Origin: Nitratireductor sp. ZSWI3
GTDB lineage: Bacteria; Pseudomonadota; Alphaproteobacteria; Rhizobiales; Rhizobiaceae
Assembly (NCBI RefSeq): GCF_024655565.1
Contig: NZ_JANKOF010000025.1
Coordinates: forward strand, 1 to 53,708
Reading direction: 5' to 3'
DNA length: 53,708 nucleotides
A model generated the notes under the pieces. It searched no databases. It was not told the origin of the DNA and saw nothing but the letters and a program-made list of their open reading frames with translations. Position numbers and translations under genes: made by a program. Shown here piece by piece: positions 1 to 53,708 of the stretch. Every line of letters starts with the position of its first letter. Position 1 is the first letter of the stretch.

Positions 1-225
<225 letters not shown>

Positions 226-230
226 GCCTG

Positions 231-1514
231 CTATGCCGCTTCCTGCTTCAGCGCGACCGCGGTGAGCCGCTCCCCGTCGTGGCCGGTGACGACCGCCTCG
301 ACAATCTCTCCCGGCTGGCCGCGGTCGAGCGAAGCCAGCGTGAACCCTTCCGTGCGGCCGAGACCCGAGCGCTCGACGAGAAGGCGCTGGCGGCTGCCGG
401 CCAGCGCCTCCAGATGGCGGCGATAGGCGCCGTCTCCGGCCGCCCGCAGCCGTGCCGCCCGCTCCTTCACCCGCTCGCGCGCCACCTGCGGCATGTGCGC
501 CGCCGGCGTGCCCTCGCGCGGGCTGAAGGGGAAGACATGCAGATGCGTCAGGCCGCATTCCTCGACGATGCGCAGCGAATTCTCGAACATCGCCTCCGTC
601 TCGGTCGGGAAGCCGGCAATGATGTCGGCGCCGAAGACCGCATCCGGGCGCAGCCGCCGCACCTCTTCGCAGAAGGCGATGGCGTCGGCCCTGAGATGCC
701 GCCGCTTCATCCGCTTCAGGATCATGTCGTCGCCGTGCTGAAGCGAAAGGTGCAGATGCGGCATCAGCCGCTCTTCCTCCGCAAGGGAGCGCATCAGCTC
801 GCCGTCCGCCTCGATCGAATCGATGGAGGAAAGGCGCAGCCGCCTGAGCTCCGGCACCTCGCGCAGCACCGTACGCACCAGCTTCCCGAGCCGCGGGGCT
901 CCAGGCAGGTCGGCGCCGAAGCTGGTCAGGTCCACCCCCGTCAGCACCACCTCGGCATAGCCGTTGCCGACGAGGCGGCGCACCTGGTCGACCACCGCCC
1001 CCATCGGCACGGAGCGCGAGTTGCCGCGGCCGTAGGGGATGATGCAGAACGTGCAGCGATGGTCGCAGCCATTCTGCACCTGCACGAAGGCGCGGGCGCG
1101 GCCCTCGATGGAATCGACCATGTGGGACGCTGTCTCGCGCACCTCCATGATGTCGTTGACGCGCACCTTCTCGAACTGGTTGACGCCGAAATCGGGCAGC
1201 GCCCGGTAATTGTGGGCGGAGAGCTTTTCCTCATTGCCCAGAACGAGGTCGACCTCGCTCATCGCATCGAAGGTCGCCGGCTCGGTCTGCGCCGCGCAGC
1301 CGGTGACGATGATGCGTGCATCCGGGTTCTCGCGTCGCGCCCTGCGGATCGCCTGGCGCGCCTGGCGCACGGCCTCGGCCGTCACCGCGCAGGTGTTGAC
1401 CACGACGGCCCCGCCGGCGAGCGCCTCCAGACCAGCTTTTTCGGCCTCGCGCCTGATGACCTCGGACTCATAAGCATTGAGCCGGCAGCCGAAGGTGAGC
1501 ACGTCGACCTTCAT
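231..1514 (-). CDS. mtaB: tRNA t6A37 methylthiotransferase MtaB
   Basis: The 427-residue protein begins MKVDVLTFGCRLNAYESE. The N-terminal methylthiotransferase domain has Cys10, Cys42 (NTCAVT) and Cys73 (TGCAAQ), the usual ligands of the auxiliary [4Fe-4S] cluster. The radical-SAM motif CDHRCTFCIIPYGRG follows with Cys150, Cys154 and Cys157. A TRAM-like RNA-binding segment ends the protein (from about residue 365). The CRLN signature and length fit MtaB (YqeV type), which adds a methylthio group to t6A37 in tRNAs reading ANN codons, rather than MiaB or RimO. It lies 3' of dapF with no gap (dapF ends at 1515) and 5' of ftsY, so the three probably form one operon. Confidence 0.93.
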   Translation of the reverse strand: MKVDVLTFGCRLNAYESEVIRREAEKAGLEALAGGAVVVNTCAVTAEAVRQARQAIRRARRENPDARIIVTGCAAQTEPATFDAMSEVDLVLGNEEKLSAHNYRALPDFGVNQFEKVRVNDIMEVRETASHMVDSIEGRARAFVQVQNGCDHRCTFCIIPYGRGNSRSVPMGAVVDQVRRLVGNGYAEVVLTGVDLTSFGADLPGAPRLGKLVRTVLREVPELRRLRLSSIDSIEADGELMRSLAEEERLMPHLHLSLQHGDDMILKRMKRRHLRADAIAFCEEVRRLRPDAVFGADIIAGFPTETEAMFENSLRIVEECGLTHLHVFPFSPREGTPAAHMPQVARERVKERAARLRAAGDGAYRRHLEALAGSRQRLLVERSGLGRTEGFTLASLDRGQPGEIVEAVVTGHDGERLTAVALKQEAA

Positions 1515-2396
1515 TCAGGCCGCTCCCTCGGTCTCACGCTCCCAAACGCCGGTGGCGGGGTCGAAACGGCCGGAAAACTCCCATTCGGCGGGCCCGGTCA
1601 TGATGACATGGTCATCGTCCCGCCACAGGATGTCGAGCGGGCCGCCTGGCACCGTGACCGTGACATGCCGTCCCGTGCGCCCGGTGCGCGCGGCAGAAAC
1701 GGCCGCCGCGCAGGCGGCCGAGCCGCAGGCGAGCGTCAACCCCACTCCGCGTTCCCAGGTCCGCAGCGCCAGCGCGTCGCCCGACGTCACCCGGGCGAGC
1801 GAGATGTTGGCGCGTTCGGGAAAGATGGGATGGTTCTCGAGCAGGGGACCGAATCGGGCGAGATCGTAATCGTTGACATCACCATCGACCCAGAAAATGG
1901 CATGCGGATTGCCCATCGAGGCGACCGAGGGGGAATGCAGGACCGGTGCGTCGATGGGGCCGATCTGCAGCTCGATCTTGCGCGTATCGCCGAACTCCTC
2001 TGCCAGCGGAATGTCCTGCCAGCCGAAACGCGGCTTGCCCATGTCCACCGATATCAGCCCGTTCTCGTGCTCCTGTGCGTTGAGGAGGCCGGCCACCGTC
2101 TGGAAGGTGAACACCTTCTGACCGGTTTCGGCCGCAAGCTGCTGCACCACGCAGCGCGTGCCGTTGCCGCAGGCCTGCGCCTGGCTGCCGTCGGAATTGA
2201 TGATCTCGATGTAGCTGTGCGTTCCTGCAACGCGCGGATCGTGGATCGCCATGATCTGATCGAAATGCATGACAGGATCGGCGTTCAGGGCGAGCGCCGC
2301 CTCCGGCGCCACGCGATCCGCGCGACCGCGCATGTCGGCAACGATGATCTCGTTGCCAAGGCCGTTCATCTTCGCAAAGGGTGCCAGCACCGCCAT
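1515..2396 (-). CDS. dapF: Diaminopimelate epimerase DapF
   Basis: The 293-residue protein converts LL- to meso-diaminopimelate in lysine and peptidoglycan synthesis. The two catalytic cysteines are visible: Cys76 in ACGNGTRC and Cys224 in [10 protein letters not shown]. The N-terminal [10 protein letters not shown] is characteristic of the family. I start at the ATG giving [12 protein letters not shown], because the 24 residues upstream in the same frame have no family resemblance. It heads the dapF-mtaB-ftsY run on the minus strand. Confidence 0.95.
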
Positions 2397-2486
2397 TGAG
2401 GCTCCAGTGTCACAGGGTCTGGCGCCTATATGGCCGATGACGGCCGAAATTACCAGATGAACGGCCACCCGCCATGCGGATCGGCA

Positions 2487-2648
2487 TCAGGCGATCACAA
2501 CAATGCCAAGAACGGCGAGCAGGAAGAGAATCAGCACGACGGCGATGAGCAGTTTGGCGCCCGTCATCGCGGCGCCGGCCAGGCTGTTCATGCCGAGGAG
2601 ACCTGCCACCGCGGCGACGATCAGGAGAATGAGTATCCATTTGAGCAT
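2487..2648 (-). CDS. DUF1328-family membrane microprotein
   Basis: This 53-residue protein (MLKWILILLIVAAVAGLLG, later a second helix) is two hydrophobic helices joined by a short GMNSLAGAAMTGAK-type turn, the layout of the DUF1328/YtjA family. The function of the family is not established. The start is set by the ATG with GAGGG about 7 nt upstream. A GGAAC-N16-CGTT motif lies about 50-80 bp upstream in the right orientation, so it is probably transcribed by the EcfG general-stress sigma factor. It is separated from dapF by 90 bp and is probably its own unit. Confidence 0.85.
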   Translation of the reverse strand: MLKWILILLIVAAVAGLLGMNSLAGAAMTGAKLLIAVVLILFLLAVLGIVVIA

Positions 2649-2702
2649 AATCGAGCCCTCTGTTGCGGCCTTTGGCACGGCCCTTGGCGTGTTCGGCAGG
2701 TC

Positions 2703-2727
2703 AACGCGAAAGATAATGGCTGGTTCC
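2703..2727 (-). promoter_or_regulatory. Candidate EcfG-type promoter for the DUF1328 gene
   Basis: Read on the minus strand, GGAAC (2727-2723), exactly 16 nt, then CGTT (2706-2703). This matches the alphaproteobacterial EcfG/RpoE2/SigT consensus GGAAC-N16/17-CGTT. Transcription would start near 2697 and give a leader of about 50 nt before the ATG at 2648. Confidence 0.65.
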
Positions 2728-2805
2728 CATGGGCCCCTACTGTTGCCGAATGGAAACACTCGGCCGTTCTCGCGCGAGAAACCGGTTCTTAACCACGTCC
2801 GGGCT

Positions 2806-2813
2806 GTTATAAT
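2806..2813 (+). promoter_or_regulatory. Candidate extended -10 element for the omp19-like gene
   Basis: The sequence TGTTATAAT gives a perfect TATAAT (2808-2813) preceded by TG one base upstream, the extended -10 form. The -35 position (about 2786) is poor, matching TTGACA at about three of six positions. It lies about 80 bp upstream of the lipoprotein ATG in an otherwise GC-rich gap. Confidence 0.45.
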
Positions 2814-2894
2814 TGCAAAACAGCGCCACGATTGGCGTCTTCCCTGGAACTCTTGGCCACACCAGTGCATTGGGCGCTGTAATGGAGAGATCGC

Positions 2895-3428
2895 ATGCCG
2901 CTGAAAAAATCCGCATTGATGGCAGTTCCTGTTCTGGCGCTTGCCATGGCAGGCTGCACGAGCGAGCGCTTTGCGCCGATGGGCGGCAGCCGCGCGCCGG
3001 CGCCCCTGGCCGCCGCTCCCTCCGGCACGGTCACCTCCAACCAGTTGCCGCCGCCTTCCGGCCCGACGAATGCGTCGAACTTCCCCGAGCCGCCGCAGCA
3101 GGACACGCAGGTCGCCGCCCTCGACCCCAACGCGGCCGCCAACGCGCCCGATGTCTCGACCGGCAGCGTGGCCGGCGTCTGGAGCGTCAATGTCGCCGGC
3201 CAGTCCTGCCGCATCGCAACACCGCAGACGAAATTCGGAGCAGGCTATCGCGCCGGGCCCCTGCGCTGCCCCGCTCCGATGGACGGCGTCAAATCGTGGA
3301 ACGTCGAAGGCAAGCAGCTTGCGTTCTATGACGAGAGCGGCGGCGTGCTCGCCCGCCTCTATTCGTCGGGAGCCGAGCGCTTCGACGGCCAGACCACCAG
3401 CGGCCAGCCCATCTCCCTGACCCGCTGA
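2895..3428 (+). CDS. omp19: Omp19-like outer-membrane lipoprotein, protease-inhibitor (Inh) domain
   Basis: The 177-residue protein has a lipoprotein signal (MPLKKSALMAVPVLALAMAGC), with the lipobox cysteine at about residue 21, followed by a Pro/Ala-rich linker. The C-terminal half carries GVWSVNVAGQSCRIATPQTK and AGYRAGPLRCP, near-identical in pattern to Brucella Omp19, which is also 177 residues long. Brucella Omp19 is a lipoprotein with a bacterial protease-inhibitor fold. The two cysteines in the C-terminal half (SCRI and LRCP) probably form a disulfide. The gene is transcribed divergently from DUF1328 and lies 54 bp upstream of zapE. Confidence 0.9.
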   Translation: MPLKKSALMAVPVLALAMAGCTSERFAPMGGSRAPAPLAAAPSGTVTSNQLPPPSGPTNASNFPEPPQQDTQVAALDPNAAANAPDVSTGSVAGVWSVNVAGQSCRIATPQTKFGAGYRAGPLRCPAPMDGVKSWNVEGKQLAFYDESGGVLARLYSSGAERFDGQTTSGQPISLTR

Positions 3429-3482
3429 CCGGCACACCATCAATCAGCATGCACGGCCCGAAAGCCGATCCGAAAGCCTGAC

Positions 3483-4688
3483 ATGACGCTGCGCGACGGT
3501 CTCGTAACCCATCCTTCCGTTGTGCAGCGTTACCAGCATCTGGTGGAGAGCGGATCGCTGGCAAGCGATCCGGTCCAGATGAAGGTGGCGGCGACGCTCG
3601 ACCAGCTGATCGGCGAGATCTGCGACAAGCGGCTAGCCCGCAAGTCGAGCGCGCTCGGCTGGCTTTTCGCCAAGCGCAGCCGGGCCCACGAGGCGGTTCG
3701 CGGGCTTTACATCCATGGTGGTGTCGGCCGCGGCAAGACCATGCTGATGGACCTGTTCTACGAGTTGGTGCCCGCCGAGCACAAGCGGCGCGCCCATTTC
3801 AACGACTTCATGGCCGATGCGCACGACCGCATCGCCCGGCACCGGGCAGCGCTGAAATCGGGCGAGACGCGGCAGAGCGACCCGATCCCACCGGTCGCGG
3901 CCGCGCTCGCCAAGGAAGCGTGGGTCCTCTGCTTCGACGAGTTCACCGTCACGGACATCGCCGACGCGATGATCCTGTCGCGCCTCTTCTCGGCCCTGTT
4001 CGAGCGCGGCGTGGTGCTCGTCGCGACCTCCAATGTCGCCCCCGAAGACCTTTACCGCGACGGCCTGAACCGCGGCCTGTTCCTGTCCTTCATCGGCATT
4101 CTTCGGCAGCACACGCGCGTTCTGGAGCTCGACGCGCACACCGACTATCGGATGCAGAAACTGAACCGCATCCCCGTCTACCTGACGCCCGACGACGAGG
4201 CCGCCGACCGGCAGATGGACGAGGCCTGGGAGGCGATGGCCGATGGCAGGCCCGCGGAGGCCCGCAGCCTGACCGTCAAGGGCCGCAAGCTGGTCGTGCC
4301 GCAGGCCGTGGACGCCGCCGCACGCTTTTCCTTTGCCGACCTGTGCGAAAGACCGCTCGGGGCGCGCGATTACCTGGCGCTGGCGGCAGCGTTCGACACG
4401 ATCTTCATCGATCATGTCCCGGTGATGGACCTGCGCCGGCGCAACGAGGCGAAACGCTTCATTCTCCTGATCGACACGCTGTACGACAATCGCGCCCGCC
4501 TTTACCTTTCTGCCGCCGCCGCTCCCGAGGCGCTCTACACGGCGACCACCGGGACGGAGGCCTTCGAATTCGAACGCACCGTGTCCCGGTTGATCGAGAT
4601 GCAGAGCCACGACTGGCTGGCGCAGGTGAGGCGGAAGAACGGCGTGGAGGCGGACGCCGGAATGTCGGTCGCCGCCCGCGCCGGATGA
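3483..4688 (+). CDS. zapE: Cell division ATPase ZapE (AFG1 family)
   Basis: The 401-residue protein is the usual length for ZapE/AFG1-like P-loop ATPases. Walker A is IHGGVGRGKTMLMD (about residues 78-90) and Walker B is VLCFDEFTVTDIADA (about 148-162). The later LRRRNEAKRFILLIDTLYD block is also typical. In E. coli ZapE associates with the Z-ring and destabilises FtsZ polymers; the AFG1 relatives are mitochondrial. It lies directly upstream of mdh, an order common in rhizobia. I see no clear terminator between the two. Confidence 0.92.
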   Translation: MTLRDGLVTHPSVVQRYQHLVESGSLASDPVQMKVAATLDQLIGEICDKRLARKSSALGWLFAKRSRAHEAVRGLYIHGGVGRGKTMLMDLFYELVPAEHKRRAHFNDFMADAHDRIARHRAALKSGETRQSDPIPPVAAALAKEAWVLCFDEFTVTDIADAMILSRLFSALFERGVVLVATSNVAPEDLYRDGLNRGLFLSFIGILRQHTRVLELDAHTDYRMQKLNRIPVYLTPDDEAADRQMDEAWEAMADGRPAEARSLTVKGRKLVVPQAVDAAARFSFADLCERPLGARDYLALAAAFDTIFIDHVPVMDLRRRNEAKRFILLIDTLYDNRARLYLSAAAAPEALYTATTGTEAFEFERTVSRLIEMQSHDWLAQVRRKNGVEADAGMSVAARAG

Positions 4689-6040
<1,352 letters not shown>

Positions 6041-6055
6041 GGAGTAGGCGGCCCC

Positions 6056-7252
<1,197 letters not shown>

Positions 7253-7256
7253 GACC

Positions 7257-7628
7257 GTGCCTCCTCGGAAGATCAACCTGCTGGCAGCCGCCGACCGGCG
7301 GATCCGGAAAGTGTTTGATCCCCACATTGCGGGTGACGTGAACGACGCGCAGGTCAAGATCGCCAAATTCGGTGCGACCTTCGACTGGCATTCCCACGAG
7401 GCCGAAGACGAGGCGTTTCTGGTCCTCAGGGGCCGGATCGCCATCGATTTTCGCGACGGCTCCGTCGAGCTCGACGAGGGCGATTTCCTGGTGGTGCCGA
7501 AAACCGTCGAACACCGGCCGCGCTCCCTCACCGAGGAGCCGGTCGTGCTGATGTTCGAACCTGCGACCACCGTCAACACCGGCAATGCCGAGAGCACCCT
7601 GACCGTCACTGAATTGAACCGATTGTAG
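7257..7628 (+). CDS. Small cupin-domain protein inserted between sucC and sucD
   Basis: The 123-residue protein starts at GTG, 4 nt after the sucC stop, with GGAAGG as ribosome-binding site inside the end of sucC. It has the two cupin motifs: [19 protein letters not shown], with His45, His47 and downstream Glu, and a second His86 in [10 protein letters not shown]. These are the usual metal ligands. The substrate cannot be told from sequence; many small single-cupin proteins of this kind are annotated only as mannose-6-phosphate-isomerase-like. The tight spacing on both sides (8 nt to sucD) implies translation with the TCA genes. Confidence 0.85.
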
Positions 7629-7636
7629 GGAAAAGC

Positions 7637-8545
7637 ATGTCCATTCTCGTCAACAAAGACACCAAGGTCCTCGTCCAGGGCCTGACCGGCAAGACCGGCA
7701 CGTTCCACACCGAACAGGCGCTCGCCTACTACGGCACCAAGATGGTCGGCGGCATCCATCCGAAGAAGGGCGGCGAAACCTGGCGCAGCGGCCTGGAAGG
7801 CGCCGCCGAGCTGCCGATCTTCGCATCGGTCGCCGAAGGCAAGGAGAAGACCGGCGCCGACGCCTCCGTCATCTACGTGCCGCCGGCAGGCGCCGCCGCC
7901 GCGATCATCGAGGCGATCGACGCGGAGATCCCGCTCATCGTCTGCATCACCGAGGGCATTCCGGTGATGGACATGGTCAAGGTCAAGGCAAAGCTCGACA
8001 AGTCGACGTCGCGCCTGATCGGCCCGAACTGCCCGGGCGTCCTGACCCCCAACGAATGCAAGATCGGCATCATGCCGGGCAACATCTTCAAGAAGGGCTC
8101 GGTCGGCGTCGTCTCGCGCTCCGGCACGCTCACCTATGAAGCCGTCTTCCAGACCACCAATGCGGGTCTCGGCCAGACGACGGCCGTCGGCATCGGCGGC
8201 GATCCGGTGAAGGGCACCGAATTCATCGACGTGCTGGAGATGTTCCTCGCCGATGACGAGACGCAGTCGATCATCATGATCGGCGAGATCGGCGGCTCGG
8301 CCGAGGAAGACGCGGCCCAGTTCCTGCGCGACGAGGCCAAGAAGGGCCGCAAGAAGCCGATGGCCGGCTTCATCGCCGGCCGCACCGCCCCTCCCGGACG
8401 CACCATGGGCCACGCCGGCGCGGTGATCTCCGGCGGCAAGGGCGGCGCGGAAGACAAGATCGCCGCGATGGAGGCGGCCGGCATCAGGGTCTCGCCCTCG
8501 CCGGCACGGCTCGGCCAGACGCTGGTCGAGGCGATCAAGGGGTGA
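7637..8545 (+). CDS. sucD: Succinyl-CoA synthetase alpha subunit
   Basis: The 302-residue protein begins [21 protein letters not shown], the CoA-binding Rossmann domain of SucD. The phosphohistidine is His259 in [19 protein letters not shown]. The [18 protein letters not shown] block is also diagnostic. It pairs with sucC although a cupin gene lies between them. A large inverted repeat begins at its stop codon. Confidence 0.97.
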
Positions 8546-8654
8546 GTGAATAGTAAATGGTGAATGGTGAATGGAATGCAGCGATGGTGAACTGAGCAAC
8601 AAAGAACGTCCAACGTCTTCGTTTCCATTCACCATTCACTATTCACCATTCACT
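8545..8654. repeat. Large imperfect inverted repeat between sucD and sucA
   Basis: Arms 8545-8575 and 8624-8654 are 31 nt each, complementary at 28 positions, separated by 48 nt. Each arm is built of near-tandem 7-mers (gtgaatg or gtgaata). The left arm starts on the last base of the sucD stop codon and the right arm ends 10 nt before the sucA ribosome-binding site. In RNA this could form a long stem between the two cistrons. Similar GTGAATG-rich repeats are, as far as I recall, dispersed in other rhizobial genomes. Confidence 0.85.
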
Positions 8655-8663
8655 TCGTCCAAC

Positions 8664-8694
8664 AAGGAGACCGGGCATCGTCCCGGCTAAGACA
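8664..8694 (+). promoter_or_regulatory. sucA ribosome-binding site separated from the ATG by a hairpin
   Basis: AAGGAG (8664-8669) is the only good ribosome-binding sequence before sucA but lies 25 nt from the ATG at 8695. Between them ccggg (8671-8675) and cccgg (8682-8686) can pair around a 6-nt loop, which would shorten the effective distance to a normal spacing. The ATG is supported by the family N-terminus (MARQ...[12 protein letters not shown]), so an upstream start is unlikely. Confidence 0.6.
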
Positions 8695-11682
8695 ATGGCA
8701 CGGCAAGATCAGGCCAACGACGAAATGTCGATCACTTCGTTCCTCTATGGTGGCAATGCCGCCTATATCGAGGAACTCTACGCCAGTTATCAGGACGATC
8801 CTGCCTCCGTCAGCGAGGATTGGCGTTCCTTCTTCGGCGCCCTCAAGGACGATGCGGCGGATGTCAGGAAGAATGCGGCCGGCGCGTCCTGGAAGAAGAA
8901 GGGCTGGCCCGAGACCGCCAATGGCGAGCTCGTCTCCGCCCTCGACGGCAACTGGGGCGCGCTGGAGAAGCATTTCGACGGCAAGATCAAGGAGAAGGCG
9001 GCCAAGACCGGCGCCGAGCTTTCCGCCGACGAGGTGCAGCAGGCGACGCGCGATTCCGTGCGGGCGATCATGATGATCCGCGCCTACCGCATGCGCGGCC
9101 ACCTGCATGCCAATCTCGACCCGCTCGGCATCGCCAAGCCCCTCGAGGACTATAACGAGCTGTCGCCGGAAGCCTATGGCTTCACCTCGGCCGACTACGA
9201 CCGGCCGATCTTCATCGACCACGTGCTCGGCCTCGAGACCGCGACGATCCGCCAGATGCTCGACATCCTCAAGCGGACCTACTGCTCGACCCTCGGCGTC
9301 GAATTCATGCACATCTCCAACCCGGCCGAGAAGGCCTGGATCCAGGAGCGCATCGAGGGGCCGGACAAGGGCGTCGAGTTCACCGCCAACGGAAAGAAGG
9401 CGATCCTGCAGAAGCTGATCGAGGCGGAAGGTTTCGAGCAGTTCATCGACGTCAAGTACAAGGGCACCAAGCGCTTCGGCCTGGATGGCGGCGAAGCGCT
9501 GATCCCGGCGCTGGAGCAGATCATCAAGCGCGGCGGCCAGATGGGCCTCAAGGAGATCGTCCTTGGCATGGCGCACCGCGGCCGCCTCAACGTTCTCTCC
9601 CAGGTGATGGCAAAGCCGCACCGGGCGATCTTCCATGAATTCAAGGGCGGCTCCTTCGCCCCCGACGACGTGGAAGGCTCGGGCGACGTGAAGTATCACC
9701 TCGGCGCGTCCTCCGACCGCGAGTTCGACAGCAACAAGGTGCACCTGTCGCTGACCGCCAACCCGTCGCATCTGGAGATCGTCAACCCGGTCGTCATGGG
9801 CAAGGCGCGCGCCAAGCAGGACCAGGTGTTCGGCCGCAAGCGCGAGGACGTCGTGCCGCAGGAAGAGCGTGCCCGCGTGATGCCGCTGCTGCTGCACGGC
9901 GACGCCGCCTTCGCCGGCCAGGGCGTGGTGGCGGAGTGCTTCGGCCTGTCGGGCCTGCGCGGCCACCGTGTCGCCGGCACGGTGCACTTCATCATCAACA
10001 ACCAGATCGGCTTCACGACCAACCCGCGCTTCTCGCGCTCCTCGCCCTATCCCTCGGACGTGGCGAAGATGATCGAGGCGCCGATCTTCCACGTCAACGG
10101 CGACGATCCGGAGGCCGTGGTCTACGCGGCCAAGGTGGCGACCGAATTCCGCATGACCTTCCACAAGCCGGTGGTCATCGACATGTTCTGCTACCGCCGT
10201 TACGGCCACAACGAGGGCGACGAGCCGGCATTCACCCAGCCGATCATGTACCGCAAGATCCGCAAGCATGAGACGACGGGCGAGATCTACGCCCGCAAGA
10301 TGCTTGCCGAGAACGTGGTCACCGATGCCGACATCGACAAGATGCGCAGCGACTGGCGCTCGCACCTGGAGGCCGAGTTCGAGGCCGGTCAGTCCTACAA
10401 GCCCAACAAGGCGGATTGGCTGGACGGCGCCTGGTCAGGCCTGAAGAAGGCCGACGACGAGGACGAGCAGCGCCGCGGCAAGACCGCCGTGCCGGTCAAG
10501 ACGCTGAAGGAAATCGGCAAGAAGCTTGCCGAGGTGCCCGAGGATTTCGAGGCGCACCGCACCATCCAGCGCTTCCTCGCCAACCGGAAGAAGATGATCG
10601 ATTCCGGCGACGGCATCGACTGGGCGACGGCCGAGGCCCTCGCCTTCGGCTCGATCCTGCTCGATGGCAACCCGGTGCGCCTGTCCGGCCAGGACTCCGA
10701 GCGCGGCACCTTCTCGCAGCGGCACTCGGTGCTCTACGATCAGCGCGACGAGAACCGCTACATCCCGCTCAACAATCTCGGCCCCCAGCAGGCCTATTAC
10801 GAGGTCATCAACTCGATGCTCTCGGAAGAGGCCGTGCTCGGCTTCGAATACGGCTTCTCGCTGGCCGAGCCGCGGGCGCTGACGCTGTGGGAAGCCCAGT
10901 TCGGCGACTTCGCCAACGGCGCGCAGGTGGTGTTCGACCAGTTCATCTCCTCGGGCGAGCGCAAGTGGCTGCGCATGTCGGGCCTCGTCTGCCTGCTGCC
11001 GCACGGCTATGAGGGCCAGGGGCCGGAGCACTCCTCCGCCCGCCTCGAGCGCTGGCTGCAGATGTGCGCCGAGGACAACATGCAGGTGGCCAACTGCACG
11101 ACGCCGGCCAACTACTTCCACATCCTGCGCCGTCAGCTCAAGCGCGACTTCCGCAAGCCCTTGATCCTGATGACCCCGAAGTCTCTGCTGCGCCACAAGC
11201 GCTGCGTCTCCTCGCTCAGCGAATTGTCCGGCGAGAGCACCTTCCATCGTCTCCTGTGGGACGATGCGGAGCATCTGGAAGGCCAGCCGATCAAGCTGGT
11301 CAAGGATTCGAAGATCCGCCGCGTCGTGATGTGCTCGGGCAAGGTCTATTACGACCTCTATGAGGAGCGCGAGAAGCGCGGCATCGACGATGTCTACCTG
11401 CTGCGCGTCGAGCAGCTCTACCCATTCCCGGCGAAGGCGCTGATCACGGAGCTGTCGCGCTTCCGCAACGCCGAGATGGTGTGGTGCCAGGAAGAGCCCA
11501 AGAACATGGGCGCATGGTCCTTCATCGACCCGTATCTGGAATGGGTGCTGCAGCACATCGAGGCCAAGAACACGCGCGTGCGCTACACCGGCCGGCCGGC
11601 CGCCGCTTCGCCCGCCACCGGCCTGATGTCCAAGCACCTTGCGCAGCTCGAGGCCTTCCTCGAGGATGCGCTGGGCGAATAG
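8695..11682 (+). CDS. sucA: 2-oxoglutarate dehydrogenase E1 component
   Basis: The 995-residue thiamine-diphosphate enzyme decarboxylates 2-oxoglutarate and passes the succinyl group to the lipoyl arm of SucB. It begins [20 protein letters not shown]. Family motifs are [36 protein letters not shown], the [17 protein letters not shown] ThDP region and, near the end, [11 protein letters not shown]. The length is that of rhizobial SucA. It is 19 nt upstream of sucB. Its cofactor would be supplied by the thiBPQ and pyrophosphokinase genes at 20-24.6 kb. Confidence 0.97.
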
Positions 11683-11701
11683 GAAGCGACGGAGACAGGA
11701 C

Positions 11702-13252
11702 ATGGCGACAGAAATCCGCGTCCCCACGCTCGGCGAGTCCGTTGCCGAGGCCACCATCGCCCGCTGGATGAAGGCCGTCGGCGACACCATCGCCACCGAC
11801 GAGCCCCTCGTCGAGCTGGAGACCGACAAGGTCTCCATCGAGGTGCCCGCGCCCGCATCCGGCACGCTGGATGAAATCACGGTGAAGGAGGGCGAAACCG
11901 TCGAGGTCGGCGCCCTGCTCGGCATGATCGCCGGCGGCAAGAGCGACGGCAAGGCAAAACCACAGACTGACAAGGCCGGCGCCGCAGCGCCCGCCAGCAA
12001 GGACAACCAGGAGGCAGAAATGGCCGGCGGCGGAAAAATCGTCGAGGTGAACGTTCCATCGGCGGGTGAATCCGTCACCGAGGCCCAGGTCGGCGAGATC
12101 TACAAGAAGGTCGGCGACGCGGTGAAGACCGACGAGGCGCTTCTCGAACTGGAGACCGACAAGGCCGCCCAGGAAGTGATGTCGCCGGTCGACGGCGTCA
12201 TCAAGGAACTGGTCGTCTCCTCCGGCGACGAGGTCGAGGTGGGCGCCCTGCTGCTGCGCATCGAGGAAGGCGCGTCCGCCGGCGCCGCCGCGCTGAAGGA
12301 GGAGAAGAAGGACGAAAAGCCCGCCGCCGAAAAGCCGACGCCGGAAAAGCAGGCCGAAAGCGCCCGCCCGCCCGCACCCTCGGCACAAAAGCTGATGACC
12401 GAGCAGGGCGTGAAGGCGTCCGATGTTTCCGGCTCGGGCAAGGAAGGCCAGATCCTCAAGGGCGACGTGCTCGCCGCCATGGAACGCGGCGCGCCGAGCA
12501 CGCCCGCCGAGACGCCGAAGGTCGCCCGCGCCCCCTCGCCCGCCGAGGATGAGGTGCGCGAGGAGCGCGTGAAGATGACGCGCCTGCGCCAGACCATCGC
12601 GCGGCGCCTGAAAGACGCGCAGGCGACCGCCGCCATGCTCACCACCTTCAACGAGGTGGACATGACGGCCGTCATGGACCTGCGCAAGAAGTACAAGGAT
12701 CTGTTCGAGAAGAAGCATGGCGTGAAGCTCGGCTTCATGGGCTTCTTCACCAAGGCCGTGACGCATGCGCTGAAGGAGATCCCGGCGGTCAACGCCGAGA
12801 TCGACGGCACCGACATCATCTACAAGAACTTCTGCCACATCGGCGTGGCGGTCGGCACCGACCGCGGCCTCGTCGTGCCGGTGGTGCGCGATGCCGACCA
12901 GATGTCCATCGCCGAGGTGGAGAAGGAGATCGGCCGGCTCGGCGTCGCCGCGCGTGACGGCAAATTGTCGATGGCCGACATGCAGGGCGGCACCTTCACC
13001 ATCTCGAACGGTGGCGTCTACGGCTCGCTGATGTCGACGCCGATCCTCAACGCGCCGCAGTCGGGCATCCTCGGCATGCACAAGATCCAGGAGCGCCCGA
13101 TGGTCGTCGGCGGCCAGATCGTCATCCGTCCGATGATGTATCTCGCGCTCTCCTATGATCACCGCATCGTCGACGGCAAGGAAGCCGTGACGTTCCTTGT
13201 GCGCATCAAGGATGTGCTCGAGGATCCGGAGCGCCTGGTGCTCGATCTCTAG
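11702..13252 (+). CDS. sucB: Dihydrolipoyl succinyltransferase (E2) with two lipoyl domains
   Basis: The 516-residue E2 starts [14 protein letters not shown]. Two lipoyl domains are present: about residues 2-77, with Lys43 in [11 protein letters not shown], and about 112-187, with Lys154 in [12 protein letters not shown] Lys/Glu/Pro-rich linker, a peripheral-subunit-binding domain (about 222-260) and the catalytic domain follow, with His487 and Asp491 in DHRIVDG. The succinyltransferases I know from E. coli and rhizobia have one lipoyl domain (about 400-420 residues). Met107, at the start of the second domain, is in frame and preceded by a strong ribosome-binding site. The first ATG is kept because it matches the usual SucB N-terminus. 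Confidence 0.95.
12009..12022 (+). promoter_or_regulatory. Internal ribosome-binding site and ATG within sucB
   Basis: AGGAGG (12009-12014) is followed after 5 nt by ATG (12020-12022), in frame with sucB (codon 107). Initiation here would give a 410-residue E2 beginning [13 protein letters not shown] with a single lipoyl domain, close to the usual SucB length. The normal start at 11702 has only a moderate ribosome-binding site (GGAGAC). Confidence 0.6.
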
Positions 13253-13264
13253 GAACCGGCGGCG

Positions 13265-13756
13265 ATGCGGTTGCGGACCTTCCTTCCCGGCCTCTTCGCC
13301 GCTTCCTGCCTCGCGGGGCAGGCGCTGGCCGCCTGCCCCCAGGAACTGTCCGTCTACACCGAGGTGAACGGCGAAACGGGCATCGACTTCCGGCCGGACA
13401 GCGAGGCGGCTCTCGTCGCCAACAGCTTCCGCCTGGTCCTGCCGCAAGGCCCCCTCCTGGAAGGGCATGTGATGTGGACGCAGGGCCCGGAAAGGCCCTT
13501 CGGCGCGCTGATGCTCGACTGCCCGCAGGGCGACGTCACCGGGGAGGAAATCGCGGCCTGCACCCATTGGCAGGGCGTGGTCTACGCGCTCGGCACGGAC
13601 GGCGAGATCGGCCTCATCCCGCGCCAGGGCGAGGACGCCGCCGAACGGCTCCTGTTCCCGGATCTGAGCCGCATGCTCAGGGCCGGCCCGCTGAACGACG
13701 GCAAGGCCGTCCTGCCGGAATGGGATGTCTACGCCCTCAGCGGCTGCCAGGAATGA
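13265..13756 (+). CDS. Small secreted protein of unknown function in the TCA operon
   Basis: The 163-residue protein has a clear Sec signal (MRLRTFLPGLFAASCLAGQALA, probable cleavage before ACPQE). The mature part has cysteines in ACPQEL, LDCPQG, AACTHW and SGCQE, which could form two periplasmic disulfides. No family is recognised. It lies 12 nt after sucB and upstream of the SDR and lpdA, all in one direction, so it is probably co-transcribed with the 2-oxoglutarate dehydrogenase genes. Role unknown. Confidence 0.8.
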   Translation: MRLRTFLPGLFAASCLAGQALAACPQELSVYTEVNGETGIDFRPDSEAALVANSFRLVLPQGPLLEGHVMWTQGPERPFGALMLDCPQGDVTGEEIAACTHWQGVVYALGTDGEIGLIPRQGEDAAERLLFPDLSRMLRAGPLNDGKAVLPEWDVYALSGCQE

Positions 13757-13790
13757 CGACGGAAAACCGGCAACACGGCTTCGACAAGCG

Positions 13791-14546
13791 ATGACGCAAC
13801 AGGCGAAAACACTTTTGGTGACGGGAGGAGGACGCGGCATCGGCGCGGCAGTCTGCCGGCTTGCCGCATCCTCCGGCTATCGGGTGGCGGTGAATTACGT
13901 CGCCGATTCGGCGGCTGCCAACGAGGTGGTTCGGGCCATCGAGGCCGCGGGCGGCGAAGCCTTCGCCGTCAGGGCCGACATTGCCAGCGAGAACCACATC
14001 CTCGCCATGTTCGAAGCGGTCGACAAGCGGTTCGGGCGGCTCGATGCACTGGTCAACAATGCCGGCGTGGTGGACCGCAAGGCACGGGTCGACCAGATGG
14101 ATCTCGCCCGCCTCGAGCGGATGATGCGCATCAACGTGATCGGCACCATGCTGTGCGCCAGGGAGGCGGTGAAGCGCATGTCGACGCGGCATGGCGGACG
14201 GGGCGGCGCCATCGTCAACATCTCCTCCATCGCCGCCGTGCTGGGCTCGGCCGGCGAATATGTGGACTATGCGGCAGCCAAAGCCGCCGTCGACACCTTC
14301 ACGATCGGCCTAGCGCGCGAAGTCGCCGAGGAAGGCATCCGCGTCAACGCCGTCAGACCCGGCATCACCGACACGGAAATTCATGCCTCGGGCGGACAGC
14401 CCGACCGCGCCGCACGGCTTTCGACCCTTATTCCCATGAAACGGCCAGGCACGGCGGAGGAAATCGCCCGCGCCGCGCTCTGGCTTCTGTCCAACGACGC
14501 GTCCTATACGACGGGCGCTCTTCTCAATGTCAGCGGCGGCCGCTAG
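13791..14546 (+). CDS. SDR-family oxidoreductase between sucB and lpdA
   Basis: The 251-residue classical short-chain dehydrogenase has the cofactor motif TGGGRGIG (about residues 11-18), NNAG, the catalytic serine in VNISSIA, and the YAAAK motif ([13 protein letters not shown]). The C-terminal half has [11 protein letters not shown]. It resembles the glucose-1-dehydrogenase/YgfF-like group, but the substrate cannot be assigned. The ATG ([14 protein letters not shown]) lies 34 nt after the preceding gene. I recall SDR genes in the same place in other rhizobia, which suggests a conserved but undefined link to this operon. Confidence 0.88.
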
Positions 14547-14578
14547 CCACCGCCCCGAAAAGCAGGAAAGGCAGGAAC

Positions 14579-15985
14579 ATGTCCTATGATCTCGTCGTGA
14601 TCGGAACCGGCCCCGGCGGCTATGTCTGCGCCATCAAGGCCGCCCAGCTCGGCCTCAAGACGGCGGTGGTGGAGAAGCTGCCGACGCACGGCGGCACCTG
14701 CGTGAATGTCGGCTGCATTCCCTCCAAGGCGCTTCTGCACGCCTCCGAGATGTTCGCCGAAGCCGAACATGCGCTGCCCGATCTCGGCGTCGAGGTGGGC
14801 AAGCCGAAGCTCAATCTGAAGAAGATGCTGGAGCACAAGGTCAAGACGGTGGAGCAGAACACCAAGGGCCTCGACTTCCTCATGAAGAAGAACAAGATCG
14901 ACGTCTATCGCGGCGTCGGCAGCATCGCCGGCAAGGGGAAGGTGAAGGTCACGGCCGACGACGGCAAGGAACAGACGGTGGAGACGAAGAACATCGTCAT
15001 CGCCACCGGCTCCGACGTTGCCGGGATTCCCGGCGTCGAGGTGACATTCGACGAGAAGGTCGTCGTCTCGTCCACCGGAGCGCTCGAATTTTCCAAGGTG
15101 CCGGCAAGCCTCGTGGTGGTCGGCGGCGGCGTGATCGGGCTCGAGCTCGGCTCCGTCTGGGCCCGCCTCGGCGCCAAGGTGACGGTCGTCGAATATCTCG
15201 ACACGATCCTCGGCGGCATGGATGGCGAGATCGCCAAGCAGTTCCAGCGCATGCTCGCCAAGCAGGGTTTCGATTTCAAGCTGGGCGCCAAGGTGACCGA
15301 CGTCTCCAAATCCGGCAAGGGCGCCAAGGTGACCTTCGAGCCGGCGAAGGGCGGCGATGCGGAATCCATCGAGGCGGACGTGGTGCTCGTCGCCACGGGC
15401 CGCAAGCCCTACACGGAAGGCCTCGGCCTGAAGGAAGCGGGCGTCGAGCTGGACGAGCGTGGCCGCGTCAGGACCGACGGTCATTTCCGCACCAATGTCG
15501 AGGGCATCTATGCCATCGGCGACGTGATCGCCGGCCCGATGCTGGCGCACAAGGCGGAAGACGAGGGCGTCGCGGTGGCTGAAATCCTCGCCGGCCAGGC
15601 CGGCCACGTCAATTACGACGTCATTCCCGGCGTCGTCTACACCAGCCCTGAAGTCGCCTCGGTCGGCAAGACCGAGGAAGAACTGAAGAAGGCCGGCATC
15701 GAGTACAACGCCGGAAAATTCCCCTTCTCCGCCAACGGCCGCGCCCGCGCCATGCTGAAGACCGACGGATTCGTCAAGATCCTGGCCGACAAGAAGACCG
15801 ATCGCGTGCTCGGCGTTCATATCCTCGGCTTCGGTGCCGGCGAGATGATCCACGAAGCGGCCGTTCTGATGGAGTTCGGCGGCTCGTCGGAAGACATGGC
15901 CCGCACCTGCCACGCGCACCCGACCATGTCCGAAGCGGTCAAGGAGGCGGCGCTCGCCACCTTTGCCAAGCCGATCCACATGTGA
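14579..15985 (+). CDS. lpdA: Dihydrolipoyl dehydrogenase (E3)
   Basis: The 468-residue flavoprotein reoxidises the dihydrolipoyl arm of 2-oxoglutarate dehydrogenase. The FAD motif is [17 protein letters not shown]. The redox pair Cys41/Cys46 lies in [16 protein letters not shown], the NAD motif is [12 protein letters not shown], and the C-terminal catalytic His-Glu region is [14 protein letters not shown]. The ATG has AGGAA 5 nt upstream. It closes the suc-lpd block, giving all three components of the complex in one run. Confidence 0.96.
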
Positions 15986-16002
15986 TCGCAGCCGCGCAAA
16001 CC

Positions 16003-16034
16003 GGAAGCCCCGCGGCCATCGCTCCGGGGTTTCC
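16003..16034. terminator. Possible weak terminator after lpdA
   Basis: Arms ggaagcccc (16003-16011) and ggggtttcc (16026-16034) can form a 9-bp stem with one G-U pair. There is no T-run, so it would be an inefficient intrinsic terminator. It sits in the gap between lpdA and the convergent small-protein gene. Confidence 0.35.
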
Positions 16035-16045
16035 GCCCAGCGCAC

Positions 16046-16270
16046 TCAATGTCTGCTGCCGGCCGATGCCCGATCCGGCGTCCCGGCGTTCAGGGGAACG
16101 TCCTGGCTCTCTTTCGCCGACTGGGGACCTTGCGCTTCGCCGGACACGATGCCGTTCCAGATCGCCATGCCCAGGAGGATGGCGGCGGCTGCAGCCAGCG
16201 CCCCGACCACGAAGCCTTTCGTGCCGCCGGAGAACGCGTCGCTGTCGTTTTCAGCGTCCTTCTTCGGCAT
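16046..16270 (-). CDS. 74-residue single-pass membrane protein, unknown function
   Basis: The protein has a charged N-terminus (MPKKDAENDSDAF), one hydrophobic segment (GFVVGALAAAAAILLGMAIW, about residues 19-38) and a polar tail. GGAGGG lies 6 nt upstream of the ATG, which supports real translation. A GGAAC-N16-CGTT motif about 45-70 bp upstream suggests control by the general-stress sigma factor EcfG. No family is recognised. Confidence 0.7.
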   Translation of the reverse strand: MPKKDAENDSDAFSGGTKGFVVGALAAAAAILLGMAIWNGIVSGEAQGPQSAKESQDVPLNAGTPDRASAGSRH

Positions 16271-16314
16271 GGCAAACCCTCCATCGGCTGCGGATACAGG
16301 CGGTATGGAAGTGA

Positions 16315-16339
16315 ACGCCCGGCTCGCGCGTCCTGTTCC
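16315..16339 (-). promoter_or_regulatory. Candidate EcfG-type promoter for the 74-residue membrane protein
   Basis: On the minus strand, GGAAC (16339-16335), 16 nt, then CGTT (16318-16315). This is a full match to the EcfG consensus. Transcription would start near 16308, giving a leader of about 38 nt. The motif lies just before the end of the TraB/GumN gene. Confidence 0.6.
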
Positions 16340-16347
16340 TAAAAAAG

Positions 16348-17418
16348 TTAGTCGACTTTTTCAACCTCGTAACCGGCAGCGCGCAGAAGCTCGACCAGCC
16401 CTTCGGCGCCCGGCAGATGCAGGGCGCCCACCGCGATGAAGGCGCCGCCCTTTTCCAGGATCGGCTCGGACCGCTCTGCCATCACGCCGTTGCGCGCCTT
16501 GACCATCGCCTGGTCGAAGGCGGCGTAATCTCCCTCGCTCGCATCGTTTTCGGGCACCGCCGCCCGGATCAACGGCCAGAACATGCCCGTCTCCCCGTCG
16601 ACATAGAGCGCGACCATCGTTTCCATCACGTCTTCCAGGCGCTCGCCCAGCGACAAGGTCTCCACCAGCCCGCGCGCGTGCAGTTCCATCGGCAGCGAAG
16701 CCATCGCGGCAAGCTGCTCGACGGCGCTTTCGAGGCCGAGCAGCTCCTTGCCGTCTTCCTGCGCCTGCCGCGCCAGCTTGACGTCGAGCACCGGCAGGCC
16801 GGCGCTGCTGCGCTGGACCTCGCAACTGGGCAGCGCGACCAGCGAGATCAGCATCCACGGTTTCATCTTCTTGACGCTGCCGAAGGGCACGCCGCGCGCC
16901 GATAGCGCCGCCTCGACGATCTCGCGATCCGCGGCGGAAAGATGATCCGCCAGCGTCTCGCTGCCGGTGAACATGGTCAGCTCCGGCTGCCCGTATATGG
17001 CTGCCGCCATGGCGCGCTGGTCGAGAATGTCCGTCGTCTCGATGACGATCCGTTCGGCGCCGTCAAACGCCTGGCGGGCCGCGTCCGACAGCTCCGTCAC
17101 GCGCGGATCGCTCATATGCATGGTGCCGAAGAGATAGGAAGGCGCGAGCCCGTCCCTCGTCACCCGCCACAACAGGCCTTGTCCGTTGGGCGTCTCCCCG
17201 GCCTTGCGGCGCACCTCCTCGAGCGCCGCCGGATCTTCGGCGGCGAGCTCGGCCAGAAGGTTCTTGCCCGCGCATGCAAAGGTCTCCGCGCTCGCCGGCG
17301 AGGCGAGGAGCAGCCCCGCCAGAAGCGCGCTGAGCAGAAGGAGCGGCAGCGCGGCGGCGACCCGCAGGGCCACGTCGGCCATGCGATCGATCGATGAAGT
17401 CTCGGCTCTTGCTCTCAT
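16348..17418 (-). CDS. TraB/GumN-family protein
   Basis: The 356-residue protein has an N-terminal hydrophobic signal or anchor (about residues 20-44, ending ASPASAETFACAG). The family signature is SYLFGTMHMSDPRV, and a second conserved block is FIAVGALHLPGAEGLVELL at the C-terminus. TraB/PrgY/GumN proteins share a fold proposed to be a metal-dependent protease-like (Tiki-related) domain. The bacterial members are mostly uncharacterised. The start may instead be the ATG at 17382 (MADVALRV); neither has a strong ribosome-binding site. Confidence 0.85.
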   Translation of the reverse strand: MRARAETSSIDRMADVALRVAAALPLLLLSALLAGLLLASPASAETFACAGKNLLAELAAEDPAALEEVRRKAGETPNGQGLLWRVTRDGLAPSYLFGTMHMSDPRVTELSDAARQAFDGAERIVIETTDILDQRAMAAAIYGQPELTMFTGSETLADHLSAADREIVEAALSARGVPFGSVKKMKPWMLISLVALPSCEVQRSSAGLPVLDVKLARQAQEDGKELLGLESAVEQLAAMASLPMELHARGLVETLSLGERLEDVMETMVALYVDGETGMFWPLIRAAVPENDASEGDYAAFDQAMVKARNGVMAERSEPILEKGGAFIAVGALHLPGAEGLVELLRAAGYEVEKVD

Positions 17419-17483
17419 CCGGCAAGCCTAGCCCGCAATCAAGGCAAAACGGTTAACCGCAAGCGGCGAATTGAAGCCATGCC

Positions 17484-18425
17484 TCAGGCGCGCGGATGGG
17501 CGGCATCGTAGATCTCCATCAGCCGCGCCGTATCGACGGCCGTATAGACCTGCGTCGTCGAGAGGCTTGCATGGCCCAGCAGTTCCTGGATCGCCCGCAG
17601 ATCGCCGCCACGCGCCAAGAGATGCGTGGCGAAGGAGTGGCGCAGGGCATGCGGCGTCGCCGTTTCCGGCAGGTTGAGGGCGGAGCGCATGCGCTTCATC
17701 TCACGCTGGATGACCGCCGGCTGCAGCGCACCGCCCCGCGCGCCGCGAAAGAGCGGCGCCTCGGCTGCCAGGTGATGCGGGCAGAGCCGTCGGTATTCGG
17801 CAACCGCTTCGGCGGCGACGGGCAGAACCGGCACCAGCCTCATCTTGCCGCCCTTTCCAGTGATGCGCAGCGCCGTCGGCCCCTTGCCGGTGAAATCTGC
17901 CCCCGTCAGGCCGAGCGCCTCGGCGATGCGCAGGCCCGAGCCGTAAAGCAGCGTGAGCACGGCTGCATTGCGCGCCGCGATCCACGGTTCTTCGGCAAGC
18001 TGCATGTCCCCCGACACGACCTTGCGCGCATCGACCGCCGTCAGCGGCTTCGGCAGGCCGCGCGGCGCGCGCGGCGCCTTGAGGGCCGATGCCGCCGCCG
18101 CATTGATCAGGCCGCGCCGCTCCAGGAAGCGCAGAAACGAGCGGACGCCGGCCAGGCCACGCCCCAGCGTGCGCGCGCCGGCGCCGTTGGCGCGGCGGAA
18201 GGCGAGGAAGGCGCGCAGATCGGCCGGACGCAATTCGCGCACCTCCGCAAGCCCCGGCGCACCGCCGCAATGGCCGGTTAGAAATTGCAGAAACTGCCGA
18301 GTGTCGCGCTCATAGGCCTCGACGGTCAGCGCGGAAAGCCTCCGCTCGTCGCCGAGCGCGGCAAGCCATTCGGCACGGGCGCGCTGCAGGTCCGGGCGGG
18401 CGACGACGAGGAATTCCTGGGGCAT
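17484..18425 (-). CDS. xerC: Site-specific tyrosine recombinase XerC
   Basis: The 313-residue protein has the N-terminal SAM-like core-binding domain (about residues 12-105) and the catalytic domain. The catalytic set is Arg166 (YGSGLRIAEAL), a Lys at 191 or 194 (ITGKGGKMR), His259 and Arg262 (PHALRHSFATHLL), His285 (LLGHASLSTTQ) and Tyr294 (VYTAVD). XerC with XerD resolves chromosome dimers at dif. The length and chromosomal setting fit XerC rather than a phage integrase. I start at MPQEFLVVARPDL; 17 further residues in frame upstream are less convincing. Confidence 0.92.
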   Translation of the reverse strand: MPQEFLVVARPDLQRARAEWLAALGDERRLSALTVEAYERDTRQFLQFLTGHCGGAPGLAEVRELRPADLRAFLAFRRANGAGARTLGRGLAGVRSFLRFLERRGLINAAAASALKAPRAPRGLPKPLTAVDARKVVSGDMQLAEEPWIAARNAAVLTLLYGSGLRIAEALGLTGADFTGKGPTALRITGKGGKMRLVPVLPVAAEAVAEYRRLCPHHLAAEAPLFRGARGGALQPAVIQREMKRMRSALNLPETATPHALRHSFATHLLARGGDLRAIQELLGHASLSTTQVYTAVDTARLMEIYDAAHPRA

Positions 18426-18514
18426 GGGCAACGATCCGCTGTGTTTGCAGCCAGTCTCGCCCCGCCGGGTTAGCATCCGGTGAAGGCCCTCGCATCCTCA
18501 CCAGCCGGGCTCCC

Positions 18515-20323
18515 TCAAACGCCCTCGATCTCCTCGCGCAGCATCTCCAGCTCCAGCCACTCCTCCTCCAGCCGCGCGCGCGTGTCGCGCTTTTCGTCGA
18601 GCTCCTTCGTGAAACGCTCGAAAGCGGAGGCATCGCGTGCATAAAGCGCCGGATCGGAGAGCTTCGCTTCCAGCCCGTCTATCTCCGCGCCGAGCTGCTC
18701 GATCTTCTGCGGCAGGGTTTCCAGGGCGAATTTCTGCTTGTAGGAGAGCTTTTTCATTGCCGCCTTCGAAGCGGCGGGCGCCGGCTTCTCTTTCGGTGTC
18801 TCGGACGCCCCGCGCGCCTTGCGCCGCTCCAGCTCCTCGCCCTTGCGCTGCGCCATCATGTCGGAATAGCCGCCGGCATATTCGACCCAGCGGCCTTCGC
18901 CCGCCGGCGCGATCGTGCTTGTTACCGTCCGGTCGAGGAAATCGCGGTCATGGCTGACCAATAGAACGGTGCCGGGAAACCCCTCCACCAGCTCCTGCAG
19001 GAGATCCAGCGTCTCCATGTCGAGATCGTTGGTCGGCTCGTCGAGCACCAGGAGATTGGCCGGCCGCGCCAGAAGCCGCGCCAGCACCAGCCGCGCCCGC
19101 TCGCCGCCGGACAGATCGCGGATCGGCGTGCGCGCCTGTTCGGGCTTGAACAGGAAGTCTTTCATGTAGGAGACGACGTGCCGCTCCTGCCCGTTGACGA
19201 CGACGCTGTCGCCGCGGCCGTCGGTGAGGAAATGGGCCAGCGTCTCCTGCGGGTCGAGCGCCCGCTTCTGGTCGAGCATGGCGATCTCGAGGTTCACGCC
19301 GAGCCGGTGCGATCCTTCATCGGGCTGAAGAATCCCGGTCAGGAGGTTGACCAGCGTCGTCTTGCCGGCGCCATTCGGGCCGACGAAGCCGACGCGGTCG
19401 CCGCGCAGGATGCGGGTGGAGAAGTCCTTCACCACGGCGTGGCCGTCATAGGCCTTGCCGAGTCCCCTGGCCTCGATGACCAGCTTTCCCGATTCGGCCG
19501 CATCGCTGGCCGTCATGCTCGCCACGCCTTCCGCCCGCACATGCGTGCGATGCCGCTCGCGCAGCGCCTGCAGCTCGCCGAGCCGGCGCACATTGCGCTT
19601 GCGGCGCGCGGTGACCCCGTAGCGCAGCCAATGCTCCTCACGGACGATCTGCCGGCCGAGCTTGTACTGCTCGCGCTCCTCCTCCTCCAGGACCTTGTCG
19701 CGCCACTCCTCGAAATGGGCGAACCCCTTGTCCAGCCGGCGCGTGACGCCGCGGTCCAGCCACACCGTGGCGCGGCTGACCCGTTCCAGAAAACGCCGGT
19801 CGTGCGAGATGGTGACGAGCGCCGAGGACGAGCGCTGCAGCTCCTCCTCCAGCCATTCGATGGTGGCGAGATCGAGGTGGTTCGTCGGCTCGTCCAGAAG
19901 CAGAAGATCGGGTTCCGGCGCCAGCACGCGGGCAAGGGCCGCCCGCCGCGCCTCGCCACCCGAAAGCGTTGCCGGGTCTTCCTCGCCCGAAAGCCCCAGC
20001 CGGTCGATCACGAGCGCCACGCGGTTGACGTCGTCGGCCGGCCCGAGTCCCGCCTCCACATAGGCGCGCACGGTGGCAAAGCCCTGCCAGTCGGGAGACT
20101 GCGGCAGATAGCGTATGGTGGCGGTCGGCTGGCGGAACACCTCGCCCTCCTGCGGCTCGACGAGGCCGGCGGCGATCTTCAGGAGCGTCGACTTGCCGGA
20201 ACCGTTGCGGCCGACCAGCGCCAGACGTTCGCCCGGCCCGACCATCAGCGAGGCGCCGTCGAGCAGCGGCGTGCCGCCGAAGGTCAGCCTGATTGCGTCG
20301 AGCTTCAACAGCGGTGGCGCCAT
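18515..20323 (-). CDS. ABC-F family ATPase (Uup-like)
   Basis: The 602-residue protein has two fused ABC domains and no membrane segments. Walker A motifs are GRNGSGKST (38-46) and GPNGAGKTT (315-323). The signatures are LSGGE at 120-124 and 404-408. The Walker B is [12 protein letters not shown] (about 140-151). The inter-domain linker is charged and alpha-helical, and a C-terminal coiled-coil of about 80 residues follows the second domain, as in Uup. ABC-F proteins act on ribosomes or, for Uup, also bind branched DNA. The precise role is not assignable. It lies 3 nt downstream of the thiamine pyrophosphokinase gene. Confidence 0.93.
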
Positions 20324-20326
20324 GGA

Positions 20327-20974
20327 TCAATATTCCCAATCGTTCAAGAGGTGCGCGACCAGCAGCGCGCGCCCGCTCTCCAGCGTCACGGCGAGCTGCC
20401 CGTCGACGGCATTGGAAAGCGTCAGCGAAGAACCGAAGGCGACCTCCACCCCGTCGAGCGGCCATTTCGCACCCTCCACCGTCAGGCCGGAGAGTTCGGA
20501 AAAGGCAAGGATCGAAAACAGCATCCCCTGCGGATAGGTGAAGACATGCCGCCGGCCGGGCGCCAGCGGCAACCCTTCCTGCGCACCGCTCGTCAGCCGG
20601 ACGGCGATTCCTTGCTCGCAAAGCTGCAGCGCCTGCGTCAGATGCAGGAACATATGGTCGGCGCGCTCGCCGCCGAAAGCCCCGACGAGCGTCAGGCCGG
20701 TGGCGCCGGCATCGATGGCCGCGGCGATCGCAAGCTCGCCGTCGGTCTTGTCCTTTTCGGACGGGTAGACGCGGCGCGGCACGTGCTCATATGCCCGCGA
20801 CAGGCCCGACGGCACGGAATCGAAGTCGCCGACCCAAAGTTCCGGCGTCACGCCGAGTTCGGATGCGTGACGGATGCCGGAATCGGCGGCGATGACGCGC
20901 GTTCCGGCGATTTCGGCGTCGAGCGCCGGCGTGCGCGTGAGGTCACCGCCCAAAAGGAGAGTAAATCGGCTCAT
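20327..20974 (-). CDS. Thiamine pyrophosphokinase
   Basis: The 215-residue protein transfers pyrophosphate from ATP to thiamine. It shows the family blocks VIAADSGIRHASELG, VGDFDSVP and SEKDKTDGELAI, which hold the Mg-ATP and thiamine contacts. The C-terminal SLTLSNAVDG region matches the thiamine-binding lobe. The ATG gives MSRFTLLLGGDLT. It is divergent from the TPP-riboswitch thiBPQ operon, so uptake and activation of thiamine sit back to back. It is on the opposite strand and is therefore not controlled by that riboswitch. Confidence 0.92.
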   Translation of the reverse strand: MSRFTLLLGGDLTRTPALDAEIAGTRVIAADSGIRHASELGVTPELWVGDFDSVPSGLSRAYEHVPRRVYPSEKDKTDGELAIAAAIDAGATGLTLVGAFGGERADHMFLHLTQALQLCEQGIAVRLTSGAQEGLPLAPGRRHVFTYPQGMLFSILAFSELSGLTVEGAKWPLDGVEVAFGSSLTLSNAVDGQLAVTLESGRALLVAHLLNDWEY

Positions 20975-21071
20975 GGCGAGGCCCTTATCATGGCGACACG
21001 AAAGCGCCAACGGCGATGTCCCCCGTTTTCCCTTGCGCGCCCGCACCGCGCGCCCTATTTTCCCGGGCGCT

Positions 21072-21175
21072 CTAACGGGGTGCCGGCGCGTTGCCGGCTG
21101 AGAGGCCTGGGGGGAACCCGGCCAACCCGCCGAACCTGATCCGGTTTGCACCGGCGGAGGGATTAGACGCTTTGC
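21072..21175 (+). ncRNA. TPP riboswitch (THI element)
   Basis: The core elements are in the expected order: GGGGTGCC (21077-21084), a variable stem, GGCTGAGAGG (about 21096-21105), a central hairpin, then CCGAACCTGATCCGG (21130-21144) and a closing CACCGGCGGAGGGA. The aptamer ends about 45 nt before the thiB ATG, with the thiB ribosome-binding site (GAGGAGG) downstream. Thiamine pyrophosphate should repress thiBPQ, probably by hiding the ribosome-binding site, because no terminator hairpin with a T-run is visible. Confidence 0.95.
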
Positions 21176-21216
21176 AAGCAGCGCCTCATTCCCCAACCAG
21201 ACGAGAGGAGGCGCAG

Positions 21217-22221
21217 ATGCGCTCGACAATCCTGCTTTCCATGCTCGCGCTTGGCGCGGCTTGCGCGTCGGTCCCGGCGGCGGCAGCGGAAAAGCTCACC
21301 ATCTACACCTACGAAAGCTTCACCGCCGAATGGGGCCCCGGCCCGGCGGTGGAAAAGGCCTTCGAGGCGGAATGCGGCTGCGACCTGGAGTTCGTCTCGG
21401 TGGCCGACGGCGTGGCGCTTCTCAACCGCGTGAAGCTGGAAGGAGCGTCGACGAAAGCCGACATCGTCCTCGGCCTCGACAACAACCTGATCCATGAGGC
21501 GCGCGAGACGGGTCTTTTTGCGCCGCACGGTGCCGATCTTGCCGAAGTGAACGTGCCCGGCGGCTTCGAGGACGATGTTTTCGTGCCCTATGACTACGGC
21601 TACTTCGCCTTCGTCTTCGACACCGAGGCACTCGACACGCCGCCGGCGAGCCTCGAAGCGCTGGTTGAGGACGAAAGCGGGCTGAAGATCGCCATCCAGG
21701 ATCCGCGCACCTCGACGCCCGGCCTCGGCCTGCTGCTGTGGGTGAAGGCGGTCTATGGCGAGGAGGCGGCCGATGCCTGGGTGAAGCTCAAGGACAAGGT
21801 GCTGACCGTGACGCCCGGCTGGAGCGAGGCCTATGGCCTGTTCACCAGCGGCGAGGTGCCGATGGTGCTGTCCTACACCACCTCGCCCGCCTATCACGAG
21901 ATCGCCGAGAACACCGAGCGCTACAAGGCGGCCTCGTTCACGGAGGGCCACTACCTGCAGGTCGAGGTGGCCGCCCGCACGGTGACGGGCGTGAAAAACC
22001 CGCTCGCGTCACGGTTCCTCGCCTTCATGACCGGCCCCGGCTTCCAGGACACCATCCCCGAAACCAACTGGATGTTTCCGGCCGGAAAAACCTCCAAGCC
22101 GCTCAACCCGGTGTTCGACACGCTGGTGAAACCGGCACGGACGCTGGAATTCACGCCGGAAGAGGTTGCAGCGGAGCGCAAGGCCTGGGTGGATGAATGG
22201 CTTTCGGTGATGAGCCGCTGA
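21217..22221 (+). CDS. thiB: Thiamine ABC transporter substrate-binding protein
   Basis: The 334-residue periplasmic protein has a signal peptide ([19 protein letters not shown], cleaved near [10 protein letters not shown]). It matches E. coli ThiB through long stretches: [64 protein letters not shown] and [21 protein letters not shown] lies just upstream of the ATG. It is the first gene after the TPP riboswitch and overlaps thiP by 25 nt. Confidence 0.97.
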
Positions 22222-23840
22222 GGGTCGCCCGCCCTTCGTTCGCCGACAGGCGCGTCACCGCTGGCCGGCTCGCCCTGGCGGCGGTCGCCCTGCTGGTCGG
22301 CGGCGCGTTCGCCGGCCTGGCGCTGGAGGCGGCCATGCGCGGTGCGGGCGCGGCCGGTGCCTTCGACGCCTATCTGGCGCGCATCGCCCGCTTCACCCTG
22401 TGGCAGGCGCTTCTGTCGGCGCTGCTGTCGGTTGTGCCGGCGATCTTTCTCGCCCGTGCGCTGGCGCGGCATCCGATCTTCCCCGGCCGCGCCTTCATCC
22501 TTCGTTTGTTCGCCGTGCCGCTCGCCTTGCCGGCCATCGTCGCCGCCCTCGGCGTGCTGGCGCTCTACGGCAGGGCAGGCTTCTTCGCACCGCTCTTCTC
22601 GGCCCTGGCAGGCGGGACCTGGCCCGGCATCTACGGCCTGTCCGGCATCCTGGTCGCCCATGTGTTCTTCAACCTGCCGCTGGCCACCCGCCTGTTCCTG
22701 AACGCGCTGGAGAGCGTCCCGGCAGACCAGTGGCGGCTCGCCGCGCAACTCGGCATGGGCGCCGGCGCTTCCTTCCGCTTCCTCGAATGGCCGGCCATGC
22801 GCGCCGCGCTGCCGGGCGTCGCCGGCCTCGTCTTCATGCTCTGCGTCACCTCCTTCACCATCGTGCTGCTGCTCGGCGGCGGCCCGCGGGCGACGACGCT
22901 CGAGGTGGCGATCTACCAGGCCCTGCGGTTCGACTTCGACCCCGCCCGCGCCCTGGCGCTGACCCTCGTGCAAGTGGTTCTGGCCGGCGCGGTCGTGTTC
23001 GGCCTGACGCGGCTCGGCGCCACGCTCACCGGCGATGCCAACCTGCCCGTGGCGCCGCGCCGCTTCGTCTGGCACGGGCCGGTCGAGACGGCGCTGAACG
23101 CGGCGCTGATCGGCCTTTCGCTGCTGTTCGTCGCCGGCCCCATGGCCGCCACGGTGCTTGCCGGCCTCGGCGCCGATCTCGCCCGCCTTGCCGCCGAAAG
23201 CGCCGTCCATCGGGCCCTGCTGACCAGTCTCCTTTTCGCCGGCCTGTCCGCGCTTCTCTGCCTGCTGCTGTCGCTGGCGCTGGTGGCGGCACGGCGGGCG
23301 CTCGAATTGCGCCGCGGCGCGCTGCCGGCCGGCCTTCTGGAGCAGGCGACCGACAGCGGCGCAGCACTGGTGCTGATCGTGCCGCCGCTCGTCATCGGCG
23401 CCGGATGGTTCATCCTGCTGCGCCATCTGGGCGACGTCTTCGCCTTCGCGCCGCTCATGGTGGTCACCGTCAACGCCGTCATGGCGATGCCCTTCGCCAT
23501 GCGCGCCATCCGCCCCGCCTACGACGCGGCCAGCGCCCGTCATGAGCGGCTTTGCCTGTCTCTCGGCATCGCCGGCCTCAACCGTCTGAGGCTCGTCGAC
23601 TGGCCGGCATTGCGACGCCCCGCCGCCACCGCGCTTGCCTTTGCCATGGCCCTGTCGCTGGGCGATCTCGGCGTCATCGCCCTGTTCGGCAGCGACCGGG
23701 TGCAGACCCTTCCATACCTCCTCCTCCAGCGCATGGGCAGCTACCGCACGGCGGATGCCGCCGGTATAGCCCTTTTCCTCGGGCTTCTGTGTCTGGCATT
23801 GATGTTTGTCGCCGACCGGCTCGGCAAGGAGACCCGATGA
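22197..23840 (+). CDS. thiP: Thiamine ABC transporter permease
   Basis: The 547-residue inner-membrane protein is made of two fused permease halves, about twelve hydrophobic segments in all, as is typical of ThiP and FbpB-type permeases. The EAA-like loops are visible as [16 protein letters not shown] and [18 protein letters not shown], the contacts for the ATPase. It overlaps the end of thiB by 25 nt and shares an ATGA stop/start with thiQ. Confidence 0.94.
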
Positions 23841-24604
23841 ACAGGACGCCAGAGGCCAGCGGCGGGGCGCGGATCGACCTGCAGGACGTGCGCTTCGCCT
23901 ATCCCGGCGGGGCGCCGATGCGCTTCGACCTTGCCGTGGCCGCCTCCGACATCGTCGCGGTGATGGGACCGAGCGGATCGGGCAAATCGACCCTGCTCAG
24001 CCTGATCGCCGGTTTCGAAGCCCCGACCGGGGGCCGCATCCTGATCGACGGCGGGGACATCGGCGCGCTGGCCCCGCATCAGCGGCCGGTTTCCATGGTG
24101 TTCCAGGAGAACAATCTTTTCGCCCACCTGACGGTGGCGCAGAATGTCGGGCTCGGCCGCTCGGCATCGCTCAGGCTGAGCGCCGGCGACCATGAGGCGA
24201 TCGCCGATGCGCTGGCGCGAACCGGCCTTGCCGGCAAGGAGAACCGGCTGCCGCATGCCCTGTCCGGCGGGGAGCGGCAGCGCGTGGCGCTCGCCCGCGT
24301 GCTGCTTCGCCGCCGCCCGGTGCTGCTGCTCGACGAGCCTTTCGCCTCGCTGGGACCGGCCCTCAGCGACGAGATGCTGGCACTGATCGCCGCGCTGCAC
24401 GACGAGCAGCGCATGACCGTGCTGATGGCCACGCACGACCCGCACGACGCCGAGAAGCTTTCGAAGACCATGGTCTTCGTCGACAACGGTACGGTTGCCG
24501 GAACCGGCCCGACCGCCGACTTCCTCGCCGGTAACGGTTCCGAAGCTTTCAACCGCTACATTGGCCGGCGGGGTGAACGGAAGCAGGCTCCGGCAACAAA
24601 GTGA
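23837..24604 (+). CDS. thiQ: Thiamine ABC transporter ATPase
   Basis: The 255-residue ATPase has Walker [10 protein letters not shown] (44-52), signature LSGGE (142-146) and Walker B VLLLDEPF (about 161-169). The [17 protein letters not shown] block is typical of ThiQ/FbpC-like subunits. Its ATG overlaps the thiP stop codon (ATGA), so the three genes are translationally coupled. ThiQ energises uptake of thiamine and thiamine phosphates. Confidence 0.94.
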
Positions 24605-24761
24605 TTCCCCTTTCCCCGCGTATGCGGTAGATGCAGCATCGGATGGGACGCGAAGCACTGACGAGGGGAACCCGATGTGCGGTCACTGCATTGCAGTGAT
24701 CGGGGAATCGGCCAAGATCAACCGGAAGGACACGAGCCTGTCCAATCGAGCGCCTGCAAAG

Positions 24762-26243
24762 ATGAAGTCCTGGTCCATCGCGCGAGGCCACACGCGCACC
24801 GTCATCGCCGCCCTCGTCCTGTCGACCGCCCTGTCCGGTTGCCAGATGATCGACACGAGCACCGGCAGCTTCATGCCGTCGTCCAACCCGGTCACGGTCG
24901 ATTCCGTCACGCGCGGCAACCGCCTCGCGCGGCAGGCCGGCCAGCAGCACCCGCGCATCCTGCAGACCTATGGCGGCGAATATTCCGATCCCAAGCTGGA
25001 GCGCATGGTCGCAAGGGTTGTGGGCTCCCTGACGCTGGACGAGCAGAATACCGCGCCCGCCTACCGCATCACCATCCTCAACTCGCCCAACGTCAACGCT
25101 TTCGCGCTTCCCGGTGGCTATCTCTACGTGACGCGCGGACTTCTGGCACTGGCCAATGATTCGGCCGAGCTTGCCGCCGTCCTCGCCCATGAGATGGCTC
25201 ACGTGACGGCCAATCACGGCATCGAGCGCCAGAAGATGGAAGCCGAGGAGCAGTTCGCCACCAAGGTGGTGAACGAGGTTCTGGGCGAGGATCCGGTTGC
25301 GCAGACGGCGCTTGTGCGCGGCAAGCTGCGGCTGGCGCAGTTCTCGCGCAACCAGGAGCTGGAGGCCGACCGCATCGGCATCCGAACCGTCGCGCATTCG
25401 GGCTACGACGCCTTCGCCGCCGCCCGTTTCCTGCAGGCGATGGATGCCTATCAGGGCTTCCGTAGCGTCAGCGGCGCCACGGATGCGAGCCTCGACTTCC
25501 TGGCCAGCCACCCGAACGCGCCGCGCCGCATCGAGCTTGCCCAGCGCCATGCGCGGGAGCTCGAGCAGCCCGGCTCGGGCAAACGTGACCGCGACCCCTT
25601 CCTCGCCGGCATCGACGGCATGGTCTATGGCGATTCGCCGGAGGAGGGTTATGTGCGCGGCCGCGACTTCCTGCATCCGGGCCTCGGCGTCGCCTTCCGC
25701 GTGCCAGAAGGATTCGTCATCGACAATTCGGCCACTGCCGTGACCGCGGTGGGGCCGGGCGACGTCGCCGTCCGCTTCGACGGCGCGACGGTCCCGGAAA
25801 GCACCTCGCTGACGCAGTATCTGACGAGCGGCTGGGTAGCAGGCCTCGAACCCGGCACGATCCGGGAATTCTCCCTCAACGGCCGCCCCGCCGCAAAAGC
25901 CAGGGCCGCGGCCGACAACTGGCAGTTCGACGTGACGGTGATCCGCTCCGGCGGCCAGGTCTATCGCTTGCTGACGGCGGCACCCGCCACCAGCACGGAA
26001 CTGAACCAGGTCGCCAATGAGGTCGGGCAGAGTTTCCGGATCTTGAACGACGCCGAGAAGGCCGGCCTGAAACCGCTGCGGATTCGTGTCGTCACCGTCA
26101 AGCCCGGCGAAACCCTCGGCTCGCTCGCCGCGCAGATGAGGGGGGTCGACCGCAAGGTCGAGCTGTTCCGCCTGCTCAATGCCATCAGCCCCGGCGGCAC
26201 GCCATCCGTGGGCAGCAAGGTGAAGATCATCACCGACAGCTAA
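24762..26243 (+). CDS. M48-family metalloprotease lipoprotein with C-terminal LysM-like domain
   Basis: The 493-residue protein (from MKSWSIARG) has a lipoprotein signal ending LSTALSGC. The zinc motif is HEMAH (143-147), with the third ligand in NQELEADRIG. A TPR-like, DUF-type middle part and a C-terminal LysM-like VTVKPGETLGSLAAQM segment follow. The arrangement is that of BepA/YfgC-related periplasmic proteases involved in outer-membrane protein quality control. The start is uncertain: an in-frame ATG at 24675 (MCGHCIAVIGESAK) has a better ribosome-binding site (GAGGGG) but would put 29 extra residues before the signal. Confidence 0.88.
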   Translation: MKSWSIARGHTRTVIAALVLSTALSGCQMIDTSTGSFMPSSNPVTVDSVTRGNRLARQAGQQHPRILQTYGGEYSDPKLERMVARVVGSLTLDEQNTAPAYRITILNSPNVNAFALPGGYLYVTRGLLALANDSAELAAVLAHEMAHVTANHGIERQKMEAEEQFATKVVNEVLGEDPVAQTALVRGKLRLAQFSRNQELEADRIGIRTVAHSGYDAFAAARFLQAMDAYQGFRSVSGATDASLDFLASHPNAPRRIELAQRHARELEQPGSGKRDRDPFLAGIDGMVYGDSPEEGYVRGRDFLHPGLGVAFRVPEGFVIDNSATAVTAVGPGDVAVRFDGATVPESTSLTQYLTSGWVAGLEPGTIREFSLNGRPAAKARAAADNWQFDVTVIRSGGQVYRLLTAAPATSTELNQVANEVGQSFRILNDAEKAGLKPLRIRVVTVKPGETLGSLAAQMRGVDRKVELFRLLNAISPGGTPSVGSKVKIITDS

Positions 26244-26310
26244 TCCTGCTTGCAGCGCCGCGTGTGCCGGGCGCACAGATGCTGTAACTCGTTGACCTGC
26301 GCATCGCGCC

Positions 26311-27168
26311 TCAGACCATCGGCGCCGACAAGACGGGATGCGCCCTGGTCAGCGCCAGGCGCAGTTTCTCCAGCGCCCGGTTCTCGATCTGGCGGACCCG
26401 CTCCTTGGAGATGCCGAGTTCGACGCCCAGCGCCTCGAGCGTCGCCCCCTCTTCGCTCAGGCGGCGCTCCCGGATGATCTGAAGCTCACGATTGTCCAGC
26501 ACCTCCATTGCATCGGCCAGCCACGATGCGCGTCGTTCCGCGTCGATCGTCCGGCCGACGACCTCGTCGATGGGCTCGTCTTCGGAGGGGATGAACTCCA
26601 TGCGCTCGGCAGAACCCTCTCCCTCCTCGCGCACCGGCGCGTTGAGCGAGACGTCGGAGCCGGAAAGCCGGGCGTCCATGACGGCGACATCGGCCACCGA
26701 GACCCCCAGGACCCGTGCCGCCTCCTGATGGATCTCGGCCGCGGTGCCCATGCCCTTCTGCAATTTGGCCCGGAGTCGGCGATAGTTGAAGAACAGCGCC
26801 TTCTGAGCGGAGCTGGTTCCGCCCCGCACGATCGACCAGTTGCGCAGCACATAGTCCTGCATGGAGGCGCGGATCCACCAGGTGGCATAGGTGGAGAACC
26901 GCACGCCACGCCCCGGATCGAACCGCGACGCAGCTTCCAGAAGGCCGATATGCCCCTCCTGGATCAGATCGCCGACCGGAAGCCCGAAGCTGCGGAAGCG
27001 TGACGCCATGGCGATCACCAGCCGCATATGCGCAATGGCGATCTCGTGCAGAGCCTGTTGATCGTGCTTGTTGTGCCAGCGTTCGGCCAGCGCCTGCTCA
27101 TGGTCAGGCGCGAGATAGGGCGCCTTCATCGCCGCCCTGACCAGCTTGCGTTCCGCCCGGTCTTGCAT
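26311..27168 (-). CDS. rpoH: RNA polymerase sigma-32 family factor, RpoH2-like
   Basis: The 285-residue sigma factor lacks region 1.1. Region 2 is visible (LVIAMASRFRSFGLPVGDLIQEGHIG, then RFSTYATWWIRASMQDYVLRNWSIV), as is the RpoH box-like SSAQKALFFNYRRLRAKLQ. Region 4 ends in ALGVELGISKERVRQIENRALEKLR. The overall pattern is closer to the RpoH2 paralogue of rhizobia than to RpoH1. In rhizobia RpoH2 works downstream of the general or oxidative stress response. GGGAG sits 8 nt before the ATG. A 539-bp repeat-filled region follows upstream of carD. Confidence 0.9.
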   Translation of the reverse strand: MQDRAERKLVRAAMKAPYLAPDHEQALAERWHNKHDQQALHEIAIAHMRLVIAMASRFRSFGLPVGDLIQEGHIGLLEAASRFDPGRGVRFSTYATWWIRASMQDYVLRNWSIVRGGTSSAQKALFFNYRRLRAKLQKGMGTAAEIHQEAARVLGVSVADVAVMDARLSGSDVSLNAPVREEGEGSAERMEFIPSEDEPIDEVVGRTIDAERRASWLADAMEVLDNRELQIIRERRLSEEGATLEALGVELGISKERVRQIENRALEKLRLALTRAHPVLSAPMV

Positions 27169-27230
27169 GATGCACTCCCGCGTTCGCGGCGCATGCCCGG
27201 AGCCGGGCACCGCACGCCCCAAGCCCATGA

Positions 27231-27327
27231 GCGCCGTGCGTCCTTTTGGACGCACAAAGGGCGCTCAATCTTCTTGTTTTCCGCATTTTTGCGACCGTCA
27301 GGTGATTCCACCTGACTGCAAAATGCT
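27231..27327 (-). repeat. Dispersed repeat family B, copy 1
   Basis: Read on the minus strand it runs from gcattttgcagtcaggtg to a gcgtcc-containing end. It contains an 8-bp hairpin GTCAGGTG/CACCTGAC with a 4-nt loop (27297-27316) and a second perfect 8-bp hairpin gtgcgtcc/ggacgcac (27236-27255). Copies 2 and 3 share the same order: gcattt, gcagtcaggtg, atgcgg, and the gcgtcc block. It lies in the rpoH2 leader. Confidence 0.8.
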
Positions 27328-27456
27328 AATGCACATCGGCGCATCGCCGACGCGCGGTTCAGGTGTCAGAACGCTCTGACGCACCGTCTCCGTCGCGCGG
27401 CCGCGTCAAACGACGGATGTCCCCCTTGCCGCGTCCCAAGCCGTTCCGACGCTGTT

Positions 27457-27555
27457 GCATTTTGCAGTCAGGTGATTTGTCCCGACGTCCGCACGCATGC
27501 GGACAGCAAAATGATAGAGCGTCCCTGTGTAGCCTCCGAAAGGACGCACGGCGCT
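27457..27555 (+). repeat. Dispersed repeat family B, copy 2
   Basis: This plus-oriented copy begins gcattttgcagtcaggtgat, has gtccgcacgcatgcggac (a perfect hairpin) in the middle and ends gaaaggacgcacggcgc. It faces copy 1 head to head across about 130 bp. Confidence 0.75.
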
Positions 27556-27737
27556 CCAGCGGACATCACTTGAACTAACGAGTGGAAAACAAGAAAAGTT
27601 CCAGCCTGTCGCCGATGGATGCGGCGGCTCTTGGGAAATACATGAAAAGTATTTTCACATCAGTCGGTTATAGGCGACCAGAGATTTTCAGGGACGGTGC
27701 GCGACCCCGCTTCGGAAGCATCGGGAGGACACAAGAC

Positions 27738-27769
27738 AAAAGGCCCGGCTGCGGTCAGCCGGGCCTTTT
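27738..27769 (-). terminator. Intrinsic terminator of carD
   Basis: A perfect 14-bp stem, aaaaggcccggctg (27738-27751) and its complement (27756-27769), around the 4-nt loop cggt, ends in TTTTG on the minus strand. It lies 25 nt past the carD stop codon. Confidence 0.9.
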
Positions 27770-27793
27770 GGAAAAACGTCGGGGCAGGAAGCC

Positions 27794-28363
27794 TTATGCG
27801 GCTTCTTCCTTCTCGGTCTCCTCATTGTCCGCCTTGCCGCGGCGCGGACCCTTGTTGAGGTTGACCTCGATCAGGCGCACGGCCTCGGTTTCAGACATCC
27901 GGTTGACGGCGGCGATCTCGCGCGCCATGCGGTCGAGCGCGGCTTCGTAGAGCTGGCGCTCGGAATAGGACTGCTCCGGCTGATTGTCGGCGCGATAAAG
28001 GTCCCGCACGACCTCCGAGATGGAGATGAGGTCGCCGGAATTGATCTTCGCGTCATATTCCTGCGCGCGGCGCGACCACATGGTGCGCTTGACGCGGGCG
28101 CGACCCTGAACGACCTTCAGCGCGCGGTCCACATAATCGGTCTCGGAGAGCTTGCGCATGCCGATGGAGGTCGCCTTGGCGACCGGCACCTTCAGGCGCA
28201 TCTTGTCCTTCTGAAAATCGATGACGAACAATTCCAGCTTATGACCGGCGACTTCCTGCTCTTCGATGGTGACGATTTGCCCGACGCCATGGGCCGGGTA
28301 GACAATAAATTCGCCAGTCTTGAATCCCTGGCGCTGCGCCGATTTCTTCTGCTGGGTGGTCAT
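27794..28363 (-). CDS. carD: CarD-family transcriptional regulator
   Basis: The 189-residue protein has the N-terminal CarD/TRCF RNA-polymerase-interaction domain (GEFIVYPAHGVGQIVTIEEQEV, about residues 18-75) and a helical C-terminal DNA-binding region (DNQPEQSYSERQLYEAALDRM). CarD proteins bind RNA polymerase beta and stabilise open promoter complexes. The C-terminal tail is Lys/Glu-rich. The ATG gives MTTQQKKSAQRQGFK, with AGGAG upstream. A structured leader lies just before it. Confidence 0.93.
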   Translation of the reverse strand: MTTQQKKSAQRQGFKTGEFIVYPAHGVGQIVTIEEQEVAGHKLELFVIDFQKDKMRLKVPVAKATSIGMRKLSETDYVDRALKVVQGRARVKRTMWSRRAQEYDAKINSGDLISISEVVRDLYRADNQPEQSYSERQLYEAALDRMAREIAAVNRMSETEAVRLIEVNLNKGPRRGKADNEETEKEEAA

Positions 28364-28745
28364 CCGCCTAACACTCCTGTTCTTAATGGGGCTTGCGGAG
28401 GCAGCCTCGCCGAGGCAACGTCGCAAGCCCAACCGCCAGCCGGTTTGTCGGGCACAAAGAAAGGTAACTCCGGGAAGATCCGCGATCGCGCCTGCACCAT
28501 GGCCCGCCAAGCAAACCGAAAAAGCCTGATCCAGATTGCTCTGGTCCGGAATTAAGCCCCACTTTCAGTGATGAGTTCGTGTGCGCGCCATAAAAAGACG
28601 TGTTGTCACCGGCATGATTGCGTGACCATACTACAAAAAGCTGAAAGAATCAACAATTTGCCGCGTGCGCGAAGATGTCGCGGCAGGAATCTACCCGACA
28701 GCGCACACTTTTCGGCTCTGCATCTCAGCCCACAGACGGAGGGGC
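28364..28745. other. 382-bp gene-free region between carD and fdxA
   Basis: The region contains the carD leader with a nested stem-loop (28390-28431) and presumably the carD promoter. The stretch 28560-28680 is AT-richer. No further gene, terminator or repeat was recognised. Confidence 0.55.
28390..28431 (-). promoter_or_regulatory. Nested stem-loop in the carD 5' leader
   Basis: A 9-bp stem gggcttgcg/cgcaagccc (28390-28398 with 28423-28431) encloses a smaller GCCTC/GAGGC hairpin. It lies 27 nt upstream of the carD ATG on the transcribed strand. It could affect translation or message stability, but a role is only inferred. Confidence 0.45.
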
Positions 28746-29084
28746 TCAGTCGCCCTCGCCCGGCTCCGGCGAGAAATACAGCTCGAACTTGTTCTCCACC
28801 CCGTCGAACTCCTTGGCGTCGGCGGGCGGTTCCTTCTTGGCCGTTATGTTGGGCCATTTTTCGGCATATTCGGAATTCAACTGCAGCCAGTTGTCGAGGC
28901 CCGGCTCCGTATCCGGCTTGATCGCCTCTGCCGGGCATTCAGGCTCGCACACGCCGCAGTCGATGCATTCATCCGGGTGGATGACGAGCATGTTCTCGCC
29001 TTCGTAAAAACAGTCCACCGGGCAGACTTCTATACAGTCCATGTACTTGCACTTGATGCAATTGTCGGTGACGATATAGGTCAT
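28746..29084 (-). CDS. fdxA: 7Fe-type ferredoxin FdxA
   Basis: The 112-residue protein begins [22 protein letters not shown]. Nine cysteines are at 9, 12, 17, 21, 25, 40, 43, 46 and 50. The C-terminal set [12 protein letters not shown] binds a [4Fe-4S] cluster and the N-terminal set a [3Fe-4S] cluster, as in Azotobacter FdI-type ferredoxins. An acidic C-terminal extension follows. Its position between carD and the S4-domain gene is typical of rhizobia. Confidence 0.95.
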
Positions 29085-29251
29085 GAGCGCTCTCGGCTGA
29101 CAGCATTTGCGAATGTCGAGGGTGAGGTAGCCCCTTTGCCGGGTCGTTGCAAGGCCCGTTGTTGCGCCGCAATCGTCGCAGGGGGAATCGATTTCCAACG
29201 CGCCGAGCCGACCATGCGGCAAGCCCCGTGCCCAGGGCGCGTTTCCAGCCG

Positions 29252-29644
29252 TTACGGCTCGTCGCGCCAGCGGTCGAGGGCGCGCCGTTCTCTCTTGGTC
29301 GGGCGGCCGGCGCCCGCCTCGCGCAGCGGAACTTGCGCCTCCGCGGCGCGCGGAGCCGTCGGCTGCGGTGTCAGGTCCTCGTAGAGCGTGCGCGCTTCCT
29401 CCGCCGGTCCCCGGCGGCTGCCCGCCGCGAGCACGCGGTAGACCAGGATCCTGCGGTCGAGCGTGATGGTCAGCACGTCGCCCGGCTTCACGGCATAGGC
29501 GGCCTGCTCGATCTTGTTGCGGTTGACCCGCACGCGCCCGCCCTGCGCCAGCTTGGCGGCCAGCGAGCGGGATTTCACCACACGCGCGAAGAACAGCCAC
29601 TTGTCGATGCGCTGGCGCTCGGTGGCTGTCTCGCTCGAAGTCAT
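29252..29644 (-). CDS. S4-domain RNA-binding protein (Hsp15-like)
   Basis: The 130-residue protein has an S4 domain at about residues 11-60 ([30 protein letters not shown]). A basic C-terminal tail ([18 protein letters not shown]) follows, as in Hsp15/HslR, which binds free 50S subunits carrying nascent chains after heat shock. It begins 7 nt after the helicase stop on the same strand, so the two are probably coupled. Confidence 0.9.
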
Positions 29645-29651
29645 GAAGCGG

Positions 29652-32600
29652 TTACTTCTTCAACTGTTCCTTGAGAGCGGCGAGCTTGGCGAAGGGCGAA
29701 TCGGGATCGATCTTCGCCGGGCGTTCCTCGCGCTGGCGATACGGCGCGCCCTTGCGCTGGAAGCCGTGCTTCTCGCCGTCCTCGTTGCGCTCCCTGCCAC
29801 GCGGCTTGCCGCGATGCTGCGGCTTGCCGTCGCGCTCCTGGCGACCGCCGCCCGGGCGGCCGTTCCGCTCGTTGCCCTTGCCGGCCGGGCGCTGGCCCTG
29901 CCGCTTGCGCCCCTCGAAACGGCCTTGCCGCCAGATCAGAACCGGCTTCGCCTCTTCCTGTTCCGCCGAAGCTTCCGGCAAGGCGGCATCGGCCTCCGCG
30001 ACCGTTTCAGCAGCAGGAGCCTCTTCTGCCGCAGGAGCTTCCACGGTCGCTGGGGTCGCGTCTTCCACGGCCGCCTGAGGCACAGCCTCCGCGGTCTCGG
30101 CCGGCGCATCGCCGGAGGGGGCCTCGGCTGCGGCTTCCGGGCTTTCGCCGGCCGCTTCGCCCGCGGCGGCATCGGCCTCGCCAGCCGGCGCCGGCTGAGA
30201 AGCGGCAGCAGCTTCGTCGAGAGTCTTCAGATGCGCGGCCACCTCTTCGGCCGGCTTCGCCTCGCCGCGATAGCCGAGCCCTTTGAGGATCGCCTCCATG
30301 TCGTCGGCGGTGGCGCCGAGGATCGACATCATCGCGGGCGTGACGACGAAGGCGCTGCCGTCATATCCGCCATCCGGACGCGCGCCGGTTCCGGGCCTCC
30401 AGGTCAGCGCGGGGCGGATGAGGTCGGCGAGCCGCTCCAGAATGTCCACACGCACGGCGCGGCGGCCGAGATTGCGATAGCCGGCCAGGCCGTAGAACGC
30501 CCGCTCGAATGTCGGCTCGGAGACGATGGAGGTGCGGCCGGCGGCAAGCGCGGTCACGACATCGCCGTAGCCGGGCTTGTCCTTGGCATCGTTCTTCAAC
30601 GCCCAGAGCAAGGTTATCAGCCCGGCGGGCGCCGGCTTGATCAGCGCCGGAACGAAGATGTGGTAGGCGCCGAAGCGCACGCCGAGACGACGCAGCGCGG
30701 CGCGCGCATCCTGGTCGAGCGCACGCACGTCCTCGGCCACATTGCGCCGGTTGATGAGGCCGAAATTCTCGGCGAGCTGGAACGCGATGCCGCGCGCCAT
30801 GCCCGACAGGCTTTCCGAATCGCGCAGGTCCACGAGCGGCTTCAGCAGGGATTCGATCTGGAAGTTGACGAAGCGCTCGGCGCGCGCGGCGACCTTGTCG
30901 CGCGCCGGCCCCGTCAACTGCTCGTCGGCCAGCAGCACGACGCGCGGCTTCAGCGCCTCGTCGCCGGCGACGAGCGTCGCCACGGGCTGCCCAAGCCAAC
31001 GCAGGAAACCATCGGAATCGAGCGCCAGATCGCCATTGCCGGAAGCGGCGAACCGATCGGCGCGCGACTCGAACTCGAGCGCCAGGGCCTTCTGCGCCGC
31101 GGCCTTGACCGCGCGCGCATCCTCGCCTTCCGCCGAGCGGTCGGCGGTGAAACGGAACCCTTGCATCTCACCAACGTGATGCCCCTCGACGAGGACTTCG
31201 CCTGCGGGGCTGACTTCTGCTTCCGGCATTGCATTCTCTCTCAGACGCTTCATGAGCACGGAAGTCCTGCGGTCCACGAAGCGTTTCGTCAATCGCTCAT
31301 GCAACGCATCGGACAGGCTGTCCTCGATCTCGCGTGTTTTTTCTTGCCAGTGTGTCGGATCGGCCAGCCACCCTGGCCGGTGCGAAACGAAAGTCCAGGT
31401 GCGAATCTGGGCGATCCGCTGCGACAGCGTGTCGATGTCGCCCTCGGTGGAGGAGGCGCGCTGCACCTGCTCTGCCATATAATCTTCATCGACGTGGCCC
31501 AAGCGCGCCAGGTCGTTGAAGACCGCGCCGACGAGCTCCGCATGCTGCGCCGGGGCGATCTTGCGATAGTCTGGCAAGGCGCAGGCGTCCCACAGAAGCG
31601 CGACGCGCTCGCGCCCCGTTGCGAGCGCACGAACCTCGTCGTCGCGCGACAGCAGATCGAGCACGCGCGCATCGGCGGCCGGCAGAGCCCGCGTCAACCC
31701 GTCGACGGGCGGCGTGACGTCGAGCGAGGCCTTCAGGGCATCGACGCTGGCGAAATCGAATTCGGCCGTTCGCCATTGCAGGACCTTGACCGGGTCGAAC
31801 TGGTGCGTCTCGATGCGCTCGACCAGCTCGTCGGGAAAGGGATCGACCTGGCCCGTGACGCCGAACGTGCCGTCGCGCAGGTGGCGGCCGGCGCGGCCGG
31901 CGATCTGGCCCAGCTCCGCCGGGTTGAGGTCGCGATACTGGAAGCCGTCGAACTTGCGGTTCTGCGCGAAGGCGACGTGATCGACGTCGAGGTTGAGGCC
32001 CATGCCGATCGCGTCCGTCGCGACCAGATAATCGACGTCGCCCGACTGGTAGAGCGCCACCTGGGCGTTGCGGGTGCGCGGGCTGAGCGCGCCGAGCACC
32101 ACCGCCACACCGCCGCGCTGGCGGCGGATCAATTCGCCGATCGCATAGACCTCGTCGGAGGAGAAGGCGACCACCGCCGAGCGGCGGGGCAGGCGCGTGA
32201 TCTTGCGCGATCCGGCATAGGTGAGCACCGACATGCGCGGCCGGGTGATCACCGAAAGGCCCGGCAGGAGCCTTTCCAGGATGCCGCGCATCGTTCCGGC
32301 GCCGAGGAGCAGCGTTTCCTGGCGCCCGCGCAGATGCAGGATGCGATCGGTGAAGATGTGCCCGCGCTCGAGATCGGCGGCGAGCTGCACCTCGTCGATG
32401 GCCACGAAGGCGGCATCGGTCTCGCGCGGCATCGCCTCGACGGTGCAGACCGAGTAGCGCGCGCCTGCCGGCGTGATCTTCTCCTCGCCGGTGATCAGCG
32501 CCACGTTCTGCTCGCCCGCCTTGGCGACGACGCGCGCATAGACCTCGCGCGCCAGAAGGCGCAGCGGCAGGCCGATCACCCCCGTGTGGTGGGCGACCAT

Positions 32601-32708
32601 GCGCTCGATGGCAAGATGCGTCTTGCCTGTATTGGTGGGCCCGAGGATGGCTGTCACGTCACGGCCGGACAGCGCCTGCGGCTTGCGTGTCTGAGACTGG
32701 AAATTCAT
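29652..32708 (-). CDS. SUV3/MgpS-like DEAD/DEAH-type RNA helicase
   Basis: The 1018-residue protein has Walker A in ILGPTNTGKTHLAIERM (about residues 21-37), the DExx motif in VAIDEVQLAADLERGH, and motif VI in AELGQIAGRAGRHLRDG. This is the SUV3-like Ski2-related layout. After about residue 740 the sequence turns into an Ala/Glu/Pro-rich low-complexity spacer and then a very basic Arg/Gly/Lys tail (GRKRQGQRPAGKGNERNG), probably RNA-binding. I start at MNFQSQTRK; 11 further residues upstream in frame are less likely. Its own upstream region is the unusual 766-bp gap. Confidence 0.92.
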   Translation of the reverse strand: MNFQSQTRKPQALSGRDVTAILGPTNTGKTHLAIERMVAHHTGVIGLPLRLLAREVYARVVAKAGEQNVALITGEEKITPAGARYSVCTVEAMPRETDAAFVAIDEVQLAADLERGHIFTDRILHLRGRQETLLLGAGTMRGILERLLPGLSVITRPRMSVLTYAGSRKITRLPRRSAVVAFSSDEVYAIGELIRRQRGGVAVVLGALSPRTRNAQVALYQSGDVDYLVATDAIGMGLNLDVDHVAFAQNRKFDGFQYRDLNPAELGQIAGRAGRHLRDGTFGVTGQVDPFPDELVERIETHQFDPVKVLQWRTAEFDFASVDALKASLDVTPPVDGLTRALPAADARVLDLLSRDDEVRALATGRERVALLWDACALPDYRKIAPAQHAELVGAVFNDLARLGHVDEDYMAEQVQRASSTEGDIDTLSQRIAQIRTWTFVSHRPGWLADPTHWQEKTREIEDSLSDALHERLTKRFVDRRTSVLMKRLRENAMPEAEVSPAGEVLVEGHHVGEMQGFRFTADRSAEGEDARAVKAAAQKALALEFESRADRFAASGNGDLALDSDGFLRWLGQPVATLVAGDEALKPRVVLLADEQLTGPARDKVAARAERFVNFQIESLLKPLVDLRDSESLSGMARGIAFQLAENFGLINRRNVAEDVRALDQDARAALRRLGVRFGAYHIFVPALIKPAPAGLITLLWALKNDAKDKPGYGDVVTALAAGRTSIVSEPTFERAFYGLAGYRNLGRRAVRVDILERLADLIRPALTWRPGTGARPDGGYDGSAFVVTPAMMSILGATADDMEAILKGLGYRGEAKPAEEVAAHLKTLDEAAAASQPAPAGEADAAAGEAAGESPEAAAEAPSGDAPAETAEAVPQAAVEDATPATVEAPAAEEAPAAETVAEADAALPEASAEQEEAKPVLIWRQGRFEGRKRQGQRPAGKGNERNGRPGGGRQERDGKPQHRGKPRGRERNEDGEKHGFQRKGAPYRQREERPAKIDPDSPFAKLAALKEQLKK

Positions 32709-32839
32709 AGAGCCCGGGAAGCCACTCTTCCTCAGCAACAAAAGGCGAGCCTTCGGTTACCACGCTTTGCATGGTTATTCCAAGATGCCAGTTTCTCACC
32801 CTTCGCGCCCGGCTTGGCGACCGCGGCACAATCATCGCC

Positions 32840-32921
32840 GTTAACGTCTGGAACGAGTCTGGAACGAATCAGCGACGAATCACTGACTCCGCCCGATTCC
32901 TGTTTTGTTCACCACAAGATG
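32840..32921. repeat. 82-bp direct repeat, copy 1, with four 11-bp iteron-like units
   Basis: It starts gttaac and ends ccacaagatg, ungapped against copy 2 (33111-33192), with about 57 of 82 positions identical by hand count. Tandem 11-mers lie at 32847-32857, 32858-32868, 32869-32879 and 32880-32890 (first two TCTGGAACGAG and TCTGGAACGAA). Five GANTC sites start at 32855, 32866, 32877, 32885 and 32895. Confidence 0.8.
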
Positions 32922-33110
32922 CAGTGCCTCGAACCTTCCTGGGACCGATATGCTGAATCGCCCTGCGCCCCTTCCCGCCGGAAATCGCCCGGATCGTTAA
33001 CCTTTTCGTCCAATGACCGGCACCGCCGGATCTCGCATTCTGTAACGGTAAGAATTCATTAAGGAATCTATACCGTGTGTGAAGGAAATTCCGCGCCGCC
33101 CCGTCCTGGC

Positions 33111-33192
33111 GTTAACACTCCGATCAAATGCGGAACGAATCGGCGACGAATCAGAGCGCGCCGCGTATTCCCGGTCTGTTCTCCACAAGATG
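33111..33192. repeat. 82-bp direct repeat, copy 2
   Basis: It has the same length and end points as copy 1. The best-kept blocks are gttaac, ggaacgaatcggcgacgaatca and ccacaagatg. It keeps two of the five GANTC sites (33137 and 33148, 11 bp apart). Confidence 0.8.
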
Positions 33193-33296
33193 TTGTGTCT
33201 TCCACCGGGCATCAACAGATTGGCCACAGCTTGTCCACAGCCGGCCGGCCGCCGGATGCACACGGCATTAACCGTTGTGGCTCAAATTGATACACA
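33179..33296 (+). promoter_or_regulatory. Cluster of DnaA-box-like 9-mers
   Basis: TTCTCCACA (33179), TTGGCCACA (33220), TTGTCCACA (33231) and TGATACACA (33288) resemble the DnaA consensus TTATNCACA with one or two mismatches. A weaker one, TTCACCACA, is at 32908 in repeat copy 1. None is a perfect box, so DnaA binding is only a possibility. Confidence 0.4.
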
Positions 33297-33320
33297 ACGC
33301 CGGATCGCATCGACGCCGCG

Positions 33321-33343
33321 CATGGTTCGACAAGCTCACCATG
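33321..33343. repeat. REP-like short palindrome
   Basis: The arms catggt and accatg enclose tcgacaagctc. The core ttcgacaagctca resembles short palindromic repeats I recall from many alphaproteobacterial genomes. A partial match (gctcaccatgag) lies at 53395-53406. Confidence 0.4.
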
Positions 33344-33474
33344 AAGGCTCCACGCGGCAGGAAGCCTTGCTCCGGGACATTGCACAAGGATTTGCAACCC
33401 TCTACTCCCTCATGGCAGGGCAATCGCATATGGATTTAGCCTACCTGTTTGATCCTTGGTTACCTTGTCCCCGA

Positions 33475-34356
33475 TCAGTGAAGCAGGCCCACCATGGCCT
33501 CCAGCAAGGCCTGCACGCGGCGGGGTTGCGCGCGCGTTGCAGGCCAGACAGCCTGCAACGGCAAGGCTGCCACCTGATACTCGGTCAAAAGTGACACCAA
33601 TCGGCCCACGGCCAGATCCTCAGAGATATCGCATTCGGATTTGCGCACGACCCCGTGCCCCGCCACGGCCCAGCGGCGCACGAGATCGCCGTCATTGGCC
33701 ATACGATCCCCGCGCACCATGACTGTTTGCGGCTGCTGGTCCACGACGAACGGCCAGTTTCGGTCCGCATCGGGGCCAAAGCGCATCAGGATGCAATTGT
33801 GCTGCACCAGATCGGTCGGGTGGCGTGGGATGCCGCACCGCTTCAGATATCTCGGCGCGGCGCAGACGATCCTTGAGCTGTCCGCCAGCTTTCGGGCAAT
33901 CAAACTGCTGTCCGCCAGATTGCCATACCTGATGGCCAGATCGAACCCCATGGCGGCGATGTCGACATAGCCATCCGCCAGATGCAGATCGACGGTCACT
34001 TCAGGATTATCTTGCAAGAACCGATCGATGATTGGCGACAAGCGATTTCGTCCAAGGTCCGATGGAGCGCTCAGGCGGATGGGGCCGGCGATCCGTTCGA
34101 CGCCGAGCCTTATCCGGCTCTCCAGTTCCTCGGCTTCCGCCAGCAGCCTGTTCGCCCCGGCAACAAGCTCGCGCCCTTCTTCGGTCAGGCTTATCGAGCG
34201 GGTTGTCCGGTTCAGCAGCCGCGCACCATAGTGGGCCTCCAGCGTCGCAAGGCGCTCGGACACCGTAGCCGGTGCAAGGCCCAGCTCCCGCCCGCCGGCG
34301 GCCAGCCCGCCCTTTTCGACGATGCGCAGAAACAGCGTGAGATTATCAAGCAGCAT
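33475..34356 (-). CDS. LysR-family transcriptional regulator
   Basis: The 293-residue protein has the N-terminal winged helix-turn-helix (LFLRIVEKGGLAAGGRELGLAPATVSERLATLE, about residues 8-40) and a substrate-binding effector domain (PIRLSAPSDLGRNRLSPII onward). It is of the DsdC/PecT-like group often found divergent to an oxidoreductase, here the SDR at 34594. A 19-bp palindrome 11 bp upstream of its ATG is the likely operator. Confidence 0.92.
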   Translation of the reverse strand: MLLDNLTLFLRIVEKGGLAAGGRELGLAPATVSERLATLEAHYGARLLNRTTRSISLTEEGRELVAGANRLLAEAEELESRIRLGVERIAGPIRLSAPSDLGRNRLSPIIDRFLQDNPEVTVDLHLADGYVDIAAMGFDLAIRYGNLADSSLIARKLADSSRIVCAAPRYLKRCGIPRHPTDLVQHNCILMRFGPDADRNWPFVVDQQPQTVMVRGDRMANDGDLVRRWAVAGHGVVRKSECDISEDLAVGRLVSLLTEYQVAALPLQAVWPATRAQPRRVQALLEAMVGLLH

Positions 34357-34367
34357 TCTTCGCCATT

Positions 34368-34386
34368 TCCGAATTATAATTTCGGA
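34368..34386. promoter_or_regulatory. Probable LysR operator
   Basis: The 19-bp sequence tccgaattataatttcgga is a near-perfect dyad (tccgaa / ttcgga) of the T-N11-A type bound by LysR proteins. It overlaps the most AT-rich part of the lysR-SDR gap and could act on both divergent promoters. Confidence 0.55.
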
Positions 34387-34593
34387 TTGTGCTCAATTCT
34401 CCCGCCAAGGCGCAAGGCGTAATTTTCCGATCACGGAGAAAACACGCCCATGCAACTCGACCTTGCCACCCTGCGCACACGCAACCTTCCTCGGACCCTG
34501 GCCTTTTTCGAAGAAATGGACGAGCGGCGCCTATTCCTGCGGCCCCCTACGGCCAGTCGATCGAAGCCGTCTTCCGCAATGAAGGACAAGCAC

Positions 34594-35265
34594 ATGACGC
34601 CCCTTTCTGACTCCAGAGCCATCGTCATCGGCGGAACTTCCGGCATCGGGGCGGCGCTGGCCGATGCACTTGAAATGCGCGGTGCCGAAGTCGTCCGCGC
34701 CAGCCGCGCCACCGGGTTGGACCTGGCGAATGGTGCGTCGCTGCCGGGTTGGTTCGATGCGCAAGGCCCTTTCGACCACCTTGTCGTCACTGCCGGATCG
34801 CAAGCCCCCGGCGGAGGGTTTGGAGCGCTCGACCTTAATGCCGCCCGCGCCGCTTTCGATGTGAAGTTCTGGGGGTCGGCCCGTGCCGCCCAGGCCGGGG
34901 CGGCACTGATCCGCCCCGGCGGCACCATCACCCTGACCAGCGGCTTCCTTGCCCGCCGCGCGACGCCCGGCAGTTTCACCAAGACCGCGATGAATGCGGC
35001 AATCGAGGCAACGGCCAAGCTGCTCGCCAACGAGCTTGCCCCCCTGCGGGTGAACGTCGTCAGCCCAGGGCTGACCGATACAGAGGCCTATGCTGCAATG
35101 CCTGAAGACAAGCGCATCGCCATGCTGACCGGCGCCGCCGGACGGCTGCCCGCCGGCCGTGTGGCGCAACCGCAGGATGTTGCCGCCGGCTACCTCTTCG
35201 CCATCGAAACCCCTTCCGTCACCGGCGCGGTCATCGACATCGACGGCGGCGCCCTGATCGCCTGA
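34594..35265 (+). CDS. Atypical SDR-family oxidoreductase
   Basis: The 223-residue protein has the cofactor motif VIGGTSGIGAALADAL and the C-terminal NVVSPGLTDTEAYAAMP of short-chain dehydrogenases. Where classical members have Tyr-x-x-x-Lys, this one reads GSFTKTAMNAAIEA, with no matching tyrosine or lysine, so the catalytic residues differ. I use the ATG at 34594 with AAGGA just upstream. The frame is open back to 34450, but those 48 codons do not resemble the family. Probable target of the divergent LysR regulator. Confidence 0.82.
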   Translation: MTPLSDSRAIVIGGTSGIGAALADALEMRGAEVVRASRATGLDLANGASLPGWFDAQGPFDHLVVTAGSQAPGGGFGALDLNAARAAFDVKFWGSARAAQAGAALIRPGGTITLTSGFLARRATPGSFTKTAMNAAIEATAKLLANELAPLRVNVVSPGLTDTEAYAAMPEDKRIAMLTGAAGRLPAGRVAQPQDVAAGYLFAIETPSVTGAVIDIDGGALIA

Positions 35266-35572
35266 CCCGAAGATGCGAAATGACCACTCATTTTGCCCCC
35301 CCTTGACCTGGCAGAGACTGCTATCGCATGGACCTCCCAGCGCCCTTGCGGGCTGGTCCAGAGGTTTTTTTTAACATCGCCGCAGATGTTCGATGCTAGC
35401 CGCATCAATTCTACCTGTTAGCCACCAATCCTCTCCCGGCCCCCTTTGTCAGAATCGTAAAATGGGTTTGTGGCAGTCCAGAATGGCATCACGAAAGAAT
35501 GCTTGACCTTAGTATTTCCGCGCCGCACCATTCTATTTGCGGCAGCGGGGAAACAACCAATCTTCAGAGATA
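35266..35572. other. 307-bp gene-free region before the SnoaL-like gene
   Basis: This stretch is AT-richer than its surroundings. I see no gene, repeat, clear promoter or terminator in it. Confidence 0.5.
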
Positions 35573-35965
35573 ATGCCAATGCCCCACGGACAACTGTCTG
35601 ATCTCTATCGGAACTATATCGACTGCCTGAACCGCCAAGACTGGATGAATCTCGGACAGTTCGTTGACGATAAGGTTCACTACAACGATAGGTGGGTGGG
35701 ACTGGTGGGTTATCGGGAGATGCTGGAAGGCGATTTTCGGGCCATCCCTGATCTTCACTTCAACATTGAGCTTTTGCTTTCCGACCCGCCGTGTGTCGCC
35801 AGCCGCCTGCATTTCGACTGCACTCCGACCGGCATCTTATTTGGCCTGCCCGTCAACGGTAAGCGGATCCAGTTCGACGAGAATGTGTTCTATGAGTTTG
35901 CCAATGGGAGGATCGCAAGGGTCTGGTCGATAATCGACAAGGCAGCGATTGCAGACCAAATCTGA
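35573..35965 (+). CDS. SnoaL-like (NTF2-fold) protein
   Basis: The 130-residue protein has the SnoaL/ester-cyclase pattern: LYRNYIDCLNRQDWMNLGQFVDDKVHYND, later GYREMLEGDFRAIPDLHFNIE, and a C-terminal RIARVWSIIDKAAI. Such proteins are small cone-shaped NTF2-fold enzymes or binding proteins, with polyketide cyclases among them. The substrate is unknown. Its GC content (about half) is clearly lower than the flanking genes, which suggests recent transfer. It follows the SDR gene on the same strand after a 307-bp gap. Confidence 0.8.
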   Translation: MPMPHGQLSDLYRNYIDCLNRQDWMNLGQFVDDKVHYNDRWVGLVGYREMLEGDFRAIPDLHFNIELLLSDPPCVASRLHFDCTPTGILFGLPVNGKRIQFDENVFYEFANGRIARVWSIIDKAAIADQI

Positions 35966-36089
35966 GGCATTTCCATTGGTCGGATCCTAACAGCAGCCAT
36001 GCACCCGCAAGCTGCCAGTCTGCAAACGGCCTCTTAGCGGATTTGCGCGACCAGGGCAGATCCTTGGATTCCGGTCTTGGCCTAAACAC

Positions 36090-36809
36090 CTAGACGAAAT
36101 ACTGACCGCCATTGACGGTCAGCGTCGAGCCCGTGACGAAGCCGGCATCGTCGGAAGCCAGGAACAGCACGGAACGCGCGATCTCGGACGCCTCGCCGAG
36201 ACGGCCGACCGGAATCTGCGCGATGATCTTCTCGCGCACGGCCTCGGGAACCGCCATCACCATGTCGGTCGCGATATAGCCGGGGCAGATGGCGTTGACG
36301 GTAATGCCGAAGCGCGCGCCCTCCTGCGCCAGTGCCTTGGTGAAACCGATCTCGCCGGCCTTGGCGGCCGAATAATTCGCCTGCCCCATCTGGCCCTTCT
36401 GGCCGTTGATGGACGAAATGCTGATGATGCGGCCGAACTTGCGTTCCCGCATGTTGGCGAAGACCCGATGGGTCATGTTGAAGACGCCGTTGAGGTTGAC
36501 GTCGACCACCGCGCGCCAATCCTCGGGCGTCATCTTGTGGAACATGACATCGCGGGTGATGCCGGCATTGTTGACGAGGATGTCGATGGGGCCGAGTGCG
36601 CTCTCGACGCTCGCCACACCCTCGGCACACTGGTCGTAGTCGGCGATAGACCATCTGTAGGCCGCTATGCCGGTGTCATCGATGAAGCGTGCAGCCGCCT
36701 CCTCGTTGCCCGCATAGTTTACCGCAACGCGATAACCCGCATCCTTCAACGCGACCGCAATCGCCGCGCCGATGCCGCGCGTACCGCCCGTGACAAGTGC
36801 CGTTCTCAT
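36090..36809 (-). CDS. phaB: Acetoacetyl-CoA reductase PhaB
   Basis: The 239-residue SDR reduces acetoacetyl-CoA to (R)-3-hydroxybutyryl-CoA with NADPH for polyhydroxybutyrate synthesis. The cofactor motif is VTGGTRGIG. The catalytic Ser133, Tyr146 and Lys150 lie in SISSINGQKGQMGQANYSAAK, which is the PhaB signature. It lies 224 bp downstream of phaA on the same strand, with a structured repeat in between. The polymerase gene phaC is not in this window. Confidence 0.96.
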   Translation of the reverse strand: MRTALVTGGTRGIGAAIAVALKDAGYRVAVNYAGNEEAAARFIDDTGIAAYRWSIADYDQCAEGVASVESALGPIDILVNNAGITRDVMFHKMTPEDWRAVVDVNLNGVFNMTHRVFANMRERKFGRIISISSINGQKGQMGQANYSAAKAGEIGFTKALAQEGARFGITVNAICPGYIATDMVMAVPEAVREKIIAQIPVGRLGEASEIARSVLFLASDDAGFVTGSTLTVNGGQYFV

Positions 36810-36892
36810 GAAGATCGCCTCCCTTTGATGTTCGTTCCCCCGCCGCTCCGCCCTAATTGGTGACTGGGCGAATTCCGGCCGGCGCGCAGCTT

Positions 36893-37011
36893 GTGGCCTG
36901 ACCCAAACAGATTGTACCCATCTGTCTGGACAAGTCAGCCCACAAGTTATTGACCTGGTGGGACGATTTTTCCTGACAGATAGGCACCATCTGACAGGAT
37001 CGCACCACTAG
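36893..37011. repeat. Tandem-hairpin repeat family A, copy 1 (between phaA and phaB)
   Basis: It aligns end to end with copy 2 at 53274-53394: gacc-aaacagat, gtacccatctgt, aagtcagcccacaag, tggtggg, cgatttt, then ccatctg and gatcgcaccactag. The two hairpins are imperfect here. The right end keeps the accactag terminus, while the left one is degraded. It lies in the phaA-phaB intercistronic region. Confidence 0.85.
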
Positions 37012-37033
37012 CAGCGCACCGCATTGAAAATGC

Positions 37034-38218
37034 CTACAGCGCTTCGACGCACATGGCGACGCCCATGCCGCCGCCGATGCACAGGGTCGCGAGCCCCTTC
37101 TTCGCGCCGCGACGGCGCATCTCGAAGACCAGCGTGTTGAAGATGCGCGCGCCCGACGCCCCGATCGGATGCCCGATCGCGATCGCACCGCCGTTGACAT
37201 TGACCACGTCCGGGTTCCAGCCCATGTCCTTGTTGACCGCGCAGGCCTGGGCGGCAAAGGCCTCGTTCGCCTCGACGAGGTCGAGGTCCTCGGCCCTCCA
37301 GCCGGCTTTTTCCAGCGCCTTGCGCGATGCCGGGATCGGGCCGGTGCCCATGATCGTCGGGTCGACGCCGGCCGTCGCCCAGGATGCGATGCGGGCGAGC
37401 GGCGCCAGGCCGCGCCGCCTGGCTTCGCTCTCGCTCATCAGAACCACGGCGGCGGCCCCGTCATTGAGCCCCGAGGCATTGGCGGCCGTCACGGTGCCCT
37501 CCTTGTCGAAGGCCGGGCGCAGCTTCTGCATGCTCTCCAGCGTGGCGCCGTGGCGGATGTATTCGTCCTCCGCAACCACGGTCTCGCCCTTGCGGGTCTT
37601 GACGGTGACCGGAACGATCTCGTCCTTGAAGCGGCCGGCCTTCTGGGCGGCTTCCGCCTTGTGTTGCGAGGCGAGGGCGAACGCGTCCTGCTGCTCGCGG
37701 GTGATCTGGAACTGGCGCGCCACGTTCTCCGCCGTGATGCCCATGTGATAGCCGTTGAAGGCATCCCACAGCCCGTCGCGGATCATCGTATCGATCATCG
37801 CATAGTCGCCCATCTTCACGCCGCCGCGCAGATGCGCGCAGTGCGGCGACAGGGACATCGATTCCTGGCCGCCGGCGACGATGATGTCGGCATCCCCCGT
37901 GGCGATCTGCTGCATGCCGATGGCGATGGTGCGCAGGCCCGAACCGCAGACCTGGTTCAGCACCCAGGCCGTCGTCTCCTTCGGCAGGCCGGCGGCGATG
38001 GACGCCTGGCGGGCGGGGTTCTGCCCCTGGCCGGCGGTCAGCACCTGGCCGAGGATCACCTCGTTCACCTCCTCGGCGGCCACCCCGGCCCGCGACAGGA
38101 CCTCGCGGATGGCGGTGGCACCCAGCTCATGCGCCGGGACAGCGGCGAACGCCCCATTGAACGAGCCGACCGGCGTGCGGGCGGCGCTGGCGATGACGAT
38201 GGCTTCGGCAGAGGACAT
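37034..38218 (-). CDS. phaA: Acetyl-CoA acetyltransferase PhaA
   Basis: The 394-residue biosynthetic thiolase condenses two acetyl-CoA to acetoacetyl-CoA. The acyl-enzyme Cys91 lies in [15 protein letters not shown]. The His in [14 protein letters not shown] and the C-terminal Cys in [13 protein letters not shown] complete the active site. The ATG ([18 protein letters not shown]) has GGGAG upstream. It is the first gene of the phaA-phaB unit and is divergent from phaR. Confidence 0.96.
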
Positions 38219-38592
38219 GGAGAGCTCCCTTGAGACGTTCATACACGTGCGTTTGTGCAGCCCTTGTGACGGGCTGGCCTTGCTCACATTTGTCGCGGCT
38301 TCCGCGGAACAAGTCAAACGGATGTGTGCGGCGCGAAAAGAACGGACCGGCGGAACCTCTGCGGCTGCGCTTCGCTGGTGCACAAAGCGCTTTCATTCCA
38401 TCGGATTTTGCGCATATCCTGATGCCCGGCAGATGCGTGGGGCGCGCATGAGAAGCTCCCGCAGCTAAGGCACGATGCGTTCGGTTCGATGCGCAGCGGC
38501 GCTTTAGGTCCTTGAATCCAGGCATTTTCGCCCAGACTGGGAAAGGTCGACCGGCGGGATGCTGCAGAAACCGTGCTACGGGGAGGTCAGTA
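38219..38592. other. 374-bp divergent promoter region between phaA and phaR
   Basis: Both promoters should lie here. Several TGCA/TGC-rich stretches occur (for example near 38255 and 38378), of the sort reported for PhaR binding in other bacteria. They are too loose for a firm operator call. A GGAAC-N16-CGCT near-match to EcfG promoters at about 38353 lacks the essential CGTT. Confidence 0.5.
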
Positions 38593-39201
38593 ATGCCAGC
38601 CAAGGACGACCCGATCGTCATCAAGAAATACGCCAACCGCCGCCTCTACAACACGGGCACCAGTACCTATGTGACGCTGGAAGACCTGGCCGAGATGGTC
38701 AAGCGGGACGAAGACTTCGTCGTCCAGGACGCCAAGAGCGGCGAGGACATCACGCATTCCGTGCTGACACAGATCATTTTTGAACTGGAGAACGACCGCA
38801 ACGGGCAGAACATGCTGCCGATCTCGTTCCTGCGCCAGCTCATCTCCTTCTACGGCGATCAGATGCAGATGGTCGTGCCGAGCTTCCTGGAGCAGTCGAT
38901 GATCGCCTTCTCCAAGGAACAGGAGCGCCTGCGCGAGCAGATGAACAAGGCCTTCGGCTCCTCTTCGATGGACATGATGGGCATGTCGGCGCCGATGAAG
39001 ATGGTGGAGGAACAGACGCGCCGCAACATCGAGATGTTCCAGAACGCAATGCGCATGTTCTCGCCGGTTCCCCCCTCCGGCAAACCGGCGGCCGGTGGCG
39101 AAGGCGAAACCGCTAGCGAGGGCGAGCGCTCGGACGACCTGCGGGAATTACGCGATCAGATCGCCGCGATGCAGCGCAAGATCGATTCCATGGGCAGTTG
39201 A
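38593..39201 (+). CDS. phaR: Polyhydroxyalkanoate synthesis repressor PhaR
   Basis: The 202-residue protein has the PHB/PHA accumulation regulator DNA-binding domain at its N-terminus (IVIKKYANRRLYNTGTSTYVTLEDLAEMVK, about residues 8-37). The PHB-binding domain follows (ELENDRNGQNMLPISFLRQLI and QMQMVVPSFLEQSM). The C-terminal tail is Pro/Gly/Glu-rich and ends in a short coiled-coil. PhaR represses phasin and PHA genes until it is titrated by nascent PHB. GGGGAGG lies upstream of the ATG. Confidence 0.95.
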   Translation: MPAKDDPIVIKKYANRRLYNTGTSTYVTLEDLAEMVKRDEDFVVQDAKSGEDITHSVLTQIIFELENDRNGQNMLPISFLRQLISFYGDQMQMVVPSFLEQSMIAFSKEQERLREQMNKAFGSSSMDMMGMSAPMKMVEEQTRRNIEMFQNAMRMFSPVPPSGKPAAGGEGETASEGERSDDLRELRDQIAAMQRKIDSMGS

Positions 39202-39269
39202 GGCCCGTGCCTGCTGCGCGTGCCCGAAAGGGTGCGCAGCATCGCAACGTTGCAAGAGCGTCCGCATGC

Positions 39270-39298
39270 AAAAAGACCGGCTCGAGGCCGGTCTTTTT
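39270..39298. terminator. Bidirectional terminator between phaR and rpmF
   Basis: The 12-bp stem aaaaagaccggc (39270-39281) and gccggtcttttt (39287-39298) has a 5-nt loop and T-runs on both strands. It serves phaR on the plus strand and rpmF on the minus strand. Confidence 0.92.
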
Positions 39299-39319
39299 TA
39301 GTCACGGAATGCCGGGCGC

Positions 39320-39502
39320 TTATGCGTCCTTCGGCTCCAGAACCTGACGGCCGCGATACATGCCGGTCTTCAGGTCGACATGGTGCGGACGGCGCAGCTC
39401 GCCCGAATTCTTGTCCTCGACATAGGTCGGGGCCTTGATCGCGTCAGCCGAACGACGCATGCCGCGCTTCGACGGCGAGGTTTTCCTTTTTGGTACAGCC
39501 AT
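39320..39502 (-). CDS. rpmF: 50S ribosomal protein L32
   Basis: The 60-residue protein [21 protein letters not shown]... is the usual alphaproteobacterial L32, without the zinc-binding cysteines found in some other bacteria. It ends just before the shared terminator with phaR. Confidence 0.97.
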
Positions 39503-39651
39503 TGTCCTGCTCCGCTAATCGGTCAAAGGCCGTTGCGGCCCCTGGGTCCAGGGCCCAGCATTTCGGCCGGGAATTGGAAGTCGGCGTGCCTATACACGGC
39601 AAAGCGGCTTTTGGCCAGTGGGGCGCGGCGTTTTTTTGCGCCTTCGCCCGC

Positions 39652-40380
39652 CTACGGCTTCAGACACCCGACATAGCCGCCGGCCCTCAGCGCCCGCCGC
39701 TCGATGTTGGCCGCCAGCCGGTTCAGCCCGCCGGACGGCCGCGCCGGATTGCGCGCCAGCGGATTGGGCAGAGCCACCGCCAGCAGCGCCGCCTGCCGGC
39801 GCGTCAGGTCCTTCGCGCGGCGGCCGAAATAATGCATCGCCGCCGCCTCCGCGCCATAGATGTTCGGCCCCCATTCGGCGATGTTGAGATAGATCTCCAT
39901 GATCCGGTGCTTCGGCAGCAGCAGGTCGAGATAAAGCGCCAGCGGCAGCTCCAGCGCCTTGCGCAGGAAAGAGCGCCCCTGCCAGAGAAACAGGTTCTTC
40001 GCCGTCTGCATCGGTATGGTCGAGGCGCCCCGCGCCGCCTCGCCCGACAAGGCGTCGTTGATCACCGTGTTGAGCGCCCCCCAGTCGATGCCCGAGTGGC
40101 TGCAGAACTGACCGTCTTCCGACATCATCACCGAATGCTGGATCAAGGGTCCCATGGCATCGAGCGACGTCCAGCGCCGGTCATAACCCGTCAGGGTCGC
40201 GAGGTCCTTGAGCATCAGCGTCGAGACCGGATGCACCACCGGCACCCGGTAAAGAAGCGTCAGCGCGAACGGCAGGAGCGCAATCAGTACGAGCGCCAGC
40301 ACCGCCCGACGCAGGAGGCGCTGCCACCATCCCCGCCCCGATGCACCGCGACCGCGCTGGCTTCCGCCCCTTGCCATCAT
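39652..40380 (-). CDS. mtgA: Monofunctional peptidoglycan transglycosylase MtgA
   Basis: The 242-residue protein polymerises lipid II glycan strands. It has one N-terminal membrane anchor ([22 protein letters not shown], about residues 22-44) and a GT51 domain. The GT51 motifs are [19 protein letters not shown] (with the catalytic Glu), [17 protein letters not shown] and [20 protein letters not shown]. The start is the ATG pair at 40380/40377 with AAGAGG upstream. A TTG at 40413 in frame is possible but has no ribosome-binding site. A deleted copy of repeat family A lies 45 bp upstream. Confidence 0.93.
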
Positions 40381-40424
40381 CCTCTTCTCGGGTTCGACCG
40401 TCGGCCCGCTCAAACCATCTCCTT

Positions 40425-40474
40425 GGTGGCCGACCCAAACGGATGAGGACCATCTGTCAGGATCGCACCACTGG
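40425..40474. repeat. Tandem-hairpin repeat family A, copy 3 (internally deleted)
   Basis: Only the two ends remain: ggtggccgacccaaacggatg joined directly to ggaccatctgtcaggatcgc and caccactgg. About 70 bp of the middle, including the aagtcagcccacaag block, are missing compared with copies 1 and 2. It lies between the divergent mtgA and ispA genes. Confidence 0.8.
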
Positions 40475-40584
40475 TGTCATCTACGCCTTGAAACTCTTCT
40501 TCGCATAACCTCCGGTGGCAAACGGCGCAATGGCGGAGCGAACGGGACTTGACCCGGGCGCTCTTTGCCTTCATCGCTCCGCGC

Positions 40585-41502
40585 ATGGAAGAGACGATGA
40601 CGCCCCCTTTTGAAGTGAAGCTCGCCGTCGGCGCCGAGATGGTGGAGGCGGAACTGCGCCGCCTGCTCGACACGCGCCCCCTGGAAGGCGAGATCGCACG
40701 TCCGGTGAGGCTCCTAGAGGCGATGCGGCACGGCGTGCTCAACGGCGGCAAGCGGCTGCGACCCTTCCTCGTGCTTGAGAGCGCCGCGCTCTTCGATGCT
40801 TCCGGTGAGGCCGCCCTGCGCGTCGCGGCGGCGCTCGAATGCGTGCATTGCTACTCGCTGGTGCATGACGACCTGCCGGCAATGGATGACGACGATCTGC
40901 GTCGCGGCCAGCCGACCGTCCACCGCGCCTTCGACGAGGCGACGGCGATCCTCGCCGGGGACGGCCTGCTGACCTACGCCTTCGACATCATCGGCGACGC
41001 GCAAACGGCGCTTCCCGCCGAAGCCCGCCTCGCGCTGATGACACGACTGGCGCGCGCGGCCGGCATCGGCGGCATGGCCGGCGGCCAGGCCCTCGACCTG
41101 CAGGCCGAGGGCCAGAGCCTCGCGGAGGACGACATCCTGCGGCTGCAGGCGATGAAGACCGGGGCCTTGATCCGCTACGCCTGCGAGGCCGGCGCCATCA
41201 TTGGTGGCGCCGCGGAGGCCGACCGCGAGAGGCTGGGCGAATTCGGCGCGGCGATCGGCCTCGCCTTCCAGCTCGCCGACGATCTGCTGGACCTGACGGC
41301 CAGCAGCGAGGCGATGGGCAAGGCGACCGGCAAGGACGCGGCCGCCGGCAAGGCGACGCTTGCCGGCCTGCACGGCATCGACTGGACACGCCGGCAATTG
41401 CGCGGACTGGTCGCCCAGGCCGAGGATATTCTGGAACCCTATGGCGAAGGCGCCGAAGGCCTCCGCCAGGCCGCCCGTTTCGTCGCCGAGCGGCAAAGCT
41501 AG
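40585..41502 (+). CDS. ispA: Farnesyl diphosphate synthase (short-chain polyprenyl synthetase)
   Basis: The 305-residue protein has both aspartate-rich motifs: DDLPAMDDDDLRRG (first, about residues 94-107) and LADDLLDLT (second). GGKRLRPFLV and CVHCYSLVHDD are also typical. It condenses isopentenyl diphosphate with dimethylallyl/geranyl diphosphate to farnesyl diphosphate. The start is uncertain among ATG 40585, ATG 40597 and an upstream TTG at 40549. IspG of the precursor pathway is encoded at 45.2 kb in this window. Confidence 0.92.
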   Translation: MEETMTPPFEVKLAVGAEMVEAELRRLLDTRPLEGEIARPVRLLEAMRHGVLNGGKRLRPFLVLESAALFDASGEAALRVAAALECVHCYSLVHDDLPAMDDDDLRRGQPTVHRAFDEATAILAGDGLLTYAFDIIGDAQTALPAEARLALMTRLARAAGIGGMAGGQALDLQAEGQSLAEDDILRLQAMKTGALIRYACEAGAIIGGAAEADRERLGEFGAAIGLAFQLADDLLDLTASSEAMGKATGKDAAAGKATLAGLHGIDWTRRQLRGLVAQAEDILEPYGEGAEGLRQAARFVAERQS

Positions 41503-41570
41503 CGCATCGCCCCCCCCAAACCGCCCCCCGTTCCCGAGCCGGCGAAGTTTTTCTCGTCAGATGATTAGCG

Positions 41571-41585
41571 TTAATCGGCCGTTAA
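41571..41585 (+). promoter_or_regulatory. CtrA-type box upstream of the hybrid histidine kinase
   Basis: TTAA (41571-41574), exactly 7 nt, then TTAA (41582-41585). This matches the full alphaproteobacterial CtrA consensus TTAA-N7-TTAA. It is about 50-60 bp upstream of the kinase ATG, a normal position for promoter control. Confidence 0.65.
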
Positions 41586-41633
41586 TCATGATCTTCAATT
41601 CTTGATCGGACGGGGAACGGCTTTGGGACAGAC

Positions 41634-44090
<2,457 letters not shown>

Positions 44091-44113
44091 CCCGCATCCG
44101 ACGGTCGGGCGGA

Positions 44114-44449
44114 TCAGAGATTTTCCTGGATGATGTGATCGCTGGCGTGGATGCAGATCATGTCGAGACTGCCTTGCCCGACATTGACGAAGCGGTGCGG
44201 GATGTTGGGGCCGACCACCAGGATGTCTCCTGCACCGGCCCTTGTCGTTTCACCGCCGACCGTGAATTCGGCCTCGCCCGACCGCACGACCCAGGTCTCT
44301 GAATAGGGATGCCGGTGCAGGTCCGGCCCATGACCGGGAGGGCTGTCCATCAGGAAGAACGACACCTGCCCGCCAAAAGGCGCGCCTTCGAAGGTGGTCG
44401 TTCCGCGCGGGCTGACCTGCTGCTCGGAGCGGCTGATGAGCTGATACAT
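44114..44449 (-). CDS. Cupin-domain protein divergent from a MarR regulator
   Basis: The 111-residue single-cupin protein has motif 1 as PDLHRHPYSETWVVRSGEAEFTVGG and motif 2 as GDILVVGPNIPHRFVN, with the usual metal-binding histidines and glutamate. The ATG (MYQLISRSEQQ) has GGGAGAG upstream. The substrate is unknown. It is divergent from marR with two shared palindromic operators, so it is a probable target of that regulator. Confidence 0.85.
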   Translation of the reverse strand: MYQLISRSEQQVSPRGTTTFEGAPFGGQVSFFLMDSPPGHGPDLHRHPYSETWVVRSGEAEFTVGGETTRAGAGDILVVGPNIPHRFVNVGQGSLDMICIHASDHIIQENL

Positions 44450-44494
44450 GGTGTCTCTCCCTTTCAGGCACGCCCCGGAAGGCGGCATGCAATC

Positions 44495-44512
44495 TATCTT
44501 GACGTTAAGATA
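44495..44512. promoter_or_regulatory. MarR-type operator 1
   Basis: TATCTT-gacgtt-AAGATA is an 18-bp inverted repeat in the cupin-marR gap. A second site lies 27 bp away centre to centre. Confidence 0.6.
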
Positions 44513-44521
44513 CTTGCAATT

Positions 44522-44539
44522 TGTCTTCTCGTCAAGATA
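44522..44539. promoter_or_regulatory. MarR-type operator 2
   Basis: The TCTT-ctcgtc-AAGA core matches operator 1 in arms and spacing but is less perfect at its outer bases. Together the two sites suggest that the MarR protein controls both divergent genes. Confidence 0.5.
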
Positions 44540-44613
44540 TATCGGGCGACGCACCCGCCGCCGCGGAAACAGCAAACGGACCACCGGCCGCAAAGACTAA
44601 GGAAAAAAGGAAG

Positions 44614-45192
44614 ATGGACATGCCCGGCACCGCCGATACACAAGACCATGTCGACCGTTTGCGCGCGCAATGGGCGAGCGAACTGCCCGAACTCGATACC
44701 GAGCCCATGGCGATCCTCGGCCGCGCCTATCGGCTGTCGAATCTGGTGCGCCCCGGCATCGAGGCGACCTTTGCCGGTTTCGGGCTCGACCGCGGCGAGT
44801 TCGACGTCATCTCGACGCTGCGCCGCTCCGGCCCTCCCTATCGCCTGACGCCCACCGAGCTCTACAGATCGCTGATGATCTCCTCCGGCGGGCTGACGCA
44901 CCGCCTGGGGCGGCTGGAAAAGGCCGGGCTCATCGAACGGCTGCCTTCGCCGAGTGACGGCCGCAGCATGATCGTCGGGCTGACGACGGCGGGGCGGGAG
45001 CGCGCCGAGGCGGCGTTCCGTGCCGACATGGCGAACGAGGCCGCGGTGATCGCCGCCATGCCGCCCGAGCGCCGCGCGGCGCTGGCGGATCTGCTGAGGG
45101 AACTGAACCTGATCGTCCAGGAAAAACTCGCCGGCGAGGCTGGCAGCGCTCCGGCGCCGCGCGACCCGTCGGACCCGCAGGGGACGCTGTGA
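44614..45192 (+). CDS. MarR-family transcriptional regulator
   Basis: The 192-residue protein has a winged helix-turn-helix typical of MarR (GEFDVISTLRRSGPPYRLTPTELYRSLMISSGGLTHRLGRLEKAGLIERLPSPSDGR, here quoted only by its key blocks: STLRRSG, TPTELYRSL, SSGGLTHRLGRLE, SDGRS). A helical dimer interface flanks it. AAGGAAG lies before the ATG. It ends 21 nt from the convergent ispG gene. It probably autoregulates through the twin operators upstream. Confidence 0.9.
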   Translation: MDMPGTADTQDHVDRLRAQWASELPELDTEPMAILGRAYRLSNLVRPGIEATFAGFGLDRGEFDVISTLRRSGPPYRLTPTELYRSLMISSGGLTHRLGRLEKAGLIERLPSPSDGRSMIVGLTTAGRERAEAAFRADMANEAAVIAAMPPERRAALADLLRELNLIVQEKLAGEAGSAPAPRDPSDPQGTL

Positions 45193-45213
45193 TCCGTTTG
45201 ATCTACCCGTCGG

Positions 45214-46491
45214 CTATTCGACCGCCTGCCGGCCGCCGAAACGCTTTTCGATGTAGTCGCCGACCATCTTTTCGAAATCCTCGGCGATGTCCGGGCCGCG
45301 CAGCGTGGCCGCCTTGCGGCCGTCGATGAAGACGGGCGCGGCCGGCGTCTCGCCCGTGCCGGGGAGCGAGATGCCGATGTCGGCGTGCTTGGATTCACCC
45401 GGTCCGTTGACGATGCAGCCCATGACGGCGACCTTGAGCGCCTCGACCCCGGGATATTTGCGACGCCAGACGGGCATGTTCTTGCGCAGGTCCGCCTCGA
45501 TCTTCTGCGCCAGTTCCTGAAACACCGTCGAGGTGGTGCGTCCGCAGCCGGGACATGCCGCCACCACCGGCAGGAACTGACGGAAGCCCATCGTCTGCAG
45601 CAACTCCTGCGCCACCTGCACCTCGCGGGTGCGGTCGCCGCCCGGCTCCGGCGTCAGCGAGATGCGGATCGTGTCGCCGATGCCCTGCTGCAGAAGAACG
45701 CCCATCGCCGCCGAGGAAGCGACGATGCCCTTGGTGCCCATGCCGGCCTCGGTGAGGCCGAGATGGAGCGCGTGGTTGGAGCGCCGGGCTAGCTCGGTGT
45801 AGACGGCGATCAGATCCTGCACCTGGCTGACCTTGGCCGACAGGATAATGCGGTCGCGGCCAAGCCCGATCTCTTCGGCAAGCTCGGCCGAGATGAGCGC
45901 CGACTGGACGATCGCCTCGCGCGTCACCTCTTCGGCGGTCATCGCCGAGCCCTTGGCCTGGTTCTTGTCCATCAGGCTGGTCAGGAGCTCCTGGTCGAGC
46001 GACCCCCAGTTGACGCCGATGCGGACGGGCTTGTCATGCTTGATCGCCGTCTCGATGATCGCCGCGAACTGCTTGTCCTTCTTGTCCTTGAAGCCGACAT
46101 TGCCCGGGTTGATGCGGTATTTCGCCAGCGCCTCTGCACAGGCCGGATGATCGGCAAGCAGCTTGTGGCCGATATAGTGGAAATCGCCGATCAGCGGCAC
46201 GAAGATGCCGACGCGCTCCAGCCGCTCGCGGATCTTCGGCACCGCCGCAGCCGCCTCGTCGCGGTCGACGGTGATGCGCACCAGCTCCGAGCCGGCGCGG
46301 TGAAGGGCGGCCACCTGCGCCACCGTGCGGTCGACGTCGGCGGTGTCCGTATTGGTCATCGACTGCACGACAACCGGCGCATCGCCACCGACGATCACAT
46401 TGCCCACGGCAACCCCGACCGCCTCGCGGCGCGGGAAGGGCGATGAGAAATAGCCGGTCATTGTCTTGCTGGCCGTGAATGTTCCGGTCAT
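45214..46491 (-). CDS. ispG: 4-hydroxy-3-methylbut-2-enyl diphosphate synthase (IspG/GcpE)
   Basis: The 425-residue enzyme makes HMBPP in the MEP isoprenoid pathway. The N-terminal TIM-barrel part has [19 protein letters not shown] and [12 protein letters not shown]. The [4Fe-4S] cysteines are in [10 protein letters not shown] and, further on, [12 protein letters not shown]. The start at 46491 gives [22 protein letters not shown]; an internal ATG ten codons later is also possible. It feeds the same pathway as the farnesyl diphosphate synthase at 40.6 kb. Confidence 0.95.
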
Positions 46492-46861
46492 GGGGGAACG
46501 GTCCCGATTTCAGCCGTGTCGGGCATGAGGTGGCCGAGCAACGAGCGAATGTCAATGCCGCCTGTGCCGATTCAGGGCGAGGAACCGAAGTTGACGGGCA
46601 TCGCGTCGACCCCCACTCCGACCGCTTCGCGGCCACCTCTCCCCCGCTCGACGGGGGAGAGGGAGCGCCAGGCGGACTGCTTTGCACCCTTCCTCTCCCC
46701 GGGGCAGGGGGAGAGGTGGCTTGCGAAGCAAGACGGAATGGGGGTGCTTGGCGCCGAGTTCGGCCTGCGTGCGTATTGCGCCACGCAAGAGCGCTTGACA
46801 CCCCCTGCGGACGCCGCTTTGCTGCGATGCAATATACTGTCGGATCAGATCGGGGGGCCTC
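46492..46861. other. 370-bp gene-free region upstream of ispG and bdhA
   Basis: It contains a large repetitive palindrome (46608-46749). Both divergent promoters must be here, but none could be identified with confidence. Confidence 0.55.
46608..46749. repeat. Large GC-rich palindromic element
   Basis: The left half reads gacccccactccg, cttcgcgg, ccacctctccccc and gacgggggagaggg. The right half, read on the other strand, gives the same order: caccccca-ttccg, gcttcgcaag, ccacctctccccc and ccggggagagg. Each half also holds its own ctctccccc/gggggagag hairpin. The two halves are separated by about 25 nt. It resembles repeats I recall from intergenic regions of alphaproteobacteria. Confidence 0.8.
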
Positions 46862-47659
46862 ATGAATGCAGCATCGAAATCCGCCCGCAGGACGGCCATC
46901 GTCACCGGCTCCACCTCGGGCATCGGCCTGGGGATCGCCGAGGCGCTCGCCGCGAGCGGCTGCAACGTCGTCCTGAACTCCTTCACCGACCGGGACGAGG
47001 ACCATGCGATGGCCGACGAGCTCGGCGCCCGCCATGGCATCGAAGCCCGCTATCTCGGCGCCGACATGTCGGATCCGGCGGCCTGCCGCGGGCTGGTGGA
47101 AGCGACGGCGGAGGCGTTCGGCAGCGTCGACATCCTGGTCAACAACGCCGGCATCCAGCACGTCGCACCGGTGGAGGAGTTCCCGGTCGACAAGTGGAAC
47201 GCGATCCTGGCTATCAATCTTTCCGCCTCGTTCCACACCATCGCCGCGGCGGTCCCGCACATGAAGCGCGCCGGCAAGGGCCGCATCGTCAACATCGCCT
47301 CGGCGCACGGCCTGCGCGCCTCGCCGTTCAAATCCGCCTATGTGGCGGCAAAGCACGGCATCGTCGGCCTGACCAAGACCGTCGCCCTGGAGCTCGCCGA
47401 GGAAAAGATCACCTGCAACGCCATCTGCCCGGGCTATGTGCTGACACCATTGGTGGAGGCGCAGATCCCCGATCAGATGAAGGTGCACCGCATGGACCGC
47501 GAGACCGTGGTGCGCGAGGTGATGCTGGAACGGCAGCCGACACGCGAGTTCGTCACCGTGGAGGAGATCGGCGGCCTCGTCGTCTTCCTGTGTACGGACC
47601 ACGCGGCGCAGATCACCGGCACGGCGCTGCCCGTGGATGGCGGCTGGACGGCGCAGTAG
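46862..47659 (+). CDS. bdhA: 3-hydroxybutyrate dehydrogenase
   Basis: The 265-residue SDR oxidises (R)-3-hydroxybutyrate to acetoacetate. The cofactor motif is VTGSTSGIGLGIAEALA. The catalytic Ser147, Tyr160 and Lys164 lie in NIASAHG and KSAYVAAKHG. The family-specific blocks ICPGYVLTPLVEAQIPDQ and the Gln-containing C-terminus (DGGWTAQ) match bacterial BdhA. It is the last step of PHB mobilisation and complements phaA/phaB in this window. It lies 16 nt from the convergent tetR gene. Confidence 0.95.
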   Translation: MNAASKSARRTAIVTGSTSGIGLGIAEALAASGCNVVLNSFTDRDEDHAMADELGARHGIEARYLGADMSDPAACRGLVEATAEAFGSVDILVNNAGIQHVAPVEEFPVDKWNAILAINLSASFHTIAAAVPHMKRAGKGRIVNIASAHGLRASPFKSAYVAAKHGIVGLTKTVALELAEEKITCNAICPGYVLTPLVEAQIPDQMKVHRMDRETVVREVMLERQPTREFVTVEEIGGLVVFLCTDHAAQITGTALPVDGGWTAQ

Positions 47660-47675
47660 CGCAGCGGAACCCGCT

Positions 47676-48293
47676 TCAGTCCTTCTTCGGTGTGGCGGCG
47701 ACGAGCACGATCTCCATCACGGTGATCAGCCGTCGTGCTCCGTCGATGGCCGGCCGGCCGCACAGCCCGCGCAAACGCATTCCCTCCAGGCCGTCGAGCA
47801 GAAGCTCGGCCAGCGAGCGCGGCGTGAGGCCGTATTGGCCGAGATCGGCCCCGTTGCGCACCGCCTCCTCCTCAACGGCGGCCTCCACCGCCTCGGTCAG
47901 CCCCTCGCGCCACTCGGCGATGATGTCGGCGGCGATCTTGTTCTCGAGACCGAGAATCTCCTCGCCATGCGCCGACTTGTCGACCATCTCCATCAGCGAA
48001 AACAATGCCCGGTCGAGCGCGGTCATCATCCGCTCGCCGAAGCTTCCCTCAATCGTCAGCCCGGCGCGGGCCTCGGCCAGCGACCGCTCGAGGATGCTTG
48101 CGCCGATGGCGCGGAAGATATCCGCCTTGTTGCGGAACTGCAGATAGAGCGTCGGCCGCGAGACCTCCGCCGCACGGGCGATATCGTCCATGGTGGTACG
48201 GGCGAACCCATAGGCGAGAAAGACCTTCATGGCGCCGTCCAGGATGCGCGCCCGTCTCGGATCCCCTTTGGTGTCCGCTGCCAAATTCATCAT
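47676..48293 (-). CDS. TetR/AcrR-family transcriptional regulator
   Basis: The 205-residue protein has the N-terminal helix-turn-helix ([36 protein letters not shown] pattern: [21 protein letters not shown]) and a helical ligand domain. It is divergent from the RND efflux genes, with several palindromes between them, and is their probable repressor. Confidence 0.92.
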
Positions 48294-48319
48294 CGGAAGA
48301 GTTCGCCTTTATTCGAGAG

Positions 48320-48344
48320 TTGACAAAAAAACGTATTTTGTCAA
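48320..48344. promoter_or_regulatory. Palindrome overlapping a -35-like TTGACA (probable TetR operator)
   Basis: TTGACAAAA and TTTTGTCAA form perfect 9-bp arms around a 7-nt centre. Each arm carries TTGACA, a -35 consensus, on opposite strands. Binding here could block both divergent promoters. It lies 27 bp upstream of the tetR ATG. Confidence 0.6.
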
Positions 48345-48396
48345 TATGTCCTTGCCGTGCGCGCCGGGCATGTTTTTCGTGGCGTGCATTTTTGCG

Positions 48397-48411
48397 TGAG
48401 TGGGTCACTCA
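48397..48411. promoter_or_regulatory. Second palindrome (TGAGTG-ggt-CACTCA)
   Basis: Perfect 6-bp arms around a 3-nt centre, in the style of operators for TetR-family efflux repressors. It is closer to the efflux genes than the first palindrome. Confidence 0.45.
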
Positions 48412-48593
48412 TACACCAACGTTCGTTGATGTCAGGAGTGTAGGCCACTTAACTTTTTTGCAGCGAACGCTTGGGATATATGGGCGTGTTTTGCAGCAAA
48501 GAAACACCACTGTGAATTGAAATCCGGGCGTAGCGACCCCATATCGCGCCGGTCCTTGATCGACAGGCCGCCTCCACCGCACTGGAAAACGAC

Positions 48594-49727
48594 ATGCCGA
48601 AGATTAGGTTCCACAAGATCATCGCTGTAGCCGTTCTTGTCGCCACGGCCGCCTGGATCGCCACCGGCGAATTCGCCTCGGTCGGCAGCGCCAGCGAGGA
48701 GGCGCAGACCGTTGCCCAGCGGCCTGAAAACGCCCCTGCCGATGCGCAGGTCGTCACGGTCGCCAAGCCGCCGCGCGTCGACCATTCCCGCACCATCCGC
48801 GTTTCCGGACAGACGTCGGCCGACAAGCGCACGGCACTCGCCTCGCGCTCGGGCGGCATCATCACCGAACTGCCGGTCAGCAAGGGCCAGCACGTCAAGA
48901 GCGGTGAGCTGATCCTGCGCCTGGAGACGGAAGGCAAGGAAGCCGCCGTCGAGACGGCGCGCCAGGTTCTGGCGCAGCGCGAAGCCGAGTCCGAGGCGGC
49001 CAACCGCCTTGCCAAGAGCGGCAACCTCGCGCGCCTGCAGCTCGACAGCGCCCGCTCGGCTCTGGCCACCGCCCGATCGCAGCTCGAAGCGGCCGAGGCG
49101 GAGCTGGCCCGCATCACCGTGCGCGCGCCCTTCGACGGCGTGATCGACAAGGTGGATGTCGAGCTGGGCTCCTCGATCATGCAGGGCGCCGAGGTGGCGA
49201 CGCTCCTGAAGCTCGATCCGATGATCGCCGTCGGCGAAGTGAGCGAGCACGACCTGGGATCGGTCGACATCGGCGACGAGGCCGACGTGCGGCTCGTCAA
49301 CGGCAGCACGGTGAGAGGCAAGGTCCGCTTCGTCAGCCGCGAGGCCTCCGAGCAGACGCGCACGTTCCGCGTCGAGGTGGCGATCCCCAACGCCGAAGGG
49401 GCCATTCCCGCCGGCATGACCGCCGAGCTCGACATCCATGCCGAGCCGGTGGAGGCGGTGGCGCTGCCACGCTCCGTCGTCACGCTGAACCAGGACGGCG
49501 AATTGGGCGTGCGGGCCGTCGACCCGGAGAACAAGGTCGTGTTCTATCCGATCGACCTCGTCGACGACACACCCCGCGCCCTTTACCTCGCCGGCATTCC
49601 GGCCGAGGCCCGCGTCATCGTCTCGGGTCAGGACCTCGTCACCGAGGGCGAATTGGTGAAGGCCCAGCCGGCCGATGAAAAGCTGATCCAGGAACTGGCG
49701 GGCATGCTCGCCCCCGAACTGAACTAG
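48594..49727 (+). CDS. RND efflux periplasmic adaptor (membrane fusion protein)
   Basis: The 377-residue protein has an N-terminal membrane anchor or signal (KIIAVAVLVATAAWIATG). A lipoyl-like hairpin region follows (SGGIITELPVSKGQHVKSGELIL), then an alpha-helical hairpin (about residues 105-165, rich in Ala/Glu/Arg), a second lipoyl half (ITVRAPFDGVIDKVDVELGS) and beta-barrel domains. It links the inner-membrane pump to an outer-membrane channel. No outer-membrane factor gene is in the window. It precedes the RND permease by 135 bp. Confidence 0.92.
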   Translation: MPKIRFHKIIAVAVLVATAAWIATGEFASVGSASEEAQTVAQRPENAPADAQVVTVAKPPRVDHSRTIRVSGQTSADKRTALASRSGGIITELPVSKGQHVKSGELILRLETEGKEAAVETARQVLAQREAESEAANRLAKSGNLARLQLDSARSALATARSQLEAAEAELARITVRAPFDGVIDKVDVELGSSIMQGAEVATLLKLDPMIAVGEVSEHDLGSVDIGDEADVRLVNGSTVRGKVRFVSREASEQTRTFRVEVAIPNAEGAIPAGMTAELDIHAEPVEAVALPRSVVTLNQDGELGVRAVDPENKVVFYPIDLVDDTPRALYLAGIPAEARVIVSGQDLVTEGELVKAQPADEKLIQELAGMLAPELN

Positions 49728-49862
49728 CCTGGACCGTGTCCCGTGCCGCCGAAGGCGGCGGGACCGTCCGACAGTCCGTTTCATGCGTTTTCGGAGGGGA
49801 ACCGTTGCGGGTCCGATCCGGCCACGCCCTGCGCCAGCAGCGACACCCGATAGGAATCCGTG

Positions 49863-52800
49863 ATGGATATCGTCCGCATCGCAATTCAAAACGCCAGGCT
49901 CACCTTATCCATCCTGCTGTTCTTCGTGATCGCCGGAGCGCTGGCCTATGTCAGCATCCCGAAGGAAGCCGAGCCCGACGTTCCGATCCCGATCATCTAT
50001 GTGAGCCTGACCTATCAGGGCATCTCACCGGAAGATTCCGAGCGGCTCTTGCTGAGGCCCGTCGAGACGCGCCTGAAGAGTCTCGAGGGCGTCAAGGAAA
50101 TGCGCTCCTCGGCCTATCAGGGCGGCGGCTTCGTGCTGGTGGAGTTCCAGGCGGGCTACGATTTCTCCAACGCCATCGAGGACGTGCGCGCCAAGGTGGC
50201 CGATGCCAGGCGCGACCTGCCGCAGGGCGCCGAGGAGCCGACGGTCCACGAGGTCAACATCTCGGAATTCCCGATCCTCGTCGTGACGCTCGCCGGCAAC
50301 CTGCCGGAGCGCGTGCTGTCGACCGCCGCGCGCGAATTGCGCGACCGCATCGAGGAGATCCCCGGCGTGCTCGAAGGCACGCTGCAGGGCTCGCGCGACG
50401 AACTCGTCGAGGTGCTCATCGACCCGATGAAGCTCTCCTCCTACGGCCTTCAGCTCGACCAGCTCATCAACGCCGTCGGCGCTTCAAACAGCCTGGTCGC
50501 CGCCGGCTCTCTGGAAGGACAGGCCGGCCGCTATGCGGTCAAGGTGCCGTCGCTGATCGAGACCGTCGACGACGTCGCCAATCTGCCGATTGTCTCGAGC
50601 CCCAATGCCGTGGTCCGCGCCCGCGATCTCGCGGCCATCCGCTCGACCTTCAAGGACGCCGAGACGGTGACCCGCCTGAACGGCAAGAAGGCGATCGCCA
50701 TCGAGGTGAAGAAGCGCGTCGGCGCGAACCTGGTGGAGACGGTGGATATGGTCAAGGCCGCCGCCCAGACCTTCCAGGAGAGCACCGGCGGCAAGATCAC
50801 CGTGTCCTACAGCCAGGACAAGTCGGTGATGATCCGCGACATGCTGAGCGACCTGCAGAACCACGTGCTGATCGCCGTCATCCTGGTTTTCATCGTCGTC
50901 CTCTACACCTTGTCCGGCCGCGCCTCGCTGCTGATCGGCCTGGCCGTGCCCGCTTCCTTCCTGATGGGCATCTATGCCCTCTCGCTGGGCGGCTTCACGG
51001 TCAACATGGTGGTGCTGTTCAGCCTCATCCTGGCCGTCGGCATGCTGGTCGACGACGCGATCATTGTCACCGAGTTTGCCGAACGGCGCATGTCGGAAGG
51101 CATGGACAAGGCGCAGGCCTTTGAACTGGCGGCCAAGCGCATGGCCGGCCCGGTGATCGCCGCGACGATGACCCGTGTCGCCGCCTTCTCGCCGCTGCTG
51201 TTCTGGCCCGGCATCGTCGGCGAGTTCATGAAATACCTGCCGATCACGCTGATCGTGACGCTTTCGGCGTCGATGATCTACGCGCTGATCTTCACCCCGA
51301 CGCTGGGAGCGATCTTCGCCAAGGCGCATGTGGAGGAGGAGCCGAAGCCGGACGGCTGGTACATGGGCCTCGTCAAGCAGGCAGTGCGCTTCCCCAAGAC
51401 CGTGCTTCTGCTGACCGTGGGCCTGCTCGGCGGCGTCATGTACACCTATTCGCAGTACGGCGCGGGTGTCGAGTTCTTCCCCAATGTCGAGCCCGAATAC
51501 GGGCTGATGTATGTCCACGCGCGCGGCAACCTGTCGCTCGACGAGATGGACCGCCTGGTGAAGCCCGCCGAGGAGAAGCTGCTCAACTGGCCGGGCATCG
51601 AATCGGTCTACACCCGCATCGGCAAGACCCGCGGCGGCGGCCAGGACATCGACGAAGACGTCATCGGCGTCATCCAGTACGAGTTCATCGACTGGCGCGA
51701 ACGCGAACCGGCCAGCAAGATCCTGAACGACCTGCGTGCCGAGCTCGCCGGCACGCCCGGCGTGGAGATCGAGGTGCGCGTTCCCGATGCCGGACCGCCC
51801 ACCGGCCAGCCGATCCAGATCCGCCTTTCGGCGGCCGATCCGAAGGGCCTGAACGAGCAGGCGGCCGAGGTCGCAAGGACGATCACCGGCATTGCGGGCG
51901 TCATCGACGTGTCGGACGGCCTGCCGCCGCCCGGCATCGACTGGGCGATCAATGTCGATCGCGCCAAGGCCGCGCAATACGGCATCAGCCCGGTCTCGGT
52001 GGGTACCGTGGTGCAGCTTGTCACCAACGGCCTCAAATTGTCGGAATACCGCCCCGCTGGCGTCGACGACGCGGTGGACATACGCCTGCGCCTGCCGGAA
52101 GACCGGCGCACCTTGTCGGCTCTCGACCAGTTGCGCGTGCAGACGGCCAAGGGGCCGGTGCCGATCTCCAATTTCGTCACCCGCGATCCCGAACGCTCGA
52201 CCGGCATCCTGAACCGCATCGACGGTCAGCGCACGATCGTCGTCAGCGCCAACATCGCCAGCGATTTCCAGGTGGCGGCGGTGCAGGCGAACGTGACCCA
52301 GGCGCTGAACGACATGGACCTCGGCGCGACGCGCTGGAAGCTGGCCGGCTCCAACGAGGAAAGCGAGGAGGCGAGCGCCTTCCTGTCGAAGGCATTCGGT
52401 GCGGCGATCTTCCTGATCTTCATCGTGCTGCTCGCCCAGTTCAACAAGTTCACCAGCGTGTTCCTGGTGCTGATGACCGTGGTGATGGCGACCATCGGCG
52501 TGTTCCTGGGGCTGCTGATCACCGGCCAGGCCTTCGGCATCGTCATGTCGGGCATCGGCGTCATCGCCCTGGCCGGCGTGGTGGTGAACAACAACATCGT
52601 GCTGATCGACACCTATGATCGATTGCGGCACGAGGGCTGGAAGAAGCAGGAGGCGATCCTCCAGACCTGCCGCGAGCGCGCCCGTCCGGTCATGCTGACG
52701 GCCATCTCGGCCGTGCTCGGCGTGCTGCCGATCGCCTTCGGGCTCGGTCTCGAACTGTTCCACCACGAGGTGACGATCGGCGCACCGTCGACGCAGTGGT

Positions 52801-53033
52801 GGATCTCGCTGTCGGGCGCCATCGTCTATGGCCTGTCCTTCGCGACCGTCCTGACGCTGATCGTCACGCCATCGGCGCTGATGGTGTTCACCCGCGAGAC
52901 GCTGCCGGCCGACCAGAAGCGGCGCAACCTCCTCGACCGCCTGTTCCGCCGCCGGCGGAAGGGCGACGAGGAGCCGGTGGCGGACAATGCGGACGCTCCG
53001 GCCGGCGCCTATCCGAAGGCGGCGGCGGAATAG
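49863..53033 (+). CDS. RND-family efflux permease
   Basis: The 1056-residue pump has the usual RND layout: a first transmembrane helix (LTLSILLFFVIAGALAYVSIP), a large periplasmic loop, a block of helices with the proton-relay Asp pair in AVGMLVDDAIIVTEFAERRM (about residues 391-410), then a duplicated second half. The C-terminus is basic and acidic (RRRRKGDEEP). It belongs to the AcrB-like HAE superfamily but is a divergent member, so the substrate is not predictable. The ATG at 49863 gives MDIVRIAIQNARL; GTG at 49860 is directly in front of it. Confidence 0.94.
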   Translation: MDIVRIAIQNARLTLSILLFFVIAGALAYVSIPKEAEPDVPIPIIYVSLTYQGISPEDSERLLLRPVETRLKSLEGVKEMRSSAYQGGGFVLVEFQAGYDFSNAIEDVRAKVADARRDLPQGAEEPTVHEVNISEFPILVVTLAGNLPERVLSTAARELRDRIEEIPGVLEGTLQGSRDELVEVLIDPMKLSSYGLQLDQLINAVGASNSLVAAGSLEGQAGRYAVKVPSLIETVDDVANLPIVSSPNAVVRARDLAAIRSTFKDAETVTRLNGKKAIAIEVKKRVGANLVETVDMVKAAAQTFQESTGGKITVSYSQDKSVMIRDMLSDLQNHVLIAVILVFIVVLYTLSGRASLLIGLAVPASFLMGIYALSLGGFTVNMVVLFSLILAVGMLVDDAIIVTEFAERRMSEGMDKAQAFELAAKRMAGPVIAATMTRVAAFSPLLFWPGIVGEFMKYLPITLIVTLSASMIYALIFTPTLGAIFAKAHVEEEPKPDGWYMGLVKQAVRFPKTVLLLTVGLLGGVMYTYSQYGAGVEFFPNVEPEYGLMYVHARGNLSLDEMDRLVKPAEEKLLNWPGIESVYTRIGKTRGGGQDIDEDVIGVIQYEFIDWREREPASKILNDLRAELAGTPGVEIEVRVPDAGPPTGQPIQIRLSAADPKGLNEQAAEVARTITGIAGVIDVSDGLPPPGIDWAINVDRAKAAQYGISPVSVGTVVQLVTNGLKLSEYRPAGVDDAVDIRLRLPEDRRTLSALDQLRVQTAKGPVPISNFVTRDPERSTGILNRIDGQRTIVVSANIASDFQVAAVQANVTQALNDMDLGATRWKLAGSNEESEEASAFLSKAFGAAIFLIFIVLLAQFNKFTSVFLVLMTVVMATIGVFLGLLITGQAFGIVMSGIGVIALAGVVVNNNIVLIDTYDRLRHEGWKKQEAILQTCRERARPVMLTAISAVLGVLPIAFGLGLELFHHEVTIGAPSTQWWISLSGAIVYGLSFATVLTLIVTPSALMVFTRETLPADQKRRNLLDRLFRRRRKGDEEPVADNADAPAGAYPKAAAE

Positions 53034-53084
53034 GGCCTTTCGCGGTCGGGCGGAGACGCGCGGCAGCCCATGACGTGGAAGTTG

Positions 53085-53119
53085 AAAGCCCGGCGTTCCG
53101 ATGGAACGCCGGGCTTTTT
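53085..53119 (+). terminator. Intrinsic terminator of the RND efflux operon
   Basis: A perfect 15-bp stem, aaagcccggcgttcc (53085-53099) and its complement (53103-53117), with a 3-nt loop, is followed by TTTTT. It lies about 50 nt past the permease stop codon. Confidence 0.93.
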
Positions 53120-53164
53120 CCATGCGATGCGCCGGGATTGCCGGGCGCCCCGGCGAGCCCGAAG

Positions 53165-53189
53165 GGAACCCCATCAACGCCCGAGCGTT
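53165..53189 (+). promoter_or_regulatory. Candidate EcfG-type promoter upstream of DUF3309
   Basis: GGAAC (53165-53169), 16 nt, then CGTT (53186-53189). The CGTT is also part of a small palindrome (atcaacgc / gcgttgat), so the match could be coincidental. The DUF3309 ATG is about 280 bp away, with repeat copy 2 in between. Confidence 0.4.
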
Positions 53190-53273
53190 GATCTCATCAG
53201 ATCGAGCTTGAACGGAATCAAGCAGGTCGGGTGGTCCGACCGGCGGCGGCGCCGGCATTCCACCCTCGTGGTT

Positions 53274-53394
53274 CTAGTGGTCTGACCGAAACAGATGGTA
53301 CCCATCTGTTTCGATAAGTCAGCCCACAAGCTGTTGATCTGGTGGGGCGATTTTCCCAACAGATGGGAACCATCTGTTGGGATCGCACCACTAG
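53274..53394. repeat. Tandem-hairpin repeat family A, copy 2 (full length)
   Basis: The 121-bp element has 8-bp terminal inverted repeats, ctagtggt (53274-53281) and accactag (53387-53394). It contains two perfect 11-bp hairpins with 3-nt loops, at 53288-53312 and 53356-53380, both built on the core CAGATGG/CCATCTG. It has no coding capacity, so it looks like a miniature mobile element or a structured RNA/DNA element. Confidence 0.9.
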
Positions 53395-53469
53395 GCTCAC
53401 CATGAGGGGCCGGCAAGCGCCTGCGTTCCGGCTTGACTGAAATTGTACCGCTTTAGCGAGGACACCATC

Positions 53470-53628
53470 ATGACGCTCGGGACACTTCTGATCATCATCC
53501 TCATCCTGATCCTGATCGGGGCGATACCGGCCTGGCCCTATTCGCGCGGCTGGGGCTACGGTCCCTCGGGCATTCTGGGCCTGATCCTGGTGATCGCCCT
53601 GATCCTGATGCTGATGGGACGGATTTGA
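53470..53628 (+). CDS. DUF3309-family membrane microprotein
   Basis: The 52-residue protein has a hydrophobic N-terminal helix (GTLLIIILILILIGAIPAW), the family motif PYSRGWGYGPSG and a second helix (LGLILVIALILMLMGRI). The function is not established. GAGGA lies upstream of the ATG. Its leader contains repeat copy 2 and possibly an EcfG promoter. Together with DUF1328 it is the second tiny two-helix membrane protein in this window. Confidence 0.88.
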   Translation: MTLGTLLIIILILILIGAIPAWPYSRGWGYGPSGILGLILVIALILMLMGRI

Positions 53629-53635
53629 TACGATA

Positions 53636-53708
53636 GCATTTGCAGTCAGGTGGACTCACCGAACGTCCGCATAAATGCGGAAAAACAATAGGACAAAGCG
53701 TCCTTTGT
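53636..53708 (+). repeat. Dispersed repeat family B, copy 3 (cut by window edge)
   Basis: It begins gcatttgcagtcaggtggac, continues with aacgtccgcataaatgcgg and ends at the window edge in gcgtcctttgt. It matches copies 1 and 2 in order and spacing. It lies 8 nt after the DUF3309 stop codon. Confidence 0.8.

Follow-up and report, generated by a model that had tools for sequence, protein, structure and literature searches.

A conserved GANTC array before an SUV3-like helicase gene: a candidate methylation-sensitive control region of Alphaproteobacteria

Introduction

What does a gene-free stretch crowded with GANTC, the target of the CcrM methylase, do in front of a gene for an SUV3-like helicase? 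The initial annotation of this locus left three readings side by side: a methylation-sensitive control region, a DnaA-titrating locus and an unrecognized replication origin. Here we weigh these readings, together with several that it did not raise, against the distribution of the array among relatives, its neighboring genes, its motif content and its company with GcrA and CcrM.

Two copies of one unit

The window, by which we mean the whole 53,708-bp stretch analyzed (contig C25 of a 5.21-Mb draft genome), contains 78 GANTC sites. Nine of them, at 32855, 32866, 32877, 32885, 32895, 32955, 33064, 33137 and 33148, fall within 298 bp (32855-33152), between the helicase gene and a LysR gene (33475-34356, minus strand), and no other 298-bp stretch of the contig holds nine. 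At the window's own density 0.43 sites would be expected in such a span (Poisson P ~1e-9); the less demanding expectation of 1.2 used in the initial annotation gives P ~5e-6, and both values carry no correction for the prior choice of the 298-bp span. The count of nine reported there is correct, the spacings of 11, 11, 8 and 10 bp among five of the sites are exact, and the 11-bp tandem units that it described are real (Table 1). What it overlooked is that the region consists of two imperfect copies of one unit, 271 bp apart, each roughly 90-120 bp long, with cores at 32861-32882 and 33132-33153; the five phased GANTC belong to unit 1. Sets of three GANTC separated by gaps of 2-6 bp occur at just two loci of the draft genome, the array and the hemE side.

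Table 1. Coordinates of the array, its motifs and the adjoining helicase gene in the window
Feature	Position	Strand	Match
Unit 1, helicase-proximal: TTAA, three 11-bp iterons, TTC/TTTGTTC, CNANATNTNG-like site, second site +31 bp	32841..32959	+	model R1, 32839-32926
Unit 2: two 11-bp iterons, GTTC, full CNANATNTNG palindrome	33112..33198	+	model R1, 33110-33197
Three tandem 11-bp iterons, GGAACGAGTCT/GGAACGAATCA/GCGACGAATCA	32850..32882	+	
TGATTCG heptamer pair, 11-bp step, reading toward the helicase; fits GcrA YGAKTCK	32865..32882	-	
Second heptamer pair, CGATTCG and TGATTCG, 11-bp step	33136..33153	-	
Unit 1 CNANATNTNG-type site, CAAGATGCAG, 5/6 key bases	32915..32924	.	
Conserved second site at +31 bp in first units, GAATC at its end, CGATATGCTGAATC	32946..32959	.	
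Unit 2 CNANATNTNG palindrome, CAAGATGTTG, 6/6 key bases	33186..33195	.	
Two DnaA-box-like TTNTCCACA, at 33179 and 33231; lineage-specific	33179..33239	+	
SUV3-like helicase gene, likely start ATG 32708 (by eye)	29652..32708	-	Pfam DEXQc_Suv3 5.4e-26, Helicase_C 1e-9

Two further features mark the LysR side of the gap. A palindromic REP-like repeat of the GTTCGACAAGCTCACCATGA type (~33307-33347) is dispersed, matching at many places in this genome and in those of relatives. Beyond it, LysR, SDR and one more small gene (33475-35965) separate the element from a phbB-like gene; this block looks inserted in the lineage of the window, since same-genus relatives have the 3' end of the phbB-like gene directly after the element.

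Conservation across the class

When the 733-bp gap was used as a query, 14 of 30 genomes matched: the genome itself, all nine others of the genus and four of eight from other genera of the family; the 12 genomes drawn from the order's other families gave no match. By eye, GANTC 32877 and 32955 are kept in all 14 rows of the resulting alignment and 33148 in all 13 rows that have unit 2; 32855, 32866 and 33137 are missing in some rows, and 32885, 32895 and 33064 are not conserved. The exact 22-bp core reaches further, to at least 119 stretches of the genome collection. The 80 core loci listed come mostly from Rhizobiales, including Mesorhizobium, Rhizobium, Agrobacterium, Brucella, Bartonella and Hoeflea, with three MAGs that bear only a class or phylum name and one isolate labeled Marinicella.

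Units were analyzed in these 80 of the at least 119 core loci, the other 39 being added for helicase position and motif only. Together with the 14 gap-query loci they make 94, of which 93 yielded 202 units, one to four per locus; four unit matches with five mismatches were left out before counting, leaving 198. GANTC is found 850 times in the 45,041 nt of the units (18.9 per kb) and 770 times in 607,240 nt of flanks (1.27 per kb), and its density is higher inside the units in 93 of 93 loci. The initial annotation had exposed itself on two points, a loss of spacing and iterons in close relatives and an ordinary GANTC density; it survived both, as close relatives retain spacing and iterons and the density is far from that of the flanks. 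Conservation is poor outside the units.

The element is a single locus: in four of four genomes every match to the 22-mer core with up to three mismatches lies there. We therefore rejected a dispersed repeat, only the sequence from ~33307 onward being of that kind. With a sequence-only model (R1) built from 41 diverse units, the element was detected in 146 of 199 genomes of the family and, among 385 genomes of the class, in 46 at E<=0.01 and in 33, spanning 16 family groups, at E<=1e-4. Most of the 45 class genomes other than our own have one match and Rhizobiaceae genomes have one to five; going by these matches, the unit is duplicated in Rhizobiaceae. In Sinorhizobium meliloti unit 1 is intact and, by eye, the iterons of the second unit have been lost. 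Housekeeping genes, rpmF for one, make the S. meliloti record CP090106.1, labeled plasmid pSymB at 3.72 Mb, look like a mislabeled chromosome.

A probable control region of the helicase gene

That the array lies upstream of an SUV3-like helicase gene, as first proposed, is borne out by the Pfam match in the window and by tblastn in relatives. In 108 of 119 core loci (of at least 119 in the collection), made up of 72 among the 80 and 36 among the 39, the helicase adjoins a unit and is encoded on the other strand; in the remaining 11 the motif is within ~600 bp of the end of the locus, so that position cannot be judged. Among class loci from other families (the best 29 of 45 matching genomes besides our own) it stands beside the element in 26, the distance between the edge of the unit and the start of the helicase being 55-152 bp in 20 and 210-493 bp in six. 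The three without it were assigned by eye: one element has MerR-type and other genes as neighbors (L236), one an acyl-CoA dehydrogenase gene (L242), and one (L248) lies between an acyl-CoA dehydrogenase gene and a small gene, next to which comes a ferredoxin gene resembling the one that trails the helicase elsewhere. In Rhizobium rhizophilum (L132) 1.7 kb separates the two units, the first staying beside the helicase and the second beside phbB. We consider it likely that the element is cis-regulatory DNA for the helicase. A consensus scan of 32600-33500 detected no sigma-70 promoter.

Helicase genes also occur without the element. Our control set of 80 hand-picked genomes of the class, all lacking a strong match to the element (41 without a GcrA row, 39 with one; three weak element matches, G221, G275 and G316, included) gave a helicase match in 53 genomes, 49 of them above the cut-off, and hence 51 upstream regions. 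Traces of the element at E ~0.001 were present in two of these 51 (G308 and G316), with one further match in G242 at E 0.074; reversed sequences gave none below 0.5.

The gene order in S. meliloti is phbA-phbB-helicase-S4-ferredoxin-CarD-sigma-32, with the element before the helicase and the CarD and sigma-32 genes further along the helicase operon. Judging from this order we take the element-bearing helicase gene to be SMc03877 (mgpS), and the SUV3-like helicase gene is probably the counterpart of S. meliloti mgpS. In Rhodobacter sphaeroides, mgpS was reportedly described in 1996 as a complex regulatory locus; we know of no role of GANTC or GcrA ascribed to it. For SMc03877, the names mgpS and RNA helicase both appear in the relevant passage of PMC4941405.

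Motif content and its candidate readers

In a profile of 187 units, from which near-identical ones had been removed, the near-invariant positions are TTAA, GGAACGAATC, GCGACGAATC at +11 bp, GA, TTC, TTTGTTC and C.A.AT.T.G. Units usually have two GANTC at an 11-bp step, read as YGATTCG on the helicase strand. The heptamer YGAKTCK is matched on that strand by all 174 surviving core 1 GANTC and by 197 of 198 at core 2, by 75 of 75 and 82 of 82 in the further 39 loci, and in 29 of 29 class loci, counts that lean high because units were found through the core motif and class loci through a model that contains it; among flank GANTC, 203 of 764 (27%) fit on either strand. In 2.466 of the 3.704 Mb of a single-contig congener, G009, the 11-bp YGAKTCK pair occurs only in unit 1 and unit 2.

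These heptamers are what GcrA would be expected to read, and a rival reader must be considered. OmpR/PhoB-family regulators use 11-bp direct repeats, and a helix-phased regulator other than GcrA could bind the array as RACGAA repeats, with GANTC arising incidentally through GAATC and its methylation irrelevant or secondary. Several features invite this reading: GAACGAA and GACGAATC are better conserved than GANTC as such; 24 of 198 units have lost the core 1 GANTC and kept GAACGAA, while the GANTC of core 2 is present in all 198; the N position is occupied by A throughout (198 of 198 at each core), which is stricter than CcrM needs; TTTGTTC and the palindrome are nearly invariant as well; and non-core GANTC in units fit YGAKTCK at the background rate (92 of 389). 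An incidental origin sits poorly, however, with the accumulation of GANTC in first units (a mean of 5.6 against 2.3 in later units), with the excess density over the flanks, with the match of the core heptamers to YGAKTCK and with the co-occurrence of GcrA documented below, and the motif is linked to no OmpR-type protein. We regard such a regulator as a serious candidate, though a less likely one than GcrA.

The palindrome suggests another reader. The NrdR box is 16 bp long, and the CNANATNTNG sites could be NrdR boxes that couple the helicase operon to nucleotide supply, an idea that could coexist with methylation-sensitive control. The consensus acaCwAtATaTwGtg and spacers of 15-16 bp are given in the pertinent excerpts of PMC4009431 and PMC12051234, respectively. 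Of 198 units, 159 have C.A.AT.T.G at +54, as do 72 of 82 in further loci, compared with 0.00015 per flank position; a score of at least 10/15 against the box is reached by 85 of 105 later and 30 of 84 first units but by 0 of 4302 background positions. In 77 of 84 first units a second site (at least 5/6 key bases) follows at exactly +31 bp, equal to one 16-bp box and a 15-bp spacer. Yet this second site is a conserved, nonpalindromic CCACATGCTGAATC that scores at least 10/15 in one of 84 first units and has C for the T of NrdR in 86% of them; a second box at the 31-bp step is present in only 11 of 105 later units; and the gene downstream encodes an SUV3-like helicase rather than a ribonucleotide reductase. 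A motif scan of the loci examined recognized no ribonucleotide-reductase gene or promoter of the lineage for comparison. We keep NrdR control as a rival of low probability.

Other proposals were set aside. A LexA box is GTTC-N7-GTTC; GAAC-N7-GAAC occurs in unit 1 types and is absent from unit 2 types, and the TTC-N7-GTTC pair is without the first G. An EcfG promoter has the form GGAAC...GTT, and by eye the GTT is missing at the required distance. A CRISPR-DR28 match at 33503 (E 3.2) was taken as chance.

Company with GcrA and CcrM

Of the 385 genomes of the class, 245 have GcrA, and our own genome has it too. All 33 genomes with the element at E<=1e-4 encode it, compared with 212 of 352 others (Fisher P 1.4e-7, uncorrected for kinship). 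In 50 genomes tested for the RAMA (CcrM-type) domain, namely the 45 class matches other than our own and five small family genomes, GcrA was found in 47 and RAMA in 48; the three without GcrA (G275, G316 and G591) have weak element matches. Four small family genomes (G015, G064, G092 and G096) have GcrA and RAMA and no element, and of the 49 control genomes 30 have GcrA (one weakly) and 19 do not, so that many GcrA lineages are without the element. From these element-less genomes with both proteins, and from the control upstream regions, we conclude that GcrA and CcrM do not require the element. Of the two controls with traces, G308 has GcrA, and in G316 none was detected. The G316 genome (84% complete) carries TGATTCG three times at exact 11-bp steps before the helicase (L293:1340-1390), the other parts of the unit being barely recognizable.

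Excerpts of two papers put forward the hypothesis that only methylated TGATTCG/YGAKTCK sites are activated by GcrA (PMC7987155, PMC8725594); in Brevundimonas subvibrioides, according to the same portion of the first, GcrA-activated genes show only a slight preference beyond GANTC (PMC7987155). In the main texts of the CcrM, GcrA and methylome papers searched, the word "helicase" does not appear, and none of the titles listed by a literature search describes this element.

Within the 2.466 Mb of G009, the four 300-bp windows with at least six GANTC lie in the hisH-hisA gap (659.7 kb), at oriC (645.7 kb), upstream of gcrA (1180.7 kb) and at the element (206.1 kb). The element keeps company with cell-cycle loci, given that oriC and the gcrA upstream region are among these dense windows. 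The hisH-hisA window (L190:3744-4008) has seven GANTC per 300 bp between hisH- and hisA-like genes and is among the two densest sampled. At gcrA (L338:10672-10875) six GANTC lie upstream of the gene and in its 5' part, a cluster that might reflect methylation feedback on gcrA.

Probably neither origin nor RNA gene

Could the array be a replication origin, or a locus that titrates or reactivates DnaA? It contains DnaA-like boxes, a GANTC cluster, TTAA motifs and AT-rich islands, and in G009 it lies ~440 kb from hemE. Of the DnaA-like boxes, four or five by the first count, only two are TTNTCCACA, and the remainder match only TTNNCCACA. Such boxes follow 44 of the 105 later units and just one of the 84 first units, a lineage-specific pattern rather than a conserved cluster, which leaves DnaA titration unsupported. 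The CtrA-like motifs fare similarly: the half sites TTAA and GTTAAC are present, and the full TTAA-N7-TTAA that characterizes CtrA-bound regions is absent from the array, its sole occurrence in the window being at 41571. An origin at this position conflicts with the GC skew of G009, measured in 40 stretches (20-kb samples), which stays negative as far as 630 kb, is positive from 740 kb onward and reverts between ~2.5 and 2.6 Mb; the sample at 2.13 Mb breaks the pattern, and near hemE the signal in 4-kb windows is noisy. The turn from minus to plus brackets parS (637-639 kb) and hemE (645 kb), not the element at 206 kb. Our own genome has a separate oriC candidate by hemE (contig C10) with six GANTC (37449-37593), where the unit profile has no significant match (best E 1.9). 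We consider an origin, or a locus that titrates or reactivates DnaA, very improbable. Of the three initial readings, then, the control region is the best supported, having passed the conservation and density tests, and the two others are not supported.

Small RNA genes or a structured leader appear similarly remote. The intergenic position and tandem copies ~270 bp apart would suit them, and so would a CTATAT on the plus strand of S. meliloti at the palindrome, which the rhizobial -10 consensus resembles. Against this, the consensus fold of 41 sequences reaches -0.96 kcal/mol with no compensatory pair, which points to constraint at the level of DNA, not of RNA, and conservation fades outside the units. 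Rfam returned only tRNA at the gathering threshold in four loci and, in the window, one match far below it.

A model of the element

We favor, with little better than even confidence, a reading in which the region is control DNA of the helicase gene, a conserved protein-binding array with an input sensitive to CcrM and GcrA; it is based on position, conservation, 11-bp phasing, YGATTCG on the helicase strand and the co-occurrence of GcrA and CcrM. That methylation and GcrA are themselves the input is, on sequence grounds, evenly balanced. The array is probably an ancient cell-cycle-linked switch for the helicase gene and not a replication origin. We posit that CcrM methylates the GANTC sites of the element and that fully methylated YGATTCG pairs help to recruit GcrA with sigma-70 RNA polymerase. 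Once the replication fork had passed, the sites would be hemimethylated and expression altered until CcrM returns, and helicase output would therefore follow replication of the locus. GcrA as a full account would leave TTTGTTC and CNANATNTNG unexplained; for the invariant ACGAA, TTTGTTC and CNANATNTNG motifs, at least one further binder is probable. More tentatively, and as an extension that we rate as possible rather than likely, the element could be a class-wide epigenetic timer (16 family groups, E<=1e-4) where a second DNA-binding protein acts with the 11-bp-phased methylation array to couple an RNA-helicase operon to fork passage, the two to five copies of Rhizobiaceae sharpening the response.

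It is unusual for noncoding control DNA to persist through much of a bacterial class. Should methylation be the input here, the element would offer a compact, single-locus, multicopy substrate for studying how GcrA reads phased methylated sites, and would bring a little-studied SUV3-type RNA helicase into the alphaproteobacterial cell cycle. It also warns that a GANTC cluster with DnaA-like boxes does not by itself make an origin, a trap for origin prediction.

Comparison with known systems

The element resembles several characterized systems and coincides with none. With the hemE-oriC of Alphaproteobacteria it shares dense GANTC, DnaA-like and TTAA motifs, whereas it lies off the skew switch and away from hemE, in a genome with a separate oriC candidate. 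With the paired boxes of NrdR operators it shares the CNANATNTNG site and, in first units, the 31-bp step, yet its second box is nonpalindromic and a helicase, not a ribonucleotide reductase, lies downstream. The likeness to the mgpS locus is one of gene context, the S. meliloti helicase also being preceded by the element. Closest are the CcrM/GcrA promoters such as Caulobacter ctrA, ftsZ and mipZ, with conserved GANTC in the region upstream of the gene, and the element likely works like one of them: its heptamers TGATTCG and CGATTCG are instances of the extended GcrA motif YGAKTCK as it appears in parts of PMC7987155, PMC8725594 and PMC3973325. Unlike these promoters, it places two or three sites at an 11-bp phase in a conserved unit of 90-120 bp, repeats that unit one to five times and carries further invariant motifs, and its dependence on GcrA and CcrM is a prediction.
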